The translations under genes were made by a program, and so were the position numbers. From assembly GCF_024054195.1 (NCBI RefSeq), contig NZ_JAMXLB010000001.1, positions 838,120 through 902,119 of the forward strand: DNA of 64,000 nucleotides, in the 5' to 3' direction. How positions within the stretch are numbered: the stretch's first letter is position 1; every line of letters starts with the position of its first letter. The notes below the pieces were generated by a model. The model worked only from the letters and a program-made list of their open reading frames with translations. It was not told the DNA's origin and did no database searches. Shown here piece by piece: positions 1 through 64,000 of the stretch. Origin of the DNA: Flavobacterium sp. NRK F7. Its GTDB lineage: Bacteria; Bacteroidota; Bacteroidia; Flavobacteriales; Flavobacteriaceae.

Positions 1-2
1 CC

Positions 3-146
3 TTAGGTAGTTTAATAGATGTAACCTCGTTTTCATCTAATACAGTTCATAGCAAAGCCTATACATTACCTATTAGTAGTGGGATTTACTATGTAGTAGT
101 AAGAACACCCGGAAATGTGCAAACAAAAAAATTAATTATCAATTAA
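3..146 (+). CDS. C-terminal end of a T9SS-sorted protein (5' truncated by window)
   Basis: The frame opening at base 3 runs without a stop to the TAA at 144-146 and encodes about 47 residues. It contains the pattern SGIYYVVVRTPG followed by KKLIIN at the extreme end. Gly-Ile/Val-Tyr, then alternating hydrophobic residues, then a final KKL-I/V is the usual end of type A T9SS C-terminal sorting domains in Bacteroidota, which direct export across the outer membrane. The rest of the protein is outside the window, so its catalytic or adhesive part cannot be judged. No clear terminator follows. Confidence 0.6.
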   Translation, partial: LGSLIDVTSFSSNTVHSKAYTLPISSGIYYVVVRTPGNVQTKKLIIN

Positions 147-391
147 GATTTTTTAAGTATAAAAAATAAGAATTAAAAATAGTTTGTAAATTAAAAATCA
201 ACACTTAAAAAATATAATTTTAATAAAAAAAATAAATAATTTTTTATTTTCGATGTATTTATTAACGATAATGTAATTTTTTTTGAAAAAAAAGGCACAA
301 TTGCAATAAAAACACCTTCTTTGCAATGTTAACATTTACTTAACACACAACTCAAATGCTTGTACCAATTTTGCAAAAAAATTAACAACAA

Positions 392-2992
392 ATGAGAGTT
401 TTTAAAAAATTAATGATGCTTGGGTTATTTTTATTAGCAACCCAAACCATTTTTTCTCAATCTAAAATAACCGGAATGGTTATAGATGGAGACTTTAACG
501 GACCACTACCAGGTGCAAACGTATTTGTAAAAGGTACTAAAGATGGAGCAACAACTGGATTTGATGGTAAATTTGAATTTACTACATCTATGGCTTCAGG
601 TGAAATTGTAGTTTCTTATTTAGGATTTAAGACTGTTGTAATTCCTTTCACAGGATCAACTAATTTAGGAAATATTTCTTTAAAAGGAGATGAAAATCAA
701 TTAGAAGCAGTAGTAGTAATTGGTAAAGGGGTTATCGACTTAGCTAGCGATAGAAAAACGCCTATCGCAGTTTCAACAATTAAAGCTGCTGAAATTCAAG
801 AAAAAGTTGGAACAGCAGATATTACACAAGCAATGGTTAATACACCATCTGTTTATGTGGCTGACCAATCAAGAGGATACGGAGATTCTAATATTAGGGT
901 ACGTGGTTTTGAACAAGATAATACTGCTGTATTGATTAACGGTCAACCTGTTAATGGTATGGAAGATGGATTAGTATATTGGTCAAACTGGTCAGGTTTA
1001 ACAGATATTGCAAATGGAATTCAAATTCAGAGAGGTTTAGGATCTTCTAAATTAGCAATTTCTTCTGTAGGGGGAACTATTAATATCGTTACTAGAGCTA
1101 CTGATAAAAAAGAAGGAGGTTTTGCGTCTTTAGGAGTAGCTAATAATAGTTATTTTAAAACACTTGCTGGTTATAATACTGGTATGAACGAAAAAGGATG
1201 GGGTATGAGTATCATGATGTCACATTGGCAAGGAGAAGGATACACTATCGGTACTCAAGGTAATGGGCAGAATTATTTTATCTCTGTTGGTTATCAGCCA
1301 AATGACAAACATAATTTCAACTTTTTGTTAACGGGAGCACCTCAATACCATAACCAAAGCTTTTCTCAAAGAATCAGTGTATATTTAGATAAAGGAAGAA
1401 AATATAACGGTAACTGGGGAACTTTAAACGGAAACTTCAAAAGTGAAGTGGGTAACTACTATCACAAACCAGTAGCAAACTTAAACTGGGATTATACTAT
1501 TTCTGAAAATTCAAACGTATCAACTGTTTTATATGCTTCTTTAGGAAGAGGAGGAAGTGTTGGAAGTGTTGGTTCAAGAGTTAGAACTGCTGATGGTCAA
1601 ATTGATTTTGATCAAATTTATGCTAATAACCTTGCAAGTGCTACAGGTAGATCAACTTACGCGTTAAGAAATTCAGTTAATAATCACTCTTGGTATGGTT
1701 TAGTAAGTAACTTTGAAACTAAATTAAGTGATGAAATTAGTTTCAACGCAGGTTTAGATATTAGAACATATAAAGGGTCGCACTTTAGACAAATTACAGA
1801 TTTATTAGGTGCAGATTATTTTCTAGATAATGGAAACGTAAATATTCCAAATAATCAAATTTCTGCTACTTACAAATCTAATCCGTGGAGTGCATTATTT
1901 AATTATGCAAGTGAAAGTGAAAGATATGCATGGGATTACGATGAAAGAATTAATTATGGTGGAGTGTTTTCACAAATTGAATATTCTAATGATAATTTTT
2001 CAGCTTTCTTTCAAGGATCTGTTTCCAATCAATCTCACGTAAGATGGGATAGATATCAGTATTTACCTGAAAATGAAAAAGCAGATGCGGTTAATAACAC
2101 TGGATATAATGCAAAAGGTGGTGTTGCTTACAATATTAATGAAAATAATACAGTTTACGGAAATGCGGGATATTATTCACGTCAACCATATCATGATAAT
2201 ATTTATTTGAATTTTGGAAATGATGTAAACCCTTTGACTGAAAATGAAAAAATATTAGGATTAGAGTTAGGTTATAGTTTTACTTCTAAATTCATTTCTG
2301 CAAATTTAAATGCCTATAGAACATCTTGGAAAGATAGAGTTACGTCTAGTTCTACAACAGCAACTGCTGGGCAAGTAGTAGGTACTACAGTATTAAATGA
2401 TGGTGATATTATTTATACAACAAACCAAGGTGTAGAACAATTACACCAAGGTGTTGAATTAGATTTTAATGCTAGACCAACTAAAAAACTTAATTTAAGA
2501 GGTTTTGCTTCTGTAGGAGATTGGCAATATAAAGGAGATGTTGTTACTGTAAAGAGAGATCAAGACAGAAACGTGCTTCTTGAAACAAGAGATGATGTAG
2601 ATGGTGGTAAAGTAGGTGGTGCTGCACAAACAAGCTGGGGATTAGGAGTAAGATATGAATTATTACCACGCTTCAATTTCGATGCTGACTGGAGAAATTA
2701 TGATAAATTATATTCTGATGTTGGTGCAATAAAAGAAAATTTAGAATTACCTAAATATGATTTAGTTGATGCTGGTTTATCATACAAAATGTTAGTTGGT
2801 AAAGATGATAAAAATTCTGTAAACTTCAGATTAAATGTAAACAATGTATTTGGAGAAGTATATTTGGCAAGTCTAAGTACAACTAACCAAGCACAAGATG
2901 GTGATGAAACTTTTAATGGTATTAAAACGAACAACATTGGATACTTTGGTTTAGGAAGAACTTGGAATTTTACAATTAGATATAATTTCTAA
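392..2992 (+). CDS. TonB-dependent outer-membrane receptor with CarboxypepD_reg-like N-terminus
   Basis: An 866-residue outer-membrane transporter that would import a bound ligand using TonB energy. A signal peptide covers about residues 1-22 (ends TIFSQ). A CarboxypepD_reg-like beta-sandwich follows (about 24-100, with GANVFVKGT and GFDGKFEF), as is common in Bacteroidota. The plug domain (about 120-235) contains IRVRGFEQDNTAVLINGQPV and GGTINIVTRA. The remainder is the beta-barrel, ending in the aromatic residue expected of outer-membrane proteins (RYNF). No SusD-like partner lies beside it, so a SusCD glycan system is unlikely. The substrate may be an iron chelate or another small ligand, but the sequence does not show which. 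A strong terminator follows directly. Confidence 0.9.
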   Translation: MRVFKKLMMLGLFLLATQTIFSQSKITGMVIDGDFNGPLPGANVFVKGTKDGATTGFDGKFEFTTSMASGEIVVSYLGFKTVVIPFTGSTNLGNISLKGDENQLEAVVVIGKGVIDLASDRKTPIAVSTIKAAEIQEKVGTADITQAMVNTPSVYVADQSRGYGDSNIRVRGFEQDNTAVLINGQPVNGMEDGLVYWSNWSGLTDIANGIQIQRGLGSSKLAISSVGGTINIVTRATDKKEGGFASLGVANNSYFKTLAGYNTGMNEKGWGMSIMMSHWQGEGYTIGTQGNGQNYFISVGYQPNDKHNFNFLLTGAPQYHNQSFSQRISVYLDKGRKYNGNWGTLNGNFKSEVGNYYHKPVANLNWDYTISENSNVSTVLYASLGRGGSVGSVGSRVRTADGQIDFDQIYANNLASATGRSTYALRNSVNNHSWYGLVSNFETKLSDEISFNAGLDIRTYKGSHFRQITDLLGADYFLDNGNVNIPNNQISATYKSNPWSALFNYASESERYAWDYDERINYGGVFSQIEYSNDNFSAFFQGSVSNQSHVRWDRYQYLPENEKADAVNNTGYNAKGGVAYNINENNTVYGNAGYYSRQPYHDNIYLNFGNDVNPLTENEKILGLELGYSFTSKFISANLNAYRTSWKDRVTSSSTTATAGQVVGTTVLNDGDIIYTTNQGVEQLHQGVELDFNARPTKKLNLRGFASVGDWQYKGDVVTVKRDQDRNVLLETRDDVDGGKVGGAAQTSWGLGVRYELLPRFNFDADWRNYDKLYSDVGAIKENLELPKYDLVDAGLSYKMLVGKDDKNSVNFRLNVNNVFGEVYLASLSTTNQAQDGDETFNGIKTNNIGYFGLGRTWNFTIRYNF

Positions 2993-3011
2993 TATAAAAG
3001 TCATAAATTAT

Positions 3012-3046
3012 AAAACCGCTTCACAATTTTGTGAAGCGGTTTTTTA
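3012..3046 (+). terminator. Rho-independent terminator after the TonB receptor
   Basis: ACCGCTTCAC and GTGAAGCGGT form a perfect 10-bp stem around AATTTT. A preceding A-run pairs with the following T-run (TTTTTTATTTT). Confidence 0.9.
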
Positions 3047-3052
3047 TTTTCC

Positions 3053-3060
3053 TATCTTTG
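3053..3060 (+). promoter_or_regulatory. -7 promoter element (TATCTTTG)
   Basis: An exact match to the Bacteroidota TAnnTTTG -7 box lies 25 nt before the ATG at 3086 and just after the receptor terminator. It is a probable promoter for the 3086 gene and the RlpA-like gene behind it. Confidence 0.65.
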
Positions 3061-3085
3061 TTACATAACATTTAAATGAACTAGT

Positions 3086-3511
3086 ATGTATACCACTTTA
3101 CAATCCGCGCATTCTATATTTGCTTACATTGTTTTAACGGTTTTATTTTTAGCAGCTGTTAATGCTATAATGGGAATAGTTTCTAAAAAATTATTTACCG
3201 ATAAAGACTTGCGAATTTCTTTATTTGCGTTAATTCTTTCACACATGCAATTGCTCATCGGTTTTATTCTTTATTTTATGTCTCCAAAAGGATCTGCTAT
3301 GTTGGGGGAAATGAAAGACCCAGCTATGCGATTGACTTCTTTGGAGCATCCTTTAATAAATATCATTGCTATAGTTTTAATCACTATAGGTTGGTCAAAA
3401 CATAAAAAAGAAGAAAGCCATAATGGGAAATTTAAAAAGATTGCCATTTTTTATACCATCGGTTTCTTATTAATTTTATCTAGAATTCCTTGGACAAGCT
3501 GGTTAAGCTAA
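3086..3511 (+). CDS. Small four-helix membrane protein (cytochrome b-like, function unknown)
   Basis: A 141-residue protein with four predicted membrane helices: about 10-30, 44-64, 88-105 and 118-138. Histidines sit at or near helix ends (SAHSIF, LSHMQL, LEHPLI), which is why relatives in flavobacteria are often labelled cytochrome b. No classic heme-binding helix pair can be confirmed by eye. It starts 25 nt after a TATCTTTG promoter box. The next gene starts only 20 nt after its stop, so the two are probably cotranscribed. An earlier ATG at 3076 is out of frame and closes at once. Confidence 0.65.
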   Translation: MYTTLQSAHSIFAYIVLTVLFLAAVNAIMGIVSKKLFTDKDLRISLFALILSHMQLLIGFILYFMSPKGSAMLGEMKDPAMRLTSLEHPLINIIAIVLITIGWSKHKKEESHNGKFKKIAIFYTIGFLLILSRIPWTSWLS

Positions 3512-3531
3512 TTCTTTAAAAAATAGAGAAG

Positions 3532-4017
3532 ATGAAAATTTATAGTGTTACCATACCATTTTTACTTCTTCTTATTAGTATCAGTAGTTTTACTTGTAAA
3601 CAAAACGAACCGTTTTCAAGTAAAACTATTTTTTTAGATACCTTAACAAAAGACACAGTTCTGATAGATTCCATTCTTGTGGATTCTATTATTGTTGAAA
3701 CACCTTCTCCTGCAGTATTTTACAAAGAAAAAGTACATGCTTCTTATTATCATGATAAATTTAATGGTAAAAGAACAGCAAGTGGTTCCATTTTTAATAA
3801 TTCTGAGTATACTGCTGCTCATAAAAAAATACCTTTTGGAACTCAAGTTTTGGTAACTAATATAGCCAATAATAAAACGGTTGTCGTTACGATAACAGAT
3901 CGAGGACCCTTTACAAAAGGTAGAGAAATCGATTTATCAAAAGCGGCTTTTATGGAACTGTCCGAACAAAAAAATCTTGGATATCTTACCGTTAACCTTC
4001 AAATACTAAAAGAATAG
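3532..4017 (+). CDS. RlpA-like septal ring lytic transglycosylase family lipoprotein
   Basis: A 161-residue protein with an N-terminal hydrophobic segment and a lipobox-like Cys (SSFTCKQN), so probably an anchored envelope lipoprotein. Residues about 68-160 form the RlpA double-psi beta-barrel: HASYYHDKFNGKRTASG, the AAHKKIPFGTQV segment and the signature VTITDRGPF containing the conserved Asp. Members of this family act on denuded peptidoglycan glycan strands. No SPOR domain is present, so septal targeting as in E. coli RlpA is not evident. It is probably cotranscribed with the upstream membrane protein and ends at a terminator. Confidence 0.85.
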   Translation: MKIYSVTIPFLLLLISISSFTCKQNEPFSSKTIFLDTLTKDTVLIDSILVDSIIVETPSPAVFYKEKVHASYYHDKFNGKRTASGSIFNNSEYTAAHKKIPFGTQVLVTNIANNKTVVVTITDRGPFTKGREIDLSKAAFMELSEQKNLGYLTVNLQILKE

Positions 4018-4042
4018 AATCAGCATTAGCTGATTTTTTTTT
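4018..4042 (+). terminator. Terminator after the RlpA-like gene
   Basis: AATCAGC-atta-GCTGATT is a 7-bp stem followed by a run of T residues. It overlaps the end of the preceding gene by a few bases at most. Confidence 0.8.
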
Positions 4043-4075
4043 GATATACTTTTAACAAAAAATTAAGTTCGTTTA

Positions 4076-4093
4076 GTTCGGTAATTAGCGAAC
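4076..4093 (+). promoter_or_regulatory. Candidate operator of the GbsR/MarR-type regulator
   Basis: GTTCGGTAATTAGCGAAC is an imperfect palindrome: arms GTTCG/CGAAC and centre TAATTA, with one G-G mismatch pair. It ends 6 nt before the TATCTTTG -7 box at 4100-4107, so it covers the spacer and -33 area. A further GTTCG half-site lies 9 nt upstream at 4067-4071. The position suits autoregulation by the MarR-fold protein encoded immediately downstream. This is an inference from symmetry and location only. Confidence 0.5.
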
Positions 4094-4099
4094 CTGGAG

Positions 4100-4107
4100 T
4101 ATCTTTG
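4100..4107 (+). promoter_or_regulatory. -7 promoter element (TATCTTTG) of the efflux operon
   Basis: An exact TAnnTTTG box 14 nt before the ATG at 4122. It probably drives the regulator and the efflux genes behind it. Confidence 0.65.
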
Positions 4108-4121
4108 CAGGAAATATTTAT

Positions 4122-4613
4122 ATGATGCAGGAAGAAAAACAAGAACTAATTGAAATGTTTGGGGTTCATTTTGAACAATTATACAACATTCCTCCATTGG
4201 CATCCCGAATTTTAGGTACTTTAATTATTGATGGATGTAAATCGGGATTAACTTTTGAAGAATTAGTGGATAAAATGCAAGCAAGTAAAAGTTCCATCTC
4301 CACGAATATAAATTTACTTTTAAAAATGGAGAAAATTTATTATTTCACAGTTTTAGGAGATCGAAAAAAGTATTTCAAAGCCTCTCCTTTAAGTCAGCGC
4401 TTAAATAATTACTTAACCTTGGTAAACAACGAATTGCTTTTAATTGATAAAATTATAAAGTATAGAGAAAAAAATACCTGTTGTCCTCAAGAGAAAATCA
4501 ATTTATTAAATAGTTATGCTTATAAAGAACACATGGAAAAAGCAGAGCAACTTTTACTAACAACTATAACTAAGTTTAAAGAAATAGAAGAAAAAAACCA
4601 ATTAAATAAATAA
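4122..4613 (+). CDS. GbsR/MarR-family transcriptional regulator
   Basis: A 163-residue DNA-binding protein. Residues about 25-95 form a winged helix: IPPLASRILGTLIIDG, then SGLTFEELVDKMQASKSSIST as the helix-turn-helix, then the wing YYFTVLGDRKKYFKAS. This arrangement is that of the GbsR branch of the MarR fold. The C-terminal part is helical and probably dimerises. It is the first gene of an efflux operon, 13 nt before the adaptor gene, so it most likely represses the pump in response to a ligand. A palindromic operator candidate sits in its promoter. A CC pair (NTCCPQ) could be redox- or metal-sensitive, but nothing else supports this. Confidence 0.85.
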   Translation: MMQEEKQELIEMFGVHFEQLYNIPPLASRILGTLIIDGCKSGLTFEELVDKMQASKSSISTNINLLLKMEKIYYFTVLGDRKKYFKASPLSQRLNNYLTLVNNELLLIDKIIKYREKNTCCPQEKINLLNSYAYKEHMEKAEQLLLTTITKFKEIEEKNQLNK

Positions 4614-4626
4614 CCTAGATTCTCAA

Positions 4627-5736
4627 ATGAAAAAAAAATATATACTAAGCATTACTGTTTTGTCTCTCGCTTTTTTTTCTTGTAATAATAAAGAAGCAGC
4701 CAATCAGGCTCCACCAGTACAATCTTATAAAGTAATTGAAGTAGCAAAGTCGAATACGACTTTATTAGCAGAATACCCTACAACTTTAGAAGGAATAGTA
4801 GATGTAGACATTCGTCCGAAAGTAGATGGATACATTGAAAAAATATATGTAGATGAAGGACAAGAAGTAAAAAAGGGACAATTGCTTTTTAAATTAGAAA
4901 CACAAATGGCTACACAAGACGCAAGTGCTGCAAAAGCAAGAGTGGATGCTGCACAAGTAGAAGTGAATCGTTTAGCTCCCTTAGTTGAAAGAAATATTAT
5001 TAGCGATGTGCAACTAGAAACTGCTAAGGCAAATTTAGCTTCTGCAAAAAGTACGTATCAAAGTATTATTGCCAGAATCAATTATGCCACTATTAAAAGT
5101 CCAGTTAATGGAATCGTAGGAACTTTACCTTTCCGTTTAGGGAGTTATGTGAGTAGTCAAACGCAAGAACCTTTAACAAGAATATCAGATATTAGTTCCA
5201 TTTATGCCTATTTTTCAATGAACGAAAAACAGCAATTGGATATGATGCTGCATGCTGATGGGAAAACGTTTCAAGATAAAATTGCAAAAATGCCTCCAGT
5301 AAAATTAATTTTAAGTAATGGAGATACTTATGAAGAAACTGGGAAAATTGAAACCATGAGTGGTCAAGCCAATACACAAACAGGTTCGTTTAATGTGAGA
5401 GCGAGCTTTAAAAATCCTAATAAATTATTACGCTCTGGTGGAAGTGGTTCCATTCAAATTCCTACAAGCTTGAATGAGGTTATTTTAATTCCTCAAAACG
5501 CAACCATAGAAATGCAAGACAAGCGTATTGCTTTAATTGCAGATAAAGAGAATAAGGTAAAAGCAGTACCTATTGAAGTGCGACCCGTTCCTGGAGGGAA
5601 ATATTTTGTAGTAGATAAAGGGTTAAATGAAAAAGATAAAGTTTTAGTGGAAGGTGTGGGTATTGTAACAGAAGGTACACCTATTCAATCGCAAGTTGTA
5701 ACAATAGAAGAAGTGGTTAGTCCATCAAAAAAATAA
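4627..5736 (+). CDS. RND efflux membrane-fusion protein (periplasmic adaptor)
   Basis: A 369-residue AcrA/MexA-type adaptor linking the inner-membrane pump to the outer-membrane channel. The signal sequence ends in a lipobox-like Cys (AFFSCNN), so it is probably a lipoprotein. The first half-lipoyl segment is VDVDIRPKVDGYIEKIYVD, followed by GQEVKKGQLLFKLE. A helical hairpin spans about 100-150. The second lipoyl half (ATIKSPVNGIVG) and the beta-barrel (SSIYAYFSMNEKQ) follow. The membrane-proximal region ends with KVLVEGVGIVTEGTPI. It is preceded by the regulator and lies 17 nt upstream of the transporter gene. Confidence 0.93.
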   Translation: MKKKYILSITVLSLAFFSCNNKEAANQAPPVQSYKVIEVAKSNTTLLAEYPTTLEGIVDVDIRPKVDGYIEKIYVDEGQEVKKGQLLFKLETQMATQDASAAKARVDAAQVEVNRLAPLVERNIISDVQLETAKANLASAKSTYQSIIARINYATIKSPVNGIVGTLPFRLGSYVSSQTQEPLTRISDISSIYAYFSMNEKQQLDMMLHADGKTFQDKIAKMPPVKLILSNGDTYEETGKIETMSGQANTQTGSFNVRASFKNPNKLLRSGGSGSIQIPTSLNEVILIPQNATIEMQDKRIALIADKENKVKAVPIEVRPVPGGKYFVVDKGLNEKDKVLVEGVGIVTEGTPIQSQVVTIEEVVSPSKK

Positions 5737-5753
5737 ACACTAGTAAGTAACAT

Positions 5754-8700
5754 ATGTTTTCAAAATTTATTGACAGACCCGTATTGTCAACAGTGATTTC
5801 TATTATCATTGTTATTTTGGGAGTGTTAGGATTAATCTCACTTCCTGTTTCACAATACCCAGAAATAGCACCACCTACCGTAACGGTTGCGGCAAATTAT
5901 CAAGGAGCAAGCGCTGAAGTAGTAATGAATTCAGTAGTGATTCCTTTAGAAGAACAAATTAACGGTGTAGAAGACATGACGTATATGACTTCTACCTCTA
6001 ACAATGATGGTTCAGCAGTGATAAATATTTATTTTAAATTAGGAACGAATCCTGATTTAGCTGCTGTAAACGTACAAAATCGAGTTTCAAGAGCTACTAA
6101 TTTATTGCCACAAGAAGTAACGCGAGCTGGAGTTACAACCGCAAAAAGACAAAGTGATAATATTTTGATTTTTTCGCTTTACAGTGAAAACCCAGAATAT
6201 GATATGACTTTTCTTCAAAATTATGCTAACATTAATATTTTACCTAAAATTAAACGTGTTCCAGGTGTAGGTGAAGCGGTAATCTTTGGACAAAAAGATT
6301 ATTCGATGCGTATTTGGTTGAAGCCTGATGTAATGGCGACTTATGGATTGGTACCTTCAGATGTAACCAGTTTATTGGCAGAGCAAAATATTGAAGCAGC
6401 TCCAGGTCAACTAGGAGAAAGTGCAGATCAATCTTTTCAATATACTTTAAAATATAAAGGACGTTTACAAAGTACTAAAGAGTTTGAGGAAATTATTGTA
6501 CGCTCTACTGAAAACGGAGAGATTCTTAAACTGGGAGATGTAGCTAGAATTGAATTAGGTGCTGTAAATTATGCGAGTAATACGTTAACCAATGGAAATC
6601 AGTCGGTGGCTATTGCTATTGCGCAAACGGCTGGCTCCAATGCACAAGAAGTAATTGAAGGGTCTCTACAAGTTTTAGACCAATCAGCAGTTAATTTCCC
6701 AAAAGGGATTAAGTATACCACCTTAATTAATGCGAATGATTTTTTAAGTGAATCTATTACCAAAGTTATTCACACTTTAATTGAAGCCTTTTTATTAGTG
6801 TTTGTAGTAGTATTTATTTTCTTGCAAGATTGGAGATCCACACTTATTCCGGCTATTTCTGTACCAGTAGCTATTGTAGGAACCTTCTTTTTCTTGAGTA
6901 TTTTTGGTTTTACCATCAATTTACTAACCTTATTTGCTTTAGTACTAGCCGTAGGAATTGTGGTGGATGATGCAATAGTAGTGGTAGAAGCGGTACATGC
7001 CAAAATGGAAGCAGGAGAACATAATCCTAAAAAAGCGGCACACAGTGCGATGAATGAAATAAGTAGCGCTATTATTTCGATTACTTTAGTCATGTCTGCG
7101 GTATTTATTCCCGTTTCTTTTATTAATGGATCAGCAGGTGTCTTTTACAAGCAATTCGGATTAACATTAGCGGTATCTATTGTTTTATCTGCGATTAATG
7201 CGTTAACGCTTTCACCAGCTTTATGTGCTATTTTCTTGAAACATCATGAAAAAGAGGAAGAGAAAAAAGGCGTATTAAAACGTTTTTATAGTGCTTTTAA
7301 TGTTGCTTTTGATGCTACTACCATTAAATATAAAAAAGCGGTGGAGTTTTTCATCAAACGGAAATGGTTGGCCTTTTTAGGTATAGCTCTTTTTGCTGGA
7401 ATTTATGTTTTATTGTTAAATATTACCCCAAAAGCTTTTGTACCTAGTGAAGATACAGGAGCCATACTGTCGGATGTATCACTTCCTCCGGGAACTTCAT
7501 TAGAACGAACAGAAGAAGTATTATTACAAATTGAAAATAAAGTAAAAGACATACCTGAAATAAAAGAAGTACTTCGAATTTCGGGACGAAGTTTAATCAG
7601 TGGTACAGGTAGCAATTACGGTATGGTAATTGTAAAATTAAAACCTTGGTCTGACCGTCCTGAAAAAAATCAAGAAGTGACAGCTATTGTTCAAGATTTA
7701 TTCAAAAGAGCAGCAGCTGTAAAAGACGCTAGGGTTTTATTTTTTGCACGACCTACTCTAGTTGGTTTTGGTTTTACCAATGGTTTTGAATTGCAGTTGC
7801 AAGATCAAAAAGGAGGTTCTATTAAAGAATTAAGTGAGGTGAATAATTCATTTTTAAAGGCTTTAAATGGTAGACCAGAAATTAAATATGCAGCCACTTC
7901 TTTTTCACCAAATTATCCGCAATACCGAATCGATTTAAATGTAGCCGCGATTAAAAAATCAGGTTTAACGGTTACCGATATCTTAGGAACTATGCAAGGG
8001 TATTATGGAGGAGTATATGCATCCAACTTTAATAAATTTGGAAAACAATATCGCGTGGTGTATCAATCTGAACCCCAATTTAGAAGTGACCCTGAATCAC
8101 TGAATAAAATTATGGTTCGTAATAATAAAGGTCAAATGGCTCCTATTTCTCAATTTTTAACTTTAGAGAAAGTTTTTGGGCCACAAGCCATAGACCGATT
8201 CAACTTGTTCACTTCTGTTAAAATTACGGGAGCACCTAATGAAGGATTTAGTACAGGTGATGCCATTAAAGCAGTGGAAGAAGTTGCGAGTCAAAGTTTA
8301 CCATTAGGTTATGGGTATGAGTTTTCTGGAATGACAAGAGAAGAAATTAGTGCTGGAGGACAAACCCTTTATATTTTTTTATTGTGTTTGATATTTGTCT
8401 ATTTCTTATTAGCGGCTCAATATGAAAGTTATATGTTGCCTTTTGCGGTGCTACTTTCTTTACCAGTAGGATTAGCTGGAGCTTATGTTTTTGCTTACTT
8501 TTTTAATGTAAGTAATAATATCTATCTTCAAATTACTTTGATTATGTTAATTGGATTATTAGCTAAGAATGCAATTCTTATCGTAGAGTTTGCTGCAGAA
8601 GCAAGAAGGAAAGGCTGGAGTATTACGCAAGCTGCGGTTCAAGGTGCAGTAGCTCGTTTACGACCTATTTTAATGACCTCTTTTGCTTTTATTTTAGGAT

Positions 8701-8903
8701 TATTGCCTTTAATGTTGGCTAAAGGAGCAGGAGCTATTGGTAATAACGCAATTGGAACTGGAGCTATTGGAGGTATGTTAATAGGTACCATTTTAGGAGT
8801 GTTTATTATTCCGGTTTTATTTATCATTTTCCAAGCTTTACAAGAAAAAGTAAGTAGTAAAACTATAGAAACGACTCAAAGTGAAGAAGCTACAATCGAA
8901 TAA
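5754..8903 (+). CDS. RND-family multidrug efflux transporter (AcrB/MexB type, HAE1)
   Basis: A 1049-residue inner-membrane proton-driven pump, the usual length for the HAE1 family. It begins MFSKFIDRPVLSTVISI with the first membrane helix. It shows SQYPEIAPPTV, two large periplasmic loops, and the helix-4 motif GIVVDDAIVVVEAVHA with the paired Asp residues used for proton relay. The second half repeats the pattern with GLLAKNAILIVEFA and the helix that follows it. Substrates are probably lipophilic drugs, dyes or detergents. The gene sits between the adaptor and the channel. The channel gene's ATG lies 10 nt after this stop codon. Confidence 0.95.
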   Translation: MFSKFIDRPVLSTVISIIIVILGVLGLISLPVSQYPEIAPPTVTVAANYQGASAEVVMNSVVIPLEEQINGVEDMTYMTSTSNNDGSAVINIYFKLGTNPDLAAVNVQNRVSRATNLLPQEVTRAGVTTAKRQSDNILIFSLYSENPEYDMTFLQNYANINILPKIKRVPGVGEAVIFGQKDYSMRIWLKPDVMATYGLVPSDVTSLLAEQNIEAAPGQLGESADQSFQYTLKYKGRLQSTKEFEEIIVRSTENGEILKLGDVARIELGAVNYASNTLTNGNQSVAIAIAQTAGSNAQEVIEGSLQVLDQSAVNFPKGIKYTTLINANDFLSESITKVIHTLIEAFLLVFVVVFIFLQDWRSTLIPAISVPVAIVGTFFFLSIFGFTINLLTLFALVLAVGIVVDDAIVVVEAVHAKMEAGEHNPKKAAHSAMNEISSAIISITLVMSAVFIPVSFINGSAGVFYKQFGLTLAVSIVLSAINALTLSPALCAIFLKHHEKEEEKKGVLKRFYSAFNVAFDATTIKYKKAVEFFIKRKWLAFLGIALFAGIYVLLLNITPKAFVPSEDTGAILSDVSLPPGTSLERTEEVLLQIENKVKDIPEIKEVLRISGRSLISGTGSNYGMVIVKLKPWSDRPEKNQEVTAIVQDLFKRAAAVKDARVLFFARPTLVGFGFTNGFELQLQDQKGGSIKELSEVNNSFLKALNGRPEIKYAATSFSPNYPQYRIDLNVAAIKKSGLTVTDILGTMQGYYGGVYASNFNKFGKQYRVVYQSEPQFRSDPESLNKIMVRNNKGQMAPISQFLTLEKVFGPQAIDRFNLFTSVKITGAPNEGFSTGDAIKAVEEVASQSLPLGYGYEFSGMTREEISAGGQTLYIFLLCLIFVYFLLAAQYESYMLPFAVLLSLPVGLAGAYVFAYFFNVSNNIYLQITLIMLIGLLAKNAILIVEFAAEARRKGWSITQAAVQGAVARLRPILMTSFAFILGLLPLMLAKGAGAIGNNAIGTGAIGGMLIGTILGVFIIPVLFIIFQALQEKVSSKTIETTQSEEATIE

Positions 8904-8913
8904 GAAATTTAAA

Positions 8914-10305
8914 ATGAAAAAACCATATATTATAAAAAGTATCCTTTTATTAGCGAGTGTTTTTTTGCTGCAATCTTGTTTTGTAGCCAAAAATTACGAA
9001 GCTCCTAAGATAACAACCGATAAATTATATCGAACAGAACTTAGTATTGATAGCACTTCGATAGCGATGCTCTCTTGGAAAGAATTATTCTCTGATGCTT
9101 TATTACAAGGATATATCAACGAAGGATTGGAGAACAACTTAGACATGCAGATTGCACTTCAAAATATTACCGCTTCAGAAGCAATGATGAAACAAGGGAA
9201 AGCGGGTTATTTCCCTACGTTAACAGCCAATGCAACTTGGACACATCAGGAAACCTCTGAAAACAGTCAGTTTGGTAGACTTTTTAGTAGTATTGACCAA
9301 TATGAATTATCAGGAAAATTAAGTTGGGAAGCCGATATTTGGGGAAAAATAAGAAGTAATAAAAGAGCTTCTTTTGCTCAATATTTACAATCACAAGCAG
9401 CAAAACAAGCGATTCAAACGCAATTGATAGCCAATATTGCTTCTTTATACTATCAGTTGTTAGCTACCGATGCACAAATACAAGTTGTTACACAAACTAT
9501 CGAAAATAGAAACACAAGTGTAGAAGTCATTCAAGCCTTAAAAAAAGCGGGAAGTGTAAACGAAGTCGCAGTACAACAAACAGAAGCTCAAAAATATGCA
9601 ACCGAAATTATTTTGAAAGATTTGGAATACAATCGTAAAGTCTTAGAAAATACATTTAACCAACTGTTAGGAAAAGCTCCAGGAGCCGTTGCTCGATCTA
9701 CTTTTGAAGAGCAACAAATAGAAGCAGATGTTTCTGTTGGATTACCTGCTTATTTATTAAGTAAAAGACCTGATGTTGTAGCTGCAGAGCTCAATTTTAG
9801 AAATACTTTCGAATTAACCAATGTTGCCAGAAGTTATTTTTACCCTTCGTTAACGGTAAATGCAACAGGTGGTTTACAAGCTTTAGAATTAAAAGATTGG
9901 TTCAATACTAAGTCTATTTTTGCGAATATAATTACGGGTTTAACACAACCTATTTTTAATCAACGTCAAAATAAAACGCGTTTGGAAGTGGCTAAAGCCA
10001 ATCAACAAAAAGCCTATTTACAATATGAAAAAGCTTTGTTGGTTGCAGGAAAAGAAGTCTCTGACGCTTTAGCGAGTTATGAAAATGAAACCGATAAATT
10101 AAGTATTCGTGAAAAACAATTAGAAGCATTAAACAATGCAGCTACCTATTCAGACGAATTACTTCAATATGGTTTGGTTACCTATTTAGAAGTTCTAACC
10201 GCAAAAGACAATGCTTTAAATACAGAGATTAACTATATCGACAATAAATACAAACAAATGAATGCCGTAATCTCGTTATACAAAGCATTAGGTGGTGGAA
10301 ACTAA
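8914..10305 (+). CDS. Outer-membrane efflux channel, TolC/NodT family lipoprotein
   Basis: A 463-residue outer-membrane factor completing the tripartite pump. I chose the ATG at 8914 because a typical lipoprotein signal begins there (MKKPYIIKSILLLASVFLLQSC, lipobox LQSC). The upstream GTG in frame lies inside the transporter gene. The two internally repeated OEP halves are visible: YINEGLENNLDMQIALQNI with KLSWEADIWGKIRSN, then LLSKRPDVVAAELNFR with a C-terminal YGLVTYLEVLTAKDN segment. The gene is cotranscribed with the adaptor and transporter and is followed by a terminator-like hairpin. Confidence 0.93.
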   Translation: MKKPYIIKSILLLASVFLLQSCFVAKNYEAPKITTDKLYRTELSIDSTSIAMLSWKELFSDALLQGYINEGLENNLDMQIALQNITASEAMMKQGKAGYFPTLTANATWTHQETSENSQFGRLFSSIDQYELSGKLSWEADIWGKIRSNKRASFAQYLQSQAAKQAIQTQLIANIASLYYQLLATDAQIQVVTQTIENRNTSVEVIQALKKAGSVNEVAVQQTEAQKYATEIILKDLEYNRKVLENTFNQLLGKAPGAVARSTFEEQQIEADVSVGLPAYLLSKRPDVVAAELNFRNTFELTNVARSYFYPSLTVNATGGLQALELKDWFNTKSIFANIITGLTQPIFNQRQNKTRLEVAKANQQKAYLQYEKALLVAGKEVSDALASYENETDKLSIREKQLEALNNAATYSDELLQYGLVTYLEVLTAKDNALNTEINYIDNKYKQMNAVISLYKALGGGN

Positions 10306-10307
10306 TT

Positions 10308-10333
10308 AAAGCCCTGTGAAAGCAGGGTTTTCA
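10308..10333 (+). terminator. Terminator-like hairpin between efflux operon and tetR
   Basis: CCCTG-tgaaag-CAGGG with flanking A and T residues (tail TTTTCAACTTT) lies just after the channel stop. The stem is short, so read-through into the TetR gene is plausible. Confidence 0.55.
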
Positions 10334-10345
10334 ACTTTATTTTCT

Positions 10346-10927
10346 ATGGATCGAAAAAAAGAAATCATTGAAAAAGCATTAACGCATTTTCTTAAAAATG
10401 GAAGCAAAATCATTACCATGGATGATATTGCCAATGAATTTCGATTGTCTAAAAAAACGCTCTATTGTCTATTTGAAAATAAAGAAGCGCTTTTAAAAGA
10501 GGCAATAGACTTATTATGGCAAAATTTTTTAGATGAAGTGACTGTAATCAAAAGCAAAGAAGAAAATCCGCTCTTAAAAATCATTGCTATTTATAAAGTT
10601 GGTATCCAAAATATTAGCAACATCAATCCGGTTTTTTTATTTAGTTTGAAAAAATACCATCCTGATGCAATGGACGTGTATAAACACTACAAAGTATTCA
10701 TGTATGAAAATGTAGTCCGACCTTTATTAGAAGAAGCTAAAACCAAGCAATTAATTCGAAAAGATGTAGATATCGAATTGTTTCACAATATTAATTTTGA
10801 AGATATCGACGAAAAATTATGGAAATACAAGGTGTTTGAAAGCTATTCTATACCACAAGCCATTGACTACTTTGTCATTCTCAAATTAAAAGGAATTCTC
10901 ACCAAAGAAAATTTCGATTTATTCTAA
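10346..10927 (+). CDS. TetR/AcrR-family transcriptional regulator
   Basis: A 193-residue regulator. Residues about 1-50 form the TetR helix-turn-helix: MDRKKEIIEKALTHFLKNG, ITMDDIANEFRLSKKTLYCLF, NKEALL. The helical C-terminal domain would bind a ligand and dimerise. The ATG at 10346 is preferred over the in-frame GTG at 10316, because the GTG lies inside the hairpin after the efflux operon. The gene directly follows the pump genes, so regulation of the pump is likely but unproven. The last codons overlap the stop of the convergent CYTH gene by 4 bp. Confidence 0.88.
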   Translation: MDRKKEIIEKALTHFLKNGSKIITMDDIANEFRLSKKTLYCLFENKEALLKEAIDLLWQNFLDEVTVIKSKEENPLLKIIAIYKVGIQNISNINPVFLFSLKKYHPDAMDVYKHYKVFMYENVVRPLLEEAKTKQLIRKDVDIELFHNINFEDIDEKLWKYKVFESYSIPQAIDYFVILKLKGILTKENFDLF

Positions 10928-11397
10928 TTTTCCCAAGTAGTAAAAGGATTTTTACTCAAATAACTATTGTAATAACGTTCATCTGTAGTCACTTCCTTTC
11001 CTAACCAATCGGGGCGCTCAAAAGTTTCATCTTCTCTTAAAAGCTCAATTTCTGCCAGCACTAAACCTTGGTTTTCACCCGAAAAAACATCTACCTCAAA
11101 AACGTGAACCCCTACAATAACTTCATAACGAGTTTTGTCAATCATGCCTTTTTCACAAAGGGTTAATAACTGTTCGGCTTCTTCAATCGAAATTTCTTTT
11201 TCCCATTCCATTCGTGTCATTCCAGAACTCGTACTTTTACCTTTAATCGTCACATAACCATTTGCTCCTTTTATTCGAACACGAACAGTTCGTTCCGGAA
11301 CACTCGATAAATAACCTTGTACAATACGATTGTGTTTCACCGCTTCTTTCATAAAAGCATTCGAGGTAACTAAAAATTTGCGTTCAATTTCAACCAT
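10924..11397 (-). CDS. CYTH domain protein (triphosphate tunnel metalloenzyme)
   Basis: A 157-residue protein made of one CYTH domain. The N-terminal signature EIERKFLV is intact. Tunnel-lining charged residues follow in alternating strands: RTVRVRIKG, GYVTIKGKS, EWEKEIS, KTRYEV, FEVDVFSG, LAEIELL. Single-domain bacterial members of this size hydrolyse inorganic tripolyphosphate or nucleoside triphosphates with a divalent metal. It is transcribed leftward, divergent from dinB and convergent with the TetR gene. The divergent interval carries the first copy of the dispersed structured repeat. Confidence 0.9.
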   Translation of the reverse strand: MVEIERKFLVTSNAFMKEAVKHNRIVQGYLSSVPERTVRVRIKGANGYVTIKGKSTSSGMTRMEWEKEISIEEAEQLLTLCEKGMIDKTRYEVIVGVHVFEVDVFSGENQGLVLAEIELLREDETFERPDWLGKEVTTDERYYNSYLSKNPFTTWEN

Positions 11398-11415
11398 ACG
11401 TATTTTTTATTTTTT

Positions 11416-11522
11416 GAAGCTATTTCCTGCTATCCGTTACAATCTTTTATTGTTAGAAAAACCAGTTACTGTATCAATATTTGATTCGCAATAAAAGGAT
11501 TTTCACTACTATCAGGGCTAGG
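11416..11522 (+). repeat. Dispersed structured repeat, copy A
   Basis: First of three copies in the window (the others are at 30044 and 63476). The left block is GAAGC-tattt-CCTGCTATCCG and the right block AAAAGGATTTTCAC...ATCAGGGCTAG. The central inverted repeat CTTTTATTG/CAATAAAAG is perfect, with a loop of about 36 nt. Outer pairing of AGC and CCTG with CAGG and GCT is also possible. The stem sequence differs from copies B and C but stays paired, which argues for a folded RNA. The copy lies in the divergent interval between CYTH and dinB, in dinB orientation. Confidence 0.7.
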
Positions 11523-11538
11523 ATAATCAAATATACTA

Positions 11539-11546
11539 TAAATTTG
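11539..11546 (+). promoter_or_regulatory. -7 promoter element (TAAATTTG) directly before dinB
   Basis: An exact TAnnTTTG box followed by only 4 nt (taat) before the ATG at 11551. If used, transcription would start at or within the first codon. Confidence 0.5.
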
Positions 11547-11550
11547 TAAT

Positions 11551-12666
11551 ATGGAAGAGGGAATTCAATATCGAAAAATTATTCATATAGACATGGATGC
11601 CTTTTATGCTTCTGTGGAACAAATGGATAACCCCGATTTGAAAGGAAAACCAGTAGCTGTTGGAGGTAATGAAGTTCGTGGAGTAGTTAGTGCAGCCAGT
11701 TATGAAGCACGTAAATTTGGAGTGCGAAGTGCCATGAGTGGGGCTCAAGCCAAACGCAATTGTCCTGATTTAATTTTTGTAAAACCGCGATTTGATCGTT
11801 ACAAAGAAATTTCCAGAAAAATTAGAAAAATATTCTTTGATTACACTGATTTAGTAGAGCCACTTTCCTTAGATGAAGCCTATTTAGACGTTACTGTAAA
11901 CAAAAAAAACAATCCTAGTGCTTCTTTAATTGCTCAGGAAATTAGAAAACGCATTTTTGAAGAAGTAGGTCTTACCGCTTCTGCGGGTATTTCTATTAAT
12001 AAATTTGTCGCTAAAGTAGCTTCCGATTACAATAAGCCCAACGGACAAAAAACGGTTAATCCAAACGAAGTGGAAGCTTTTTTAGAAAAACTAGACATCA
12101 AAAAATTCTATGGAATTGGAAAAGTAACTGCAGAAAAAATGTACCAATTGGGGATTTTTACGGGTTATGATTTGAAACAAAAACCATTGGAATTTCTAGA
12201 AAAACATTTTAGCAACAGTGGTCCGTATTATTATCAAATTTGTAGAGGTATTCATAACAGTCAAGTTAAACCTAATCGAACGATTAAATCGGTAGGTGCT
12301 GAACGCACTTTTTTTGAAAATCTTTCTTCCGAAGTTTTTTTAGAAGAAAAAATAATCAGTATTGCTAACGAACTAGAAAAGCGCTTGCAAAAAAGTAAAA
12401 TTGCAGGCAAGACCATTACGCTAAAATTAAAATATTCTGACTTTTCATTACAAACTAGAAGTAAAACATTACCCTATTATATTTCCGATAAAAGTTTGTT
12501 AATTGATGTAGCCAAAGAGTTATTGTATCAAGAACGATTAAAAGACTCCGTACGCCTTTTGGGTTTGTCCTTGCATAATTTAAACAATCAAGAATCAAAA
12601 AAAACACAAGAGCCCAAACAAAAAAGTATATCCATACAGCTCCAATTTGATTTTAAAGAATACTAA
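11551..12666 (+). CDS. dinB: DNA polymerase IV (Y-family translesion polymerase)
   Basis: A 371-residue error-prone polymerase that copies past damaged bases. The palm motif KIIHIDMDAFYASVEQ with the first metal ligands is near the N-terminus. PLSLDEAYLDVT carries the second catalytic acidic pair. SAGISINKFVAKVASDYNKPNG is the typical finger/palm segment. The helix-hairpin-helix thumb (KKFYGIGKVTAEKMYQLG) and the little-finger domain (SVGAERTFFENL) follow. No canonical beta-clamp motif is obvious at the C-terminus, though SIQLQFDF could serve. A symmetric terminator follows. Confidence 0.95.
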   Translation: MEEGIQYRKIIHIDMDAFYASVEQMDNPDLKGKPVAVGGNEVRGVVSAASYEARKFGVRSAMSGAQAKRNCPDLIFVKPRFDRYKEISRKIRKIFFDYTDLVEPLSLDEAYLDVTVNKKNNPSASLIAQEIRKRIFEEVGLTASAGISINKFVAKVASDYNKPNGQKTVNPNEVEAFLEKLDIKKFYGIGKVTAEKMYQLGIFTGYDLKQKPLEFLEKHFSNSGPYYYQICRGIHNSQVKPNRTIKSVGAERTFFENLSSEVFLEEKIISIANELEKRLQKSKIAGKTITLKLKYSDFSLQTRSKTLPYYISDKSLLIDVAKELLYQERLKDSVRLLGLSLHNLNNQESKKTQEPKQKSISIQLQFDFKEY

Positions 12667-12694
12667 AAAAGCAACTCTATAGAGTTGCTTTTTA
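12664..12694. terminator. Bidirectional terminator between dinB and the BI-1 gene
   Basis: AAAAAAGCAACTC-tata-GAGTTGCTTTTT is symmetric with A-run and T-run flanks. It can serve dinB (+) and the BI-1 gene (-), which converge here. Confidence 0.85.
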
Positions 12695-12713
12695 AATGTA
12701 TAATTAAAAAAAA

Positions 12714-13475
12714 TTAATCTCTACTTGATAGTTTTGCTAGAAGTCTTAAAAATTCAATGTACAACCATACTAAAGTAATCATTAATCCCATAGCACTAAA
12801 CCATTCCATATATTTAGGATAGTTTCTTTCTGCACCTTTTTCAATTTGATCAAAATCTAAAAATAAATTTAAAGAAGCGATTAGAATTACAAAAACACTA
12901 ATCCCAATACTCATTAATGAGTTGCCTCTGTGTACGGGTTCGAAATTAATGAAAAAAGATAGAATCCAAGATAATAAATAGTAAGTAGCAATTGCAAAAG
13001 TAGCAGCAATTACAATCGATTTGAATTTTTCAGTAACTTTTACAATTTGATATTTATACAAAGCAAAGCAAATAATAAAGGTTACAAAAGTACAACTTAC
13101 CGCTTGAATTACAATTCCTGGATAGGCTGCTTCAAAAAACGCTGAAATTCCTCCAATAAATAAACCTTCAAATAAAGCATAACCTGGAGCTACCCAAGTA
13201 GATGTTTCCGGTTTGAAAGAAGCAATTAAGACTAATACAAAACCTACAATTCCTCCTCCAATTGCAAACAGCATTGGATTATAACCATTGTAAGCGAGTA
13301 ACCATGTTCCTATAGCAGAAAATAATAAGGTAGCTAATAAAATAAAACTTTTATTCATAGCACCGCTAACAGTCATTGTTTCTTCATAAGAAATAACAGT
13401 TGCATCCTCAACAGTTCTAGACGTGTTGTTAAATGCTTTAGATCCTAAAAAAGGGTTTTTCGATTTTAAATTCAT
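12714..13475 (-). CDS. Bax inhibitor-1/YccA family membrane protein
   Basis: A 253-residue integral membrane protein with about seven helices (from MNKSFILLATLLFSAIGTWLLA to GLMITLVWLYIEFLRLLAKL). It has the family's Gly-rich helix contexts and the C-terminal segment FDQIEKGAERNYPKYMEWF before the last helix. Related bacterial proteins conduct Ca2+/H+, but the physiological role here is unknown. I chose ATG 13475 (MNLKSKNPFLG). The longer frame would need a TTG that lies inside the TATATTTG promoter box. It is probably expressed separately from the upstream pyruvate kinase gene. Confidence 0.87.
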   Translation of the reverse strand: MNLKSKNPFLGSKAFNNTSRTVEDATVISYEETMTVSGAMNKSFILLATLLFSAIGTWLLAYNGYNPMLFAIGGGIVGFVLVLIASFKPETSTWVAPGYALFEGLFIGGISAFFEAAYPGIVIQAVSCTFVTFIICFALYKYQIVKVTEKFKSIVIAATFAIATYYLLSWILSFFINFEPVHRGNSLMSIGISVFVILIASLNLFLDFDQIEKGAERNYPKYMEWFSAMGLMITLVWLYIEFLRLLAKLSSRD

Positions 13476-13493
13476 ATGATTTACTATTTTTAA

Positions 13494-13501
13494 CAAATAT
13501 A
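13494..13501 (-). promoter_or_regulatory. -7 promoter element (TATATTTG) of the BI-1 gene
   Basis: On the minus strand an exact TAnnTTTG box lies 18 nt before ATG 13475. It overlaps the TTG that would start the longer reading frame and so supports the shorter start. Confidence 0.6.
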
Positions 13502-13505
13502 CACA

Positions 13506-14936
13506 TTATTCTATTTCAGAAACACGTAAGGTGTTTACCATTCCTTTTTTAACAATTGGCATGGCTGCTAAGTTGATTACCATGTCACCAGGCTTAACAT
13601 AACCTCTTTCTTTACATATTTGATTAATATCATCTACCGTATCATCTGTACTTACAAATTTATCATAGTAATACGCTCTCACACCCCATAATAAGTTTAA
13701 TTGTGTTAAAATGCGTTTGTTAGAAGTAAATACTAAAATATGAGATTTTGGTCTCCAAGCCGAAATTTGAAAAGCGGTATACCCACTATTTGTTAAAGTT
13801 GTTATGGCTTTAGCAGCAATATCATCAGCCATAATGGCAGCATGATAACAAATCGATTTTGTAATAAAACGTTTGGTGCGTACATGTGGTGCATTTAAAG
13901 GTACTTTAATAAGTGGTGAATCTTCAACGCTTTCAATAATACGTGTCATGGTTTCAATAACTTGAACGGGATAATTACCTACAGACGTTTCTCCAGAAAG
14001 CATTACTGCATCCGCTCCATCCATAACCGAATTCGCAACGTCATTTACTTCTGCACGCGTAGGTGTTAAACTCGTAATCATGGTTTCCATCATTTGTGTT
14101 GCTACAATTACAGGAATTCGAGCTGTTTTCGCTCTGTGAATTAATTTCTTTTGAATTAACGGAACTTGTTCTGCAGGAATTTCCACACCTAAATCGCCAC
14201 GAGCTACCATTAAAGCATCACAAAAAGCAACAATTTTATCTATGTTTTCTACTGCTTCTGGTTTTTCAATTTTAGCTACGATTGGAATTTTATGATCAGA
14301 ATGTTTGGCAATCAAGTCTTGTAATTCTTCTAAATCTTTTGGAGTTCTTACAAATGATAAAGCAATCCAATCTACTTTATTTTCAATCGCAAAAATGGCA
14401 TCTTTAATGTCTTTTTTAGTTAAGGCAGGTAAAGAAACTTTCGTGTTCGGTAAATTAACTCCTTTTTTTGATTTTAAGGGACCTCCTTGAATAACTACTG
14501 CTTCAACTTCTGTCTTTTTATCTGTTTTAACGACTTCAAAAATAAGTTTACCATCATCTAAAAGAATCCGTTCTCCTGCATTCACATCTTTTGGAAATGC
14601 TTTGTAATTCATGTATACTTTAGAAGCAGTTCCTAAGATGTCTTCAGCTGTTGTAAAAGTTATTTTATCCCCTTTGGCAACGACAACATCTTCTTTCATT
14701 ACTCCAACTCTCAATTTTGGTCCTTGTAAATCACCTAGAATAGAAGTAGTATAACCAAATTCTTCATTCAGTTCTCGAATCATGTCTATTCTTTCTTTTA
14801 CATCTTCATAATCAGCATGTGAAAAGTTAATTCTGAAAACATTAACTCCAGCTTCGATCATGTCTTTTAAAACTTCTTTTGAACTAGTTGCAGGTCCTAA
14901 TGTAGCTACAATTTTGGTCTTTTTTGTTGTTGGCAT
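13506..14936 (-). CDS. pyk: Pyruvate kinase
   Basis: A 476-residue glycolytic enzyme that transfers phosphate from phosphoenolpyruvate to ADP, giving pyruvate and ATP. It shows KIVATLGPATSS and the RINFSHA substrate loop near the N-terminus, a B domain inserted after about residue 70, KIEKPEAVENID (catalytic Lys and metal-binding Glu), VARGDLGVEIP and the MMETMI helix with RAEVNDVANSVMDGADAVMLSGE. The C-terminal domain carries the nucleotide/effector region. It begins 5 nt after the stop of the IPExxxVDY gene, so the two form an operon. Confidence 0.97.
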   Translation of the reverse strand: MPTTKKTKIVATLGPATSSKEVLKDMIEAGVNVFRINFSHADYEDVKERIDMIRELNEEFGYTTSILGDLQGPKLRVGVMKEDVVVAKGDKITFTTAEDILGTASKVYMNYKAFPKDVNAGERILLDDGKLIFEVVKTDKKTEVEAVVIQGGPLKSKKGVNLPNTKVSLPALTKKDIKDAIFAIENKVDWIALSFVRTPKDLEELQDLIAKHSDHKIPIVAKIEKPEAVENIDKIVAFCDALMVARGDLGVEIPAEQVPLIQKKLIHRAKTARIPVIVATQMMETMITSLTPTRAEVNDVANSVMDGADAVMLSGETSVGNYPVQVIETMTRIIESVEDSPLIKVPLNAPHVRTKRFITKSICYHAAIMADDIAAKAITTLTNSGYTAFQISAWRPKSHILVFTSNKRILTQLNLLWGVRAYYYDKFVSTDDTVDDINQICKERGYVKPGDMVINLAAMPIVKKGMVNTLRVSEIE

Positions 14937-14941
14937 TTTAA

Positions 14942-15418
14942 TTAAAAAATTAAATTATTTTTTGATTTAAGTTTGTTTTGGTCAATACGGTACACCATGG
15001 AAATTTGGGAAATCTTTGAAAGTTTTTGAATTATTTTTTCTAAAGGAAAAATAACTGTTTCCATATTTTCAATTTTCAAAATATAATCCGCTTTTTTAAA
15101 TTCAGGTACCACATACATTGTAACATCTACCGAATCGAAAATTCCATTAGTTGTTTTTTCAGAGGGAATAGCTGTTGCTTTATTTTCAAATACATTCCAA
15201 ATGATATCGTGAATTTCATCATCAAAGATAAAATGACTGAATTCACTTTTACCTTCTTTTGTTTCTATTTCGATATTCGAATTACTTTTGCTTAGCTGAA
15301 TTTGTAATGCTTTATTAATAAAATAGGCTAAACGATAGTCTTCAAGGCTAGAATGTATGGCAATAAGCTCATAATCTATCGAAATAAAATCATTTATTTG
15401 AATTTTATGAATAGCCAT
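14942..15418 (-). CDS. IPExxxVDY family protein (function unknown)
   Basis: A 158-residue soluble protein typical of flavobacteria, named for a conserved motif seen here in the variant form VPEFKKADY (about residues 114-122). No membrane segment or catalytic motif is visible. The C-terminus ends soon after MVYRIDQNKLKSKN. It is tightly coupled to pyk (5 nt) and lies 113 nt after rnc on the same strand. This gene order suggests a housekeeping or regulatory role, but no function can be stated from sequence. Confidence 0.85.
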   Translation of the reverse strand: MAIHKIQINDFISIDYELIAIHSSLEDYRLAYFINKALQIQLSKSNSNIEIETKEGKSEFSHFIFDDEIHDIIWNVFENKATAIPSEKTTNGIFDSVDVTMYVVPEFKKADYILKIENMETVIFPLEKIIQKLSKISQISMVYRIDQNKLKSKNNLIF

Positions 15419-15531
15419 ATCTCTTAAAAATAAGTTGTAAATATACTATTTAAAATAAATAAAAAGTATTGTTTTTAAAGAAGTTAAGGATAGTTTACTA
15501 ACGAAAACGTTTTAGTTACGACATATGATCG

Positions 15532-16275
15532 TTATTTTTTGTCTATTTTTTCTTGAAGCGCAAAATAGGCTCTTTTGGCTGCTTTTTCTTCTGCTTTTTT
15601 CTTAGATGTTGCTCTGCCTTTGGCTACTATTTTTTGATCAATAGTAAGTTTAACTCCAAAATATTTTTGTTCTTCAATTCCTGTATCATCAAAAACCTCA
15701 AAATTGAATTGCTTTTTTTCTTTTTGACACCATTCAATGACTAAGCTTTTATAACTAATTACTTTTCCTTCTAATTTTGGAATGTCTACGTATGGCTCAA
15801 TAACTTTGTCATAAATGAATTTTTCACAAAAAGGAAAACCTCTATCTAAATAAATTGCCCCTATAAATGCTTCAAAAATATTACCGTGTATATTTTCTCC
15901 AAAATGCTGTGGATTTACTTTACTTTCCACAAATTGTATTAAATTGAAATCTCTACCTAACTCATTTAAATGTTCTCTACTCACAATTTTAGAGCGCATT
16001 TTAGTGAGATACCCTTCGTCTCCAGTAGGAACTTCATTGTATAAATGAGCTGCGATAACACTACCAAGCATAGCGTCACCCAAGAATTCTAAACGTTCAT
16101 AATTAAAAGGATTCCCATTGTCGTCTTGTTTGTTAGATGATCGATGTGTAAATGCTTTCCTATAATAACGCAAGTTTAAAGGCTTAAAGCCTAATATTTT
16201 GGTAATTTTTTCAAAAAAAATCCCGTCTTCAGGAGAACGGGAATTTTTTATTATTTTTTTAAATAATTTACGCAT
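15532..16275 (-). CDS. rnc: Ribonuclease III
   Basis: A 247-residue double-strand-specific endoribonuclease acting in rRNA and mRNA processing. The catalytic RNase III domain covers about residues 20-165, with the signature NYERLEFLGDAMLGSVIAAHLY and the second acidic cluster NIFEAFIGAIYLDRG. A dsRNA-binding domain covers about 175-243 (YKSLVIEWCQKEKK, GRATSKKKAEEKAAKRAYFAL). It follows fabF after 5 nt. The acpP-fabF-rnc order is widespread in bacteria. Confidence 0.97.
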   Translation of the reverse strand: MRKLFKKIIKNSRSPEDGIFFEKITKILGFKPLNLRYYRKAFTHRSSNKQDDNGNPFNYERLEFLGDAMLGSVIAAHLYNEVPTGDEGYLTKMRSKIVSREHLNELGRDFNLIQFVESKVNPQHFGENIHGNIFEAFIGAIYLDRGFPFCEKFIYDKVIEPYVDIPKLEGKVISYKSLVIEWCQKEKKQFNFEVFDDTGIEEQKYFGVKLTIDQKIVAKGRATSKKKAEEKAAKRAYFALQEKIDKK

Positions 16276-16280
16276 ATAAA

Positions 16281-17534
16281 TTATGCTTCAAGTTTTTTAA
16301 ATAATACACATGCATTGTGTCCTCCAAAACCAAAAGTATTACTCATTGCAATCTTAATATCTCTCTTTTGAGCCTTATTAAGAGTTAAATTTAATTCTGG
16401 ATTAATATTCTCGTCTACAGTTGTATGATTAATCGTTGGAGGAATTATACCATTTTTTATGGCTAAAATAGAAGCAATAGCTTCAATTCCACCAGCAGCA
16501 CCTAACAAGTGACCTGTCATAGATTTGGTAGAATTAATATTGATATTTTTAGCATGATCACCAAAAACAGCACTAATAGCTTTTAACTCTGCAACATCTC
16601 CTAAAGGTGTAGAAGTTCCGTGTGTGTTGATATGTTCTACTTCTTCAGGTTTCACACCAGCATCACGTAAGCAGTTTTCCATAACAGCAATTACACCAAT
16701 TCCTTCCGGATGTGGAGCTGTTAAATGATAGGCATCCGAAGACATTCCACCGCCACCTATTTCACAGTAAATTTTGGCACCACGTGCTTTAGCGTGTTCA
16801 TATTCTTCCAAAACTAATGCACCGGCACCTTCTCCTAATACAAACCCATCACGAGTGGCATCAAAAGGTCTAGAAGCTGTTTCTGGACTATCATTACGAG
16901 TAGATAAAGCATGCATTGAATTAAAACCACCCATTCCTGCTATAGTAACTGCGGCTTCTGAACCACCTGAAATGATTACATCACACATTCCTAAACGAAT
17001 ATAATTGAAAGCATCAATCATGGCATTCGCAGAAGAAGCACAAGCAGAAACAGTAGTGTAATTAGGTCCCATAAAACCATTTCGCATAGAAATGTGTGCA
17101 GGAGCAATATCGGCAATCATTTTAGGAATGAAAAACGGGTTAAATCTCGGTGTTCCATCTCCAGCAGCGTAACTTAAAACCTCTTCTTGGAAAGTTTCTA
17201 AACCACCAATTCCTGCTCCCCAAATTACACCTACACGGTGTTTGTTGATGTTTTCAGGTGTGATACCTGCATCTTTTATCGCTTCATCACTAGCAACGAT
17301 AGCATATTGCGAAAATTTATCTAAACGTCTCGCTTCTTTTCTGTCGATGAAGTCTTCCACTTTGAAGTTTTTTACTTCACAAGCAAATTTAGTCTTATGT
17401 TTTTCAGTATCATAATAGGTAATGGGAGCAGCACCGCTTTTTCCGCTGATCAACGCATCCCAATATTCTTGAATGTTATTTCCTATTGGAGTTAGCGCTC
17501 CTAAACCAGTTACAACAACACGCTTTAATTGCAT
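16281..17534 (-). CDS. fabF: 3-oxoacyl-[acyl-carrier-protein] synthase II
   Basis: A 417-residue condensing enzyme of fatty-acid elongation that joins malonyl-ACP to an acyl-ACP. It begins MQLKRVVVTGLGALTPIG. The active-site Cys is in TTVSACASSANAMI, the two His are in NTHGTSTPLGD and STKSMTGHLLGAAGG, and the C-terminal glycine loop is NTFGFGGHNACVLF. Full length. It lies between acpP and rnc. Its 288-nt leader contains a transcription-terminator hairpin of acpP, a perfect palindrome and a second terminator-like hairpin only about 18 nt from the start, which suggests control independent of acpP. Confidence 0.97.
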   Translation of the reverse strand: MQLKRVVVTGLGALTPIGNNIQEYWDALISGKSGAAPITYYDTEKHKTKFACEVKNFKVEDFIDRKEARRLDKFSQYAIVASDEAIKDAGITPENINKHRVGVIWGAGIGGLETFQEEVLSYAAGDGTPRFNPFFIPKMIADIAPAHISMRNGFMGPNYTTVSACASSANAMIDAFNYIRLGMCDVIISGGSEAAVTIAGMGGFNSMHALSTRNDSPETASRPFDATRDGFVLGEGAGALVLEEYEHAKARGAKIYCEIGGGGMSSDAYHLTAPHPEGIGVIAVMENCLRDAGVKPEEVEHINTHGTSTPLGDVAELKAISAVFGDHAKNININSTKSMTGHLLGAAGGIEAIASILAIKNGIIPPTINHTTVDENINPELNLTLNKAQKRDIKIAMSNTFGFGGHNACVLFKKLEA

Positions 17535-17552
17535 ATAAATATGTTTTGATTA

Positions 17553-17603
17553 TATAAAAAAACCCAAAGTGCTTTTAATAATAACTAAAAGAAACAATGG
17601 GTA
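17553..17603 (-). terminator. Terminator-like hairpin in the fabF leader (possible attenuator)
   Basis: On the minus strand ACCCA...TGGGT encloses CTTTTA/TAAAAG and is followed by TTTTTTT. The poly-T ends about 18 nt before the fabF ATG. This is the form of an intrinsic terminator placed inside a leader. No clear promoter was seen between it and the start codon. Confidence 0.55.
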
Positions 17604-17621
17604 TTACATAGTTTATTTTTA

Positions 17622-17638
17622 TGATTGTAATACAATCA
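17622..17638. promoter_or_regulatory. Perfect palindrome upstream of fabF, candidate operator
   Basis: TGATTGTAATACAATCA has perfect 8-bp arms around a single central base. It lies between the acpP terminator and the fabF leader hairpin, about 90 nt from the fabF start. Size and symmetry fit a dimeric repressor site, perhaps for a fatty-acid regulator. No such regulator gene is present nearby. Confidence 0.4.
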
Positions 17639-17783
17639 ATGTTTTCTACTAATAAAATAAATTTCTCGTTATAAATATATAAAAATATAATTAAAAACTT
17701 ATTTAATGAATCTTTAATCATAATTTAATATATAATTAAAGACTACCTTAATTATAATAAGGTGAAGAGAAAAGCGAAACAAG

Positions 17784-17816
17784 AACACCCAAATGATATT
17801 ACATCAATTGGGTGTT
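17784..17816 (-). terminator. Terminator after acpP
   Basis: AACACCCAA and TTGGGTGTT form a 9-bp stem directly after the acpP stop on the minus strand. A moderately T-rich tail follows (TTCTTGTTTCGCTTTTC). It would let acpP be transcribed more than fabF. Confidence 0.65.
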
Positions 17817-17822
17817 TTGATA

Positions 17823-18059
17823 TTATTTCTTAGCTTCCTCGATGTAAGAAATAGCTTGACCTACAGTAGCAATGTTCTCAGCTTGATCATCTGGAATTTG
17901 AATATCAAATTCTTTTTCGAATTCCATAATTAGCTCAACAGTGTCTAATGAATCAGCTCCTAAATCGTTAGTGAAGCTAGCTTCAGCTACAACTTCATTT
18001 TCGTCAACACCTAATTTGTCTACGATAATCGCTTTTACTCTTGATGCAATGTCTGACAT
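17823..18059 (-). CDS. acpP: Acyl carrier protein
   Basis: A 78-residue acidic carrier of fatty-acid intermediates. The phosphopantetheine attachment Ser lies in the standard [12 protein letters not shown] motif (Ser at about residue 37). Four helices and the usual length are present. It heads the leftward acpP-fabF-rnc group and has its own promoter and a terminator, consistent with high expression. Confidence 0.98.
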
Positions 18060-18088
18060 AATCTTTTAATTTTAATTTAATTTGTTGG

Positions 18089-18117
18089 CAAAAATAAAAA
18101 ACTTTATTTTAAAACAA
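18089..18117 (-). promoter_or_regulatory. acpP promoter (TTG-N18-TATTTTTG)
   Basis: On the minus strand a TTG -33 box (18115-18117) and an exact TAnnTTTG -7 box (18089-18096) are 18 nt apart, 29 nt upstream of the acpP start. Both boxes and the spacing match the Bacteroidota housekeeping promoter. Confidence 0.75.
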
Positions 18118-18232
18118 CCTTTTTGTTACTAAATAAGACTACGAAATTAAAAAAAATAATTCACAAAGACTTCATTTTTCTATTTTTTACCAATTATTAT
18201 TCTTTTTTTTGTGTAATAAAAATTACAGGATA

Positions 18233-18796
18233 ATGAAAAAAATAGTCATATTTGCTTCTGGTACTGGTTCCAATGCCGAGAAAATAATATCACATTTCAA
18301 AAAATCAAATCTAGCACACGTAGTCGGCATCTTTTCTAACAATCCTCGTGCCAAAGTTTTGCAACTTGCTGAAAATCACAAGATAGATGCTGTAGTTTTT
18401 ACGAAAGAAGAGCTTAATGAAGGAGCAGTTTTAGAGCAACTAAATACGATTCAGCCCGATTTGATTGTATTGGCTGGTTTTTTGTGGAAATTTCCAGCTT
18501 CGATTATTCAGTATTATCCAAATAAAGTGATTAATATTCACCCTGCTTTACTCCCTAAATATGGCGGAAAAGGCATGTATGGGATACATGTACATCAAGC
18601 GGTATTAGAGAATAAAGAAGAAGAAACAGGGATTACCATTCATTATGTGAATGAGCATTACGATGAAGGGGCTTTTATTTTTCAAAAAAAGGTTGCTATT
18701 GCTGATTGTATAACTTCTGAACAAATTGCTGAAAAAGTGCATCATTTGGAACATGAGTTTTTCCCAGTGGTCATAGAATCTTTATTAACTCCATAA
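18233..18796 (+). CDS. purN: Phosphoribosylglycinamide formyltransferase
   Basis: A 187-residue enzyme of purine synthesis that moves a formyl group from 10-formyl-tetrahydrofolate to GAR. The ATG at 18233 (MKKIVIFASGTGSNAEKII) fits the family start. The longer frame adds eight residues without a good start. The catalytic Asn-His pair is in VINIHPALLPKYGGKGMYG and the catalytic Asp in HYDEGAFIFQKK. It is transcribed divergently from acpP. rnhA starts 4 nt after its stop. Confidence 0.95.
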   Translation: MKKIVIFASGTGSNAEKIISHFKKSNLAHVVGIFSNNPRAKVLQLAENHKIDAVVFTKEELNEGAVLEQLNTIQPDLIVLAGFLWKFPASIIQYYPNKVINIHPALLPKYGGKGMYGIHVHQAVLENKEEETGITIHYVNEHYDEGAFIFQKKVAIADCITSEQIAEKVHHLEHEFFPVVIESLLTP

Positions 18797-18800
18797 TTTT

Positions 18801-19274
18801 ATGCACGAAGTACATATATATACAGACGGTGCTGCCAAAGGAAATCCTGGGCCAGCTGGTTATGGTGTGGTGATGGAATTAGTGGGTACTCCTTATAAAA
18901 AAGAATTCTTTGAAGGATTTCGTTTGTCAACTAATAATAGAATGGAGCTATTGGCGGTTATTGTAGGTTTGGAAAAATTAAAAAATCCTAAAATGAAGGT
19001 GCTCGTAGTTTCAGATTCTAAATATGTGGTGGATGCTGTTGAAAAAAGATGGGTATTTCAATGGGAAAAAATAAACTTCAAGAATAAAAAAAACCCTGAT
19101 TTGTGGATACGATTTCTAAAAGTATATAGAAAGCACCAAGTCGATTTTAAATGGGTTAAAGGACACAATAATCATCCTCAAAATGAACGCTGTGATGCCT
19201 TAGCTGTAATGGCTTCCCAACAGGAAAAATTATCCATTGATGCTTTTTATGAAACGAATGAGCAGTCGTTTTAA
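18801..19274 (+). CDS. rnhA: Ribonuclease HI
   Basis: A 157-residue enzyme that degrades the RNA strand of RNA-DNA hybrids. The four catalytic acidic residues are all visible: Asp in HIYTDGAAKGNPGP, Glu in NNRMELLAV, Asp in VVSDSKYV and Asp in RCDALAV. The handle region VDAVEKRWVFQWEKINFKNKKNPDLW is present, as in E. coli RNase HI. It is cotranscribed with purN (4-nt gap). Confidence 0.96.
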   Translation: MHEVHIYTDGAAKGNPGPAGYGVVMELVGTPYKKEFFEGFRLSTNNRMELLAVIVGLEKLKNPKMKVLVVSDSKYVVDAVEKRWVFQWEKINFKNKKNPDLWIRFLKVYRKHQVDFKWVKGHNNHPQNERCDALAVMASQQEKLSIDAFYETNEQSF

Positions 19275-19334
19275 AAAAGATTTTCTGCATTTTAACTTTT
19301 ACATATATTTTCAGAAAACTAAAGTCAAATTCAT

Positions 19335-19342
19335 TAAATTTG
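19335..19342 (+). promoter_or_regulatory. -7 promoter element (TAAATTTG) of serS
   Basis: An exact TAnnTTTG box lies 21 nt before the ATG at 19364. It overlaps the TTG of the longer reading frame, so the shorter start is preferred. Confidence 0.6.
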
Positions 19343-19363
19343 CCTCTTAAAATTTTAAAAATC

Positions 19364-20635
19364 ATGTTACAGGTAGCATTTATTAGAGAAAACAAGGACG
19401 AAGTAATTAAACGATTGGCTAAAAGAAATTTAGAAGCTAAGGGTTTAGTGGAATCAGTAGTTGCACTCGATGAAAAGAGAAGAGCAACTCAAGTGGAATT
19501 AGATAATATTCTTGCCGAGTCCAATAAGCTATCCAAAGACATTGGTGCTTTAATGAAAAATGGTGAAAAAGCAAAAGCGGAAATTTTAAAAGAGAAAACG
19601 GCAAAGTTTAAAGACCAAACAAAAGAGTTAACGGAAACTTTAAATGCTGTTACAGAAGAATTACAAACAGAACTGTATAAAATACCAAATCTTCCAGCTG
19701 AAATTGTACCTGAAGGAAAAACACCTGATGATAATCTAACTGTTTTTGAAGAAGGTGCTGTACCTCAATTGCATGAAGGTGCTTTGCCTCATTGGGAATT
19801 AGCTAAGAAGTATGATATTATTGATTTTGATTTAGGAGCTAAAATTACAGGTGCTGGTTTTCCAGTATATAAAGGAAAAGGGGCTAAGTTACAACGTGCT
19901 CTAATTACCTATTTTTTAGATAAAAATACGGATGCTGGTTACCAAGAATTTCAAGTACCTCATTTGGTTAATGAAGCTTCTGGTTTTGGAACAGGTCAGT
20001 TACCAGATAAAGAAGGGCAAATGTATCATGTTGGAGAAGATAATTTATATTTAATTCCTACAGCTGAAGTACCCGTGACCAATTTATTTCGAGATGTGTT
20101 GTTAAATGAAAATGAATTACCAATTCTTTGCACGGGTTACACTCCATGTTTTAGAAGAGAAGCGGGTTCTTATGGTGCACACGTGAGAGGACTAAATCGT
20201 TTGCATCAATTTGACAAAGTTGAAATTGTGCGTATTGAACATCCTGAAAAATCTTATGAAGCTTTAGATGGTATGGTAATGCATGTAAAAGATATTTTAA
20301 AAGAACTAAAATTACCCTATAGAGTATTAAGATTGTGTGGTGGAGATATGGGATTTGCTTCCGCTTTAACCTATGATTTTGAAGTGTTTTCAACCGCTCA
20401 GGATCGTTGGTTAGAGATTTCTTCTGTTTCTAATTTTGAAACTTTTCAATCGAATCGATTAAAATTACGCTTCAAAGATAAAGAGGGTAAAAATCAATTG
20501 GTTCATACCTTAAATGGAAGTTCATTGGCTTTACCAAGAGTATTAGCAGGAATTTTAGAAAACTACCAAACTCCTGAAGGAATTGTAATTCCAGACGTTT
20601 TAAGAAAATATACTGGTTTCGACATCATTAACTAA
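19364..20635 (+). CDS. serS: Serine--tRNA ligase
   Basis: A 423-residue class II synthetase charging tRNA-Ser. The ATG at 19364 (MLQVAFIRENKDEVIKRL) matches the family N-terminus. Residues about 25-105 form the long coiled-coil arm that grips the tRNA. Motif 2 is visible as TPCFRREAGSYGAHVRGLNRLHQF and motif 3 as GSSLALPRVLAGILENYQ. The serine-binding segment IPTAEVPVTNLF is intact. It has its own promoter box, so it is probably separate from purN-rnhA. Confidence 0.97.
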   Translation: MLQVAFIRENKDEVIKRLAKRNLEAKGLVESVVALDEKRRATQVELDNILAESNKLSKDIGALMKNGEKAKAEILKEKTAKFKDQTKELTETLNAVTEELQTELYKIPNLPAEIVPEGKTPDDNLTVFEEGAVPQLHEGALPHWELAKKYDIIDFDLGAKITGAGFPVYKGKGAKLQRALITYFLDKNTDAGYQEFQVPHLVNEASGFGTGQLPDKEGQMYHVGEDNLYLIPTAEVPVTNLFRDVLLNENELPILCTGYTPCFRREAGSYGAHVRGLNRLHQFDKVEIVRIEHPEKSYEALDGMVMHVKDILKELKLPYRVLRLCGGDMGFASALTYDFEVFSTAQDRWLEISSVSNFETFQSNRLKLRFKDKEGKNQLVHTLNGSSLALPRVLAGILENYQTPEGIVIPDVLRKYTGFDIIN

Positions 20636-20713
20636 ATCGTTAATCTTCACTTAATAATGTACTAATTTGACACAAAAGTGTTACTTTAGTACATTATTTG
20701 TTTTTTGCCATTT

Positions 20714-22492
20714 ATGAAAAAAATAGCCGCTATTATCTTCTTTTTTATCTCACTGATTGTTTCTGCTCAAAGTGAACAATTGGCACTTGATTATTATGAA
20801 AAAGGAGAATTTGAAAAGGCACTTACTTTATTGGAACAAATTGGTACAAAACAACCTTCTAACTATTATTTTTTTCAAAAAATTATTGATTGTTATCAGC
20901 AATTAGAACAATTTGATAAAGCCGAAAAAGCCATTTTAGAACGAAAAAAAAGATATGATCAACCTATTTTATACATTGATTTAGGGTATAATTATCAATT
21001 ACAAAAAGAAGAAAATAAAGCAGTTAAGCAATATGAATTAGCACTCAAGGAAATTGAAAATCAACCCGCCTATGCGTATCAAATAGGAAGTGGTTTTGAA
21101 AAAAAAGTGTTAGTAGAATGGGCTTTAAAAGCCTACGAAAAAGGGCAAGAAGTAAATCCTGAATTGAATTTTGATTACCAAATTGCGTTATTGCAAGGAC
21201 AATTGGGAAACATCGAACTCATGACGGACAAATTATTGGACTTCGCATATGAAAAACAAGATAATACAGCTATTGTACAAAATTATTTAATCCGTTTCAT
21301 AGCTGATGAAGCACAAAGTACTTTTTTAAATTATCTTAAAAAAACCTTGTTATTACGAACTCAAAAAAAACAAGATGTATATTGGAACCAATTTTTGAGT
21401 TGGTTGTATGTGCAACAAAAAGAATACGGTAAAGCATTTATTCAAGAAAAAGCCATTTATAAAAGAAATCCAGAGAGTTTAGATGCTATTTTGTCCTTGG
21501 CTTATATGGCAGTTGATGATAAACAACAAACGGATGCGATTTCGATTCTAGAATATGTATTGGAAAACACTAATGATGTTTCCCAACAAGTAGCTGCTCA
21601 CACGCTTTTAATGCAACTCAAGATTGAAGAAGCTACTCCTTCTGAGTATGCTAAAATTGATGCTGATTTGAATCATTTATTGGAAAAATTTGGATTTCAG
21701 TCTACAGCAATTAATTTAATTAAATTGCAAGCGCATTTTAAAGCTTTTTATTTGAATCAACCACAAGAGTCTAGTTTATTATTGAACAAGGCGTTGAAGT
21801 TACGATTGAATAACAGAGAAATTTCAGAAATAAAAATCGAGCTGGCTGATGTGTTGCTTTTTGATGAAAAATTCAACCAATCGATATTATACTATGCTCA
21901 GGTGGAAGAAAATATGAAAAACGATGTACTTGCACATGAAGCTAGTATGAAGATGGCCAAAGCCAATTATTATAAGAATGATTTTGATTGGGCATTGCAA
22001 CAAGTAAAAGTTTTAAAACAATCGTCTAGTTTACTTATTGCAAATGACGCGGTGGAATTATTTTTGTTAATTAAAGATAATTCTTATGAAGACAGTACAA
22101 GAGTAGCGCTTACAAGTTTTGCCAAAGCGGATTTATTGTTATATCAAAATAAAGAAGAGCAAGCCTTAAGCGGATTTGTTTCTATTTTAGAAAAATACAA
22201 AGGAGATACTATTGAAGACGAAACCTTATATAGAGTCGCAACGATATATAGTAAAAGAAAAGAATATCAAAAAGCAATTGATTATTACAATCAAATTTTG
22301 GATCATCATGCTGATGGAATTTATGTGGATGAAGCTTTGTTTTTCTCAGCAGAAATTTACAGGAAATATTTAGATGATCCTGAAAAAGCAAAACCACTCT
22401 ATGAAAAAATGATTTTTGAGCATGCCGATAGTATTTATTTTACTGAAGCCCGAAAACAATTTAGAATACTGAGAGGTGATGCCAATCTCTAA
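20714..22492 (+). CDS. Exported tetratricopeptide-repeat protein
   Basis: A 592-residue protein. The ATG at 20714 gives a clean signal peptide (MKKIAAIIFFFISLIVSAQ). The rest is alpha-helical TPR repeats from end to end, for example LALDYYEKGEFEKALTLLEQ, KQYELALKEIENQPAYA and, near the C-terminus, VATIYSKRKEYQKAIDYYNQ and AEIYRKYLDDPEKAKPLYEK. This suggests a periplasmic scaffold or a partner of an envelope complex. No enzyme domain is visible. It lies between serS and the DUF4286-rsmA-mgtE group, 30 nt before the former. Confidence 0.8.
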   Translation: MKKIAAIIFFFISLIVSAQSEQLALDYYEKGEFEKALTLLEQIGTKQPSNYYFFQKIIDCYQQLEQFDKAEKAILERKKRYDQPILYIDLGYNYQLQKEENKAVKQYELALKEIENQPAYAYQIGSGFEKKVLVEWALKAYEKGQEVNPELNFDYQIALLQGQLGNIELMTDKLLDFAYEKQDNTAIVQNYLIRFIADEAQSTFLNYLKKTLLLRTQKKQDVYWNQFLSWLYVQQKEYGKAFIQEKAIYKRNPESLDAILSLAYMAVDDKQQTDAISILEYVLENTNDVSQQVAAHTLLMQLKIEEATPSEYAKIDADLNHLLEKFGFQSTAINLIKLQAHFKAFYLNQPQESSLLLNKALKLRLNNREISEIKIELADVLLFDEKFNQSILYYAQVEENMKNDVLAHEASMKMAKANYYKNDFDWALQQVKVLKQSSSLLIANDAVELFLLIKDNSYEDSTRVALTSFAKADLLLYQNKEEQALSGFVSILEKYKGDTIEDETLYRVATIYSKRKEYQKAIDYYNQILDHHADGIYVDEALFFSAEIYRKYLDDPEKAKPLYEKMIFEHADSIYFTEARKQFRILRGDANL

Positions 22493-22522
22493 AAATAAAT
22501 AAATTCGCTTAATAACTAAAGA

Positions 22523-22849
22523 ATGATTATATACAACGTTACTGTAAATATTGATGAAAGTGTTCACGACAAGTGGTTACAATGGATGCGTAATAAGCAT
22601 ATAGATGATGTTCTTTCTACAGGTCTTTTTATAAGTGCTAGAATGGTGAAAGTTTTAGTAGAAGAAGAAATGGGAGGAACTACATATTCTGTACAATATT
22701 TCACAGATTCAAGGGCAAAATTAGAAGAGTATTATAAAAATCATGCTTCTAGATTGCGTGAGGAAGGATTTAAACTTTTTGCAGATAAAATGTTAGCCTT
22801 TAGAACCGAACTTGAAGTCATGAGCGAACATTATGGGAAAGAAAATTAA
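22523..22849 (+). CDS. DUF4286 family protein
   Basis: A 108-residue soluble protein found across Bacteroidota and matching the DUF4286 pattern: MIIYNVTVNIDESVHDKWL, then HIDDVLSTGLFISARMV and TTYSVQYF. It probably has a dimeric alpha/beta ferredoxin-like fold. Its function is unknown. It is followed by a terminator-like hairpin and then rsmA. Confidence 0.85.
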   Translation: MIIYNVTVNIDESVHDKWLQWMRNKHIDDVLSTGLFISARMVKVLVEEEMGGTTYSVQYFTDSRAKLEEYYKNHASRLREEGFKLFADKMLAFRTELEVMSEHYGKEN

Positions 22850-22867
22850 CTAGAACCTTTCTTTTAT

Positions 22868-22900
22868 AGAAGTAGGTTAGAAGAACCACTTCTCTTTTTA
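22868..22900 (+). terminator. Terminator-like hairpin between DUF4286 gene and rsmA
   Basis: AGAAGTAGGTT-agaag-AACCACTTCT, with one A-A mismatch in the stem, followed by CTTTTTAATTT. Confidence 0.6.
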
Positions 22901-22917
22901 ATTTCTAAATTCAAAAC

Positions 22918-23694
22918 ATGTCAGTTAAAGCAAAAAAACATTTAGGTCAGCATTTCTTAACCGATGAAAATGTAGCTCAAAATATAGCCGATACCTTATC
23001 GTTAAAAGGATATCAAAAAGTTCTAGAGATTGGACCAGGAATGGGTGTTTTAACCAAATACTTATTGGAAAAACCAATTGAAACCAATGTTATCGAAATT
23101 GATACCGAATCGGTTGCTTATTTAGAGGAAAACTACCCAAAGTTACATGGGCACATTATTTCTAAAGACTTTTTAAAATATAATTTAAACGAAGTTTTTA
23201 AAGGAGAACCTTTTGCTATTATTGGGAATTTTCCCTACAATATTTCGAGTCAAATTGTTTTTAAGACCTTAGAAATGCGACATCAAATTCCAGAATTTTC
23301 TGGGATGTTCCAAAAAGAAGTGGCGGAACGTATTTGTGAAAAAAAAGGAAGCAAAGTATATGGTATTTTGTCTGTTTTAACGCAAGCTTTTTATGAGGCA
23401 GAATACCTTTTTACGGTAGATGAGCATGTGTTTAATCCACCTCCAAAAGTGAAATCGGGTGTGTTGCGTTTAACTAGAAAAGAAAATTTTGAGTTGCCTT
23501 GTGATGAAAAACTATTTTTTTCGGTAGTAAAACAAGCCTTTAATCAAAGAAGAAAAACCATGCGAAACAGTCTTAAAAGCATGATAAATTCTGATAATTT
23601 AAAAGAAGATAGTATCTTTGACCTGCGTCCGGAACAACTTTCATACGAACAATTTATAACATTAACTCAAAAAATAGCGGCCGATGGAGTTTAA
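22918..23694 (+). CDS. rsmA: 16S rRNA (adenine1518-N6/adenine1519-N6)-dimethyltransferase
   Basis: A 258-residue KsgA/Dim1 methyltransferase that dimethylates two adjacent adenines in the 3' hairpin of 16S rRNA during 30S assembly. It shows [22 protein letters not shown], the SAM-binding loop [14 protein letters not shown] and the catalytic [15 protein letters not shown]. The substrate region [14 protein letters not shown] and the C-terminal [15 protein letters not shown] are present. The mgtE start codon lies inside its last codons (11-bp overlap), so the two are translated from one mRNA. Confidence 0.97.
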
Positions 23695-25036
23695 AATCAG
23701 TAAAGACTTATTAGATGAATTAGAAGTTCTTATTCAAGAAAATAAGGAAAAGGAAGTATTAGACCTACTTCAAGACATACACTTTGCTGATATTGCTGAA
23801 ATCATGGGAGAAATGCAATCTCATGAAGCTATTTATATTTTTAATGCATTAGATTCCGAAAAAACAGCCGAAATTCTATTGGAATTAGACGAAGAAGTTC
23901 GTGAAAAAATTCTTAGAAGTTTGTCTGCTAAAGAAATTGCAGAAGAAATTGATGAGTTAAGTACCGATGATGCTGCTGATATTATTGCCGAATTACCTCA
24001 ATCTAGAAAAGAAGAAGTAATTTCTGAGTTAGAAGATGTTGAACATGCGAAAGACATTGTTGACTTATTGCGTTATGACGAAGATTCCGCTGGAGGTTTA
24101 ATGGCAAAAGAGTTAGTAAAAGTCAATGAAAATTGGAATGTACTTACTTGTGTCAAAGAGATGCGTGCTCAGGCAGAAAATGTTTCTCGAGTACATTCTA
24201 TATACGTAGTCGATGATGAAAATCGTTTGAAAGGGAGATTGTCTTTAAAAGACCTTTTAACCACTTCTACCAAAACGCCCATTAGCGAAGTATACATTCC
24301 AAAAGTAGATTATGTAAAAGTCAATACCGAAAATGTTGAGGTAGCGAGAATCATGCAAAAATACGATTTGGAAGCCATTCCGGTAGTTGATGAATTAGGA
24401 AGGTTGGTGGGAAGAATTACGATTGATGACGTGGTTGACGTGATTAAAGAAGAAGCAGATAAAGATTATCAGTTGGCTGCGGGTATCTCTCAAGATGTTG
24501 AAGCGGATGATAGTATTTTGGAACTTACAAAAGCGCGATTGCCTTGGTTGGTTTTAGCTTTATTTGGTGGTTTTATTTCGGTTCGTGTTTTAGGGATTTA
24601 TGAGCCAGCTATGGAAGAACACCGTAATTTATTCTTTTTTACACCGCTTATTGCTGCAATGGCCGGAAATGTAGGAGTGCAATCTTCTGCGATTATAGTA
24701 CAAGGTTTAGCAAATAATGCCCTATCGGGTTCCCTTTTAAATCGATTATTAAAAGAACTTTCTTTAAGTTTATTAAATGGTTGTATTCTGTCTTTAATTT
24801 TAATGTTAGGGAGTCATTTCTTATTAGGTATTGATTTTCAAACTGGAATGACCGTTTCTTTAGCGTTACTTTCTGTAATTATAATGGCTTCATTAATAGG
24901 GACTTTTATTCCGATTATTTTGGACAAATATGGAATCGATCCTGCCTTGGCAACTGGCCCATTTATTACCACAAGTAATGATATTATGGGAATTATTATC
25001 TTTTTTACAATTGCCAAAGCCATTTTAGGGTTTTAA
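23684..25036 (+). CDS. mgtE: MgtE-type magnesium transporter
   Basis: A 450-residue inner-membrane Mg2+ channel. The N-terminal helical MgtE_N domain (about 20-125) has the repeated acidic pattern [10 protein letters not shown] and [13 protein letters not shown]. Two CBS domains (about 130-255; [22 protein letters not shown] and [20 protein letters not shown]) sense Mg2+. Five membrane helices occupy about 285-450, with the pore region [21 protein letters not shown] and the ending [17 protein letters not shown]. The start overlaps the end of rsmA, a gene order frequent in flavobacteria. Confidence 0.95.
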
Positions 25037-25085
25037 AATCTTTCTTTCTTTTTTTAAAATATAGTTATCTTTAACTTTTTAAAGA

Positions 25086-26462
25086 ATGAAAATGAAATCC
25101 GAAACCATCAAAATTTTACATATCGATTCCAATCATCCTTTGCTTTGGAATCAATTAGAAGCTGCAGGATTTATTAACGAAGCAGATTATACCTCTTCTA
25201 AAGAAGAAATAGAAGCCAAAATCGAAAATTATCACGGAATTGTAATTCGTAGTCGTTTTAAAATTGACAAAGTTTTTTTAGATAAAGCGAAAAAATTGCA
25301 ATTTATTGCGAGAGTAGGTGCTGGCTTAGAAAGTATCGATTGTGAGTACGCACAAACAAAAGGAATTCACTTAATAGCAGCTCCAGAAGGAAATCGTAAT
25401 GCTGTGGGCGAACACGCTTTGGGAATGCTACTGTCTTTATTTAATAATCTCAATAAGGCAGATGCAGAGGTTAAAAACGGGAAATGGAATAGAGAAGCCA
25501 ATCGTGGCCATGAATTAGACGGCAAAACAGTCGGTATCATTGGTTATGGAAATATGGGTAAAGCTTTTGCGAAAAAATTACGTGGTTTTGAGGTGGAGGT
25601 TTTGTGTTATGATATTTTACCCAATGTGGCTGATGCCAACGCAAAACAAGTTACCTTAAAAGAATTACAAGAAAAAGTGGATGTCCTGAGTTTGCATATT
25701 CCTTGGACACCAGAAACCGATAAAATGGTAGATGCGACTTTTATTAATGGTTTTACCAAGTCCTTTTGGTTGATTAATACCGCGAGAGGTAAAAGCGTAG
25801 TAACATCTGATTTAGTGGAAGCCTTAAAAAATAAAAAAATACTTGGAGCTGGATTAGATGTACTAGAATATGAAAAATTGTCTTTTGAAACACTCTTTGA
25901 GTCATCTCGAGCGGAGTCGAGAGAATTACCAGCTGCTTTTTCCTATCTTTTGCAAGCGCATAATGTATTATTATCACCACACATTGCCGGTTGGACCTTT
26001 GAGAGTCATGAAAAATTAGCACAAACAATTGTTAATAAAATTAAGTCACTCTATTTTGAGGAATTTGAAAAAAAAGAAGATATTCGTGTAACAGGAATTG
26101 GAGGATTTTTTTTTAAAACAAAGGATTCAAAAGAAGTAAAAAAATGGTATCGTAAACATTTAGGATTTAACACAGATGACTATGGTGCTACTTTTTGGTG
26201 GAAAGATACAAATGGGGATGATTGTTCTACACAATGGAGTCCATTTTCAAAAGATACCAACTATTTTGAGCCTTCGAAAAAAGAGTTTATGCAAAACTTT
26301 AGAGTACAGGATTTGGAATCACTTCTCAAAAAATTATCGCAAGAAGGTGTAACAATTGTGGGTGAAATGCAGACATATGAATATGGAAAGTTTGCTTGGA
26401 TTATGGATTTAGAAGAGAACAAAATTGAGCTTTGGGAACCTGTAGATAGCGCTTTTAAATAA
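25086..26462 (+). CDS. D-isomer-specific 2-hydroxyacid dehydrogenase fused to a C-terminal VOC domain
   Basis: A 458-residue protein. Residues about 1-325 form an NAD-dependent dehydrogenase of the phosphoglycerate dehydrogenase type: VRSRFKIDKVFLDKAKKL, the Rossmann motif VGIIGYGNMGKAFA, INTARGKSVV with the catalytic Arg, and SPHIAGWT with the catalytic His. Residues about 335-458 form a separate glyoxalase/bleomycin-resistance (VOC) domain: TGIGGFFFKTKDSKEVKKWY, LGFNTDDYGATFWWK, IMDLEENKIELWEP. Such VOC proteins are normally stand-alone, so this is a fusion. An 18-bp palindrome at 25905-25922 adds six residues (SRAESR, 274-279) on a surface-like loop. The hydroxyacid substrate is uncertain; 3-phosphoglycerate is possible. 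Confidence 0.85.
   Translation: MKMKSETIKILHIDSNHPLLWNQLEAAGFINEADYTSSKEEIEAKIENYHGIVIRSRFKIDKVFLDKAKKLQFIARVGAGLESIDCEYAQTKGIHLIAAPEGNRNAVGEHALGMLLSLFNNLNKADAEVKNGKWNREANRGHELDGKTVGIIGYGNMGKAFAKKLRGFEVEVLCYDILPNVADANAKQVTLKELQEKVDVLSLHIPWTPETDKMVDATFINGFTKSFWLINTARGKSVVTSDLVEALKNKKILGAGLDVLEYEKLSFETLFESSRAESRELPAAFSYLLQAHNVLLSPHIAGWTFESHEKLAQTIVNKIKSLYFEEFEKKEDIRVTGIGGFFFKTKDSKEVKKWYRKHLGFNTDDYGATFWWKDTNGDDCSTQWSPFSKDTNYFEPSKKEFMQNFRVQDLESLLKKLSQEGVTIVGEMQTYEYGKFAWIMDLEENKIELWEPVDSAFK
25905..25922 (+). repeat. 18-bp palindromic insertion inside the dehydrogenase reading frame
   Basis: TCTCGAGCGGAGTCGAGA has perfect 6-bp arms. It is GC-rich against a very AT-rich gene and occupies exactly six codons (SRAESR). 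It resembles the short TCGAG...CTCGA hairpin motifs scattered between genes in flavobacteria. Confidence 0.6.
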
Positions 26463-26484
26463 TTAACTAAATAAATTAACAAAA

Positions 26485-26769
26485 ATGGAAACAACAAGAC
26501 CCGTAGAAGAATGGAATCAACCCTCACAACCACAACAAGATAATAAAAAAGTTGCATGTGGTATCTTAGCTATTTTACTAGGACCTTTTGCAATACATAA
26601 ATTTCTTTTAGGATATACTAATGAAGGAATAATTATGTTAGTAATAACACTTTTTACATGTGGGACGGTTTCAAGTATAATAGGCATTGTAGAAGGAATT
26701 GTTTATCTTACTAAATCGGATGAAGAATTTTTTCAAACCTATCAAGTAAACAAAAAAGGTTGGTTTTAA
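26485..26769 (+). CDS. TM2 domain-containing membrane protein
   Basis: A 94-residue protein with a Gln/Pro-rich N-terminal tail (WNQPSQPQQDNKK) and two membrane helices (about 31-50 and 55-80). They carry the TM2 pattern LAILLGPFAIHKFLLGYTNEGI and end before a charged tail (TKSDEEFFQTYQ). The function of TM2 proteins in bacteria is not established. It lies just downstream of the dehydrogenase-VOC gene and upstream of the DUF805 gene. Confidence 0.85.
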   Translation: METTRPVEEWNQPSQPQQDNKKVACGILAILLGPFAIHKFLLGYTNEGIIMLVITLFTCGTVSSIIGIVEGIVYLTKSDEEFFQTYQVNKKGWF

Positions 26770-26837
26770 AAATTGCGTATTGTTAATTCAAGAATATTTT
26801 TTATTATTGTTTTGAAATAACTAATTAAAAGAAAATT

Positions 26838-27248
26838 ATGATTGAATTTTACAAAAAAGTAGTTTTTGAAAACTATGCAAATTTTAGTGGTAGAGCAAGA
26901 AGGTCAGAGTACTGGTATTTTACATTGGCCAATGTATTAATTTATTTTTCCATTGCATTTATTTCAGGTTTATTTTCAGCTATTAATTTACCAGAAGTAG
27001 CATATTTATTTTTTGGAATGTTTATTTTGTATGTCGTAGGAATTATAATTCCATCACTTGCAGTAATTGTTAGAAGATTACATGATACAGGTAAAAGTGG
27101 CTGGTTTTATTTCATTTCATTAATACCTTTTATTGGATCGATTTGGTTATTAATTCTCTTTTGTACAGAAGGAGATAAAGGACATAATGAATATGGAGCA
27201 GATCCAAAAGGAAATACTGCAGAGATCAACGAAATAGGTTTAGAATAA
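26838..27248 (+). CDS. DUF805 family membrane protein
   Basis: A 136-residue inner-membrane protein with about four helices. The DUF805 N-terminal pattern NYANFSGRARRSEYWYFTLAN is clear, as is VRRLHDTGKSGWFYFISLIPFIG before the last helix, with the tail CTEGDKGHNEYGADPKG. The cellular role is unknown. A symmetric terminator separates it from the convergent acyltransferase gene. Confidence 0.92.
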   Translation: MIEFYKKVVFENYANFSGRARRSEYWYFTLANVLIYFSIAFISGLFSAINLPEVAYLFFGMFILYVVGIIIPSLAVIVRRLHDTGKSGWFYFISLIPFIGSIWLLILFCTEGDKGHNEYGADPKGNTAEINEIGLE

Positions 27249-27262
27249 TATAATCAAGAAAT

Positions 27263-27291
27263 AAAAAAGAGTTCCATTGGAACTCTTTTTT
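27263..27291. terminator. Bidirectional terminator between DUF805 and acyltransferase genes
   Basis: AAAAAAGAGTTCC-at-TGGAACTCTTTTTT-type symmetric stem with A-run and T-run flanks, placed between convergent genes. Confidence 0.85.
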
Positions 27292-29092
27292 ATTTCTTCT
27301 TTTCTTCTTTTCGTTCAAGCTCTGCTTGAAATTCTTCCATAACGGGCTTAACCGTACTTTCGGGTAGATCGGCAATTTTAATATACATCAAACCGTCTAC
27401 TGCATTATTAAATAGAGGATCTACATTAAAAGCCACTACTCGTGCATTTTGCTTAATATATTTTTTGATTAAAACAGGTAAGCGTAAGTTGCCTGGTTCT
27501 ACTTCATCGATAATTTTGTCAAACTTATTTAAATCGGCTTCCGTTTCGTTAAAAACAAAATCTTTATCCGCATCTTTTAATTTTACTTTATAATCTTTTT
27601 TAGGATGAATATATTGTGCTATGTAGGGGTCATAATAATGCGATTTCATAAACTCAATCATCAATGATTTTGAAAACTCAGAGAATTGATTACTAATACT
27701 CACACCGCCAATTAAAAATTTATGCTCAGGATGACGTAGCGTAGTGTGCACAATTCCTTTCCATAACAAAAATAATGGCATTGGTTTTTGTTGGTATTCA
27801 CTAATAATAAAAGCACGACCCATTTCTATTGACTTACTCATCATATCGTATAGTTCAGGTTCAAATCGGAACAAATCATGTAAATAGAAACCATCAATAC
27901 CATATTTACTGTAGATTTGAGAACCCAATCCCATTCGATAAGCACCAGCAATCACTTGCGCTTCATCATCCCATAAAAACATATGATGATAATATTGGTC
28001 GTATTTATCCAAATCTATAGATTCATTAGTTCCTTCACCCACTTCTCTAAAAGTAATCTCTCTTAAACGACCTATTTCATGTAATATATTAGGGATTTTA
28101 TCCGCAGTAATTAGAAAAACTTCGTAATTTTTACTTTGTAACAAACGGCAATCTTGCTCTCGTAAAGCGGCAATCTCTTCTAAAATTTGTTCATGATTAG
28201 CTGGTTTAACTATTTGTTTCGGACTGCTTTTGGGAAGTTTAAGTAAATCTGTATTTATAAGTTTACTTTCCTTTTCAAAAGCATTGGAAAGCATATATGT
28301 TTTTTTACGTAAAAACTCGCCATATTCTTCAATAGAAGTAAATTCATTTTGCTCAGCAACAGATATGGGTTTTCCTATACGAACTTTAATTACCCTTTTC
28401 TTTTGAGTCAATAATTCACTTGGTAATTTAGCGGTTCTAAGGGTGTCGTTGAGTTTGGATAAAAAATAAAAAAGCGTACTGTTTTTAGCATGAAAATAAA
28501 TAGGTACTACAGGTACATTTGCTTTTTTTATGATTTTGATAGCTCCTTCTTCCCATGGTTTGTCTACCACAATTTTTCCATCTTTATAAGTAGAAACTTC
28601 CCCAGCTGGAAACATGCCTAAAGGTTTTCCATCCGATAAATGGCGTAACGTTTCTTTGATTCCAATTACACTTGATTTGGCATCCTTATGGTTTTCAAAA
28701 GGATTTACAGGCATAATATAAGGTTTCATGGGCTCAATTCTGTGCAATAAAAAATTGGCTATGATTTTAAAATTAGGCTCTTTTTCAAGCATTAATTTTA
28801 AAAGTAATATACCATCAATTCCTCCTAAAGGGTGATTGGAAATGGTTATATAAGCACCATCTTTGGGAAGACGTTTGAAATCTTCTTCTGGAATTTCAAA
28901 TTTGATTTGGAATTCGTCTAAAATAGCATTTAAAAACTCTACTTCACTAAGATGCTTGTTTCTATCATACACTTTATTCAGAGTAGATATTTTTAGAACT
29001 TTCATCAGTAACCATCCTGAAAAAGTTCCTAAAAAACCATATTTATCAGCATGTATAGCTTTGGCTACTTCTTTGGCTGTGACTAATCCCAT
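27290..29092 (-). CDS. OlsF-like bifunctional acyltransferase (PlsC domain plus GNAT/OlsB-like domain)
   Basis: A 600-residue protein. The N-terminal part (about 60-270) is a PlsC-type O-acyltransferase with ITISNHPLGGIDGILLLK, where His and Asp are six residues apart as in this subfamily, and MFPAGEVSTY. The C-terminal part (about 310-530) resembles OlsB/hemolysin N-acyltransferases: LREITFREVGEGTNES, QVIAGAYRMGLG, GRAFIISEYQ and a SISNQF segment. This domain order is that of OlsF, which makes ornithine or glycine aminolipids by N- then O-acylation in Flavobacterium and Serratia. The lipid head group here cannot be read from sequence. A TATCTTTG box lies about 24 nt upstream. Confidence 0.78.
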   Translation of the reverse strand: MGLVTAKEVAKAIHADKYGFLGTFSGWLLMKVLKISTLNKVYDRNKHLSEVEFLNAILDEFQIKFEIPEEDFKRLPKDGAYITISNHPLGGIDGILLLKLMLEKEPNFKIIANFLLHRIEPMKPYIMPVNPFENHKDAKSSVIGIKETLRHLSDGKPLGMFPAGEVSTYKDGKIVVDKPWEEGAIKIIKKANVPVVPIYFHAKNSTLFYFLSKLNDTLRTAKLPSELLTQKKRVIKVRIGKPISVAEQNEFTSIEEYGEFLRKKTYMLSNAFEKESKLINTDLLKLPKSSPKQIVKPANHEQILEEIAALREQDCRLLQSKNYEVFLITADKIPNILHEIGRLREITFREVGEGTNESIDLDKYDQYYHHMFLWDDEAQVIAGAYRMGLGSQIYSKYGIDGFYLHDLFRFEPELYDMMSKSIEMGRAFIISEYQQKPMPLFLLWKGIVHTTLRHPEHKFLIGGVSISNQFSEFSKSLMIEFMKSHYYDPYIAQYIHPKKDYKVKLKDADKDFVFNETEADLNKFDKIIDEVEPGNLRLPVLIKKYIKQNARVVAFNVDPLFNNAVDGLMYIKIADLPESTVKPVMEEFQAELERKEEKKK

Positions 29093-29115
29093 TTAAATTT
29101 TTTTTGAGCGAAAAA

Positions 29116-29123
29116 CAAAGATA
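29116..29123 (-). promoter_or_regulatory. -7 promoter element (TATCTTTG) of the OlsF-like gene
   Basis: On the minus strand an exact TAnnTTTG box lies 23 nt before the ATG at 29092. Confidence 0.6.
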
Positions 29124-29272
29124 ATAAATCTACTTTAATATCGGTGGCAAATATAATAGCATTCGTTCAAACTATTCAAAAAATTGCACTTTTATTAATG
29201 TTAATGTATCTTAATTTTTTTGTAAAATTACCACTCTTTTTAGTACTTTTGATGCACATCCAAAAAGAAATC

Positions 29273-30034
29273 ATGAAGATAATCTCCTACAATGTAAACG
29301 GAATACGTGCAGCCATAACAAAAGGCTTTATAGAATGGTTGCAACAGGCCAATCCTGATGTTATTTGTTTACAAGAAATCAAAGCAACAGAAGATCAAAT
29401 TCCTACACTCGATATTGAAGATGCAGGTTATCCCTATCAATACTATTATTCTGCACAAAAGAAGGGTTATAGTGGGGTTGCTATTCTATCTAAAATTGAA
29501 CCTAAAAATGTAGTTTTTGGAACAGGAATTGACCATATGGATTTTGAAGGAAGAAACCTAAGAGTCGATTTTGAAGATTTGTCAGTAATGAGTTTGTATT
29601 TGCCTTCTGGAACCAATATTGATCGTTTGGATCATAAATTTAAATATATGGATGATTTCCAAAATTACATTATACAATTAAGGAAAGAGGTGCCTAATTT
29701 AGTAATTTGTGGCGATTATAATATTTGTCATCAAGCTATCGATATTCATGATCCGATTCGAAATGCTAAAGTTTCTGGATTTTTACCAGAAGAAAGAGCT
29801 TGGATAGACGCTTTTATGAAGAATGGTTTTATAGATACTTTTAGACATTTTAATAAAGATCCGCATCATTATAGCTGGTGGAGTTACAGAGCCAATGCTA
29901 GAAACAATAACAAAGGCTGGAGAATCGATTACTGTTTGGCAGCTGCTCCTTTGGAAAACAGATTGCAAAGAGCGTTAATTTTACCAGAAGCCAAACATTC
30001 CGATCATTGTCCCATATTAGTTGAAATTAAATAA
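29273..30034 (+). CDS. xth: Exodeoxyribonuclease III
   Basis: A 253-residue AP endonuclease / 3'-5' exonuclease of base excision repair. The ATG at 29273 (MKIISYNVNGIRAAITKGF) is the family start. The longer frame adds a 43-residue hydrophobic extension that looks non-genuine. Catalytic motifs are ICLQEIKATEDQ (metal-binding Glu), CGDYNICHQAIDIHDP (Asp and Asn) and SDHCPILVEI (Asp-His at the C-terminus). Its stop codon lies 9 nt before copy B of the dispersed repeat. Confidence 0.95.
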   Translation: MKIISYNVNGIRAAITKGFIEWLQQANPDVICLQEIKATEDQIPTLDIEDAGYPYQYYYSAQKKGYSGVAILSKIEPKNVVFGTGIDHMDFEGRNLRVDFEDLSVMSLYLPSGTNIDRLDHKFKYMDDFQNYIIQLRKEVPNLVICGDYNICHQAIDIHDPIRNAKVSGFLPEERAWIDAFMKNGFIDTFRHFNKDPHHYSWWSYRANARNNNKGWRIDYCLAAAPLENRLQRALILPEAKHSDHCPILVEIK

Positions 30035-30043
30035 TCATTTTTT

Positions 30044-30142
30044 GGAGCTTATTCCTGCTGTACACTGTATCTTTTTAATTTTTGGCATCGGAATTGTCTT
30101 TAGTCTAAAAATTAAAAAGGATGCCGTTCCCATCAGGGCTAA
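30044..30142 (+). repeat. Dispersed structured repeat, copy B
   Basis: The left block is GGAGCTTATTCCTGCTGTAC and the right block AAAAGGATGCCGTTCCCATC then AGGGCTA. The central stem is a perfect 13-bp inverted repeat, CTTTTTAATTTTT with AAAAATTAAAAAG, around a 23-nt loop. AGC/GCT and CCTG/CAGG can pair at the base. It lies between xth and the OmpA gene in their orientation. It is open in the OmpA frame, but the lipoprotein signal starts after it. Confidence 0.75.
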
Positions 30143-30182
30143 AATAGAATTGAACAATAAAAAACCTAATAATAAAGTAATC

Positions 30183-31148
30183 ATGATTAAAAAAATTGCC
30201 CTTGCACTAGTTGTTGTTTCGTTAACAACGTCTTGTGTTTCTAAAAAAATCTATCAAGATTTAGAAAGTAAGTATGCCGACCTTAAAAAGGAAAGAAATG
30301 CGTTAGCAGATGAAAAAGCAACTTTGGCTACCGAAAAAAATAAGTTAGAATTAGATAAAAACGCGTTACAAGCAGAATTAGATAAAGTAAAAGCGGAAAG
30401 AGATAAATTAGCTACAGATTATGCAGCAACTAAGAAAAATTTAGACAACTTAAAAGCGTCTTATGATGCTTTAGAGAAAAACAGTAGTGATGCTTTGGAG
30501 AACAACATGAAGAAAAACCGTGAATTGTTAGCAGAATTAGAAGCAAAACAAAAAACCTTAAATGCAGAACAAGATCGTTTAAACAAATTAAAAGCTGATT
30601 TAGAAGCTTCTTCCACTCGTTTAGCAGAATTGGAAAAAATGATGGCAGATAAAGATGCTGCAATGAAAAAATTAAAAGAAACCTTATCGAAAGCATTAAA
30701 TGCATTTGAAGGAAAAGGGTTAACTGTAGAACATAGAAACGGAAAAGTATACGTTTCCATGGAAAATAAATTATTATTTGAATCGGGTAGTTGGACAGTT
30801 GGAACAGAAGGGAAAAAAGCTGTGAAAGCCGTAGGAGAAGTATTGGGGCAAAACCCAGAAATTTCAGTTTTAATTGAAGGACATACCGATAATGATAAAA
30901 TTACAGGAAGTATTGGTGGAGGAATTGATAGTAACTGGGATTTATCTACCAAAAGAGCAACAGCTATTGTAAATATATTAGCAGAAAACAAAGCCATTGA
31001 TAAAAAGAACTTAACGGCTGCTGGTCGTGGAGAATATGCGCCTTTAGCAAGTAATGAAACGGCAGAAGGAAAAGCGAAAAACAGAAGAATTGAGATTATC
31101 TTAACTCCAAAATTAGATGAAATTTCAAAATTAATGAACGAATTATAA
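30183..31148 (+). CDS. OmpA-family lipoprotein with coiled coil
   Basis: A 321-residue envelope protein. The ATG at 30183 gives a lipoprotein signal (MIKKIALALVVVSLTTSC). The longer open frame runs back through the dispersed repeat and is not convincing. Residues about 25-175 are a long Lys/Glu/Leu-rich coiled coil (YADLKKERNALADEKATL and similar). The C-terminal OmpA domain (about 195-315) has LLFESGSWTVGTEGKKAV, ISVLIEGHTDNDKI and the peptidoglycan-contacting LSTKRATAIVNIL, with GRGEYAPLASN and KNRRIEIILTP. It probably tethers the outer membrane to peptidoglycan. A terminator follows. Confidence 0.92.
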   Translation: MIKKIALALVVVSLTTSCVSKKIYQDLESKYADLKKERNALADEKATLATEKNKLELDKNALQAELDKVKAERDKLATDYAATKKNLDNLKASYDALEKNSSDALENNMKKNRELLAELEAKQKTLNAEQDRLNKLKADLEASSTRLAELEKMMADKDAAMKKLKETLSKALNAFEGKGLTVEHRNGKVYVSMENKLLFESGSWTVGTEGKKAVKAVGEVLGQNPEISVLIEGHTDNDKITGSIGGGIDSNWDLSTKRATAIVNILAENKAIDKKNLTAAGRGEYAPLASNETAEGKAKNRRIEIILTPKLDEISKLMNEL

Positions 31149-31172
31149 GATGTATTTGTAATACAAATTTTT

Positions 31173-31211
31173 AAAAAAACCTGCCATGTACTTTTACAAG
31201 CAGGTTTTTTC
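31173..31211 (+). terminator. Terminator after the OmpA-family gene
   Basis: AAAAACCTG...CAGGTTTTTT with an inner CTTG/CAAG-like loop region, followed by a T-rich tail (TTTTTTCTTTT). Confidence 0.75.
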
Positions 31212-31277
31212 TTTTAGAGAATCTCCGTAACTTTACCATTCCTAAAAATTGGAAAACTCAAACTATTCAACTTAGAA

Positions 31278-32318
31278 ATGAAATACACAACTTTACCTAA
31301 AACCAATGTAAAAATTAGTACTGTTTGTTTAGGTACTATGACTTTTGGAAATCAAAATACAGAGCAAGAAGCGCATTCACAATTGGATTATGCCATTGAA
31401 AGAGGAATTAATTTTATCGATACTGCTGAGATGTATCCTATAGGAGGAAACGAACACATCTTTGGAAGTACAGAAAGGCATATCGGATCCTGGTTGCATA
31501 AAATTGGAACAACAGGAAGAGAAAAATTAGTTGTCGCTACTAAAATTGCAGGACCTAATAGAGGAATGGAATACATTAGAAAGCCTCTTGATTTTTCAAA
31601 GAAAAGCATCACTGAAGCTGTAGAATTAAGTTTGAAAAATTTACAAACGGATTATATCGATTTATACCAAATGCATTGGCCTGAACGGGTGATGAATATG
31701 TTTCAGAAAAGAGGGTTACAAGAAATTGATACTTCTTGGCAGTATTCTTTCCTTGAAATTCTTCATGTATTTGATGGCTTAATTAAAGAAGGGAAAATAA
31801 AACACATAGGGGTTTCCAATGAAAATCCTTATGGTGTGATGCGTTACTTAATGGAAAGCGAAAAGCACAATTTGCCAAGAATTGTGAGTATTCAAAATCC
31901 CTATTCGTTATTAAATAGGTTGTATGAAGTAGGTTTGAGTGAAATTACAATGCGGGAAGATGTAGGCTTGTTGGCTTATTCTCCTTTAGGATTTGGATTT
32001 TTAACGGGTAAATATTTAGACGGAATACAGCCTGAATATCGTATGGCCATGTTTCCTAATTTTAAAAGGTATACCAATGAAAATTGTTATAAAGCCACAC
32101 AATTGTACAAAAAGTTAGCGGAAGCTAATAATTTAACTTTAACACAAATGGCTATGGCTTTTGTCAACCAACAAGATTTTGTGACTTCCACTATAATTGG
32201 AGCAACAACTTTAGCACAATTAAAAGAAGATATTGATGCTTTTGATACGGTTTTAACACCCGATATACTTTCTAAAATAGAAGATATTCAGGAGTTAATT
32301 CCTAATCCAGCACCATAA
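31278..32318 (+). CDS. Aldo/keto reductase (Tas-like)
   Basis: A 346-residue NADPH-dependent oxidoreductase with a TIM-barrel fold. It begins MKYTTLPKTNVKISTVCLGTMTFGNQN. The catalytic Asp and Tyr are in NFIDTAEMYPIGG and the catalytic Lys in LVVATKIAGP. The His region is YIDLYQMHWPER. The NADP-binding end shows STIIGATTLAQLKEDIDAF. The overall pattern and length are closest to Tas-type enzymes. The substrate is unknown. It stands alone between two terminators. Confidence 0.92.
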   Translation: MKYTTLPKTNVKISTVCLGTMTFGNQNTEQEAHSQLDYAIERGINFIDTAEMYPIGGNEHIFGSTERHIGSWLHKIGTTGREKLVVATKIAGPNRGMEYIRKPLDFSKKSITEAVELSLKNLQTDYIDLYQMHWPERVMNMFQKRGLQEIDTSWQYSFLEILHVFDGLIKEGKIKHIGVSNENPYGVMRYLMESEKHNLPRIVSIQNPYSLLNRLYEVGLSEITMREDVGLLAYSPLGFGFLTGKYLDGIQPEYRMAMFPNFKRYTNENCYKATQLYKKLAEANNLTLTQMAMAFVNQQDFVTSTIIGATTLAQLKEDIDAFDTVLTPDILSKIEDIQELIPNPAP

Positions 32319-32348
32319 TTTAGTAGTACATAATAATAAAAGTAAAAT

Positions 32349-32388
32349 AAAAAAAGACTCTTGTTAATCGGACAAGAGTCTTTTTTAT
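32349..32388 (+). terminator. Terminator after the aldo/keto reductase gene
   Basis: AAAAAGACTCTTGT and ACAAGAGTCTTTTTT pair around a 7-nt loop and are followed by TATTTT. Confidence 0.9.
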
Positions 32389-32588
32389 TTTACTGTAAAT
32401 CAATTATTTGTGAATTTTAATAGTAAATCTATTAATAATGTTAAATGTGAAATTAATGTTAAAAAAAAGAGAACACAAATACTTATCGTACTGGAATTTA
32501 AATTATCTTAGATTTATAAAACTGTAGTTAACTATTTTGTAATTAGGGTTTTATAATCTAATTCAACAAACAAACAAAAACGACAAGT

Positions 32589-35500
32589 ATGAAAAAAAGT
32601 AATTCGCTACACTTATATGTAGTGGCAATTGGAATGTGGCTTGGAATTTTCCAAAGCCTGTATGCACAATTCAATGAAGACGCTCCTTGGATGCAAAATT
32701 TGAATCCCGCCTCAAAAAAAGGAGAATTAACTATTAATGAAATGGTTGCTTCATTTAATCAATATTGGTTAACTCATGACAAAGAAAAAAAAGGTTCAGG
32801 ATACAAACCTTTCATGCGATGGGAATATCATTGGAGAAATAATGAACATCCAGATGGAACAATAGTAACTCCTCAAGAAATGAACGACGCATGGCAAATG
32901 AAACGAAGTCAAAAAAGCAAAAATCAAAGTGATTTAATGTGGAGAGCAAGTAATTGGCAACCCGTTGGGCCTTTTAATCATACCATTAATGGATCTTGGT
33001 CAGCTGGACAAGGAAGAGTAAATGTCGTTTATGTGGATCCAAATAATGCCAGTGTAATTTATGTGGGAACGCCAGCAGGAGGAATCTGGAAAACTACAAA
33101 TGGTGGTTCAACATGGAATCCTTTATCAGATGAATTACCGCAAATTGGGGTCTCTGGAATTGTTACAGATAAAACAAATTCAAACGTTATTTATATTGCA
33201 ACTGGTGATAAAGATGCTGGAGATACCTATTCTATTGGAGTTCTAAAGTCGACTAATGGAGGTGCAACTTGGAATACAACTGGTCTTACATTTACAAATA
33301 CTTCTACTAGAGCTGGAGATATTTATATGCACCCAAATAATTCAAATATTTTATGGGTAGCAACTAGTGTAGGTGTTTATAAAACTACAAATGGAGGAAC
33401 ATCTTGGACCAATGTTTTGTCTGGAAATATCAAGGATATTAAATTAAAACCGGGAGATCCAAATACTATCTATGCAGTTACATCTTCTGCATTCTATAAG
33501 TCAACAAATGCAGGTGATAGTTTTTCTCAAATAACTTCAGGCTTACCTACTAGTTCCGGAAGGTTAATTATAGGTGTAACTCCTGCTGACGTAAATTATG
33601 TTTATGTTTTAAGTGCCAATCCTTCTTCAAGCTCTTATACTTTTCAAGGATTATATCGTTCTACAAATAGTGGTGTTTCTTTTAGTAAAACAACAGCTAC
33701 TACTGATATTTTTGAAAGTTCTCAAGCATGGTATGATTTTGCTCTGGAAATATCGCCTACAAATGCGAATTTAATTTTTACGGGAGTATTAAACATTTGG
33801 AAAAGCTCCAATGGAGGAAGTTCTTTTACCAAAGTAAATAATTGGAGCAGTCCTACAGCATCAACATATACTCATGCAGATATTCATTTTTTAAGATATT
33901 ATGGGAATAAATTATACTGTGGAAGTGATGGGGGTATTTATGAATCTTCTGATAATGGAGTCTCTTTTACTAGTAAAACGGCTGGACTACAAATTAGTCA
34001 ATTTTATAAAATTGCGGTTTCAAAACAAACTTCTGCTAATATGGTAGGAGGTTTGCAAGATAATGGTGGTTATGGTTATAGTGGAAGCCAATGGAAGAAT
34101 TACTATGGTGCTGACGGAATGGATACAGGTGTTGATCCAAATAATAGTAACAAATTCTATGGGTTTATTCAAAGTGGAGGTGGACTATATATTTCCACAA
34201 ACGGAGGAAGTAGTTTGAGTACCTCTATAAATAAGCCTAGTGGAGAAACAGGTAATTGGGTAACACCATTAGCAATTAATGCTGCTGGACAAGTTTTTGC
34301 AGGATATAAAAAAGTATATCGTTTAAATGGTAGCTCTTGGGTGGCTGGAACCACAGCTTTTTCAACCCCAATTGAAAATGTAATAATAGATCCATCTAAC
34401 GATAATATTATGTATATTTCTGATGCAAGCAAACTTTACAAAAGTACCGATAAAGGAATTAATTTTACATTAATTTATACGTTTCCAACAACAGTAAAGA
34501 GTATTTGTGTACATACCTCGAATAATGCTATAATCTATGCAGTTACTCAAGGAACCTCTGGTCAGGTTTATCAATCTAATAATGGAGGAACTTCTTTTAC
34601 GAGTATCTCAACAGGGCTTCCTTCCATTGGTAAAAATGTAATCGTGCATCAAGGACAAGATCCTAACAATATGTTATATGTAGGAACCACTTTAGGAGTT
34701 TATCATAAAGATGATACCATGTCGTCTTGGCTACCGTTTGATACCAATCTTCCTAATGTTTCAGTTACCGATTTAGAAATCAATTATGTGGATAATAATC
34801 TTACAGCGGCAACTTATGGTCGAGGAATTTGGAGAACAGCCTTAGGAACTACCTCCGACACAACAGCGCCATCGCCCCCAACCAATTTATCTGCTTCTGG
34901 AACCACACAAACGAGTACCAATTTATCTTGGACTGCTTCCTCTGATAATGTAGCTGTTACTGGTTACGATATTTATCGTGGTTCTACTTTAATTGGTTCT
35001 TCAGCAAATACGAACTATAATGTTTCAGGTTTAACGGCAGCTACAACCTATTCTTTTAGTGTGAGAGCAAAAGATGCCGCGGGAAATATTTCGGGCTCTA
35101 GTAATACTATTTCAATTACTACTTTAAACAATACAGTAACATATTGTAATTCTACAAGTCAAAATGGTACTGAAGAATATATTGGCAGAGTTGTTTTAGG
35201 TTCTATCAATAATACTTCAACAAGTACTGCAGGTTACGAAAATTTTACGGCAATTTCAACAAATTTAACTCGTGGAATTGCTTATACCATTTCCATAACA
35301 CCAGTTTGGCCTGGACCAACCTATTCAGAAGGTTATGCAGTTTGGATTGATTATAATAAAGATGGTGACTTTCTAGACTCAGGTGAATTAGTATGGTCTC
35401 AACCTTCTTCAACTTCTAGTTCAATTTCAGGCACTTTTACCATTCCTACTTCGGCTGTTTTGGGAAGTACCCGAATGAGAGTTTCTTTGAAATATAATGG

Positions 35501-35861
35501 AATTCCATCTTCATGTGAAACGTATTCTTATGGTCAAACAGAAGATTATACAGTAAATATAACTGGTAGTTCTTCTGAACAAGGGCCTACGATGGTAGTA
35601 AATATAGATGAAATGTCAGAAAAGAATTCAATTGTTTTGAAATTATATCCTAATCCTGTGGAAAGCTATTTAAACTTAGAGATTAATGATTATAAATCAA
35701 ATCTTTATTCATATGAAATTATTAACTCTCAAGGTAAGGTAGTAAAAATGGGTCATTTGGATACGACTGGTATCGATGTTAGCAATTTAGGTACTGGCGT
35801 TTACTTCTTGAAATTAATCAAAGCTGAGATTATAATTTTTGAAGAATTTTTGAAGAAATAA
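32589..35861 (+). CDS. T9SS-secreted BNR/sortilin-like repeat protein with FN3 and GEVED domains
   Basis: A 1090-residue exported protein. A signal peptide (ends SLYAQ) is followed by a segment with GYKPFMRWEYHWRN, shared with the protein at 55371. Residues about 120-755 form a beta-propeller of Asp-box repeats (GGIWKTTNGGSTWNPLSD, VLKSTNGGATWNTTG, YKSTNAGDSFSQ and others). A fibronectin type III domain (about 757-848) and a GEVED domain (about 849-995; VWIDYNKDGDFLDSGE, YGQTEDYTVNI) follow. The C-terminus is a type A T9SS sorting domain (LKLYPNPVESYLNLEI, GVYFLKLI). It is likely a surface or secreted protein binding or cleaving polymers; no sialidase active site is clear. The 270-nt upstream gap shows only the reductase terminator. 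Confidence 0.88.
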   Translation: MKKSNSLHLYVVAIGMWLGIFQSLYAQFNEDAPWMQNLNPASKKGELTINEMVASFNQYWLTHDKEKKGSGYKPFMRWEYHWRNNEHPDGTIVTPQEMNDAWQMKRSQKSKNQSDLMWRASNWQPVGPFNHTINGSWSAGQGRVNVVYVDPNNASVIYVGTPAGGIWKTTNGGSTWNPLSDELPQIGVSGIVTDKTNSNVIYIATGDKDAGDTYSIGVLKSTNGGATWNTTGLTFTNTSTRAGDIYMHPNNSNILWVATSVGVYKTTNGGTSWTNVLSGNIKDIKLKPGDPNTIYAVTSSAFYKSTNAGDSFSQITSGLPTSSGRLIIGVTPADVNYVYVLSANPSSSSYTFQGLYRSTNSGVSFSKTTATTDIFESSQAWYDFALEISPTNANLIFTGVLNIWKSSNGGSSFTKVNNWSSPTASTYTHADIHFLRYYGNKLYCGSDGGIYESSDNGVSFTSKTAGLQISQFYKIAVSKQTSANMVGGLQDNGGYGYSGSQWKNYYGADGMDTGVDPNNSNKFYGFIQSGGGLYISTNGGSSLSTSINKPSGETGNWVTPLAINAAGQVFAGYKKVYRLNGSSWVAGTTAFSTPIENVIIDPSNDNIMYISDASKLYKSTDKGINFTLIYTFPTTVKSICVHTSNNAIIYAVTQGTSGQVYQSNNGGTSFTSISTGLPSIGKNVIVHQGQDPNNMLYVGTTLGVYHKDDTMSSWLPFDTNLPNVSVTDLEINYVDNNLTAATYGRGIWRTALGTTSDTTAPSPPTNLSASGTTQTSTNLSWTASSDNVAVTGYDIYRGSTLIGSSANTNYNVSGLTAATTYSFSVRAKDAAGNISGSSNTISITTLNNTVTYCNSTSQNGTEEYIGRVVLGSINNTSTSTAGYENFTAISTNLTRGIAYTISITPVWPGPTYSEGYAVWIDYNKDGDFLDSGELVWSQPSSTSSSISGTFTIPTSAVLGSTRMRVSLKYNGIPSSCETYSYGQTEDYTVNITGSSSEQGPTMVVNIDEMSEKNSIVLKLYPNPVESYLNLEINDYKSNLYSYEIINSQGKVVKMGHLDTTGIDVSNLGTGVYFLKLIKAEIIIFEEFLKK

Positions 35862-35881
35862 AATTTAAAAATAGTTATATA

Positions 35882-35920
35882 ACAAAAGGGCAATTAATTC
35901 AAACTAATTGCCCTTTTTTG
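35882..35920. terminator. Bidirectional terminator between convergent T9SS cargo genes
   Basis: AAAAGGGCAATTA and TAATTGCCCTTTTTT form a 13-bp stem around ATTCAAAC, placed between the genes ending at 35861 (+) and 35928 (-). Confidence 0.88.
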
Positions 35921-35927
35921 AATAAAA

Positions 35928-37361
35928 TTATTGAACAACTAATTTTGTTGTATAAGAATCATCGTTATGATCTATTAGGTTTAATAAATAAACACCAGCT
36001 GATAAATCTGGAATAGCAACCGTAGTATTACCATTAATTTCTTTAGATAGTATCTTTTTACCAGATAAATCATATATAGTAATTTTTTGAGTAATAATGT
36101 TATTCGTATTTACAATGGTAAAACTTTCTTTAGCAGGGTTAGGATAAATTGCAAAACCATTTTTTTCAAAATCTTCCGTAGCAAGTGAAGTATCTGTAAT
36201 TTTATAAATAGTTCCATTATTAATTGCTGCAATGTATAGCTCTTTATTCAGGTCTTCTCCAAAAGTCACAAAGTTATTCCCTGAAAAAGGTGAAGTATAG
36301 CTCAAAGCACCCGTTGAGGTCACAATACCTATTCTTGAATCACAATAATCCGTAAATAAATATTTTCCTTGTAAGTTGGGATACATCACACCATTGTAAA
36401 CATATCCACCTGTTATCGAACAAGCGCCCGTTGAATGATTCACGTCAACAATTGGGAAGTCTAAAGCAGAAGCAGCTGGACAACCTGAAGTATTATAAGA
36501 AGTATTGCCTTCATAACATCTCCAACCATAATTCAAGTCATTGGGTAGTGGTGTTGTAGTTTTATTTACTTCTTCATGAGCTCCCTGCCCTACATCTGCA
36601 ATCCATAAATCTCCAGTAACACTATCAAATGAAAATTTCCATGGATTTCTTAAACCCAATGCCCAAATTTCCTCTTTTCCGGTTTGACCCACATATGGAT
36701 TGGTAGCAGGTATACTATAAAAAGGTGCAGTAGTTGCATTTACATCAATACGCAACATTTTTCCTAAATAGATACGAGAAGGATTAGCATTGTCAATAGT
36801 TGTATTTTGAGCATATCCTTGAGGATCACCACCACTACCGCCATCACCCATTCCAATATACAAATAACCATCTGGACCAAATTTAATGGAACCTCCATTA
36901 TGATTACTATACGGTTGGTTAATGGTCATTAGAATAGTACCAGTTGGATCTGCTTCATTGGAACTTGGTATTGTAACACTGTATCGTGCAATAACAGTAT
37001 TCCCAGAAGTATTTGTGTAATTTACAAAGAAATACCCATTGGTACTATAATCAGGATGAAACGCAAGGCCTAACAATCCTCGTTCGCCACCAGTACCAAT
37101 TAGTCCAGACAAATCTAAAAATGGAGTCGTGTTTACGGTTCCATTTGCATTTAGAATTTTAATAAGTCCACCTTGTTCTACTACAAATAATCTAGAATCT
37201 CCAGCATGAGTAATTTCTACAGGACTCGAAAAACCAGTGGCAAAAGATTGTAAACTGATGGTTTGTGCGAGTGAAAAAGTACTGAAGATAAAAAATACAA
37301 ATAATTGAGTTGGAGCCCATGCTTTTACAAGCGGACTTTTGAATGAGTTAATCGTTTTCAT
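35928..37361 (-). CDS. PQQ-dependent sugar dehydrogenase-family protein with T9SS sorting domain
   Basis: A 477-residue secreted protein. After a signal sequence (ends TFSLAQ) comes a six-bladed GSDH/soluble glucose dehydrogenase-type propeller (about 28-385). It shows SPVEITHAGDSRLFVVEQGG, GGERGLLGLAFHPDY, NHNGGSIKFGPDGYLYIGMGDGG and ALGLRNPWKFSFD, the usual quinone-pocket segments. The final 75 residues are a type A T9SS sorting domain (FAIYPNPAKESFTI, LSGKKILSKE, GVYLLNLI). It probably oxidises an aldose sugar outside the cell using PQQ and calcium, but the substrate is unknown. No PQQ synthesis genes are in the window. Confidence 0.88.
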   Translation of the reverse strand: MKTINSFKSPLVKAWAPTQLFVFFIFSTFSLAQTISLQSFATGFSSPVEITHAGDSRLFVVEQGGLIKILNANGTVNTTPFLDLSGLIGTGGERGLLGLAFHPDYSTNGYFFVNYTNTSGNTVIARYSVTIPSSNEADPTGTILMTINQPYSNHNGGSIKFGPDGYLYIGMGDGGSGGDPQGYAQNTTIDNANPSRIYLGKMLRIDVNATTAPFYSIPATNPYVGQTGKEEIWALGLRNPWKFSFDSVTGDLWIADVGQGAHEEVNKTTTPLPNDLNYGWRCYEGNTSYNTSGCPAASALDFPIVDVNHSTGACSITGGYVYNGVMYPNLQGKYLFTDYCDSRIGIVTSTGALSYTSPFSGNNFVTFGEDLNKELYIAAINNGTIYKITDTSLATEDFEKNGFAIYPNPAKESFTIVNTNNIITQKITIYDLSGKKILSKEINGNTTVAIPDLSAGVYLLNLIDHNDDSYTTKLVVQ

Positions 37362-37433
37362 AGTTTGTTTGTTTTTTATAGTTGCCTTGTAAAAATAGCG
37401 AAAATAAATTTCAAAACACTAATTATCAGAATA

Positions 37434-37466
37434 TAAAAAAGCCTATCGAGTTAAGATAGGCTTTTT
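37434..37466 (-). terminator. Terminator after the DUF4139 gene
   Basis: On the minus strand AAAAAGCCTATC-ttaactc-GATAGGCTTTTTT is an intrinsic terminator just after the stop at 37470. Confidence 0.85.
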
Positions 37467-37469
37467 GTA

Positions 37470-39086
37470 TTATAGATTGTCGATAATTTTGTCTTTTGGA
37501 TATTTCACTTTATAGCTAATTCTGAATTTCTTCGTTTCATTGGGTCTGAGATCTATTTTCCATGTTAAAACGCCCGTTTCTTCATTTGCCGAAGCTTTAT
37601 CTTTTTCTAGAAGTTCGATTGTGATTTCTTTATCGGTACTAATTGGATATTGATCTTTTAAAATCATATTAATAGCCTCCTTTTTATTGTTTCGTATAAT
37701 AAGATCGTAGGTAAATACTTGTTCTTTGTAAGAAGATAAAAATTTGGTTCCCGATTTGTCTACTACTTTTTCTCTTTTTATCGAAATCTTTTTATCTCTT
37801 CCCATGCTTAAATTTAAGGTGTCTGAAGTAGCATTTGCATTAATAAAGGTTTTCCCTACATAAGTACCTTCAAAAATAATATTGGCTTCACCAGGTAATA
37901 AATTAAACTTGGAATAATCGCTTAGTTCCGCTAATAAAAAAGCTTCTTTTTCTACTTTTGGAACGGCATAATATTTATAAGAAGCAGGTAATTGAATTTC
38001 TTTTAACGCTACACTATGGGCTTTTCCATTAGATAAAATATCATATGGAATGTCAATATCAAAGCTTACATTCAATTGATTTTCTGAAATTGTAGTATAA
38101 TCTGAAACAGTTGATTCACTTAAAGCAGCTTTGTCTTTTTCAACTGCTAATCCTGCTGCATAACCTTGAATAGAATTTAATGCGGAATTTTCTCTTTTAT
38201 AATTGCCATAATTTGGATAACCAAAACGCAAAAACCAAGCACTTAAAATAGGAGCTTCATTACTTTGATTTGGATTCCCACTTGATAAAGTTAATTTTAC
38301 TTTTTTCCAATCGATTCCTGTATTTTGAGTTACTTGCCCTTTGTATAGCATGTCAATAGGGCTACTAATACTTTCTGCTCTTAAATCATAAAAAGGATTC
38401 CAAGAGGCTCCTTGCGTTAAATAATTAATGTCTAAGTCAACGGTTCCAGCCAAATCATTCATTACTTGTAGAATTAATTTTCCTTTAGACGTTTTTTCTT
38501 CTTTTTGGGTATTAATTTCTAATTTGGAATTCAATGTAGCCAATTGTTCTCTTAATTTATTTTCTTTTTCAGAAAACGTATTTACGAGGTTACTCAATTC
38601 CGTTCTTTTACTAGTATAATAATCTACTAATTTCATCAATTCGGTAACGGTTAAAGTAGCATTTGCACCAGCTATTTGTTGGTTTTTGTCGAGTAATTCA
38701 ATGGTTTTGGAATGCGAGGTTTTTTGGTTTACAACTTTAGCAATTTCTTTGGTTACCCAATCGATACTATCTCGTACTTTTCTAATAGTAGGATTACTTT
38801 CATCAATTTCATATTCAGAAATATAATTTTTGGTAAACTGAACCGACAACACCGTAATGTTTTTTGGAGCATTAATTTGTACGGTACTTTCGTTTACATA
38901 ATCGGCTACATTTTTAATTACAATTTCACTATTGCCTTTGGGTAAAGTTACTGTAGTCGATTGCGATAATTCGGCACTGTTTACATAAACGGTTGCTGCA
39001 TTTACTTTTGCAGTGGTGAAAATGGGTTTTTGGGCCCAAATGGAAACACTTGCTACAAGCAGTAATCCTACAATTATTTTTTTCAT
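37470..39086 (-). CDS. DUF4139 domain-containing protein (mucoidy inhibitor MuiA family)
   Basis: A 538-residue exported protein with a signal peptide (MKKIIVGLLLVASVSIWAQ). A DUF4140 N-terminal domain carries AATVYVNSAELSQSTTVTLP and is followed by a coiled-coil segment (about 100-210). The DUF4139 C-terminal domain (about 215-538) contains YLTQGASWNPFYDLRA, DMLYKGQVTQNTGIDWKKVKL, LTLSSGNP and the ending TGVLTWKIDLRPNETKKFRISYKVKYPKD. The family is widespread, but its biochemical role is not established. It is 69 nt downstream of a VWA protein gene on the same strand and may be cotranscribed with it. Confidence 0.88.
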   Translation of the reverse strand: MKKIIVGLLLVASVSIWAQKPIFTTAKVNAATVYVNSAELSQSTTVTLPKGNSEIVIKNVADYVNESTVQINAPKNITVLSVQFTKNYISEYEIDESNPTIRKVRDSIDWVTKEIAKVVNQKTSHSKTIELLDKNQQIAGANATLTVTELMKLVDYYTSKRTELSNLVNTFSEKENKLREQLATLNSKLEINTQKEEKTSKGKLILQVMNDLAGTVDLDINYLTQGASWNPFYDLRAESISSPIDMLYKGQVTQNTGIDWKKVKLTLSSGNPNQSNEAPILSAWFLRFGYPNYGNYKRENSALNSIQGYAAGLAVEKDKAALSESTVSDYTTISENQLNVSFDIDIPYDILSNGKAHSVALKEIQLPASYKYYAVPKVEKEAFLLAELSDYSKFNLLPGEANIIFEGTYVGKTFINANATSDTLNLSMGRDKKISIKREKVVDKSGTKFLSSYKEQVFTYDLIIRNNKKEAINMILKDQYPISTDKEITIELLEKDKASANEETGVLTWKIDLRPNETKKFRISYKVKYPKDKIIDNL

Positions 39087-39155
39087 AAGACGATGTATTT
39101 ATATATTAAGATTGTTTTTGGTAACCAAAGGTTGGATTAAAGCCTAAAAAATGAA

Positions 39156-40331
39156 TTATTTTTCAACTTGATACCCTTTCTTTTGACCTAATTCGATAAT
39201 AGAAGTTGCAATGGCGTTCCCTAAATCGTCTTGTTTTTTCTCTTTTTTCATTTCAGAGTCTATGTATGCCTGACGTTTTTTGGCTAATACACTAATTTCT
39301 TTTTGAATTTTTTCTCTTTCAGCCGATTTTTGCGCCACATAGGTTTTAATTTCTGCTTTGCTTTTTCCTTTTAATTCTGCTGGTAATTCTTCTGACTTGA
39401 TTTGATCCAAGGCTTTTTCATCTTCACTTACTTTATCCACTAAATCCCAACTTTCATTTTTGTAAACCGCTTTGGATTTACTTACCGAACGTTCTACATA
39501 ATTCGCTTTGGAAACACTTTCTGCATTGGCATCCTGTGCCATCTGATTCATTTTCTTATCAGCCCCTTTTCGTCCATAACTTACATAGGTTTCATTGATT
39601 TTTTGATTGTATAAAGTAATCTCATCATCATAAGGCGTATTAATATAGCGTACACGTTCGTTGGAATCAATATTAAAATATTTTCCATTTCCCGTTATAG
39701 CACCATCTTGCCAAAATGTACGAATACCTTCTTCATGATTACCACAAAATATCGTATTAATGTAAATGTCTTGTTGTAAAGCATTTTTTACCGCTTCTTT
39801 ATAATTTACATTTCCTTGATTGAAAGGTTCGTTTCCAGCGATATACACTAATTTCATGTTTTTATTGCCATCTTTCCAAGTCAATTGTTTCACCGCATCT
39901 TGAATAACAGCTCCGCAATATTCTTCACCACCATTGGTACGCAATGCAAATAATTTTTCGGATATTAAGTCTAAATCATTGGTCAAAGGAGCCACTTGTC
40001 TGATGTAATTAGATGCAGATGACAAACCATCATTACCATATTCATATAATCCAATTTCAATTTCTGGAGTTTTTCCTTCATATTTTAAAGTAGTCAACGT
40101 ATTTACGATGTTCCATAAACGCGATTTGGCCTGTTCAATTAACCCGTCCATACTGTTAGAGGTATCTAAAAGAATAGCAACCTGAATTTTGTTGTCAGAA
40201 AGTGGTTTTTCAATTGTTTTTTCTACGGCAACTTCAGGGTTTGTCAAATTTTCTGCTTTACTGTTATGGCAGCTTCCAAAAGTTAAAGTGGATGCCAATA
40301 AAGTGCTGATGTATACGATTTTAGTTTTCAT
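39156..40331 (-). CDS. VWA domain-containing lipoprotein
   Basis: A 391-residue envelope protein. The signal ends in a lipobox-like Cys (LTFGSCHN). The von Willebrand factor A domain (about 48-235) has an intact MIDAS start, VAILLDTSNSMDGLIEQAK, and later metal-site segments (RTNGGEEYCGAV, VYIAGNEPFNQG). The C-terminal half is charged and helical (KAEIKTYVAQKSAEREKIQK). Such proteins bind ligands through a metal ion. The partner is unknown. It is upstream of the DUF4139 gene and divergent from the histidine kinase gene. Confidence 0.87.
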   Translation of the reverse strand: MKTKIVYISTLLASTLTFGSCHNSKAENLTNPEVAVEKTIEKPLSDNKIQVAILLDTSNSMDGLIEQAKSRLWNIVNTLTTLKYEGKTPEIEIGLYEYGNDGLSSASNYIRQVAPLTNDLDLISEKLFALRTNGGEEYCGAVIQDAVKQLTWKDGNKNMKLVYIAGNEPFNQGNVNYKEAVKNALQQDIYINTIFCGNHEEGIRTFWQDGAITGNGKYFNIDSNERVRYINTPYDDEITLYNQKINETYVSYGRKGADKKMNQMAQDANAESVSKANYVERSVSKSKAVYKNESWDLVDKVSEDEKALDQIKSEELPAELKGKSKAEIKTYVAQKSAEREKIQKEISVLAKKRQAYIDSEMKKEKKQDDLGNAIATSIIELGQKKGYQVEK

Positions 40332-40359
40332 GATAAATAATTTTTGTAGTTATTTGATT

Positions 40360-40367
40360 CAAATTTA
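40360..40367 (-). promoter_or_regulatory. -7 promoter element (TAAATTTG) of the VWA gene
   Basis: On the minus strand an exact TAnnTTTG box 28 nt before the ATG at 40331. Confidence 0.55.
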
Positions 40368-40483
40368 GGAGGATAATCAAGGCTAATTTTGGAGACTTGG
40401 TGAAAAGGGCTTTTCACTTGGTAAACCAATAAAATAATAAACGGTAAAAAAATTATCTTTACATTGTATAATTAAACCATGCA

Positions 40484-42328
40484 ATGCAAGTAAAAAAAAT
40501 TACATATTTCTTTCTTTTATTTTTTATAATGTCTTTACAGGTAAAGGCTCAGGATACTATTAAAGACAAAAAAGCCAAAGTGTCTTTATCTAAATCAGTT
40601 GAAAAATTAGAGCGTTCCATTGATACCAATGATGATTTTAAGACCGCAAAGAACTATGAAGAATTGGCTTTGGTTTACCAAAAAAAAGGCGATTTAGCTA
40701 AAGCGGAAGAATTTTATAAGAAGGCAGAAGCTCTTTATACCAAATTAAAAAAGGCAGAAGATAAAATGAGAGTAACGCGTTCTATTGCTCAAGTGCAGGA
40801 GAGACAAAACAAAATGGTTCCAGCCATTCAAAGTTATGAAAATGCAGGTCGAATTGCAGATGATGAAATGTCTCAACAATTAAATTATAATGATGCCAAC
40901 CGTTTACGCAACCAAAGCAACCCAAAAGCTCAATCGGATTATATTAATTCGAATATCCAATTATTAGAAGAAAAATCAAAAGATAAATTAGTAAAAGAAT
41001 CTAAAAAAGTGGCTCTTAAAGAAGAGGTTGCCAATGCTTATGTTCAAAAAGCAGAAGCCGATTTATCTGCAGCTGAAACAGCAGAAGCAATTGAAAGTTA
41101 TAAAAGTGCTTTAGATTATGTGAATGATGATACTGAGGAAGCCATTAAAATAAAGAATAAAATAGCAGAAGTATATAAAGAAGAAAACGAGTATGAAAAA
41201 GCATTAACCATTCAATTGAACTTATTGGATGAAGCGAGAAAAAATAAAGATTATGATACCGAAATAAAGCAATTACAAGAAGTAGCCGAGATTTATTTCC
41301 AATTTAATCAACCTGAAAAAGGCGTTCAGTCGTTAAAAGAATCCTATACTCTAGCTAGTGAAAAAGGGAATACTAAAGAAGTTAAGAATAGTTTAAATCA
41401 ATTAGTGGCATATTATAAATCAAAAGGGGACGACAAAGAAAGTGTGTTGCTTTATGATGATTTTCTAAATCATTTTGATGATATTGTAGCTGCAGATAGT
41501 TCTTTAATAGAGGATAAAGTATTTCAAATTTCCGAAAAGAAGATTTTACAATTAGAAAAAGAAAAAGCTCTAAAAGACGAATTAATTAGCAAAAAGAACC
41601 GATTCAATTATTTTTTGATTGGCTCTTTAGCGTTACTTTTTATCTTTTTTGCACTGATTGTAAAAGCTTTGTACGCAATTAAGACAAAGAATAAAAAAAT
41701 TGCCTTACAATCTTTACGAAGAGAAATGAATCCGCATTTTATTTTCAATAGTTTGAATAGCGTAAACCAATTTATTTCTGAAAATAAAGAATTAGAAGCC
41801 AATAAATACTTGAGTTCGTATTCTCATTTAATGCGAAACATGATGGAAAATTCCAACAAAGACTTTATTAGTATTAGTAATGAACTGGAACAATTAAAAA
41901 AGTATCTCGCGTTAGAACATTTGCGTTTTCAAGATCAATTTGAGTACCAAATTAGTATAGACGAACAAATTGATACCGAAGTTACCTTTATTCCAAACAT
42001 GATTTTACAGCCACATTTAGAAAATGCTATTTGGCATGGATTGCGTTATAAAGAAGGCAAAGGCAACTTACTTTTACAATTTCAATTGCTTACTAAAAAA
42101 GTGCAAATTACAATTGAAGATGATGGTATTGGGTTAACCCAAAGTCAAGCTCTAAAAACCGTTAATCAAAAAGTGCATCAATCCAGAGGAACGACCAATA
42201 CTTTGGAACGGATTAAATTATTGAATGAGTTGTATAAAATGAATATTAGTTTTTCTATTACAGAAAAAGAAGCACCAGAAACGGGAACCATAGTCGTTAT
42301 TACCGTACCTTTATTAGATAAAATATGA
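40484..42328 (+). CDS. LytS-type sensor histidine kinase with TPR sensor region
   Basis: A 614-residue membrane kinase. A signal-like helix (ends LQVKAQ) is followed by an extracytoplasmic TPR region (about 50-340; NYEELALVYQKKGDLAKAEEF and AEVYKEENEYEKALTIQ) and a membrane helix (about 375-400). The His_kinase domain then carries the phospho-acceptor motif MNPHFIFNSLNSV (His near residue 417). The C-terminal ATPase domain has LQPHLENAIWHGLRY and EDDGIGL. An upstream ATG at 40479 is out of frame and stops at once. The stop overlaps the start of the response regulator (ATGA), indicating a coupled two-component pair. Confidence 0.92.
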   Translation: MQVKKITYFFLLFFIMSLQVKAQDTIKDKKAKVSLSKSVEKLERSIDTNDDFKTAKNYEELALVYQKKGDLAKAEEFYKKAEALYTKLKKAEDKMRVTRSIAQVQERQNKMVPAIQSYENAGRIADDEMSQQLNYNDANRLRNQSNPKAQSDYINSNIQLLEEKSKDKLVKESKKVALKEEVANAYVQKAEADLSAAETAEAIESYKSALDYVNDDTEEAIKIKNKIAEVYKEENEYEKALTIQLNLLDEARKNKDYDTEIKQLQEVAEIYFQFNQPEKGVQSLKESYTLASEKGNTKEVKNSLNQLVAYYKSKGDDKESVLLYDDFLNHFDDIVAADSSLIEDKVFQISEKKILQLEKEKALKDELISKKNRFNYFLIGSLALLFIFFALIVKALYAIKTKNKKIALQSLRREMNPHFIFNSLNSVNQFISENKELEANKYLSSYSHLMRNMMENSNKDFISISNELEQLKKYLALEHLRFQDQFEYQISIDEQIDTEVTFIPNMILQPHLENAIWHGLRYKEGKGNLLLQFQLLTKKVQITIEDDGIGLTQSQALKTVNQKVHQSRGTTNTLERIKLLNELYKMNISFSITEKEAPETGTIVVITVPLLDKI

Positions 42329-43074
42329 CAGGATTACAAAAGATAAGAAGTGTTATTGTTGAAGATGAAACAGCCGCTAGAGAGGTGTTAAAAAACTATC
42401 TCAACAAGTATTGTCCGCAAGTCGAAATTATTGGTGAAGCGGCTAATATCAAAGAAGCAGTACCTTTGTTGCATGATTTGGAGCCACAATTGGTTTTTTT
42501 GGATGTGGAAATGCCTTTTGGAAATGCTTTTGATGTGTTAGAAGCTTGTAAAGATTTGCAATTTGAAACCATTTTTGTTACTGCTTTTTCCGAATATTCT
42601 TTAAAAGCCTTAAATCAAAGTGCGGCTTATTATTTACTGAAACCCATTAGTATAGAAGAATTAATTGTAGCCGTTAACAAAGTGCAGCAACAGTTAGCAA
42701 AACACGATTTAATCAATCGGAATAAAATTATTGTAGAAAATTTCAGAGAGCCAAAGCCCGAGAAACAACAAGTCATTTTGCCTACTTTGGAAGGGTTCGA
42801 AGTGGTTCAAATGAAAGATATTGTGCGCTTAAAAGGCAATGGTAATTTTACTGATTTGCATTTAGTCGACGGTTCTAAAAAAATGGTGTGTCGGTTTTTA
42901 AAACATTTTTCAGAAATTTTACCGTTTCCATTTTTACGGGTTCACAAATCACATATTATCAATGTTAATTTTGTGAAAGCGTATAACAAAGGAGGTTTTA
43001 TTACGCTGCAAGATGATTCGGAAATTGAAATTTCCAGTACCTATAAAGATGATTTTTTGAGTAAGTTTAAGTAA
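42325..43074 (+). CDS. LytTR-family response regulator
   Basis: A 249-residue regulator partnered with the kinase just upstream (4-bp overlap). The receiver domain (about 8-125) has acidic residues E13-D14, the phosphorylated D60 in LVFLDVEMP, the switch Thr in IFVTAFSEY and Lys in YYLLKPISIEEL. The LytTR DNA-binding domain (about 145-245) shows IVRLKGNGNFTDLHLVDG and FLRVHKSHIINVNFVKAYNKG. The target genes cannot be named from this window; no tandem LytTR sites were recognised. Confidence 0.94.
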   Translation: MTGLQKIRSVIVEDETAAREVLKNYLNKYCPQVEIIGEAANIKEAVPLLHDLEPQLVFLDVEMPFGNAFDVLEACKDLQFETIFVTAFSEYSLKALNQSAAYYLLKPISIEELIVAVNKVQQQLAKHDLINRNKIIVENFREPKPEKQQVILPTLEGFEVVQMKDIVRLKGNGNFTDLHLVDGSKKMVCRFLKHFSEILPFPFLRVHKSHIINVNFVKAYNKGGFITLQDDSEIEISSTYKDDFLSKFK

Positions 43075-43088
43075 AGAAGAACCATTTT

Positions 43089-43940
43089 ATGCATTTACAA
43101 ATTACAACCACACAATTAGAACAGTTTTACGAACAAGGTTTTGTAAAAATAGAAAATTGTTTGTCTCTAGCATTATTACAAAAATTGCGTACTTTTTTCG
43201 ATGAGGTAATAGCTGATGAAAATGACTTCCAAAAAGTAACCATTTCTGTTGGAGAAAAAAAGTTCATTACGAATGTGGAATTGTTGTGTTATAAAAATAA
43301 TTTAGCCTGTTTAGAATTGTTGGGCTTACCTTTTTTATTAGACATGGCTCAAAAAATTTGCGGGCCCGATTTTTTTGCGATTCAAGAATTTGCGGTAATT
43401 AAAAACTCGGGTGACCAATTACCTGTTTTATGGCATCAAGATATGATGCACCAACGCACAGGCAATTGCTTTACGGTGGGCATTTATGTAGATGATGCAC
43501 ATGCAGGTGATGGTGCTTTAAAAGTGGTTCCCAAAAGCCATTTGAGTTCAAAAGCCATTTGTGAATTGGCACAAGATGAAGCTATTGAAGTGCCTATGAA
43601 AGCAGGTGATATTTTGGTTCACGATATGATGTTGGCGCATAGTTCGGGTATTTTGCAAAAGAATGAAAAAAGACGTGTCATTTATTTTGAATTTTTATCA
43701 GCCAAACAAGTCGCTACAGAAGAAATTTATACAGCTGAATTAGTGGCAAATAGAACCCAACTGTTAGCTGTTGCCACCAGTTATTACCACTTGCAAAATC
43801 CTTTATTGCCACAATTTCAGTGGGAAAAAGAGGTAACTTGCTATGAAAACGAAGCGCAAATTAGAACCGCTTTACATGGTATTTATGCAATGCCAATTCA
43901 CGCCAAGCCGTCTAATTATTGTTTTGAATTACCCAAATAA
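43089..43940 (+). CDS. Phytanoyl-CoA dioxygenase (PhyH)-family protein
   Basis: A 283-residue Fe(II)/2-oxoglutarate oxygenase fold. The iron-binding pair His-x-Asp is in VLWHQDMMHQ. The distal His lies in MLAHSSGIL and the 2-oxoglutarate-binding Arg in EKRRVIYFEF. The intervening DDAHAGDGALKVVPKSHL is typical of the family. The substrate is unknown. The gene starts 14 nt after the response regulator stop and may be cotranscribed. Its 3' end overlaps the end of the convergent radA by 12 bp. Confidence 0.87.
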   Translation: MHLQITTTQLEQFYEQGFVKIENCLSLALLQKLRTFFDEVIADENDFQKVTISVGEKKFITNVELLCYKNNLACLELLGLPFLLDMAQKICGPDFFAIQEFAVIKNSGDQLPVLWHQDMMHQRTGNCFTVGIYVDDAHAGDGALKVVPKSHLSSKAICELAQDEAIEVPMKAGDILVHDMMLAHSSGILQKNEKRRVIYFEFLSAKQVATEEIYTAELVANRTQLLAVATSYYHLQNPLLPQFQWEKEVTCYENEAQIRTALHGIYAMPIHAKPSNYCFELPK

Positions 43941-45290
43941 TTCGCTAACTACATCTTCAATTTTGGATACTAAAACCACTTTGATAGCGGTATTTTTTAA
44001 GGTAATTTTATTGTGTTTTGAAACCAAAATAGTAGTAAAACCTAGTTTTTCTGCTTCTTGAATGCGTTGGTCTATTCGGTTAACAGGTCTAATTTCACCT
44101 GAAAGACCTACTTCACCTGCAAAACAAAAACCTTCTTCAATACTGATGTCTTCGTTTGAAGATAAAATAGCAGCCACAACAGCCAAATCAATAGCAGTAT
44201 CATCAACTGAAATCCCTCCTGTAACATTCAAAAAAACATCCTTCATACCTAAACGAAAACCTGCTCTTTTCTCTAAAACAGCTAAAATCATGTTCAAACG
44301 TTTGGCATTATATCCTGTCGTACTTCGCTGCGGTGTTCCGTAAACTGCCGAACTTACTAAAGATTGAATTTCGATCATTAAAGGACGCATTCCTTCCAAT
44401 GTACAAGCAATTGCTGTTCCTGATAAAGCCTCTTCTTTGTGCGAAATTAAAATTTCAGATGGATTGTCTACTTCTCGTAAACCATTGCCTAGCATTTCAT
44501 AAATACCTAGTTCCGCTGTGGAGCCAAAACGGTTTTTTAGAGAACGCAAAATACGATACACGTGATTACGATCGCCTTCAAATTGGAGTACCGTATCCAC
44601 CATATGTTCCAAAATTTTTGGACCAGCAATAGTACCGTCTTTAGTAATATGGCCAATTAAAATTACAGGAACATTCGTCTCTTTAGCAAATTTAATCAGT
44701 TCTGCGGTACATTCTCTAATTTGAGAAATACTACCTGCTGAAGATTCTATATAATCGGTGTGTAAGGTTTGTATCGAATCTATAATGACAATTTCTGGTT
44801 CCATTTCCTGAATTTGTCTGAAAATATTTTGTGTTTTGGTTTCTGTAAGAATGTAACAATTGTCGCTATTGGGAACAATACGTTCCGCACGCATTTTAAT
44901 TTGTTTTTGACTTTCTTCACCAGAAACATATAAAGTTTTATAAGGTAATTTTAAAGAAATTTGAAGTAAAAGCGTACTTTTTCCAATTCCTGGTTCTCCT
45001 CCTAAAAGGGTTAAAGAACCAGGAACTAAACCACCACCTAATACACGATTCAATTCGTTGTCTGTGGTGTTGAGTCGGATTTCTTGTGCCGAATCAATTT
45101 CTTTAATTAATAAAGGTTTAGGTGCTTTGGATACCGAATTGCTTTCTGTTTTCCATGCCTTTTTTTCTTCTTTTTGAAAGACTTCTTCTACAATGGTATT
45201 CCATTCTTTACAGGCATGACATTGACCTTGCCATTTAGAAAAAGAAGTCCCACAATTCTGACAAAAAAAAGCTGTTTTTACCTTAGCCAT
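43929..45290 (-). CDS. radA: DNA repair protein RadA
   Basis: A 453-residue RecA-like ATPase that speeds branch migration during recombination. The N-terminal zinc finger is intact (CQNCGTSFSKWQGQCHACKEW). The Walker A motif is GGEPGIGKSTLL and the RadA-specific motif KNRFGST. A C-terminal Lon-protease-like domain (about 270-453) follows, without an expected catalytic Ser-Lys pair. The gene lies 5 nt downstream of the esterase-like gene and is last in the leftward panC group. Confidence 0.96.
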   Translation of the reverse strand: MAKVKTAFFCQNCGTSFSKWQGQCHACKEWNTIVEEVFQKEEKKAWKTESNSVSKAPKPLLIKEIDSAQEIRLNTTDNELNRVLGGGLVPGSLTLLGGEPGIGKSTLLLQISLKLPYKTLYVSGEESQKQIKMRAERIVPNSDNCYILTETKTQNIFRQIQEMEPEIVIIDSIQTLHTDYIESSAGSISQIRECTAELIKFAKETNVPVILIGHITKDGTIAGPKILEHMVDTVLQFEGDRNHVYRILRSLKNRFGSTAELGIYEMLGNGLREVDNPSEILISHKEEALSGTAIACTLEGMRPLMIEIQSLVSSAVYGTPQRSTTGYNAKRLNMILAVLEKRAGFRLGMKDVFLNVTGGISVDDTAIDLAVVAAILSSNEDISIEEGFCFAGEVGLSGEIRPVNRIDQRIQEAEKLGFTTILVSKHNKITLKNTAIKVVLVSKIEDVVSELFG

Positions 45291-45295
45291 ATTTT

Positions 45296-46510
45296 TTATT
45301 CTTCTTCTTTTTTCTCTTCACTCCCTTCTTCAGGAGCAGGTTCAACATATTCTTCTACTGTTGAAGCATCTTCTTTACCTTTTAAGCTTTCGGCTTTATC
45401 TAGCATAAAAGATTTAGTTATTTCTCTAATTTCCTCTAAAGTATAGCCTTTTCGGTATTCTTTAATCGCTTTTTTAAACTCTCCCGATTTTTCGTAATAC
45501 AATGCTTGGTGATAGGTGCCTAAAGTAGTTTTAGGATAATGTTTGTCGGCATATTTTCCTAATTCTTGTAATTCAAAGTACGCTTTGTTTTTTAAAATTG
45601 CTGCTTCAATTGCTTTGAAATCAGTTAATCTTGGTTTTAATTTTAAGCCAAATTTTTCTTCTAACTTCGTGTATTTATCAATTAAATATTGCGTATAACC
45701 TTTGTCAAGAGTAGCAATTTTATCTTTGTATTCCATCATAGAGATAGGTTGGTACCCATCATAAATAAAATACAAAGCTTGAGGAATAGCTAATGCTACT
45801 AGAGAGTAATGACTTGCTCCTTTAAATTGATCAAAACGATAATTAAACGTTTTATTTGGAATGGGAGCAATCATTTTATCAAGAGCTTTAGCTCCATCAT
45901 TAATATCTGTCAGGTCACCTTGACCTATGGCATGATAATAGAAAATTGGTTTTTTGATTAGAGGTAAACGTTCTGCTACTCTTGTAATCATTTGTGGAGC
46001 CAATTCTGCTCCAAGTGAAATATAAGCATTAAAGACTGGGTCATCTTTGTATAAATAAAAATTTAAGAAACCAGCTGTTGTGTCATGACCAGCAATAATT
46101 CGGAAAGGTTGTGTTCTGTACTTGCCTTCAATATAAGGTAATAACTCAAATCCAATAAACTCAAAGAAACTAGCTCCTTTTCCAGAAGGCAAACCAGTTT
46201 GGTCATAATCACTATCATCAAAACGTTGTTCGCCATAATTTTGATTGATGGCAACGATGATTGTCTCTGGTAAATCATCCCAATAATTACCATATTTTAA
46301 GTTTCCTTCAAACGGGTTTAAAAGATATTCGCCATCTAACAAGACTAGAACTGGATATTTTTTTTCCACATCAGCTTCATAATTTCCAGGAAGGGAAACG
46401 GTAAATGTTCTTTCTCCTCCTAATTTTTTTGATGGGATAGATTCGGTTATTCTTTGTGAAAAAGCGAATGAAGTTACTAAAGTAAATAGTAAAAGAAATT
46501 TCGTTTTCAT
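45296..46510 (-). CDS. Esterase-fold (Fes/esterase D-like) exported protein with altered nucleophile
   Basis: A 404-residue protein with a signal peptide (ends SFAFSQ) and an alpha/beta-hydrolase domain of the enterochelin esterase/esterase D type (about 25-265): KYPVLVLLDGEYLL, VAINQNYGEQRFDDSDYD and YIEGKYRTQPFRIIAGHDTT. The expected GHSxGG nucleophile is GHDTTAG, with Asp at about residue 143. A later His (KGASHYSLV) could be the catalytic base. The C-terminal part has a TPR-like helical region (YHQALYYEKSGEFKKAIKEY) and a Glu-rich tail. Whether it is an active hydrolase is uncertain. It is 5 nt before radA and probably operonic. Confidence 0.78.
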   Translation of the reverse strand: MKTKFLLLFTLVTSFAFSQRITESIPSKKLGGERTFTVSLPGNYEADVEKKYPVLVLLDGEYLLNPFEGNLKYGNYWDDLPETIIVAINQNYGEQRFDDSDYDQTGLPSGKGASFFEFIGFELLPYIEGKYRTQPFRIIAGHDTTAGFLNFYLYKDDPVFNAYISLGAELAPQMITRVAERLPLIKKPIFYYHAIGQGDLTDINDGAKALDKMIAPIPNKTFNYRFDQFKGASHYSLVALAIPQALYFIYDGYQPISMMEYKDKIATLDKGYTQYLIDKYTKLEEKFGLKLKPRLTDFKAIEAAILKNKAYFELQELGKYADKHYPKTTLGTYHQALYYEKSGEFKKAIKEYRKGYTLEEIREITKSFMLDKAESLKGKEDASTVEEYVEPAPEEGSEEKKEEE

Positions 46511-46594
46511 AACGTTATAAGTTAGTTTGAGTTTATGGCAATAGTTTTCAATTTTGCTTAAAAGTAGAATTGAAAATATGTGGCAATATACTAA

Positions 46595-47554
46595 TTAATT
46601 TTTATTGAGAAGATGTAAAAATAAATAAGAAAGTAGCCCAAGAACTATAGTTAAAATGGTTTGGGATGTCCAAATGATCCAACCTAATGCTGTTCCCGCT
46701 TCTTCTGCTATTCCGTATAATAATAAGACTTTTGAAATAGAAATGGGAAAAGCGCCAATTCCACCGTTGGTAAAACCAACAGCAACGGTTCCGAAAATAA
46801 ATCCCATAATAACGATTTCAAATGAAATTGATGCGGTTTCGGGTATTGAGAATACACAAACATAAAACATCATTAAATAAGAGAACCAAATAAAAAGGGA
46901 ATGGCCTAAATACTTCCATTTCGTTTTCATTTTTAAAATGCTTGTCATTCCCTCAGCAAGGCCATTGAATTTACTTTTAATTTTAAGAATAAGAGGCCAT
47001 TTTGCCCATCTCCATAAAAACAAAAATACAATGATTCCTAAAATTAAAATTCCAGTTAATAAAGCAATTTTTTGAGGAGAAATATGAGAAAAGATAAAGG
47101 TGTTTATAGTGTCAAATTGAATAATAAATGCTGTTAAGACAAAAAGCAAGAAAATAAGTAAATCGACTACTCTTTCTGCTACAATAGTTCCAAAACCTTT
47201 ATCAAAAGGGACACCTTCATACTTTTTTAAAATAACAGCTCGACTAATTTCTCCTGATCTAGGTATAGTTAGATTTAATAAATAAGAGATACTTACTGCA
47301 AAAAAAGAATTATAAAATTTAGGTTGGTATCCTAAATGATTAAGAGAATATTTCCATCGGTATGCTCTTGACCAATATCCAAAAAGAGAAATGAAAACAG
47401 ACAGAAAAACATAAAAATAGTTGGCATTTTTAAAATAATTCTTAATCTGTTCTAACTCCGTTTCACTAAATGAGGAAAATTGATAATAAATTAATACTAT
47501 TCCAATTAAAAGTGGAATAGTAGTCTTTAAAATTTTTTTAAAAGAAAAAGTCAA
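46595..47554 (-). CDS. Lysylphosphatidylglycerol synthase transmembrane-like protein (flippase-like, YbhN family)
   Basis: A 319-residue integral inner-membrane protein with about eight helices and no soluble domain. Family segments include YWSRAYRWKYSLNHLGY, NLTIPRSGEISRAVILKKYEG, GFGTIVAERVVDLLIF and GFTNGGIGAFPISISKVLL. It corresponds only to the membrane part of MprF. Such stand-alone members are thought to move lipids or glycans, but the substrate here is unknown. It starts 2 nt after panD's stop, so it is in the pan operon. Confidence 0.87.
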   Translation of the reverse strand: MTFSFKKILKTTIPLLIGIVLIYYQFSSFSETELEQIKNYFKNANYFYVFLSVFISLFGYWSRAYRWKYSLNHLGYQPKFYNSFFAVSISYLLNLTIPRSGEISRAVILKKYEGVPFDKGFGTIVAERVVDLLIFLLFVLTAFIIQFDTINTFIFSHISPQKIALLTGILILGIIVFLFLWRWAKWPLILKIKSKFNGLAEGMTSILKMKTKWKYLGHSLFIWFSYLMMFYVCVFSIPETASISFEIVIMGFIFGTVAVGFTNGGIGAFPISISKVLLLYGIAEEAGTALGWIIWTSQTILTIVLGLLSYLFLHLLNKN

Positions 47555-47556
47555 AA

Positions 47557-47907
47557 TTAGGTCAATGAATTATCCTTTTCATTTGGGAAAACCAAAGTAG
47601 GCTTGAATTTTTTAGCTTCTTCAAATTCCATTGAAGCATAAGAAATAATGATGATGATGTCACCTCGATGTACCTTTCTTGCTGCTGGTCCATTTAGTGT
47701 TATTTCACCTGTATTTCTTGGGCCTTTGATGGCATAGGTTTCTAAGCGCTCCCCATTATTAATGTTAACGATTTGTACTTTTTCACCTTCTATGATATTT
47801 GAAGCTTCCATTAAGGTTTCATCAATGGTGATACTTCCAATATAATTCAAATCAGCACCAGTTACAGTTACCCTATGAATTTTCGATTTTACTACTTGAA
47901 TATGCAT
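47557..47907 (-). CDS. panD: Aspartate 1-decarboxylase
   Basis: A 116-residue proenzyme that makes beta-alanine for pantothenate. The self-cleavage site is Gly24-Ser25 in [10 protein letters not shown]; the new N-terminal pyruvoyl group comes from Ser25. Active-site segments ENIIEG-like ([17 protein letters not shown]), [23 protein letters not shown] and [10 protein letters not shown] match the family. It lies 64 nt downstream of panC. A TAACTTTG box ends only 4 nt before the ATG, so it may also be transcribed without a leader. Confidence 0.96.
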
Positions 47908-47911
47908 GCTG

Positions 47912-47919
47912 CAAAGTTA
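47912..47919 (-). promoter_or_regulatory. -7 promoter element (TAACTTTG) directly before panD
   Basis: On the minus strand an exact TAnnTTTG box is followed by only cagc before the ATG. No clear TTG -33 box was found, so activity is uncertain. Confidence 0.4.
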
Positions 47920-47971
47920 ATTATTTTGAATAAATTAATTATTTTTTTTTATGAAATCTATTTTTTGTTTT

Positions 47972-48820
47972 TTAATACATTGGAATGTTATCTATGAGTC
48001 TAATGTTTTCTATAAAAACAGCAATAAAACCTCTGTATTTTTTACTATTGTCTTTCTTTTGGCAAATACTAAGCGTTTTTTCATCCGCAATTTCAAAGTA
48101 CTCTAATTTGAAATCTGGGTGCTTTTTAAAGGCTTTTTCTGCTATTTTAGTAGTTTCTTGAGCAGATTTTGTGATAAAATTTTGTTTGGCTTCCTGTAAA
48201 GTTTCATAGATAAAAGAAGCTTTTTTTCGAGCTTCTGGAGAAAGTCGTTCGTTTCTTGAGCTCATGGCTAAACCACTAGGCTCTCTAAAAATGGGACAAC
48301 CTATAATTTGAACAGAAAGCTGGAATTTTTCAACCAATTTTTTTACAATTTGTAATTGTTGGAAGTCTTTTTCGCCAAAATATGCTTTATTCGGAGTAAT
48401 AATTTCAAACAAACGTTTTACAATCGTACCCACTCCGTCAAAATGGCCTAATCGATGTTTGCCTTCCATTTTTAATTCTAAACCATCGTAATCAAATGAT
48501 TCAGACGCTAATTTTTCTTCATAAATATCATCAACATCAGGCGCGTAAACCAGTAGAGTTTCGCTTAAAGTTTTCATTTTAGCTACATCGGCGTCAAGTG
48601 TTCTAGGATATTTTTCTAAATCTTCAATATTGTTAAATTGTGTGGGATTTACAAAAATGCTTACCACTACGATGTCATTTTCTTTTAGAGCTTGTTCCAT
48701 TAAAGAAAGATGTCCTTGATGAAGCGCTCCCATTGTAGGAACAAAACCAATAGTTTTATTTGCTTCAATTATGTTACTTAAATGCAGAGATAAAACTTTC
48801 TTTTGAGTGAAAACGAGCAT
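47972..48820 (-). CDS. panC: Pantothenate synthetase
   Basis: A 282-residue enzyme that joins pantoate and beta-alanine using ATP to make pantothenate. The ATP-binding motif is GFVPTMGALHQGHLSLM. VVVSIFVNPTQFN, the KRLFEIITPNKAYFGEKDFQQ region and SSRNERLSP (KMSKS-like loop) are intact. It is followed by panD on the same strand, so both last-step genes of the vitamin B5 pathway are together. A TAAGTTTG box lies 23 nt upstream. Confidence 0.97.
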   Translation of the reverse strand: MLVFTQKKVLSLHLSNIIEANKTIGFVPTMGALHQGHLSLMEQALKENDIVVVSIFVNPTQFNNIEDLEKYPRTLDADVAKMKTLSETLLVYAPDVDDIYEEKLASESFDYDGLELKMEGKHRLGHFDGVGTIVKRLFEIITPNKAYFGEKDFQQLQIVKKLVEKFQLSVQIIGCPIFREPSGLAMSSRNERLSPEARKKASFIYETLQEAKQNFITKSAQETTKIAEKAFKKHPDFKLEYFEIADEKTLSICQKKDNSKKYRGFIAVFIENIRLIDNIPMY

Positions 48821-48843
48821 GCCTTTTTGTATTAATTAGGATG

Positions 48844-48851
48844 CAAACTTA
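48844..48851 (-). promoter_or_regulatory. -7 promoter element (TAAGTTTG) of panC
   Basis: On the minus strand an exact TAnnTTTG box 23 nt before the panC ATG, divergent from the promoter of the glycogen synthase-like gene. Confidence 0.6.
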
Positions 48852-48882
48852 CTATTTTACTAGATAAATCCATAAATTTTTG

Positions 48883-48890
48883 TAATTTTG
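48883..48890 (+). promoter_or_regulatory. -7 promoter element (TAATTTTG) of the glycogen synthase-like gene
   Basis: An exact TAnnTTTG box 37 nt before the ATG at 48928. Confidence 0.55.
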
Positions 48891-48927
48891 CATGTTTTTT
48901 AAAAACAAATGTTAAACAAAATAAATT

Positions 48928-49734
48928 ATGGAAGAAAAGAGGATATTGTACGTATCATCTGAAGTGGTGCCTTATTTAGCAGAGAACGAAGTTTCCCTAC
49001 AATCATATGAATTTCCAAAAATGATTAATGATATAGGTGGTCAAATAAGAATTTTCATGCCACGATATGGAAATATTAATGAAAGAAGACATCAGCTACA
49101 CGAAGTTATTCGTTTATCAGGAATGAATTTAGTGGTGAATGATATGGATATGCCTCTAATTATTAAAGTAGCTTCTATTCCCAAAGAGAGGATTCAGGTT
49201 TACTTTATTGATAATGACGAGTATTTTAAAAGAAAAGCAACTTTTACAGATGAAGAAGGGGTATTGTATCCAGATAATGATGAAAGAGCCATCTTTTTTG
49301 CTAAAGGAGTTGTTGAGACGGTTAAGAAATTAAATTGGGTTCCTGATGTTATTCATGTTCATGGTTGGATGGCTTCTTTATTACCTGTTTATTTAAAACA
49401 CTATTATAAAAACGAAGGTATTTTTGCAGAGACAAAAATTATTACTTCTGTATACAATTTAGGTTATGAAGGGGAGCTAAATTCAGAATTAGTAGGTAAA
49501 ATGAGTTTTGATAATATTTCAAAAGAAGTAACCAAAGACATTCAAAGTCCGAATTATGAAAATCTAATGAAACTCACTATTGATCATTCAGATGGTGTCG
49601 TAGTTGGATCAGAAGGCTTGAATCCAACTTTAACAAAATATATAGAAACTTCAGGAAAACCTTTTTTACCTTTCGCCTCTAAAGATAAAATTAGTGCTAT
49701 GTATACTGAATTTATCAAAGAACATATTTTATAA
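48928..49734 (+). CDS. Glycogen synthase-like protein, N-terminal (GT5) domain only
   Basis: A 268-residue protein resembling the N-terminal half of bacterial glycogen/starch synthases: RILYVSSEVVPY at the start, GGQIRIFMPRYGNINERR, ERAIFFAKGVVETVKKL, WVPDVIHVHGWMASLLPVYL and a C-terminal DGVVVGSEGLNPTL. The second Rossmann domain (GT1) that completes the active site is absent. The ADP-glucose-binding KTGGLADV segment after the first motif is replaced by LAENEVSLQS. Canonical glycogen synthesis is therefore doubtful. It is followed 17 nt later by the DUF4270 gene and then glmS, probably as one unit. Confidence 0.75.
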   Translation: MEEKRILYVSSEVVPYLAENEVSLQSYEFPKMINDIGGQIRIFMPRYGNINERRHQLHEVIRLSGMNLVVNDMDMPLIIKVASIPKERIQVYFIDNDEYFKRKATFTDEEGVLYPDNDERAIFFAKGVVETVKKLNWVPDVIHVHGWMASLLPVYLKHYYKNEGIFAETKIITSVYNLGYEGELNSELVGKMSFDNISKEVTKDIQSPNYENLMKLTIDHSDGVVVGSEGLNPTLTKYIETSGKPFLPFASKDKISAMYTEFIKEHIL

Positions 49735-49751
49735 ATTACCTTTTTAATTGC

Positions 49752-51407
49752 ATGAGAAAAATCGTTTTAAAGAGTGCTCTATTGTTGAGTGTAATGTTTT
49801 TAATTTCTTGTGACCAAGATTTTAATACTATAGGATCGGATGTTATTGGAGATGATCATTTTGGACTAGAAAAAAAAGAGGATGTTAATGTAATTGCATA
49901 TACAAAAAGAACAGGTCAAGTGCAATCTAATAATTTGCCTTCCAACATGTTGGGTTATTATTCAGATCCGTTTTTTGGAACAACTAAGGCTAGCTTTGTG
50001 ACCCAATTAACGTTAGCAAGTGTGAATCCAAATTTTGGTTTTGAAGCCGATATTACAACTACAGATTCGGTTTATTTATATGTTCCTTATTTGAGCAAAC
50101 AAACTGCCACTGGTTCAGGAAATGAGCCTAATACTTATGAATTAAATTCAACATATGGTGAAGATTTTGAAACAGCAACCTTTGATTTGAAAATTTATAA
50201 AAGTGATTATTTTTTAAGAGATTTTGGAACCAATCCAGAAGAACGTCAAAAATATTATTCTGGAGCAACTGATAGGAGTTTGGTAGAAGCAAATCTTGAT
50301 GGTGTTCCTTTGAATGAGTTTACTGGAGCTTTAGCTTCAGAAACGACTGCCTTTAAATTTAGTAAAGAAGAAATTATAATTTATAAAAGAAATGCAGCTG
50401 GTGATTTTTTGGATAGTAGTGGGAATGTTACTACCGATGAATCTGCTAGAGTAGTGAGTCAAAGATTGGCTCCTGGAATGTGGATAAATCTTGATCCACT
50501 TCGTTTTAAAGATATTATTCTGAATGCGTCTTCATCGGATTTGATAAACAATAATATATTTAAAGAATATTTTAAAGGGTTGTATTTTCAAATGACTGAA
50601 AATAATCCTGATGAAGATGCTCTTGCGTATTTGGATTTTTCAAAAGGATATATCATGATGCAATATCATTCTAAAGATACAGATGAAGCTACTGCTGAAG
50701 TAAAAAAGAAATCGGTTCGAATTAATATGACAGGAAATACTATTAATTTCTTTCAGAATAATTTTTCTTCAGCTTATGAAACTGCTTTGAACAATTCTAA
50801 TAGCACTACAGGTGATGAATTATTGTATATGAAAGGCAATGATGGTTCGGTTGTATTTATTGATTTATTTGGTCCAGATACAGATGCTAATGATGTCCCT
50901 GATCAATTGGAGCAATTAAGATCTGAAAAAATATTGGTAAATGATGCTTTTTTGACTTTTTATGTTAAAAATGATGGGCAAAAAAACGCCACAAGAATTT
51001 ATTTATATGATGCTACAAATAACGCACCTTTATTAGACTATATTTTTGATAGTTCTACAGCAACTGATCCTAAAAACAACAAATTATTATTTGGAGGAAT
51101 TTTAGAAGTAGACGAAGATAATGAAGATTTAGGAGTTAAATTTAAAATTAGAATTAGAAGTCATATTAATAACATAATAAATGGTGATAATCCAGATACA
51201 AATAAAAATGTTAGATTAGGATTATCAGTTACCGATAATATTGCAAATTCTTCTAGTTATGATGTTTTTGATTCTGTAAATTTTGGAAATGAAAAATTGC
51301 CAATCGCTTCAATTATAAGTCCATTAGGTACTATTGTTTATGGTAATACTACTACGGATGAATCTAAAAAACTAAAGCTAGAAATTTATTATACCAAACC
51401 TAATTAA
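49752..51407 (+). CDS. DUF4270 family lipoprotein
   Basis: A 551-residue envelope lipoprotein (signal ends FLISCDQD). DUF4270 features are clear: FNTIGSDVIGDDHFGLEKKEDVNVIAYTKR, SNNLPSNMLGYYSDPFFGTTKASFVTQL and a C-terminal part with LGTIVYGNTTTDESKKLKLEIYYTKPN. It is probably beta-rich and placed in the outer membrane. The function is unknown. The conserved neighbourhood (glycogen synthase-like gene before, glmS 8 nt after) hints at an envelope-sugar connection, which is inference only. Confidence 0.88.
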   Translation: MRKIVLKSALLLSVMFLISCDQDFNTIGSDVIGDDHFGLEKKEDVNVIAYTKRTGQVQSNNLPSNMLGYYSDPFFGTTKASFVTQLTLASVNPNFGFEADITTTDSVYLYVPYLSKQTATGSGNEPNTYELNSTYGEDFETATFDLKIYKSDYFLRDFGTNPEERQKYYSGATDRSLVEANLDGVPLNEFTGALASETTAFKFSKEEIIIYKRNAAGDFLDSSGNVTTDESARVVSQRLAPGMWINLDPLRFKDIILNASSSDLINNNIFKEYFKGLYFQMTENNPDEDALAYLDFSKGYIMMQYHSKDTDEATAEVKKKSVRINMTGNTINFFQNNFSSAYETALNNSNSTTGDELLYMKGNDGSVVFIDLFGPDTDANDVPDQLEQLRSEKILVNDAFLTFYVKNDGQKNATRIYLYDATNNAPLLDYIFDSSTATDPKNNKLLFGGILEVDEDNEDLGVKFKIRIRSHINNIINGDNPDTNKNVRLGLSVTDNIANSSSYDVFDSVNFGNEKLPIASIISPLGTIVYGNTTTDESKKLKLEIYYTKPN

Positions 51408-51415
51408 TTATTTTT

Positions 51416-53263
51416 ATGTGTGGAATTGTAGGTTATATAGGGCATAGAGATGCATATCCAGTTTTAATCAAAGGTTTAAAAAGATTAGAATATAGAGGAT
51501 ATGATAGTGCTGGTATTGTACTGTATGATGGTACAGATACTAAATTGTCAAAAACAAAAGGTAAAGTTTCAGATTTGGAAATTAAAGCTGAAAAAGAAAA
51601 TACTAAAGTTGGTAAAATTGGTATGGGTCACACACGTTGGGCAACACATGGAGTTCCTAATGATGTAAATTCACACCCGCATTATTCTAATTCTGGAAAT
51701 TTGGTAATCATACATAATGGGATTATAGAAAACTATGAACCTATTAAGAAAGAATTAATTAAAAGGGGTTATAGTTTTCAGTCAGATACCGACACTGAGG
51801 TTTTGGTCAATCTAATTGAAGATGTTAAAAAGAAAGAAAATGTAGGCTTAGGTAAAGCGGTTCAAATTGCTCTTAACCAAGTAGTTGGCGCTTATGCAAT
51901 TGCTGTTTTTGACAAGCAAAAGCCTGATGAAATTGTAGTTGCTAGACTAGGAAGTCCATTAGCAATAGGTATAGGAGAAGATGAGTTTTTTATCGCTTCC
52001 GATGCTACTCCTTTTATAGAATACACATCCAATGCTATTTATTTAGAAGATGAAGAAATGGCCATTGTGCGCTTACATAAACCTATGAAGGTTCGTAAAA
52101 TTAAAGACGATTCTTTAGTAGACCCTTATGTTCAAGAGTTGCAAATGAACTTAGAGCAAATTGAAAAAGGGGGTTATGAGCATTTTATGTTGAAAGAGAT
52201 TTATGAACAACCCAATGTTATTAAAGACACTTACAGAGGTAGGCTTTTGGCGAATAAAGGAATTATTCAGATGGCTGGCGTCGAAGATAATATTGAAAAG
52301 TTCTTAAATGCTGAACGTATTATAATTGTTGCTTGCGGAACGTCATGGCATGCTGGGTTAGTAGCAGAATATATAATTGAAGAATTTGCAAGAATACCAG
52401 TAGAGGTTGAGTATGCTTCTGAATTTAGATACAGAAACCCAATCATTAGTAAAGACGATGTGGTTATAGCAATATCCCAATCAGGAGAGACAGCAGATAC
52501 TTTGGCTGCAATTAAATTGGCTAAAGAAAATGGGGCTTTTGTGTTTGGTGTATGTAATGTAGTAGGGTCTTCAATTTCAAGAGAAACAAATGCAGGGGCT
52601 TACACACATGCGGGGCCTGAAATTGGTGTGGCTTCAACAAAAGCATTTACTACGCAAATTACTATTTTAACTTTATTGGCTTTGCGATTAGCTAAGGCAA
52701 ATGGTAAAATGGCGAATTCAGATTATCAAAGATATTTATTAGAATTGGAATTAATTCCAGAAAAAGTTGCCGAAGCACTACATACAAATGAGGTTGCTAA
52801 AGAAATTGCAAAAATTTATAAAGACGCCCCAAATTGCTTGTATTTAGGGAGAGGGTATAATTTTCCAGTAGCTTTAGAAGGAGCTTTAAAATTAAAAGAA
52901 ATCTCTTATATACATGCTGAGGGTTATCCTGCTGCAGAAATGAAACATGGTCCTATTGCATTAATTGATGAGTCAATGCCAGTTGTGATTATAGCGCCAA
53001 ACAAAGGGCATTATGATAAAGTGGTTAGTAATATTCAAGAAATTAAATCGAGAAGTGGTAAAATTATAGCAGTTGTCACCAAAGGAGATGTTCAAGTGAA
53101 AGCCTTGGCAGACCACGTGATTGAAATACCAGAAACTACAGAGGCATTAACCCCTTTATTAACAACAATTCCATTGCAATTACTGTCCTATCATATTGCA
53201 GTAATGAGAGGTTGTAATGTGGATCAACCTAGGAATTTAGCAAAATCAGTTACTGTAGAATAG
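51416..53263 (+). CDS. glmS: Glutamine--fructose-6-phosphate aminotransferase (isomerising)
   Basis: A 615-residue enzyme that makes glucosamine-6-phosphate for peptidoglycan and LPS. The glutaminase domain begins MCGIVGYIGHRDAY with the nucleophilic Cys2. GHTRWATHGVPNDVNSHPH and IIHNGIIENYEP follow. Two SIS domains (about 290-420 and 460-600) show CGTSWHAGLVAEY, ISQSGETADTLAA, AEGYPAAEMKHGPIALID and the C-terminal DQPRNLAKSVTVE. No glmS riboswitch-like leader is visible; the start is 8 nt after the DUF4270 stop. A perfect 42-bp palindromic terminator follows. Confidence 0.97.
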   Translation: MCGIVGYIGHRDAYPVLIKGLKRLEYRGYDSAGIVLYDGTDTKLSKTKGKVSDLEIKAEKENTKVGKIGMGHTRWATHGVPNDVNSHPHYSNSGNLVIIHNGIIENYEPIKKELIKRGYSFQSDTDTEVLVNLIEDVKKKENVGLGKAVQIALNQVVGAYAIAVFDKQKPDEIVVARLGSPLAIGIGEDEFFIASDATPFIEYTSNAIYLEDEEMAIVRLHKPMKVRKIKDDSLVDPYVQELQMNLEQIEKGGYEHFMLKEIYEQPNVIKDTYRGRLLANKGIIQMAGVEDNIEKFLNAERIIIVACGTSWHAGLVAEYIIEEFARIPVEVEYASEFRYRNPIISKDDVVIAISQSGETADTLAAIKLAKENGAFVFGVCNVVGSSISRETNAGAYTHAGPEIGVASTKAFTTQITILTLLALRLAKANGKMANSDYQRYLLELELIPEKVAEALHTNEVAKEIAKIYKDAPNCLYLGRGYNFPVALEGALKLKEISYIHAEGYPAAEMKHGPIALIDESMPVVIIAPNKGHYDKVVSNIQEIKSRSGKIIAVVTKGDVQVKALADHVIEIPETTEALTPLLTTIPLQLLSYHIAVMRGCNVDQPRNLAKSVTVE

Positions 53264-53304
53264 CAATAAAAAAGCGAAAATTTAAATTTTCGCTTTTTTA
53301 TTGC
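53263..53304 (+). terminator. Perfect 42-bp palindrome / terminator after glmS
   Basis: The 21-nt arms are exactly self-complementary (GCAATAAAAAAGCGAAAATT... and its mirror), with GCGAAAA/TTTTCGC as the core and A-run/T-run flanks. It directly overlaps the last base of the glmS stop codon. Function as a terminator is likely. Confidence 0.85.
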
Positions 53305-53323
53305 AAAAAATTCAAAAAATAAA

Positions 53324-53355
53324 TTGCAAAAGTGTCGACAAAAAAACTATCTTTG
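53324..53355 (+). promoter_or_regulatory. atpD promoter (TTG-N21-TATCTTTG)
   Basis: TTG at 53324-53326 and an exact TAnnTTTG box at 53348-53355, 60 nt before the atpD ATG. Both elements match the Bacteroidota consensus, with a slightly long spacer. Confidence 0.7.
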
Positions 53356-53412
53356 CACTCTGAAAAATAGAAGAGTTTTTCAATACTAAATAGCTATTTA
53401 ATAAATACATAA

Positions 53413-54927
<1,515 letters not shown>

Positions 54928-54997
54928 TAGAATTATGAATTGCGAATTATTAATTTCCGTAATTTGTGATTTTAAATTCGTATTTAATTAAAAAATT

Positions 54998-55279
54998 ATG
55001 ATTTTAGAAATAGTATCGCCAGAAGCAACATTATTTAAAGGAGAAGTTACCTCTGTAGCAGTTCCTGGAGTAAATGGTGAATTCCAGATGTTAAATAATC
55101 ACGCTCCTATAGTGTCTTTATTAACAAAAGGAAACGTTAAGATTAATGCTCAAAACATAGTTATTGAAAAAGAATTTGTTTCTAAATTCAATAAAGTGAA
55201 TGAGCAAACATTTTGGTTGCCAATTAATTCAGGTACTATCGAGATGAAAGATAATAAAGTGATTGTTTTAGCTGACTAA
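54998..55279 (+). CDS. atpC: F1Fo ATP synthase subunit epsilon (short form)
   Basis: A 93-residue protein containing only the N-terminal beta-sandwich of the epsilon subunit: MILEIVSPEATLFKGEVTSVAVPGVNGEFQMLNNHAPIVSLL. The usual C-terminal helical hairpin, which inhibits ATP hydrolysis in other bacteria, is missing; typical epsilon subunits have about 130-140 residues. It follows atpD after 70 nt and is closed by a terminator, so it is not truncated by a frameshift visible here. Confidence 0.93.
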   Translation: MILEIVSPEATLFKGEVTSVAVPGVNGEFQMLNNHAPIVSLLTKGNVKINAQNIVIEKEFVSKFNKVNEQTFWLPINSGTIEMKDNKVIVLAD

Positions 55280-55300
55280 AATAATTACTTTCAAACTTAT

Positions 55301-55335
55301 ATAAGCCTTGCAATTTGTAGGGCTTATTTTTTTTT
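55301..55335 (+). terminator. Terminator after atpC
   Basis: AAGCC-ttgcaatttgta-GGGCTT followed by ATTTTTTTTTT-like T-run. Confidence 0.7.
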
Positions 55336-55370
55336 GCAATATTTGCGATGAAACAAACAATACGTAAACT

Positions 55371-58300
55371 ATGAAAAAAATAGTGTTATTAACCTTTATT
55401 TTGAGTTCTTATTTTGCTTTTTCTCAAAATAGTTGGCAAGAATTAATGCATACTAAAGAAGCCAATTTTTTTGTCATTCAAAATGATTTTAATGTATATT
55501 ACAATCAGCATATGGTTGATTCTAAAAAAATTCCGAAAGGAAAAGGAATCAAACAATTTAAACGATGGGAATATTATTGGCAACAAAGAGTAGATGCAAA
55601 TGGAAATTTTCCAAAGAACGGTAGTGTATTAGAAGAAATCCAAAAATATAGAAACACTAAAGGTACTTACTCTAATAGAGCTACAACACCGTCTGGAAAT
55701 TGGCAAATAGTAGGTCCTGTGGCTTCTCCAAATAATGGTACAGGACAGCTTAATGGAAGTGGTCGTTTAAATTGTATCGCATTTCACCCTACAGATGCCA
55801 ATGTAATTTATGTAGGTGCTCCTTCAGGAGGCTTTTGGAAATCTATAGATAATGGAACAACTTGGGCTGAATTTTCAAGTGGATTAACGCGTTTGGGGGT
55901 CTCTTCAATTGCAATCAATCCTACAAATCCTAATATTATTTACATTGGAACAGGTGATCGGGATAGTGGTGATGCTCCAGGTTATGGAGTATGGAGAAGT
56001 TTAGATGGTGGTGTTAGTTGGAGTCCTCAGAATACAGGAATGGGGAATAGAACAGTTTATGAATTACTTATAAATCCTTTAGATCCAAATAATTTAATTG
56101 CTACTACAAATGGGAGTAGAATTTACAGAAGTACAGATGGAGGTGCCAATTGGACATTTGCATCAACAAGTACAGCAATGAAAGATATAGCTTTTAAACC
56201 TGGAGATCCAAATACCATATATGCATCAGGTACTTCCTTTGAGGTTTCTACAGATAACGGACTTTCCTTCACCCAAATTACAAGTGGCGTGCCTACAGGA
56301 ACGCAACGTATGGCTTTAGCGGTATCTGAAAATCAACCCAATTGGGTATATTTGTTAGCTGGAGGAGGTAGCGGTTTAGTAGGGATTTATCGTTCTACAG
56401 ATAGTGGTACTAGCTTTGTCGCCACAACTACAACACCCAATATTTTAGGATATCAAACCGATGGTTCTGATACAGGTAGTCAAGCCTGGTATGATTTAGT
56501 AATAGTTGCAGATCCAACAGACGCTAACGTTATCTACACTGGTGGAGTTAATCTTTGGAAATCTACTGATGGTGGTTCAACGATGAATTGTGTGTCCTAT
56601 TGGGTAGGTCCAAGTGGATTAATTGATGGTGTTCATGCCGATCAACATGCATTAGAATTTTCTCCACATACAAATAACTTATATAATGGAAATGATGGGG
56701 GAATTTATTATACAACTGATGGAGGTGTCAACTGGAAAGATATTAGTAGTGGTTTGGGAATTGCCCAAATATATAAAATAGGAGTTGCTCAAACTATAGA
56801 AAACACTGTAATTAATGGATATCAAGATAATGGTACTTCAGTTAATAGAGGTGGAATATTTACTACTGAAATTGGAGGTGATGGAATGGAGTGTATCATT
56901 GATCCAACTGATGCTAATTATATGTATGGAGCACTTTATTATGGAGATATTAGAAGATCTGCTAATGGAGGTGTCACTTTTTCTATTATCTCTGGGTCAA
57001 TATCGGAAACAGGAGCTTGGGTTACTCCTTATAAATTAGACCCTAATGAGCCAAATAGAATGTTTGCTGGATATGATAATATTTGGAGAAACGATGCTGT
57101 AAAAACAGGGACAACATGGACCCAAATTTCTAGTTTTGGAGGAACTTCAAATATCACAGATTTAGCTATTGCTCCTTCTAATAGTAATATTATGTATGTA
57201 GCTAGAAGTGCTTCAGATCGTTTTTATAGTACTACAAATGCGTTAGCTGCAACACCAACATGGACTGATTTAACTGCAAATTTACCTGTAGCGTCTACAC
57301 CAAAAGATATAGAAATTGACCCTATAGATGCAAATCATTTATTCATTGCTCTTGGAAATGATATTTATGAATCTACTAATGCTGGATTAAATTGGACAAA
57401 CATTTCAGGAACACTACCCAATATCTCATTAAATACCATTGTTATAGATTCAGGGAGTTCTGTAGCTGCAATGTATGTAGGTATGGATGTAGGAGTGTAC
57501 TATAAAGACAATACGTTGTCAGATTGGGTTTCTTATAGTTCTGGTTTAGCCAATCTCGAAATTACAGAATTAGAAATATATACGAATGCTACTGAATGTA
57601 AAAGTAAACTATATGCGGCAACTTATGGGCAAGGATTGTGGGTTTCTGATTTAAAAGATCCTGGAACAATTGCACCAACTGCTTGTTTTGCAGCAGCTAC
57701 AACTAAGGGGTGTACTGGGACAAATTTCGTCTTTGAAGACAAATCTGATTTTTCACCAACCTCTTGGTCTTGGACAATTACACCTTCCACATTTATTTAT
57801 AGTAACGGAACTTCGGCAAGCTCACAAAACCCCGAAGTTATATTTACTAATGCAGGTTTATACACTGTAGAATTAACCGTTACAAATTCAAATGGATCCA
57901 ATACCAATACAAAAATATCCTATATTGAAATTGAAGCAGGTGTAGTAGCAACTAATTTTAATGAAGATTTTGAAAGTGAAGTTTTATGTTCCGTAGCAAG
58001 TGATTGCGGAACAACAGTATGTAGCCTAACTGGTTTTTGGAATAACCTTACCAATGGAACTGAAGATAATATAGATTGGAGAGTAGATGAAGGAGGAACA
58101 CCGTCTGCTAATACTGGGCCAACTATTGACTTTAATCCTGGAACAGCAGCAGGAAATTATCTTTATCTTGAAGCATCTGGTAGCTGTAATGATCAAATCG
58201 CTATTTTAGAAAGTCAATGCATGATTGTCGATCAAGGATATGATTTTATTTTTGGTTATCATATGTATGGAACTAATACTGGGAGTCTTCATATAGATTT

Positions 58301-59519
58301 ATTTTCTGATGGATTTTGGCAGGAAGATATTATTACTTCTTTTTCAGGTGATTTAGGAAATATTTGGAATACTGCAACAGTTAACTTAAATCCATACATT
58401 GGTAAAACAATAAAAATAAGGATTAGAGGGATTATTGGTAATGGTTTTGCTTCTGATATAGCTATTGATGATATTCAATTGGTTCCTAAATGCGGAACGA
58501 CTACTACTTGGAATGGTGTAGCTTGGTCAAATGGTACGCCAACAGAAACCAATGTAGTTGTTTTAAATGGGAATTACAATACGAGTGTAAATTCAAGTTT
58601 TTCTTGTTGTACTTTGGAAATAAATTCTGGTTTCGTTTTGAACATTGAAGATTCCAATTATGTTAAAGTAGTAAATGAAATTATAAACAATGGAACTTTA
58701 AACGTAAAAAATAAGGGTTCTTTAATTCAAGTGAATGATCTAGATGCTAATGTGGGTACCATTTCTTATGAAAGAATAGCGAGTATTCGACTATTAGATT
58801 ATGTTTTTTGGTCATCACCAATCAAAGATTTTAATGTTGACGCAATTTCACCTTTAACACCTTCGGATAAAATTTTTAAATGGGAACCTCTAGTGGTGAA
58901 TCCAAATGGAGCACAAGGTTTTTGGGTCAATACTTCGTCAGAAATTATGCCTTCAGGAGTAGGGTATATTGTAAGAGGTCCGAGCGACTTTACCGCTGTT
59001 GCTCAAGATTTTACAGCTGTATTTACTAATGGAGCGCCTAATAATGGAGCTATTAAAGTGCCTATTTCTAGAGGAAGTTATACAGGACTAGATTATACAG
59101 GAACAAATGGAACAGTAATTACTCGTTTTGATGACAATTGGAATTTAATTGGAAATCCCTATCCTTCTTCTATAAATGCTTTGGATTTTTTAAATTTAAA
59201 TAGTGCTAAAATAGAAGGTGCTGTTCGTATTTGGACACATGGAACTTTACCAAGTGCAGGTAATTCAGATCCTTATTACGGGGATTATGTTTCGAATTAT
59301 TCTGTATCCGATTTTATTGTACACAATGGCACTGGAACGGTTAGCGGGCCATCAGGGTTTAACGGATTTATTGCAGGAGGTCAATCCTTTATGGTGCTTA
59401 TGAATGACGGACCCACGCTTTCTGATGAAATTGATTTTAATAATTCACTTCGAAGTGAATCGTATCTAAATAATCAGTTTTACAGATATAATACAGAAAA
59501 TGAAAAAAGTAGAATTTGA
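55371..59519 (+). CDS. T9SS-type BNR-repeat exported protein, cut short by an in-frame TGA
   Basis: A 1382-residue product. A signal peptide (ends YFAFSQ) and the KQFKRWEYYWQQR segment shared with the protein at 32589 come first. Residues about 110-765 form an Asp-box beta-propeller (GGFWKSIDNGTTWAEFSSG, IYRSTDGGANWTFAS, LWKSTDGGSTMN and others). A PKD domain (about 768-860; FVFEDKSDFSPTSWSW) and a MAM-like domain (about 868-1040; NEDFESEVLCSVASDCG, LYLEASG) follow, then a T9SS-cargo region (SYERIASIRLLDYVFWSSPI). The frame stops after EKSRI, where relatives usually read I-W-L. The missing end lies directly downstream in the same frame, so this is probably a recent nonsense mutation. Confidence 0.85.
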   Translation: MKKIVLLTFILSSYFAFSQNSWQELMHTKEANFFVIQNDFNVYYNQHMVDSKKIPKGKGIKQFKRWEYYWQQRVDANGNFPKNGSVLEEIQKYRNTKGTYSNRATTPSGNWQIVGPVASPNNGTGQLNGSGRLNCIAFHPTDANVIYVGAPSGGFWKSIDNGTTWAEFSSGLTRLGVSSIAINPTNPNIIYIGTGDRDSGDAPGYGVWRSLDGGVSWSPQNTGMGNRTVYELLINPLDPNNLIATTNGSRIYRSTDGGANWTFASTSTAMKDIAFKPGDPNTIYASGTSFEVSTDNGLSFTQITSGVPTGTQRMALAVSENQPNWVYLLAGGGSGLVGIYRSTDSGTSFVATTTTPNILGYQTDGSDTGSQAWYDLVIVADPTDANVIYTGGVNLWKSTDGGSTMNCVSYWVGPSGLIDGVHADQHALEFSPHTNNLYNGNDGGIYYTTDGGVNWKDISSGLGIAQIYKIGVAQTIENTVINGYQDNGTSVNRGGIFTTEIGGDGMECIIDPTDANYMYGALYYGDIRRSANGGVTFSIISGSISETGAWVTPYKLDPNEPNRMFAGYDNIWRNDAVKTGTTWTQISSFGGTSNITDLAIAPSNSNIMYVARSASDRFYSTTNALAATPTWTDLTANLPVASTPKDIEIDPIDANHLFIALGNDIYESTNAGLNWTNISGTLPNISLNTIVIDSGSSVAAMYVGMDVGVYYKDNTLSDWVSYSSGLANLEITELEIYTNATECKSKLYAATYGQGLWVSDLKDPGTIAPTACFAAATTKGCTGTNFVFEDKSDFSPTSWSWTITPSTFIYSNGTSASSQNPEVIFTNAGLYTVELTVTNSNGSNTNTKISYIEIEAGVVATNFNEDFESEVLCSVASDCGTTVCSLTGFWNNLTNGTEDNIDWRVDEGGTPSANTGPTIDFNPGTAAGNYLYLEASGSCNDQIAILESQCMIVDQGYDFIFGYHMYGTNTGSLHIDLFSDGFWQEDIITSFSGDLGNIWNTATVNLNPYIGKTIKIRIRGIIGNGFASDIAIDDIQLVPKCGTTTTWNGVAWSNGTPTETNVVVLNGNYNTSVNSSFSCCTLEINSGFVLNIEDSNYVKVVNEIINNGTLNVKNKGSLIQVNDLDANVGTISYERIASIRLLDYVFWSSPIKDFNVDAISPLTPSDKIFKWEPLVVNPNGAQGFWVNTSSEIMPSGVGYIVRGPSDFTAVAQDFTAVFTNGAPNNGAIKVPISRGSYTGLDYTGTNGTVITRFDDNWNLIGNPYPSSINALDFLNLNSAKIEGAVRIWTHGTLPSAGNSDPYYGDYVSNYSVSDFIVHNGTGTVSGPSGFNGFIAGGQSFMVLMNDGPTLSDEIDFNNSLRSESYLNNQFYRYNTENEKSRI

Positions 59520-60170
59520 TTAGATGTATCCAATAGTGACAATCAGTCGGATAGAACCTTAATTGGATTTGTAACTGGTGCTACTAATGATAGGGATCGA
59601 TTATATGATGCATTTACAAAAGTGGAACATAACCAGCAACGCATCTATTCTTTTGTAGGGAATGATAAAATGACAATTCAAGGTTTTGCTTTACCTTTCT
59701 CTGAAGAAATAACGATTCCAATTGGAGTAAGTATTCCAACAGCCGGAAATTATAAAATTGGTATCGCTGCAGTAGATGGTATGTTTACCAATACCCCGGT
59801 TTTTTTAGCAGATTTACTTTTAAATACAGTAACCGATATTACAAATCAGCCTTATTCTTTCTATGCTGAAGCTAATGAAATTAACAATCGTTTTGTGTTA
59901 CAATTTACCAACACCTTACTTTCAAACACAGATTTTATAGCTGATTTTAATGAAGTTGTTGTAGAAAATAATCCATTGCGAATTACGTCAAGTAGAGAAT
60001 TAATAAAAGAAATTGAAATTTATGACGTATTAGGAAGAAAACTTTTTGAAAAAAAGAATATAAATGCGTTACAAGTTGAAGGAAGTAGTTTAATACCAAC
60101 CAATAACTTAATACTAATTAAAGTGAAATTAAATTCTAATAAAACGATTGTAAAGAAAACCCTTTTTTAA
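59520..60170 (+). pseudogene. Detached 3' end of the BNR-repeat protein, carrying the T9SS sorting domain
   Basis: Directly after the TGA at 59517-59519 the same frame continues open for 216 codons to the TAA at 60168-60170. It reads LDVSNSDNQSDRTLIGFV, then GATNDRDRLYDAFTKVEH, a beta-sandwich region, and a type A T9SS sorting end (ITSSRELIKEIEIYDVLGR, KTIVKKTLF). The first possible start is a GTG at 59622. There is no promoter, leader or signal peptide, so independent function is unlikely. With the TGA read as Trp, the original gene would encode about 1599 residues. Confidence 0.8.
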
Positions 60171-60193
60171 TACAATCAATTGATAAAATATAA

Positions 60194-60236
60194 CCTAAAT
60201 AAAGTCTTGTTTTTGCAAGACTTTATTTATTTTTGA
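60194..60236 (+). terminator. Terminator upstream of bioF, overlapping its promoter
   Basis: AAATAAAGTCTTG-tttt-GCAAGACTTTATTT followed by ATTTTTG. The stem is perfect over 13 bp. The distal arm and T-run contain the -33 and -7 boxes assigned to bioF. Confidence 0.8.
60207..60235 (+). promoter_or_regulatory. bioF promoter (TTG-N18-TATTTTTG)
   Basis: TTG at 60207-60209 and an exact TAnnTTTG box at 60228-60235 lie 18 nt apart inside the terminator hairpin. Only aact separates the -7 box from the bioF ATG. Confidence 0.55.
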
Positions 60237-60239
60237 ACT

Positions 60240-61382
60240 ATGAATTTACCAAAATCATTACTTGAAAAACTTCATTTTCGTAAAGAAAATAATGCTTTAC
60301 GTGTATTAAAAAAGCAATCTCAAGGCATTGATTTTGCCAGTAATGATTATTTAGGGTTTTCCCAAAATGAAGCTATTTTTAATAAAGTGCACCAGTATTT
60401 GGCAACTAAAAAAATAATTCGAAACGGAGCTACTGGTTCTAGATTATTGTCAGGAAATCATGAAATATATTTTGAAACAGAATCTTTCATTGCTCATTTT
60501 CATCAATCAGAAGCCGCTTTAATATATAATTCGGGTTATGATGCTAATGTGGGGTTTTTTAGTGCAGTTCCGCAACGAAATGATGTTGTGCTTTATGATG
60601 AATTGTGCCATGCCTCAATTCGTGATGGAATTCAACTGAGTTTGTCTAGAGCGTATAAGTTTAAGCATAATGATTTAAGTGACTTAGAAAAACTCTTGCA
60701 ACGTTTTACTACTAGCGCTACTGAAATTTATATAGTTACTGAGTCCGTATTTTCCATGGATGGAGATAGTCCTAATATTGAAGAATTAGTCGCAATTTGT
60801 GAAAAATATAATGCATTATTAGTGATTGATGAAGCCCATGCATTAGGTGTTTTTGGTCATGAAAAAGGATGTAGTGGTGAAGGTTTAGTACAACAATACC
60901 AACTGCAGGACAAAGTTTTCGCTAGAATAATGACGTTTGGAAAAGCGTTAGGTTGTCATGGAGCTGCTATTTTAGGAAGTCAGGATTTAATAGAGTACCT
61001 CGTTAATTTTAGTAGAAGCTTAATTTATACGACTGCTCTTTCACCACATTCTGTAGCAACAATCTTAATTGCATATCAAGAATTAGCGGTTAGTCATACA
61101 ACAATAAAAAAGCTAGAAGAGAACGCAATATATTTTAATACTTATAGTTCACTCTTACAAATATCCATTTCTAATTCTTCAATAAAATCAATAGTCATTC
61201 CCGGAAATGAAAAAGTAAAAGAAATAGCTTCTTATTTGCAGGAAAATGGCTTCGATGTAAAACCCATATTATCTCCTACAGTTCCAGAAGGACAAGAAAG
61301 ACTTCGGTTTTGTTTGCATGCGTATAATACAAAAAATGAGATGGAAAAAGTAATAACGCTTCTCAAAAAGAAATTATCCTAG
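60240..61382 (+). CDS. bioF: 8-amino-7-oxononanoate synthase family enzyme (biotin synthesis)
   Basis: A 380-residue PLP enzyme of the alpha-oxoamine synthase family that condenses pimeloyl thioester with alanine. It shows ASNDYLGFSQNE, RNGATGSRLLSGNHEIYFETE, YDELCHASIRDGIQLS, the PLP-phosphate/Asp region LLVIDEAHALGVFGHEKGCSG and the Schiff-base Lys in IMTFGKALGCHGA. The placement directly before bioD and bioA makes BioF more likely than glycine C-acetyltransferase. Expression may start almost at the ATG. Confidence 0.94.
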   Translation: MNLPKSLLEKLHFRKENNALRVLKKQSQGIDFASNDYLGFSQNEAIFNKVHQYLATKKIIRNGATGSRLLSGNHEIYFETESFIAHFHQSEAALIYNSGYDANVGFFSAVPQRNDVVLYDELCHASIRDGIQLSLSRAYKFKHNDLSDLEKLLQRFTTSATEIYIVTESVFSMDGDSPNIEELVAICEKYNALLVIDEAHALGVFGHEKGCSGEGLVQQYQLQDKVFARIMTFGKALGCHGAAILGSQDLIEYLVNFSRSLIYTTALSPHSVATILIAYQELAVSHTTIKKLEENAIYFNTYSSLLQISISNSSIKSIVIPGNEKVKEIASYLQENGFDVKPILSPTVPEGQERLRFCLHAYNTKNEMEKVITLLKKKLS

Positions 61383-61455
61383 ATTGAAACTCTTTTTTAA
61401 TTGTCTTTTATAGTATTCTTCCCGACCTTTGTCTAAACTATTTACCATTTATAAA

Positions 61456-62076
61456 ATGAAACTATTTATCACAGGAATCGGAACCGATGTTGGAAAAACA
61501 ATTGCTTCCGCTATTGTTGTAGAAGCGCTAAAAGCGGATTATTGGAAACCCATACAAGCTGGTGACTTAGATACTTCTGATACGCATAAAATAAAACAAT
61601 ATATTTCGAATCCGGTAACTGCATTTCATCCTAATAGCTATGCACTAACTACACCGGCAAGTCCTCATTTTGCTGCGGAAAAGGATGGAATAATTATCCA
61701 ATTGGAACAAATTCTGGAACCTGTGACTGAAAACCATTTGGTTATAGAAGGAGCTGGAGGAATTTTGGTACCTCTAAATAACGAAGCAACTATAATCGAT
61801 TTAATTCAGCCGGATTACAAGGTAATTGTAGTTTCAAGACATTATCTAGGCAGCATCAATCATACTTTACTTACTGTTGAAGCTTTACAAAACAGAAAGA
61901 TTCCAATTGCTGGAATCATTTTTAATGGAGATGAAAATGAAGCAACAGAAGCTATTATTCTTTCAAAAACACAGTTGACTTGTTTAGGAAGGATTGAAAA
62001 CGAACCTTACTTTGATACCAATGTCATTCGTTATTATGCCGATAAATTCAAAGAAAGTCTTTTAAATATTAAATAA
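61456..62076 (+). CDS. bioD: ATP-dependent dethiobiotin synthetase
   Basis: A 206-residue enzyme that closes the ureido ring of dethiobiotin using CO2 and ATP. The ATG at 61456 gives MKLFITGIGTDVGKT with the P-loop at the expected position. The longer frame uses a TTG 27 nt earlier and adds residues not typical of the family. Further motifs are WKPIQAGDLDTSDT, LTTPASPHFAAEKDG, LVIEGAGGILVPLN and VVSRHYLGSINHTLLT. It lies 73 nt after bioF. Confidence 0.95.
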   Translation: MKLFITGIGTDVGKTIASAIVVEALKADYWKPIQAGDLDTSDTHKIKQYISNPVTAFHPNSYALTTPASPHFAAEKDGIIIQLEQILEPVTENHLVIEGAGGILVPLNNEATIIDLIQPDYKVIVVSRHYLGSINHTLLTVEALQNRKIPIAGIIFNGDENEATEAIILSKTQLTCLGRIENEPYFDTNVIRYYADKFKESLLNIK

Positions 62077-62112
62077 TAGTAAAATTAGAACAGAGAAAAG
62101 GAAACAGACTTT

Positions 62113-62120
62113 TATCTTTG
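62113..62120 (+). promoter_or_regulatory. -7 promoter element (TATCTTTG) of bioA
   Basis: An exact TAnnTTTG box 46 nt before the bioA ATG, in the 90-nt gap after bioD. It suggests that bioA has its own promoter in addition to any read-through. Confidence 0.6.
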
Positions 62121-62166
62121 TACTCAATTTGATTCTAACTTCTGATTTCTAAATTCTAACTTCAAT

Positions 62167-63438
62167 ATGACACTTTCAGAAAAAGATACCTTATACAATT
62201 GGCATCCTTATACACAACATAAAACGGCTTTTTCTCATCCTGTAATTATAAAAGGACAAGGCGCTTTACTTTGGGATGAACATGGAAAAGAGTTTATTGA
62301 CGCTATTGCGAGTTGGTGGGTAAATCCATTTGGTCATTCTAACACCTATCTTGCGCAAGCGATATACAATCAATTAACACAATTAGAACATGTTTTATTC
62401 GGTGGCTTTACACATGAACCAGTTATTCGTCTTTCAGAAAAATTAAGTCAGATTTTACCGTCTAATCAAAAGAAGTTTTTTTATTCTGATAATGGTTCTA
62501 CTGCAGTGGAAGTAGCCATCAAAGCTTCCTTGCAGTATTTTTATAATAAAGGACAAAAACGCACCAAAATAATTGCCTTCGAAAATGCTTTTCACGGAGA
62601 CACTTTTGGAGCTATGGCTGCAAGCGGAATTTCCTTTTTTACTGATGCGTTTCAAGGTTCTTTGTTAGAAGTTGTTCGAGTTCCTGTACCAACTGAAGGA
62701 AATGAGACAAAAACATTAAAAGCTTTAAAAGCCTTATTGGAAACCAACGAATACGCTGCTTTTATCTTTGAACCTTTGGTACAAGGCGCAGCAGGAATGG
62801 TCATGTATTCGGCAACTGTTTTGGATCAGTTAATAGCACTTGCAAAAGAATATCAAGTCTTTACAATTGCAGACGAAGTCATGACAGGCTTTGGTAAAAC
62901 GGGTAAAAATTTTGCTTGTGATTACTTGGAGCAACAACCCGATATGATGTGTTTGTCAAAAGCCTTAACTGGAGGAACAATTCCAATGGCAATTACAAGC
63001 TTTACACAAGAAATTTTTGATGCTTTTTATGATGATGATACAAACAAAGCTTTATTTCATGGACATACTTTTACAGCAAATCCAACAGGTTGTGCAGCGG
63101 CATTAGCTGCTATTGAATTGTTGCAAACCGAAGAAATACAAGGCAATATCAATCAAGTGAACCAACACCATTTAGCATTTGCGGAACGTATTAAAAACCA
63201 TCCTAAAGTGCAAACTACTCGTGTTTTAGGGGTAATTTTTGCATTAGAAATAAAAGTAGAAGGGAAACAGGATTATTATGGAACACTTCGTAATACTTTA
63301 TATGATTTTTTTATAAGAAAAGGAATCATTTTAAGGCCTGTTGGGAATATAATATACATTTTGCCACCATACATTATCAATGATGTACAATTAGCGCAAG
63401 TATATAGCGCTATAGAAGAAGCATTAATCTTGATTTAA
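62167..63438 (+). CDS. bioA: Adenosylmethionine--8-amino-7-oxononanoate transaminase
   Basis: A 423-residue PLP aminotransferase that converts KAPA to DAPA using S-adenosylmethionine as amino donor. It shows LYNWHPYTQHKT, DAIASWWVNPFGHSN, FFYSDNGSTAVEVAIKASLQY, FENAFHGDTFGAM, ADEVMTGFGKTGKNFACD, the catalytic Lys in CLSKALTGGTIPMA and FHGHTFTANPTGCAAAL. The WW pair and Tyr pattern near the N-terminus are those of BioA rather than of ornithine transaminases. Confidence 0.96.
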   Translation: MTLSEKDTLYNWHPYTQHKTAFSHPVIIKGQGALLWDEHGKEFIDAIASWWVNPFGHSNTYLAQAIYNQLTQLEHVLFGGFTHEPVIRLSEKLSQILPSNQKKFFYSDNGSTAVEVAIKASLQYFYNKGQKRTKIIAFENAFHGDTFGAMAASGISFFTDAFQGSLLEVVRVPVPTEGNETKTLKALKALLETNEYAAFIFEPLVQGAAGMVMYSATVLDQLIALAKEYQVFTIADEVMTGFGKTGKNFACDYLEQQPDMMCLSKALTGGTIPMAITSFTQEIFDAFYDDDTNKALFHGHTFTANPTGCAAALAAIELLQTEEIQGNINQVNQHHLAFAERIKNHPKVQTTRVLGVIFALEIKVEGKQDYYGTLRNTLYDFFIRKGIILRPVGNIIYILPPYIINDVQLAQVYSAIEEALILI

Positions 63439-63475
63439 TTTTGTAAGGAACAAATGTCTCGGTATATTTGCATTC

Positions 63476-63550
63476 CATTTTCCTGCTGTGCACTATATCT
63501 TTTCTTTCGATTGTATCTCAAGAAAAGGATGTCGTTTCCATCAGGGTTAT
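63476..63550 (+). repeat. Dispersed structured repeat, copy C
   Basis: The left block is TTTTCCTGCTGTGCACTATA and the right block AAAAGGATGTCGTTTCCATC then AGGGTT. The central stem is TTTTCTT/AAGAAAA with a 13-nt loop. CCTG/CAGG pairing at the base is kept, but the outer AGC/GCT pair of copies A and B is lost. It lies between bioA and the beta-ketoacyl synthase gene in their orientation. Confidence 0.7.
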
Positions 63551-63569
63551 TCGAAAAACCATAAACCTT

Positions 63570-64000
63570 TTGAATCAAAAAATTGCCATAACCGCTTTAG
63601 CATCAATTTCCGCATTAGGAAATGAAAAATCAACCATTTGGAACCACTATCTAAAGGATAAAACGGCTATTACCGAAAAAGAAATTGGGAAACAAAAAAA
63701 TTGGGTTGCAACGCTTCCAAAAGAGATAAAAGCAGAAATTAAAGCGCTTCAAGAATCTGATGCAAAATATCGTAACTTAGATCTTTCGGTTTTATATGCT
63801 CTATATGTTTCGAGACAGTTGATGCAACAAACCGGTTGGGAAAAAGAAACAGTTTTTGGTATTAATATAGGCTCATCAAGAGGAGCAACCACATTATTTG
63901 AAAAATTTCATTCCGAATTTATTACAACTAATAAAGTAAGTACTTTGGCTTCACCTACAACAACTCTAGGAAATATTTCGAGTTGGGTAGCCAATGATTT
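63570..64000 (+). CDS. Beta-ketoacyl synthase-like protein, N-terminal part (3' truncated by window)
   Basis: The frame runs open from upstream to the window end. A TTG at 63570 gives LNQKIAITALASISALGNEK, the usual N-terminus of condensing enzymes of the FabB/FabF fold. FGINIGSSRGATTLFEKFH then matches the dimer region, and the sequence reaches SPTTTLGNISSWVAND before the window ends; the active-site Cys is expected shortly after. No in-frame ATG exists between copy C of the repeat and this motif, so the start is a TTG or uncertain. Its place behind bioF-bioD-bioA suggests a role in pimeloyl precursor synthesis, an inference. Confidence 0.75.
   Translation, partial: MNQKIAITALASISALGNEKSTIWNHYLKDKTAITEKEIGKQKNWVATLPKEIKAEIKALQESDAKYRNLDLSVLYALYVSRQLMQQTGWEKETVFGINIGSSRGATTLFEKFHSEFITTNKVSTLASPTTTLGNISSWVAND

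Follow-up and report, generated by a model that had tools for sequence, protein, structure and literature searches.

Results

An Interrupted Gene for a Secreted Protein

The window (the whole stretch of DNA analyzed here, 64,000 nucleotides of contig NZ_JAMXLB010000001.1 of Flavobacterium sp. NRK F7) carries, at positions 55371–59519 of the forward strand, an open reading frame of 1,382 codons for a secreted protein with BNR/sortilin-like, PKD, and MAM domains. The frame opens with the ATG at 55371 and is closed by a TGA at 59517–59519, directly 3′ of codons that read ENEKSRI; the TGA stands in the place of residue 1383, which is TGG (Trp) in relatives. Past the TGA the same frame continues (59520–60170, forward strand) for 216 sense codons before it meets a TAA at 60168–60170. 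TGA is a rare stop codon in this region: among the 45 window frames tested, TAA is used by 39, TAG by four, and TGA by two, the interrupted gene included.

The start of the protein resembles a Sec signal peptide, as judged by eye only. The BNR/sortilin-Vps10 repeat region that follows (55755–57641, forward strand; approximately residues 129–757, its limits being approximate) matches PF15902 in six stretches (4.9e-25); matches to PF02012 and to NF045728 (122.4 bits against a cutoff of 175) in the same region fall under their cutoffs. A PKD domain (57672–57929, forward strand; residues 768–853; PF18911, 7.3e-09) and a MAM domain (58047–58490, forward strand; residues 893–1040; PF00629, 4.9e-20) complete the part of the protein that precedes its C-terminal module. 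The window also encodes a second sortilin/BNR cargo protein (32589–35861, 1,090 codons), whose type A sorting domain (PF18962) is intact; it shares about 37% identity with the N-terminal portion of the interrupted gene's orthologs.

At the base composition of the window, an open frame of 216 codons has a probability of about 2e-8. The open frame alone is nevertheless little proof that the two reading frames belong together, because in-frame extensions of more than 200 codons also follow two of 44 other window frames tested, and both of these are a separate neighboring gene that happens to share the frame. The intact ortholog in genome G300 aligns with the window gene in one piece, over 1,599 of 1,599 residues with a single stop, and since homology continues unbroken over the TGA, the two frames are one gene. 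We rejected a separate downstream gene as an explanation, for the only candidate, a 182-codon frame with a GTG start (59622–60170), begins within the module and aligns to the interiors of orthologs. A terminator-like hairpin lies 3′ of the old TAA (60196–60229, forward strand), and a terminator scan of 59000–60400 listed no hairpin in the interval from the TGA to the TAA; the mRNA therefore probably still spans the whole frame. The practical consequence is one for annotation: the two frames should be treated as a single broken gene, not as a gene followed by one for a small secreted protein.

The TGA Cuts a RemA/RemZ-Type Module

The last third of the full-length frame (58494–60167, forward strand) encodes a RemA/RemZ-type C-terminal module of 558 residues (1042–1599), and it is this module that the TGA cuts. 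Modules of the kind are common to many Flavobacterium proteins; we aligned 54 sequences, five of them paralogs from the same genome, and the resulting profile matches RemZ residues 575–1113 (E 1.2e-172) and RemA residues 898–1435 (E 4.5e-164). By sequence, the module is thus homologous end to end to RemZ and RemA of F. johnsoniae (PDB 8gl8 and 8gl6), in which it is intact and is joined to N-terminal parts unlike that of the window gene. At E values up to 0.001 the only fold matches in the PDB are the translocon-bound C-terminal domains (CTDs) of RemA and RemZ, over 71 columns and with a TM score to target of 0.81–0.82; these entries model the CTD only (75–76 residues), and most of the module is without a solved match. 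The column in which the stop falls holds Trp in at least 90% of the 54 modules in the alignment, where the window gene was entered as Trp by read-through. The TGA corresponds to module residue 342, within a strand formed by residues 339–346 in a predicted structure (mean pLDDT 87), and since it lies inside a β-strand of that prediction, the protein loses a folding unit as well as its export domain.

The sequence-only reading had proposed that a TGA after 1,382 codons separates the protein from a sorting domain carried by 216 further codons in frame, and the family models bear this out. Residues 162–215 of the 216-residue continuation (60003–60164, forward strand) match NF033708, the T9SS sorting signal type C, at 1.1e-12 and 47.6 bits, over the cutoff of 40, and score 16.1 bits against the type A model TIGR04183, under its cutoff of 23; a Pfam scan of the continuation gave no match. 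Neither NF033708 nor TIGR04183 matches the 1,382-residue product of standard translation at E values up to 1, and the sorting domain is accordingly found only in the sequence past the TGA. The continuation thus passes the curated cutoff of the ChiA-type (type C) signal, but it sits past a stop codon. There is also a difference of naming: the accessible text of PMC10994853 assigns the CTDs of RemA and RemZ to Type A, whereas the NCBIfam model whose cutoff the window tail clears is type C, not type A. That text describes the CTD as held in the SprA pore by SprA together with loops of PorV, and a conserved lysine of the RemZ CTD, Lys1110, as making contact with PorV. In the window gene Lys1596 aligns with it, and the codon of Lys1596 (60156–60158, forward strand) is also past the TGA. 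One part of the sequence-only reading needs correction: the sorting domain is lost, as it said, but the break does not fall ahead of that domain as at a boundary, since the cut lies in the middle of the 558-residue RemA/RemZ-like module.

T9SS and Its Other Cargo

The genome encodes the T9SS itself, on the evidence of SprA (2882.3 bits; matches in none of 14 control genomes) and a PorU-type sortase (1356.2 bits; two of 14 controls have matches, none over the cutoff). NF033708 has 29 matches in the genome, eight of them over the cutoff, and five of the 29 lie in frames shorter than 300 codons: the interrupted gene, which is over the cutoff, and four others, which are under it. In a survey for broken cargo genes, five of the 29 matches were inspected besides the interrupted gene, namely those four and one of 318 codons. 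All start with ATG and have a signal peptide of their own by eye, and for that reason they do not look like fragments. One product of this size class, a 117-codon protein at L180 (3190–3543, reverse strand), has by eye little besides its signal peptide and a domain that resembles a sorting domain, with an NF033708 match under the cutoff. The accessible text of PMC8400371 mentions a stop in gldB and, next to a type C protein, a transposon.

Relatives Carry TGG at the Stop

We found ten full-length positional orthologs that have the long module: seven from Flavobacterium (F. profundi L042, F. jejuense L043, F. tibetense L044, and those in G254, G410, G171, and G221) and three from Hanstruepera (L040, L041, and L053). 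The modules of G300 and F. profundi L042 are identical, as are those of G275 and F. tibetense L044. The codon at the stop column is TGG in all ten, so that the window gene differs from its intact orthologs by a disabling change, and no internal stop was seen in any of them. The earlier expectation that relatives would read I-W-L here was sound, for they read this or something close to it, and the orthologs run on uninterrupted. The closest comparison is with F. profundi TP390, whose ortholog (L042) is 93% identical over 1,599 residues, has Trp at residue 1383, and is without an internal stop. Its locus is also alike, with atpD–atpC upstream and BioF/BioD/BioA-like genes (so named for their Pfam class and gene order) downstream, as in the window. 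The atpD and atpC genes precede the gene in ten of ten orthologs; the BioF/BioD/BioA-like genes are directly downstream in L042, L043, G254, G410, and G221. In Hanstruepera they lie farther off or partly outside the stretch, and in the stretches examined for G171 and F. tibetense they were not found.

When all module copies are considered (64 alignment rows, less eight duplicates and one that does not reach the stop column, leaving 55 distinct rows), the column reads TGG in 53, TGA in the window gene, and AGA in one. That last is a paralog from the same genome (L008, G000:C1:3016907–3018472), which has Arg for the near-invariant Trp in a frame that is otherwise open; it is 30% identical, and its alignment at the stop column may be off. 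In a first table of homologs, at least five rows from other genomes carry internal stops among the matches listed besides the window's (G056, G001, G019, G015, and G049), so interrupted members of the broad family exist elsewhere too. A second table of homologs, which scored at most two places per genome, has no internal stop besides the window's among the matches listed.

Constraint Persists Past the TGA

For the window gene against that of F. profundi, dN/dS is 0.077 before the TGA and 0.11 past it; F. profundi and F. jejuense, both intact, give 0.131 before the stop site and 0.173 after. The dN values alone are 0.032 before the TGA and 0.057 after it for the first pair, and 0.16 and 0.33 for the second. 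Because the intact pair behaves in the same way, the higher dN past the TGA reflects the region's own pace and not decay. With F. jejuense used to polarize the changes (codons at which it differs from both others being excluded), the window branch has ten synonymous and three nonsynonymous changes past the TGA, and the F. profundi branch 11 and five past the stop site. These counts are small (13 in all for the window branch); even so, the probability of three or fewer nonsynonymous changes among 13 on a wholly neutral branch is 3e-5, and neutrality is limited to at most about 20% of the window branch. Relaxed selection past the TGA, one mark of a pseudogene, was not found. The constraint leaves three explanations: the lesion is young, it is not real, or it is read through.

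Discussion

A Probable Loss of Export in One Lineage

We think it probable, from comparison of the sequences, that one lineage has recently acquired a nonsense mutation by the change of a single base, and that one of its cargo proteins has thereby lost the T9SS export domain; on the best reading, the mutated gene is one of several T9SS cargo genes. Its intact form would encode a large BNR/sortilin-like, PKD, and MAM protein, exported by T9SS and probably exposed at the surface or released. A recent single-base change would have converted the strongly conserved Trp codon for residue 1383 to TGA, and translation should now end within a β-strand of the RemA/RemZ-type module, giving a product that would be without the rest of the module and without the terminal β-sandwich recognized by T9SS translocons. 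Since it keeps its Sec signal peptide, the truncated protein would be expected to reach the periplasm; it should not be exported, and its probable fate is degradation. The sequence-only reading had left four options open (phase-like loss, a strain-specific pseudogene, read-through, and a base-call error), and a lineage-specific inactivated copy fits best.

The main rival is a base-call or assembly error, under which the gene would be intact in the living strain. It would account at once for the lack of any sign of decay past the TGA and for a gene that is uninterrupted in the ten full-length orthologs found, and we give it a small but real chance. Against it, the assembly looks good here, the window's contig holding 3,707,909 of the 3,752,815 bases of the genome. 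Of 40 G300 frames of at least 60 codons, 27 match the window at more than 60% identity, all without a break in the alignment (the window end truncates two, and some are probably spurious overlapping frames), and the interrupted gene is the only one with a stop, the other 26 having none. A lone substitution error that yields exactly a stop should also be uncommon a priori, and we infer that the TGA base is real. A reversible, phase-like switch is extremely improbable. Surface proteins are often phase variable, but the lesion is an in-frame substitution, with the frame unchanged past the TGA. The repeats listed in 59300–60300 are short or imperfect, or belong to the terminator, and none would switch the codon; a repeat-driven switch was rejected on this ground. 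No invertible element or repeat able to switch the stop codon was seen in that interval, and the earlier suggestion of phase-like loss is not borne out.

Read-through of the UGA at a useful rate, by which the gene would yield a short product in the periplasm and a long one that is exported, would be consistent with the constraint that persists past the TGA, and UGA is the stop codon with the most read-through in the accessible text of PMC5289835. We consider it improbable nonetheless. The relatives have TGG, not TGA; the +4 base is U, which according to the same text reduces read-through in E. coli and yeast; and the RNA past the TGA folds no better than its shuffles (z −0.33), on which account an RNA element there was rejected. 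A selenocysteine or suppressor tRNA was rejected as well. The genome has no match to the tRNA-Sec model RF01852 over its cutoff, nine weaker matches being other tRNAs that ARAGORN reads as Ser, Leu, Tyr, Trp, and Glu (the search gives matches in 14 of 14 control genomes and over the cutoff in five). No UCA anticodon appears in the ARAGORN calls at 44 Rfam tRNA hits (RF00005), a search that scored 150 of 394 first-look candidates and could miss a divergent tRNA. One ARAGORN item with a two-base anticodon (L135, L139; near C1:1.72 Mb) lies outside those 44 hits. Programmed read-through is thus unlikely, the tRNAs and the RNA folding having lent this part of the sequence-only reading no positive support. 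A variant that we regard as less probable again is a leaky nonsense codon that serves as an expression throttle: the UGA would be tolerated and partly read by a near-cognate tRNA-Trp, with a small full-length fraction exported and most of the protein left in the short periplasmic form.

If the nonsense mutation is real, the gene is a natural loss-of-export allele of very recent origin, the relatives of this T9SS cargo protein having retained an export tail of some kind, and a modest example of surface-protein loss in Flavobacterium. The case looks like one gene copy lost recently and in an ordinary way, or possibly like a base-call error.

Export Tails of the Orthologs

An NCBIfam tail scan of five orthologs places the type C tails of F. 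profundi (46.7 bits) and Formosa (50.2) over the cutoff of 40 and that of LYZ1037 at it (40), with those of Xanthomarina (39.8) and Hanstruepera flava (36.9) just under. In Xanthomarina, Formosa, and LYZ1037, most of the long module is absent and the type C-like tail is kept. Six more orthologs (L046–L049, L051, and L054) have a tail that looks type A by eye, and the remaining long orthologs were judged by module alignment only, the alignments of L053 and G221 ending 7–8 residues early. Because the relatives keep their tails, the window protein, predicted to have no export tail at all, is the exception.

The orthologs (among them L045, L050, and L055 from 8001, and L046–L049, L051, and L054) have residues 1 to about 1041 in common and differ past a single joint. 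What follows the joint is the long RemA/RemZ-type module with a type C tail in Flavobacterium and Hanstruepera, the type C tail alone in Xanthomarina, Formosa, and LYZ1037, and a tail that by eye is type A-like in Kordia and others. To judge from these sequences, sorting signal and module seem to be interchangeable among the orthologs.
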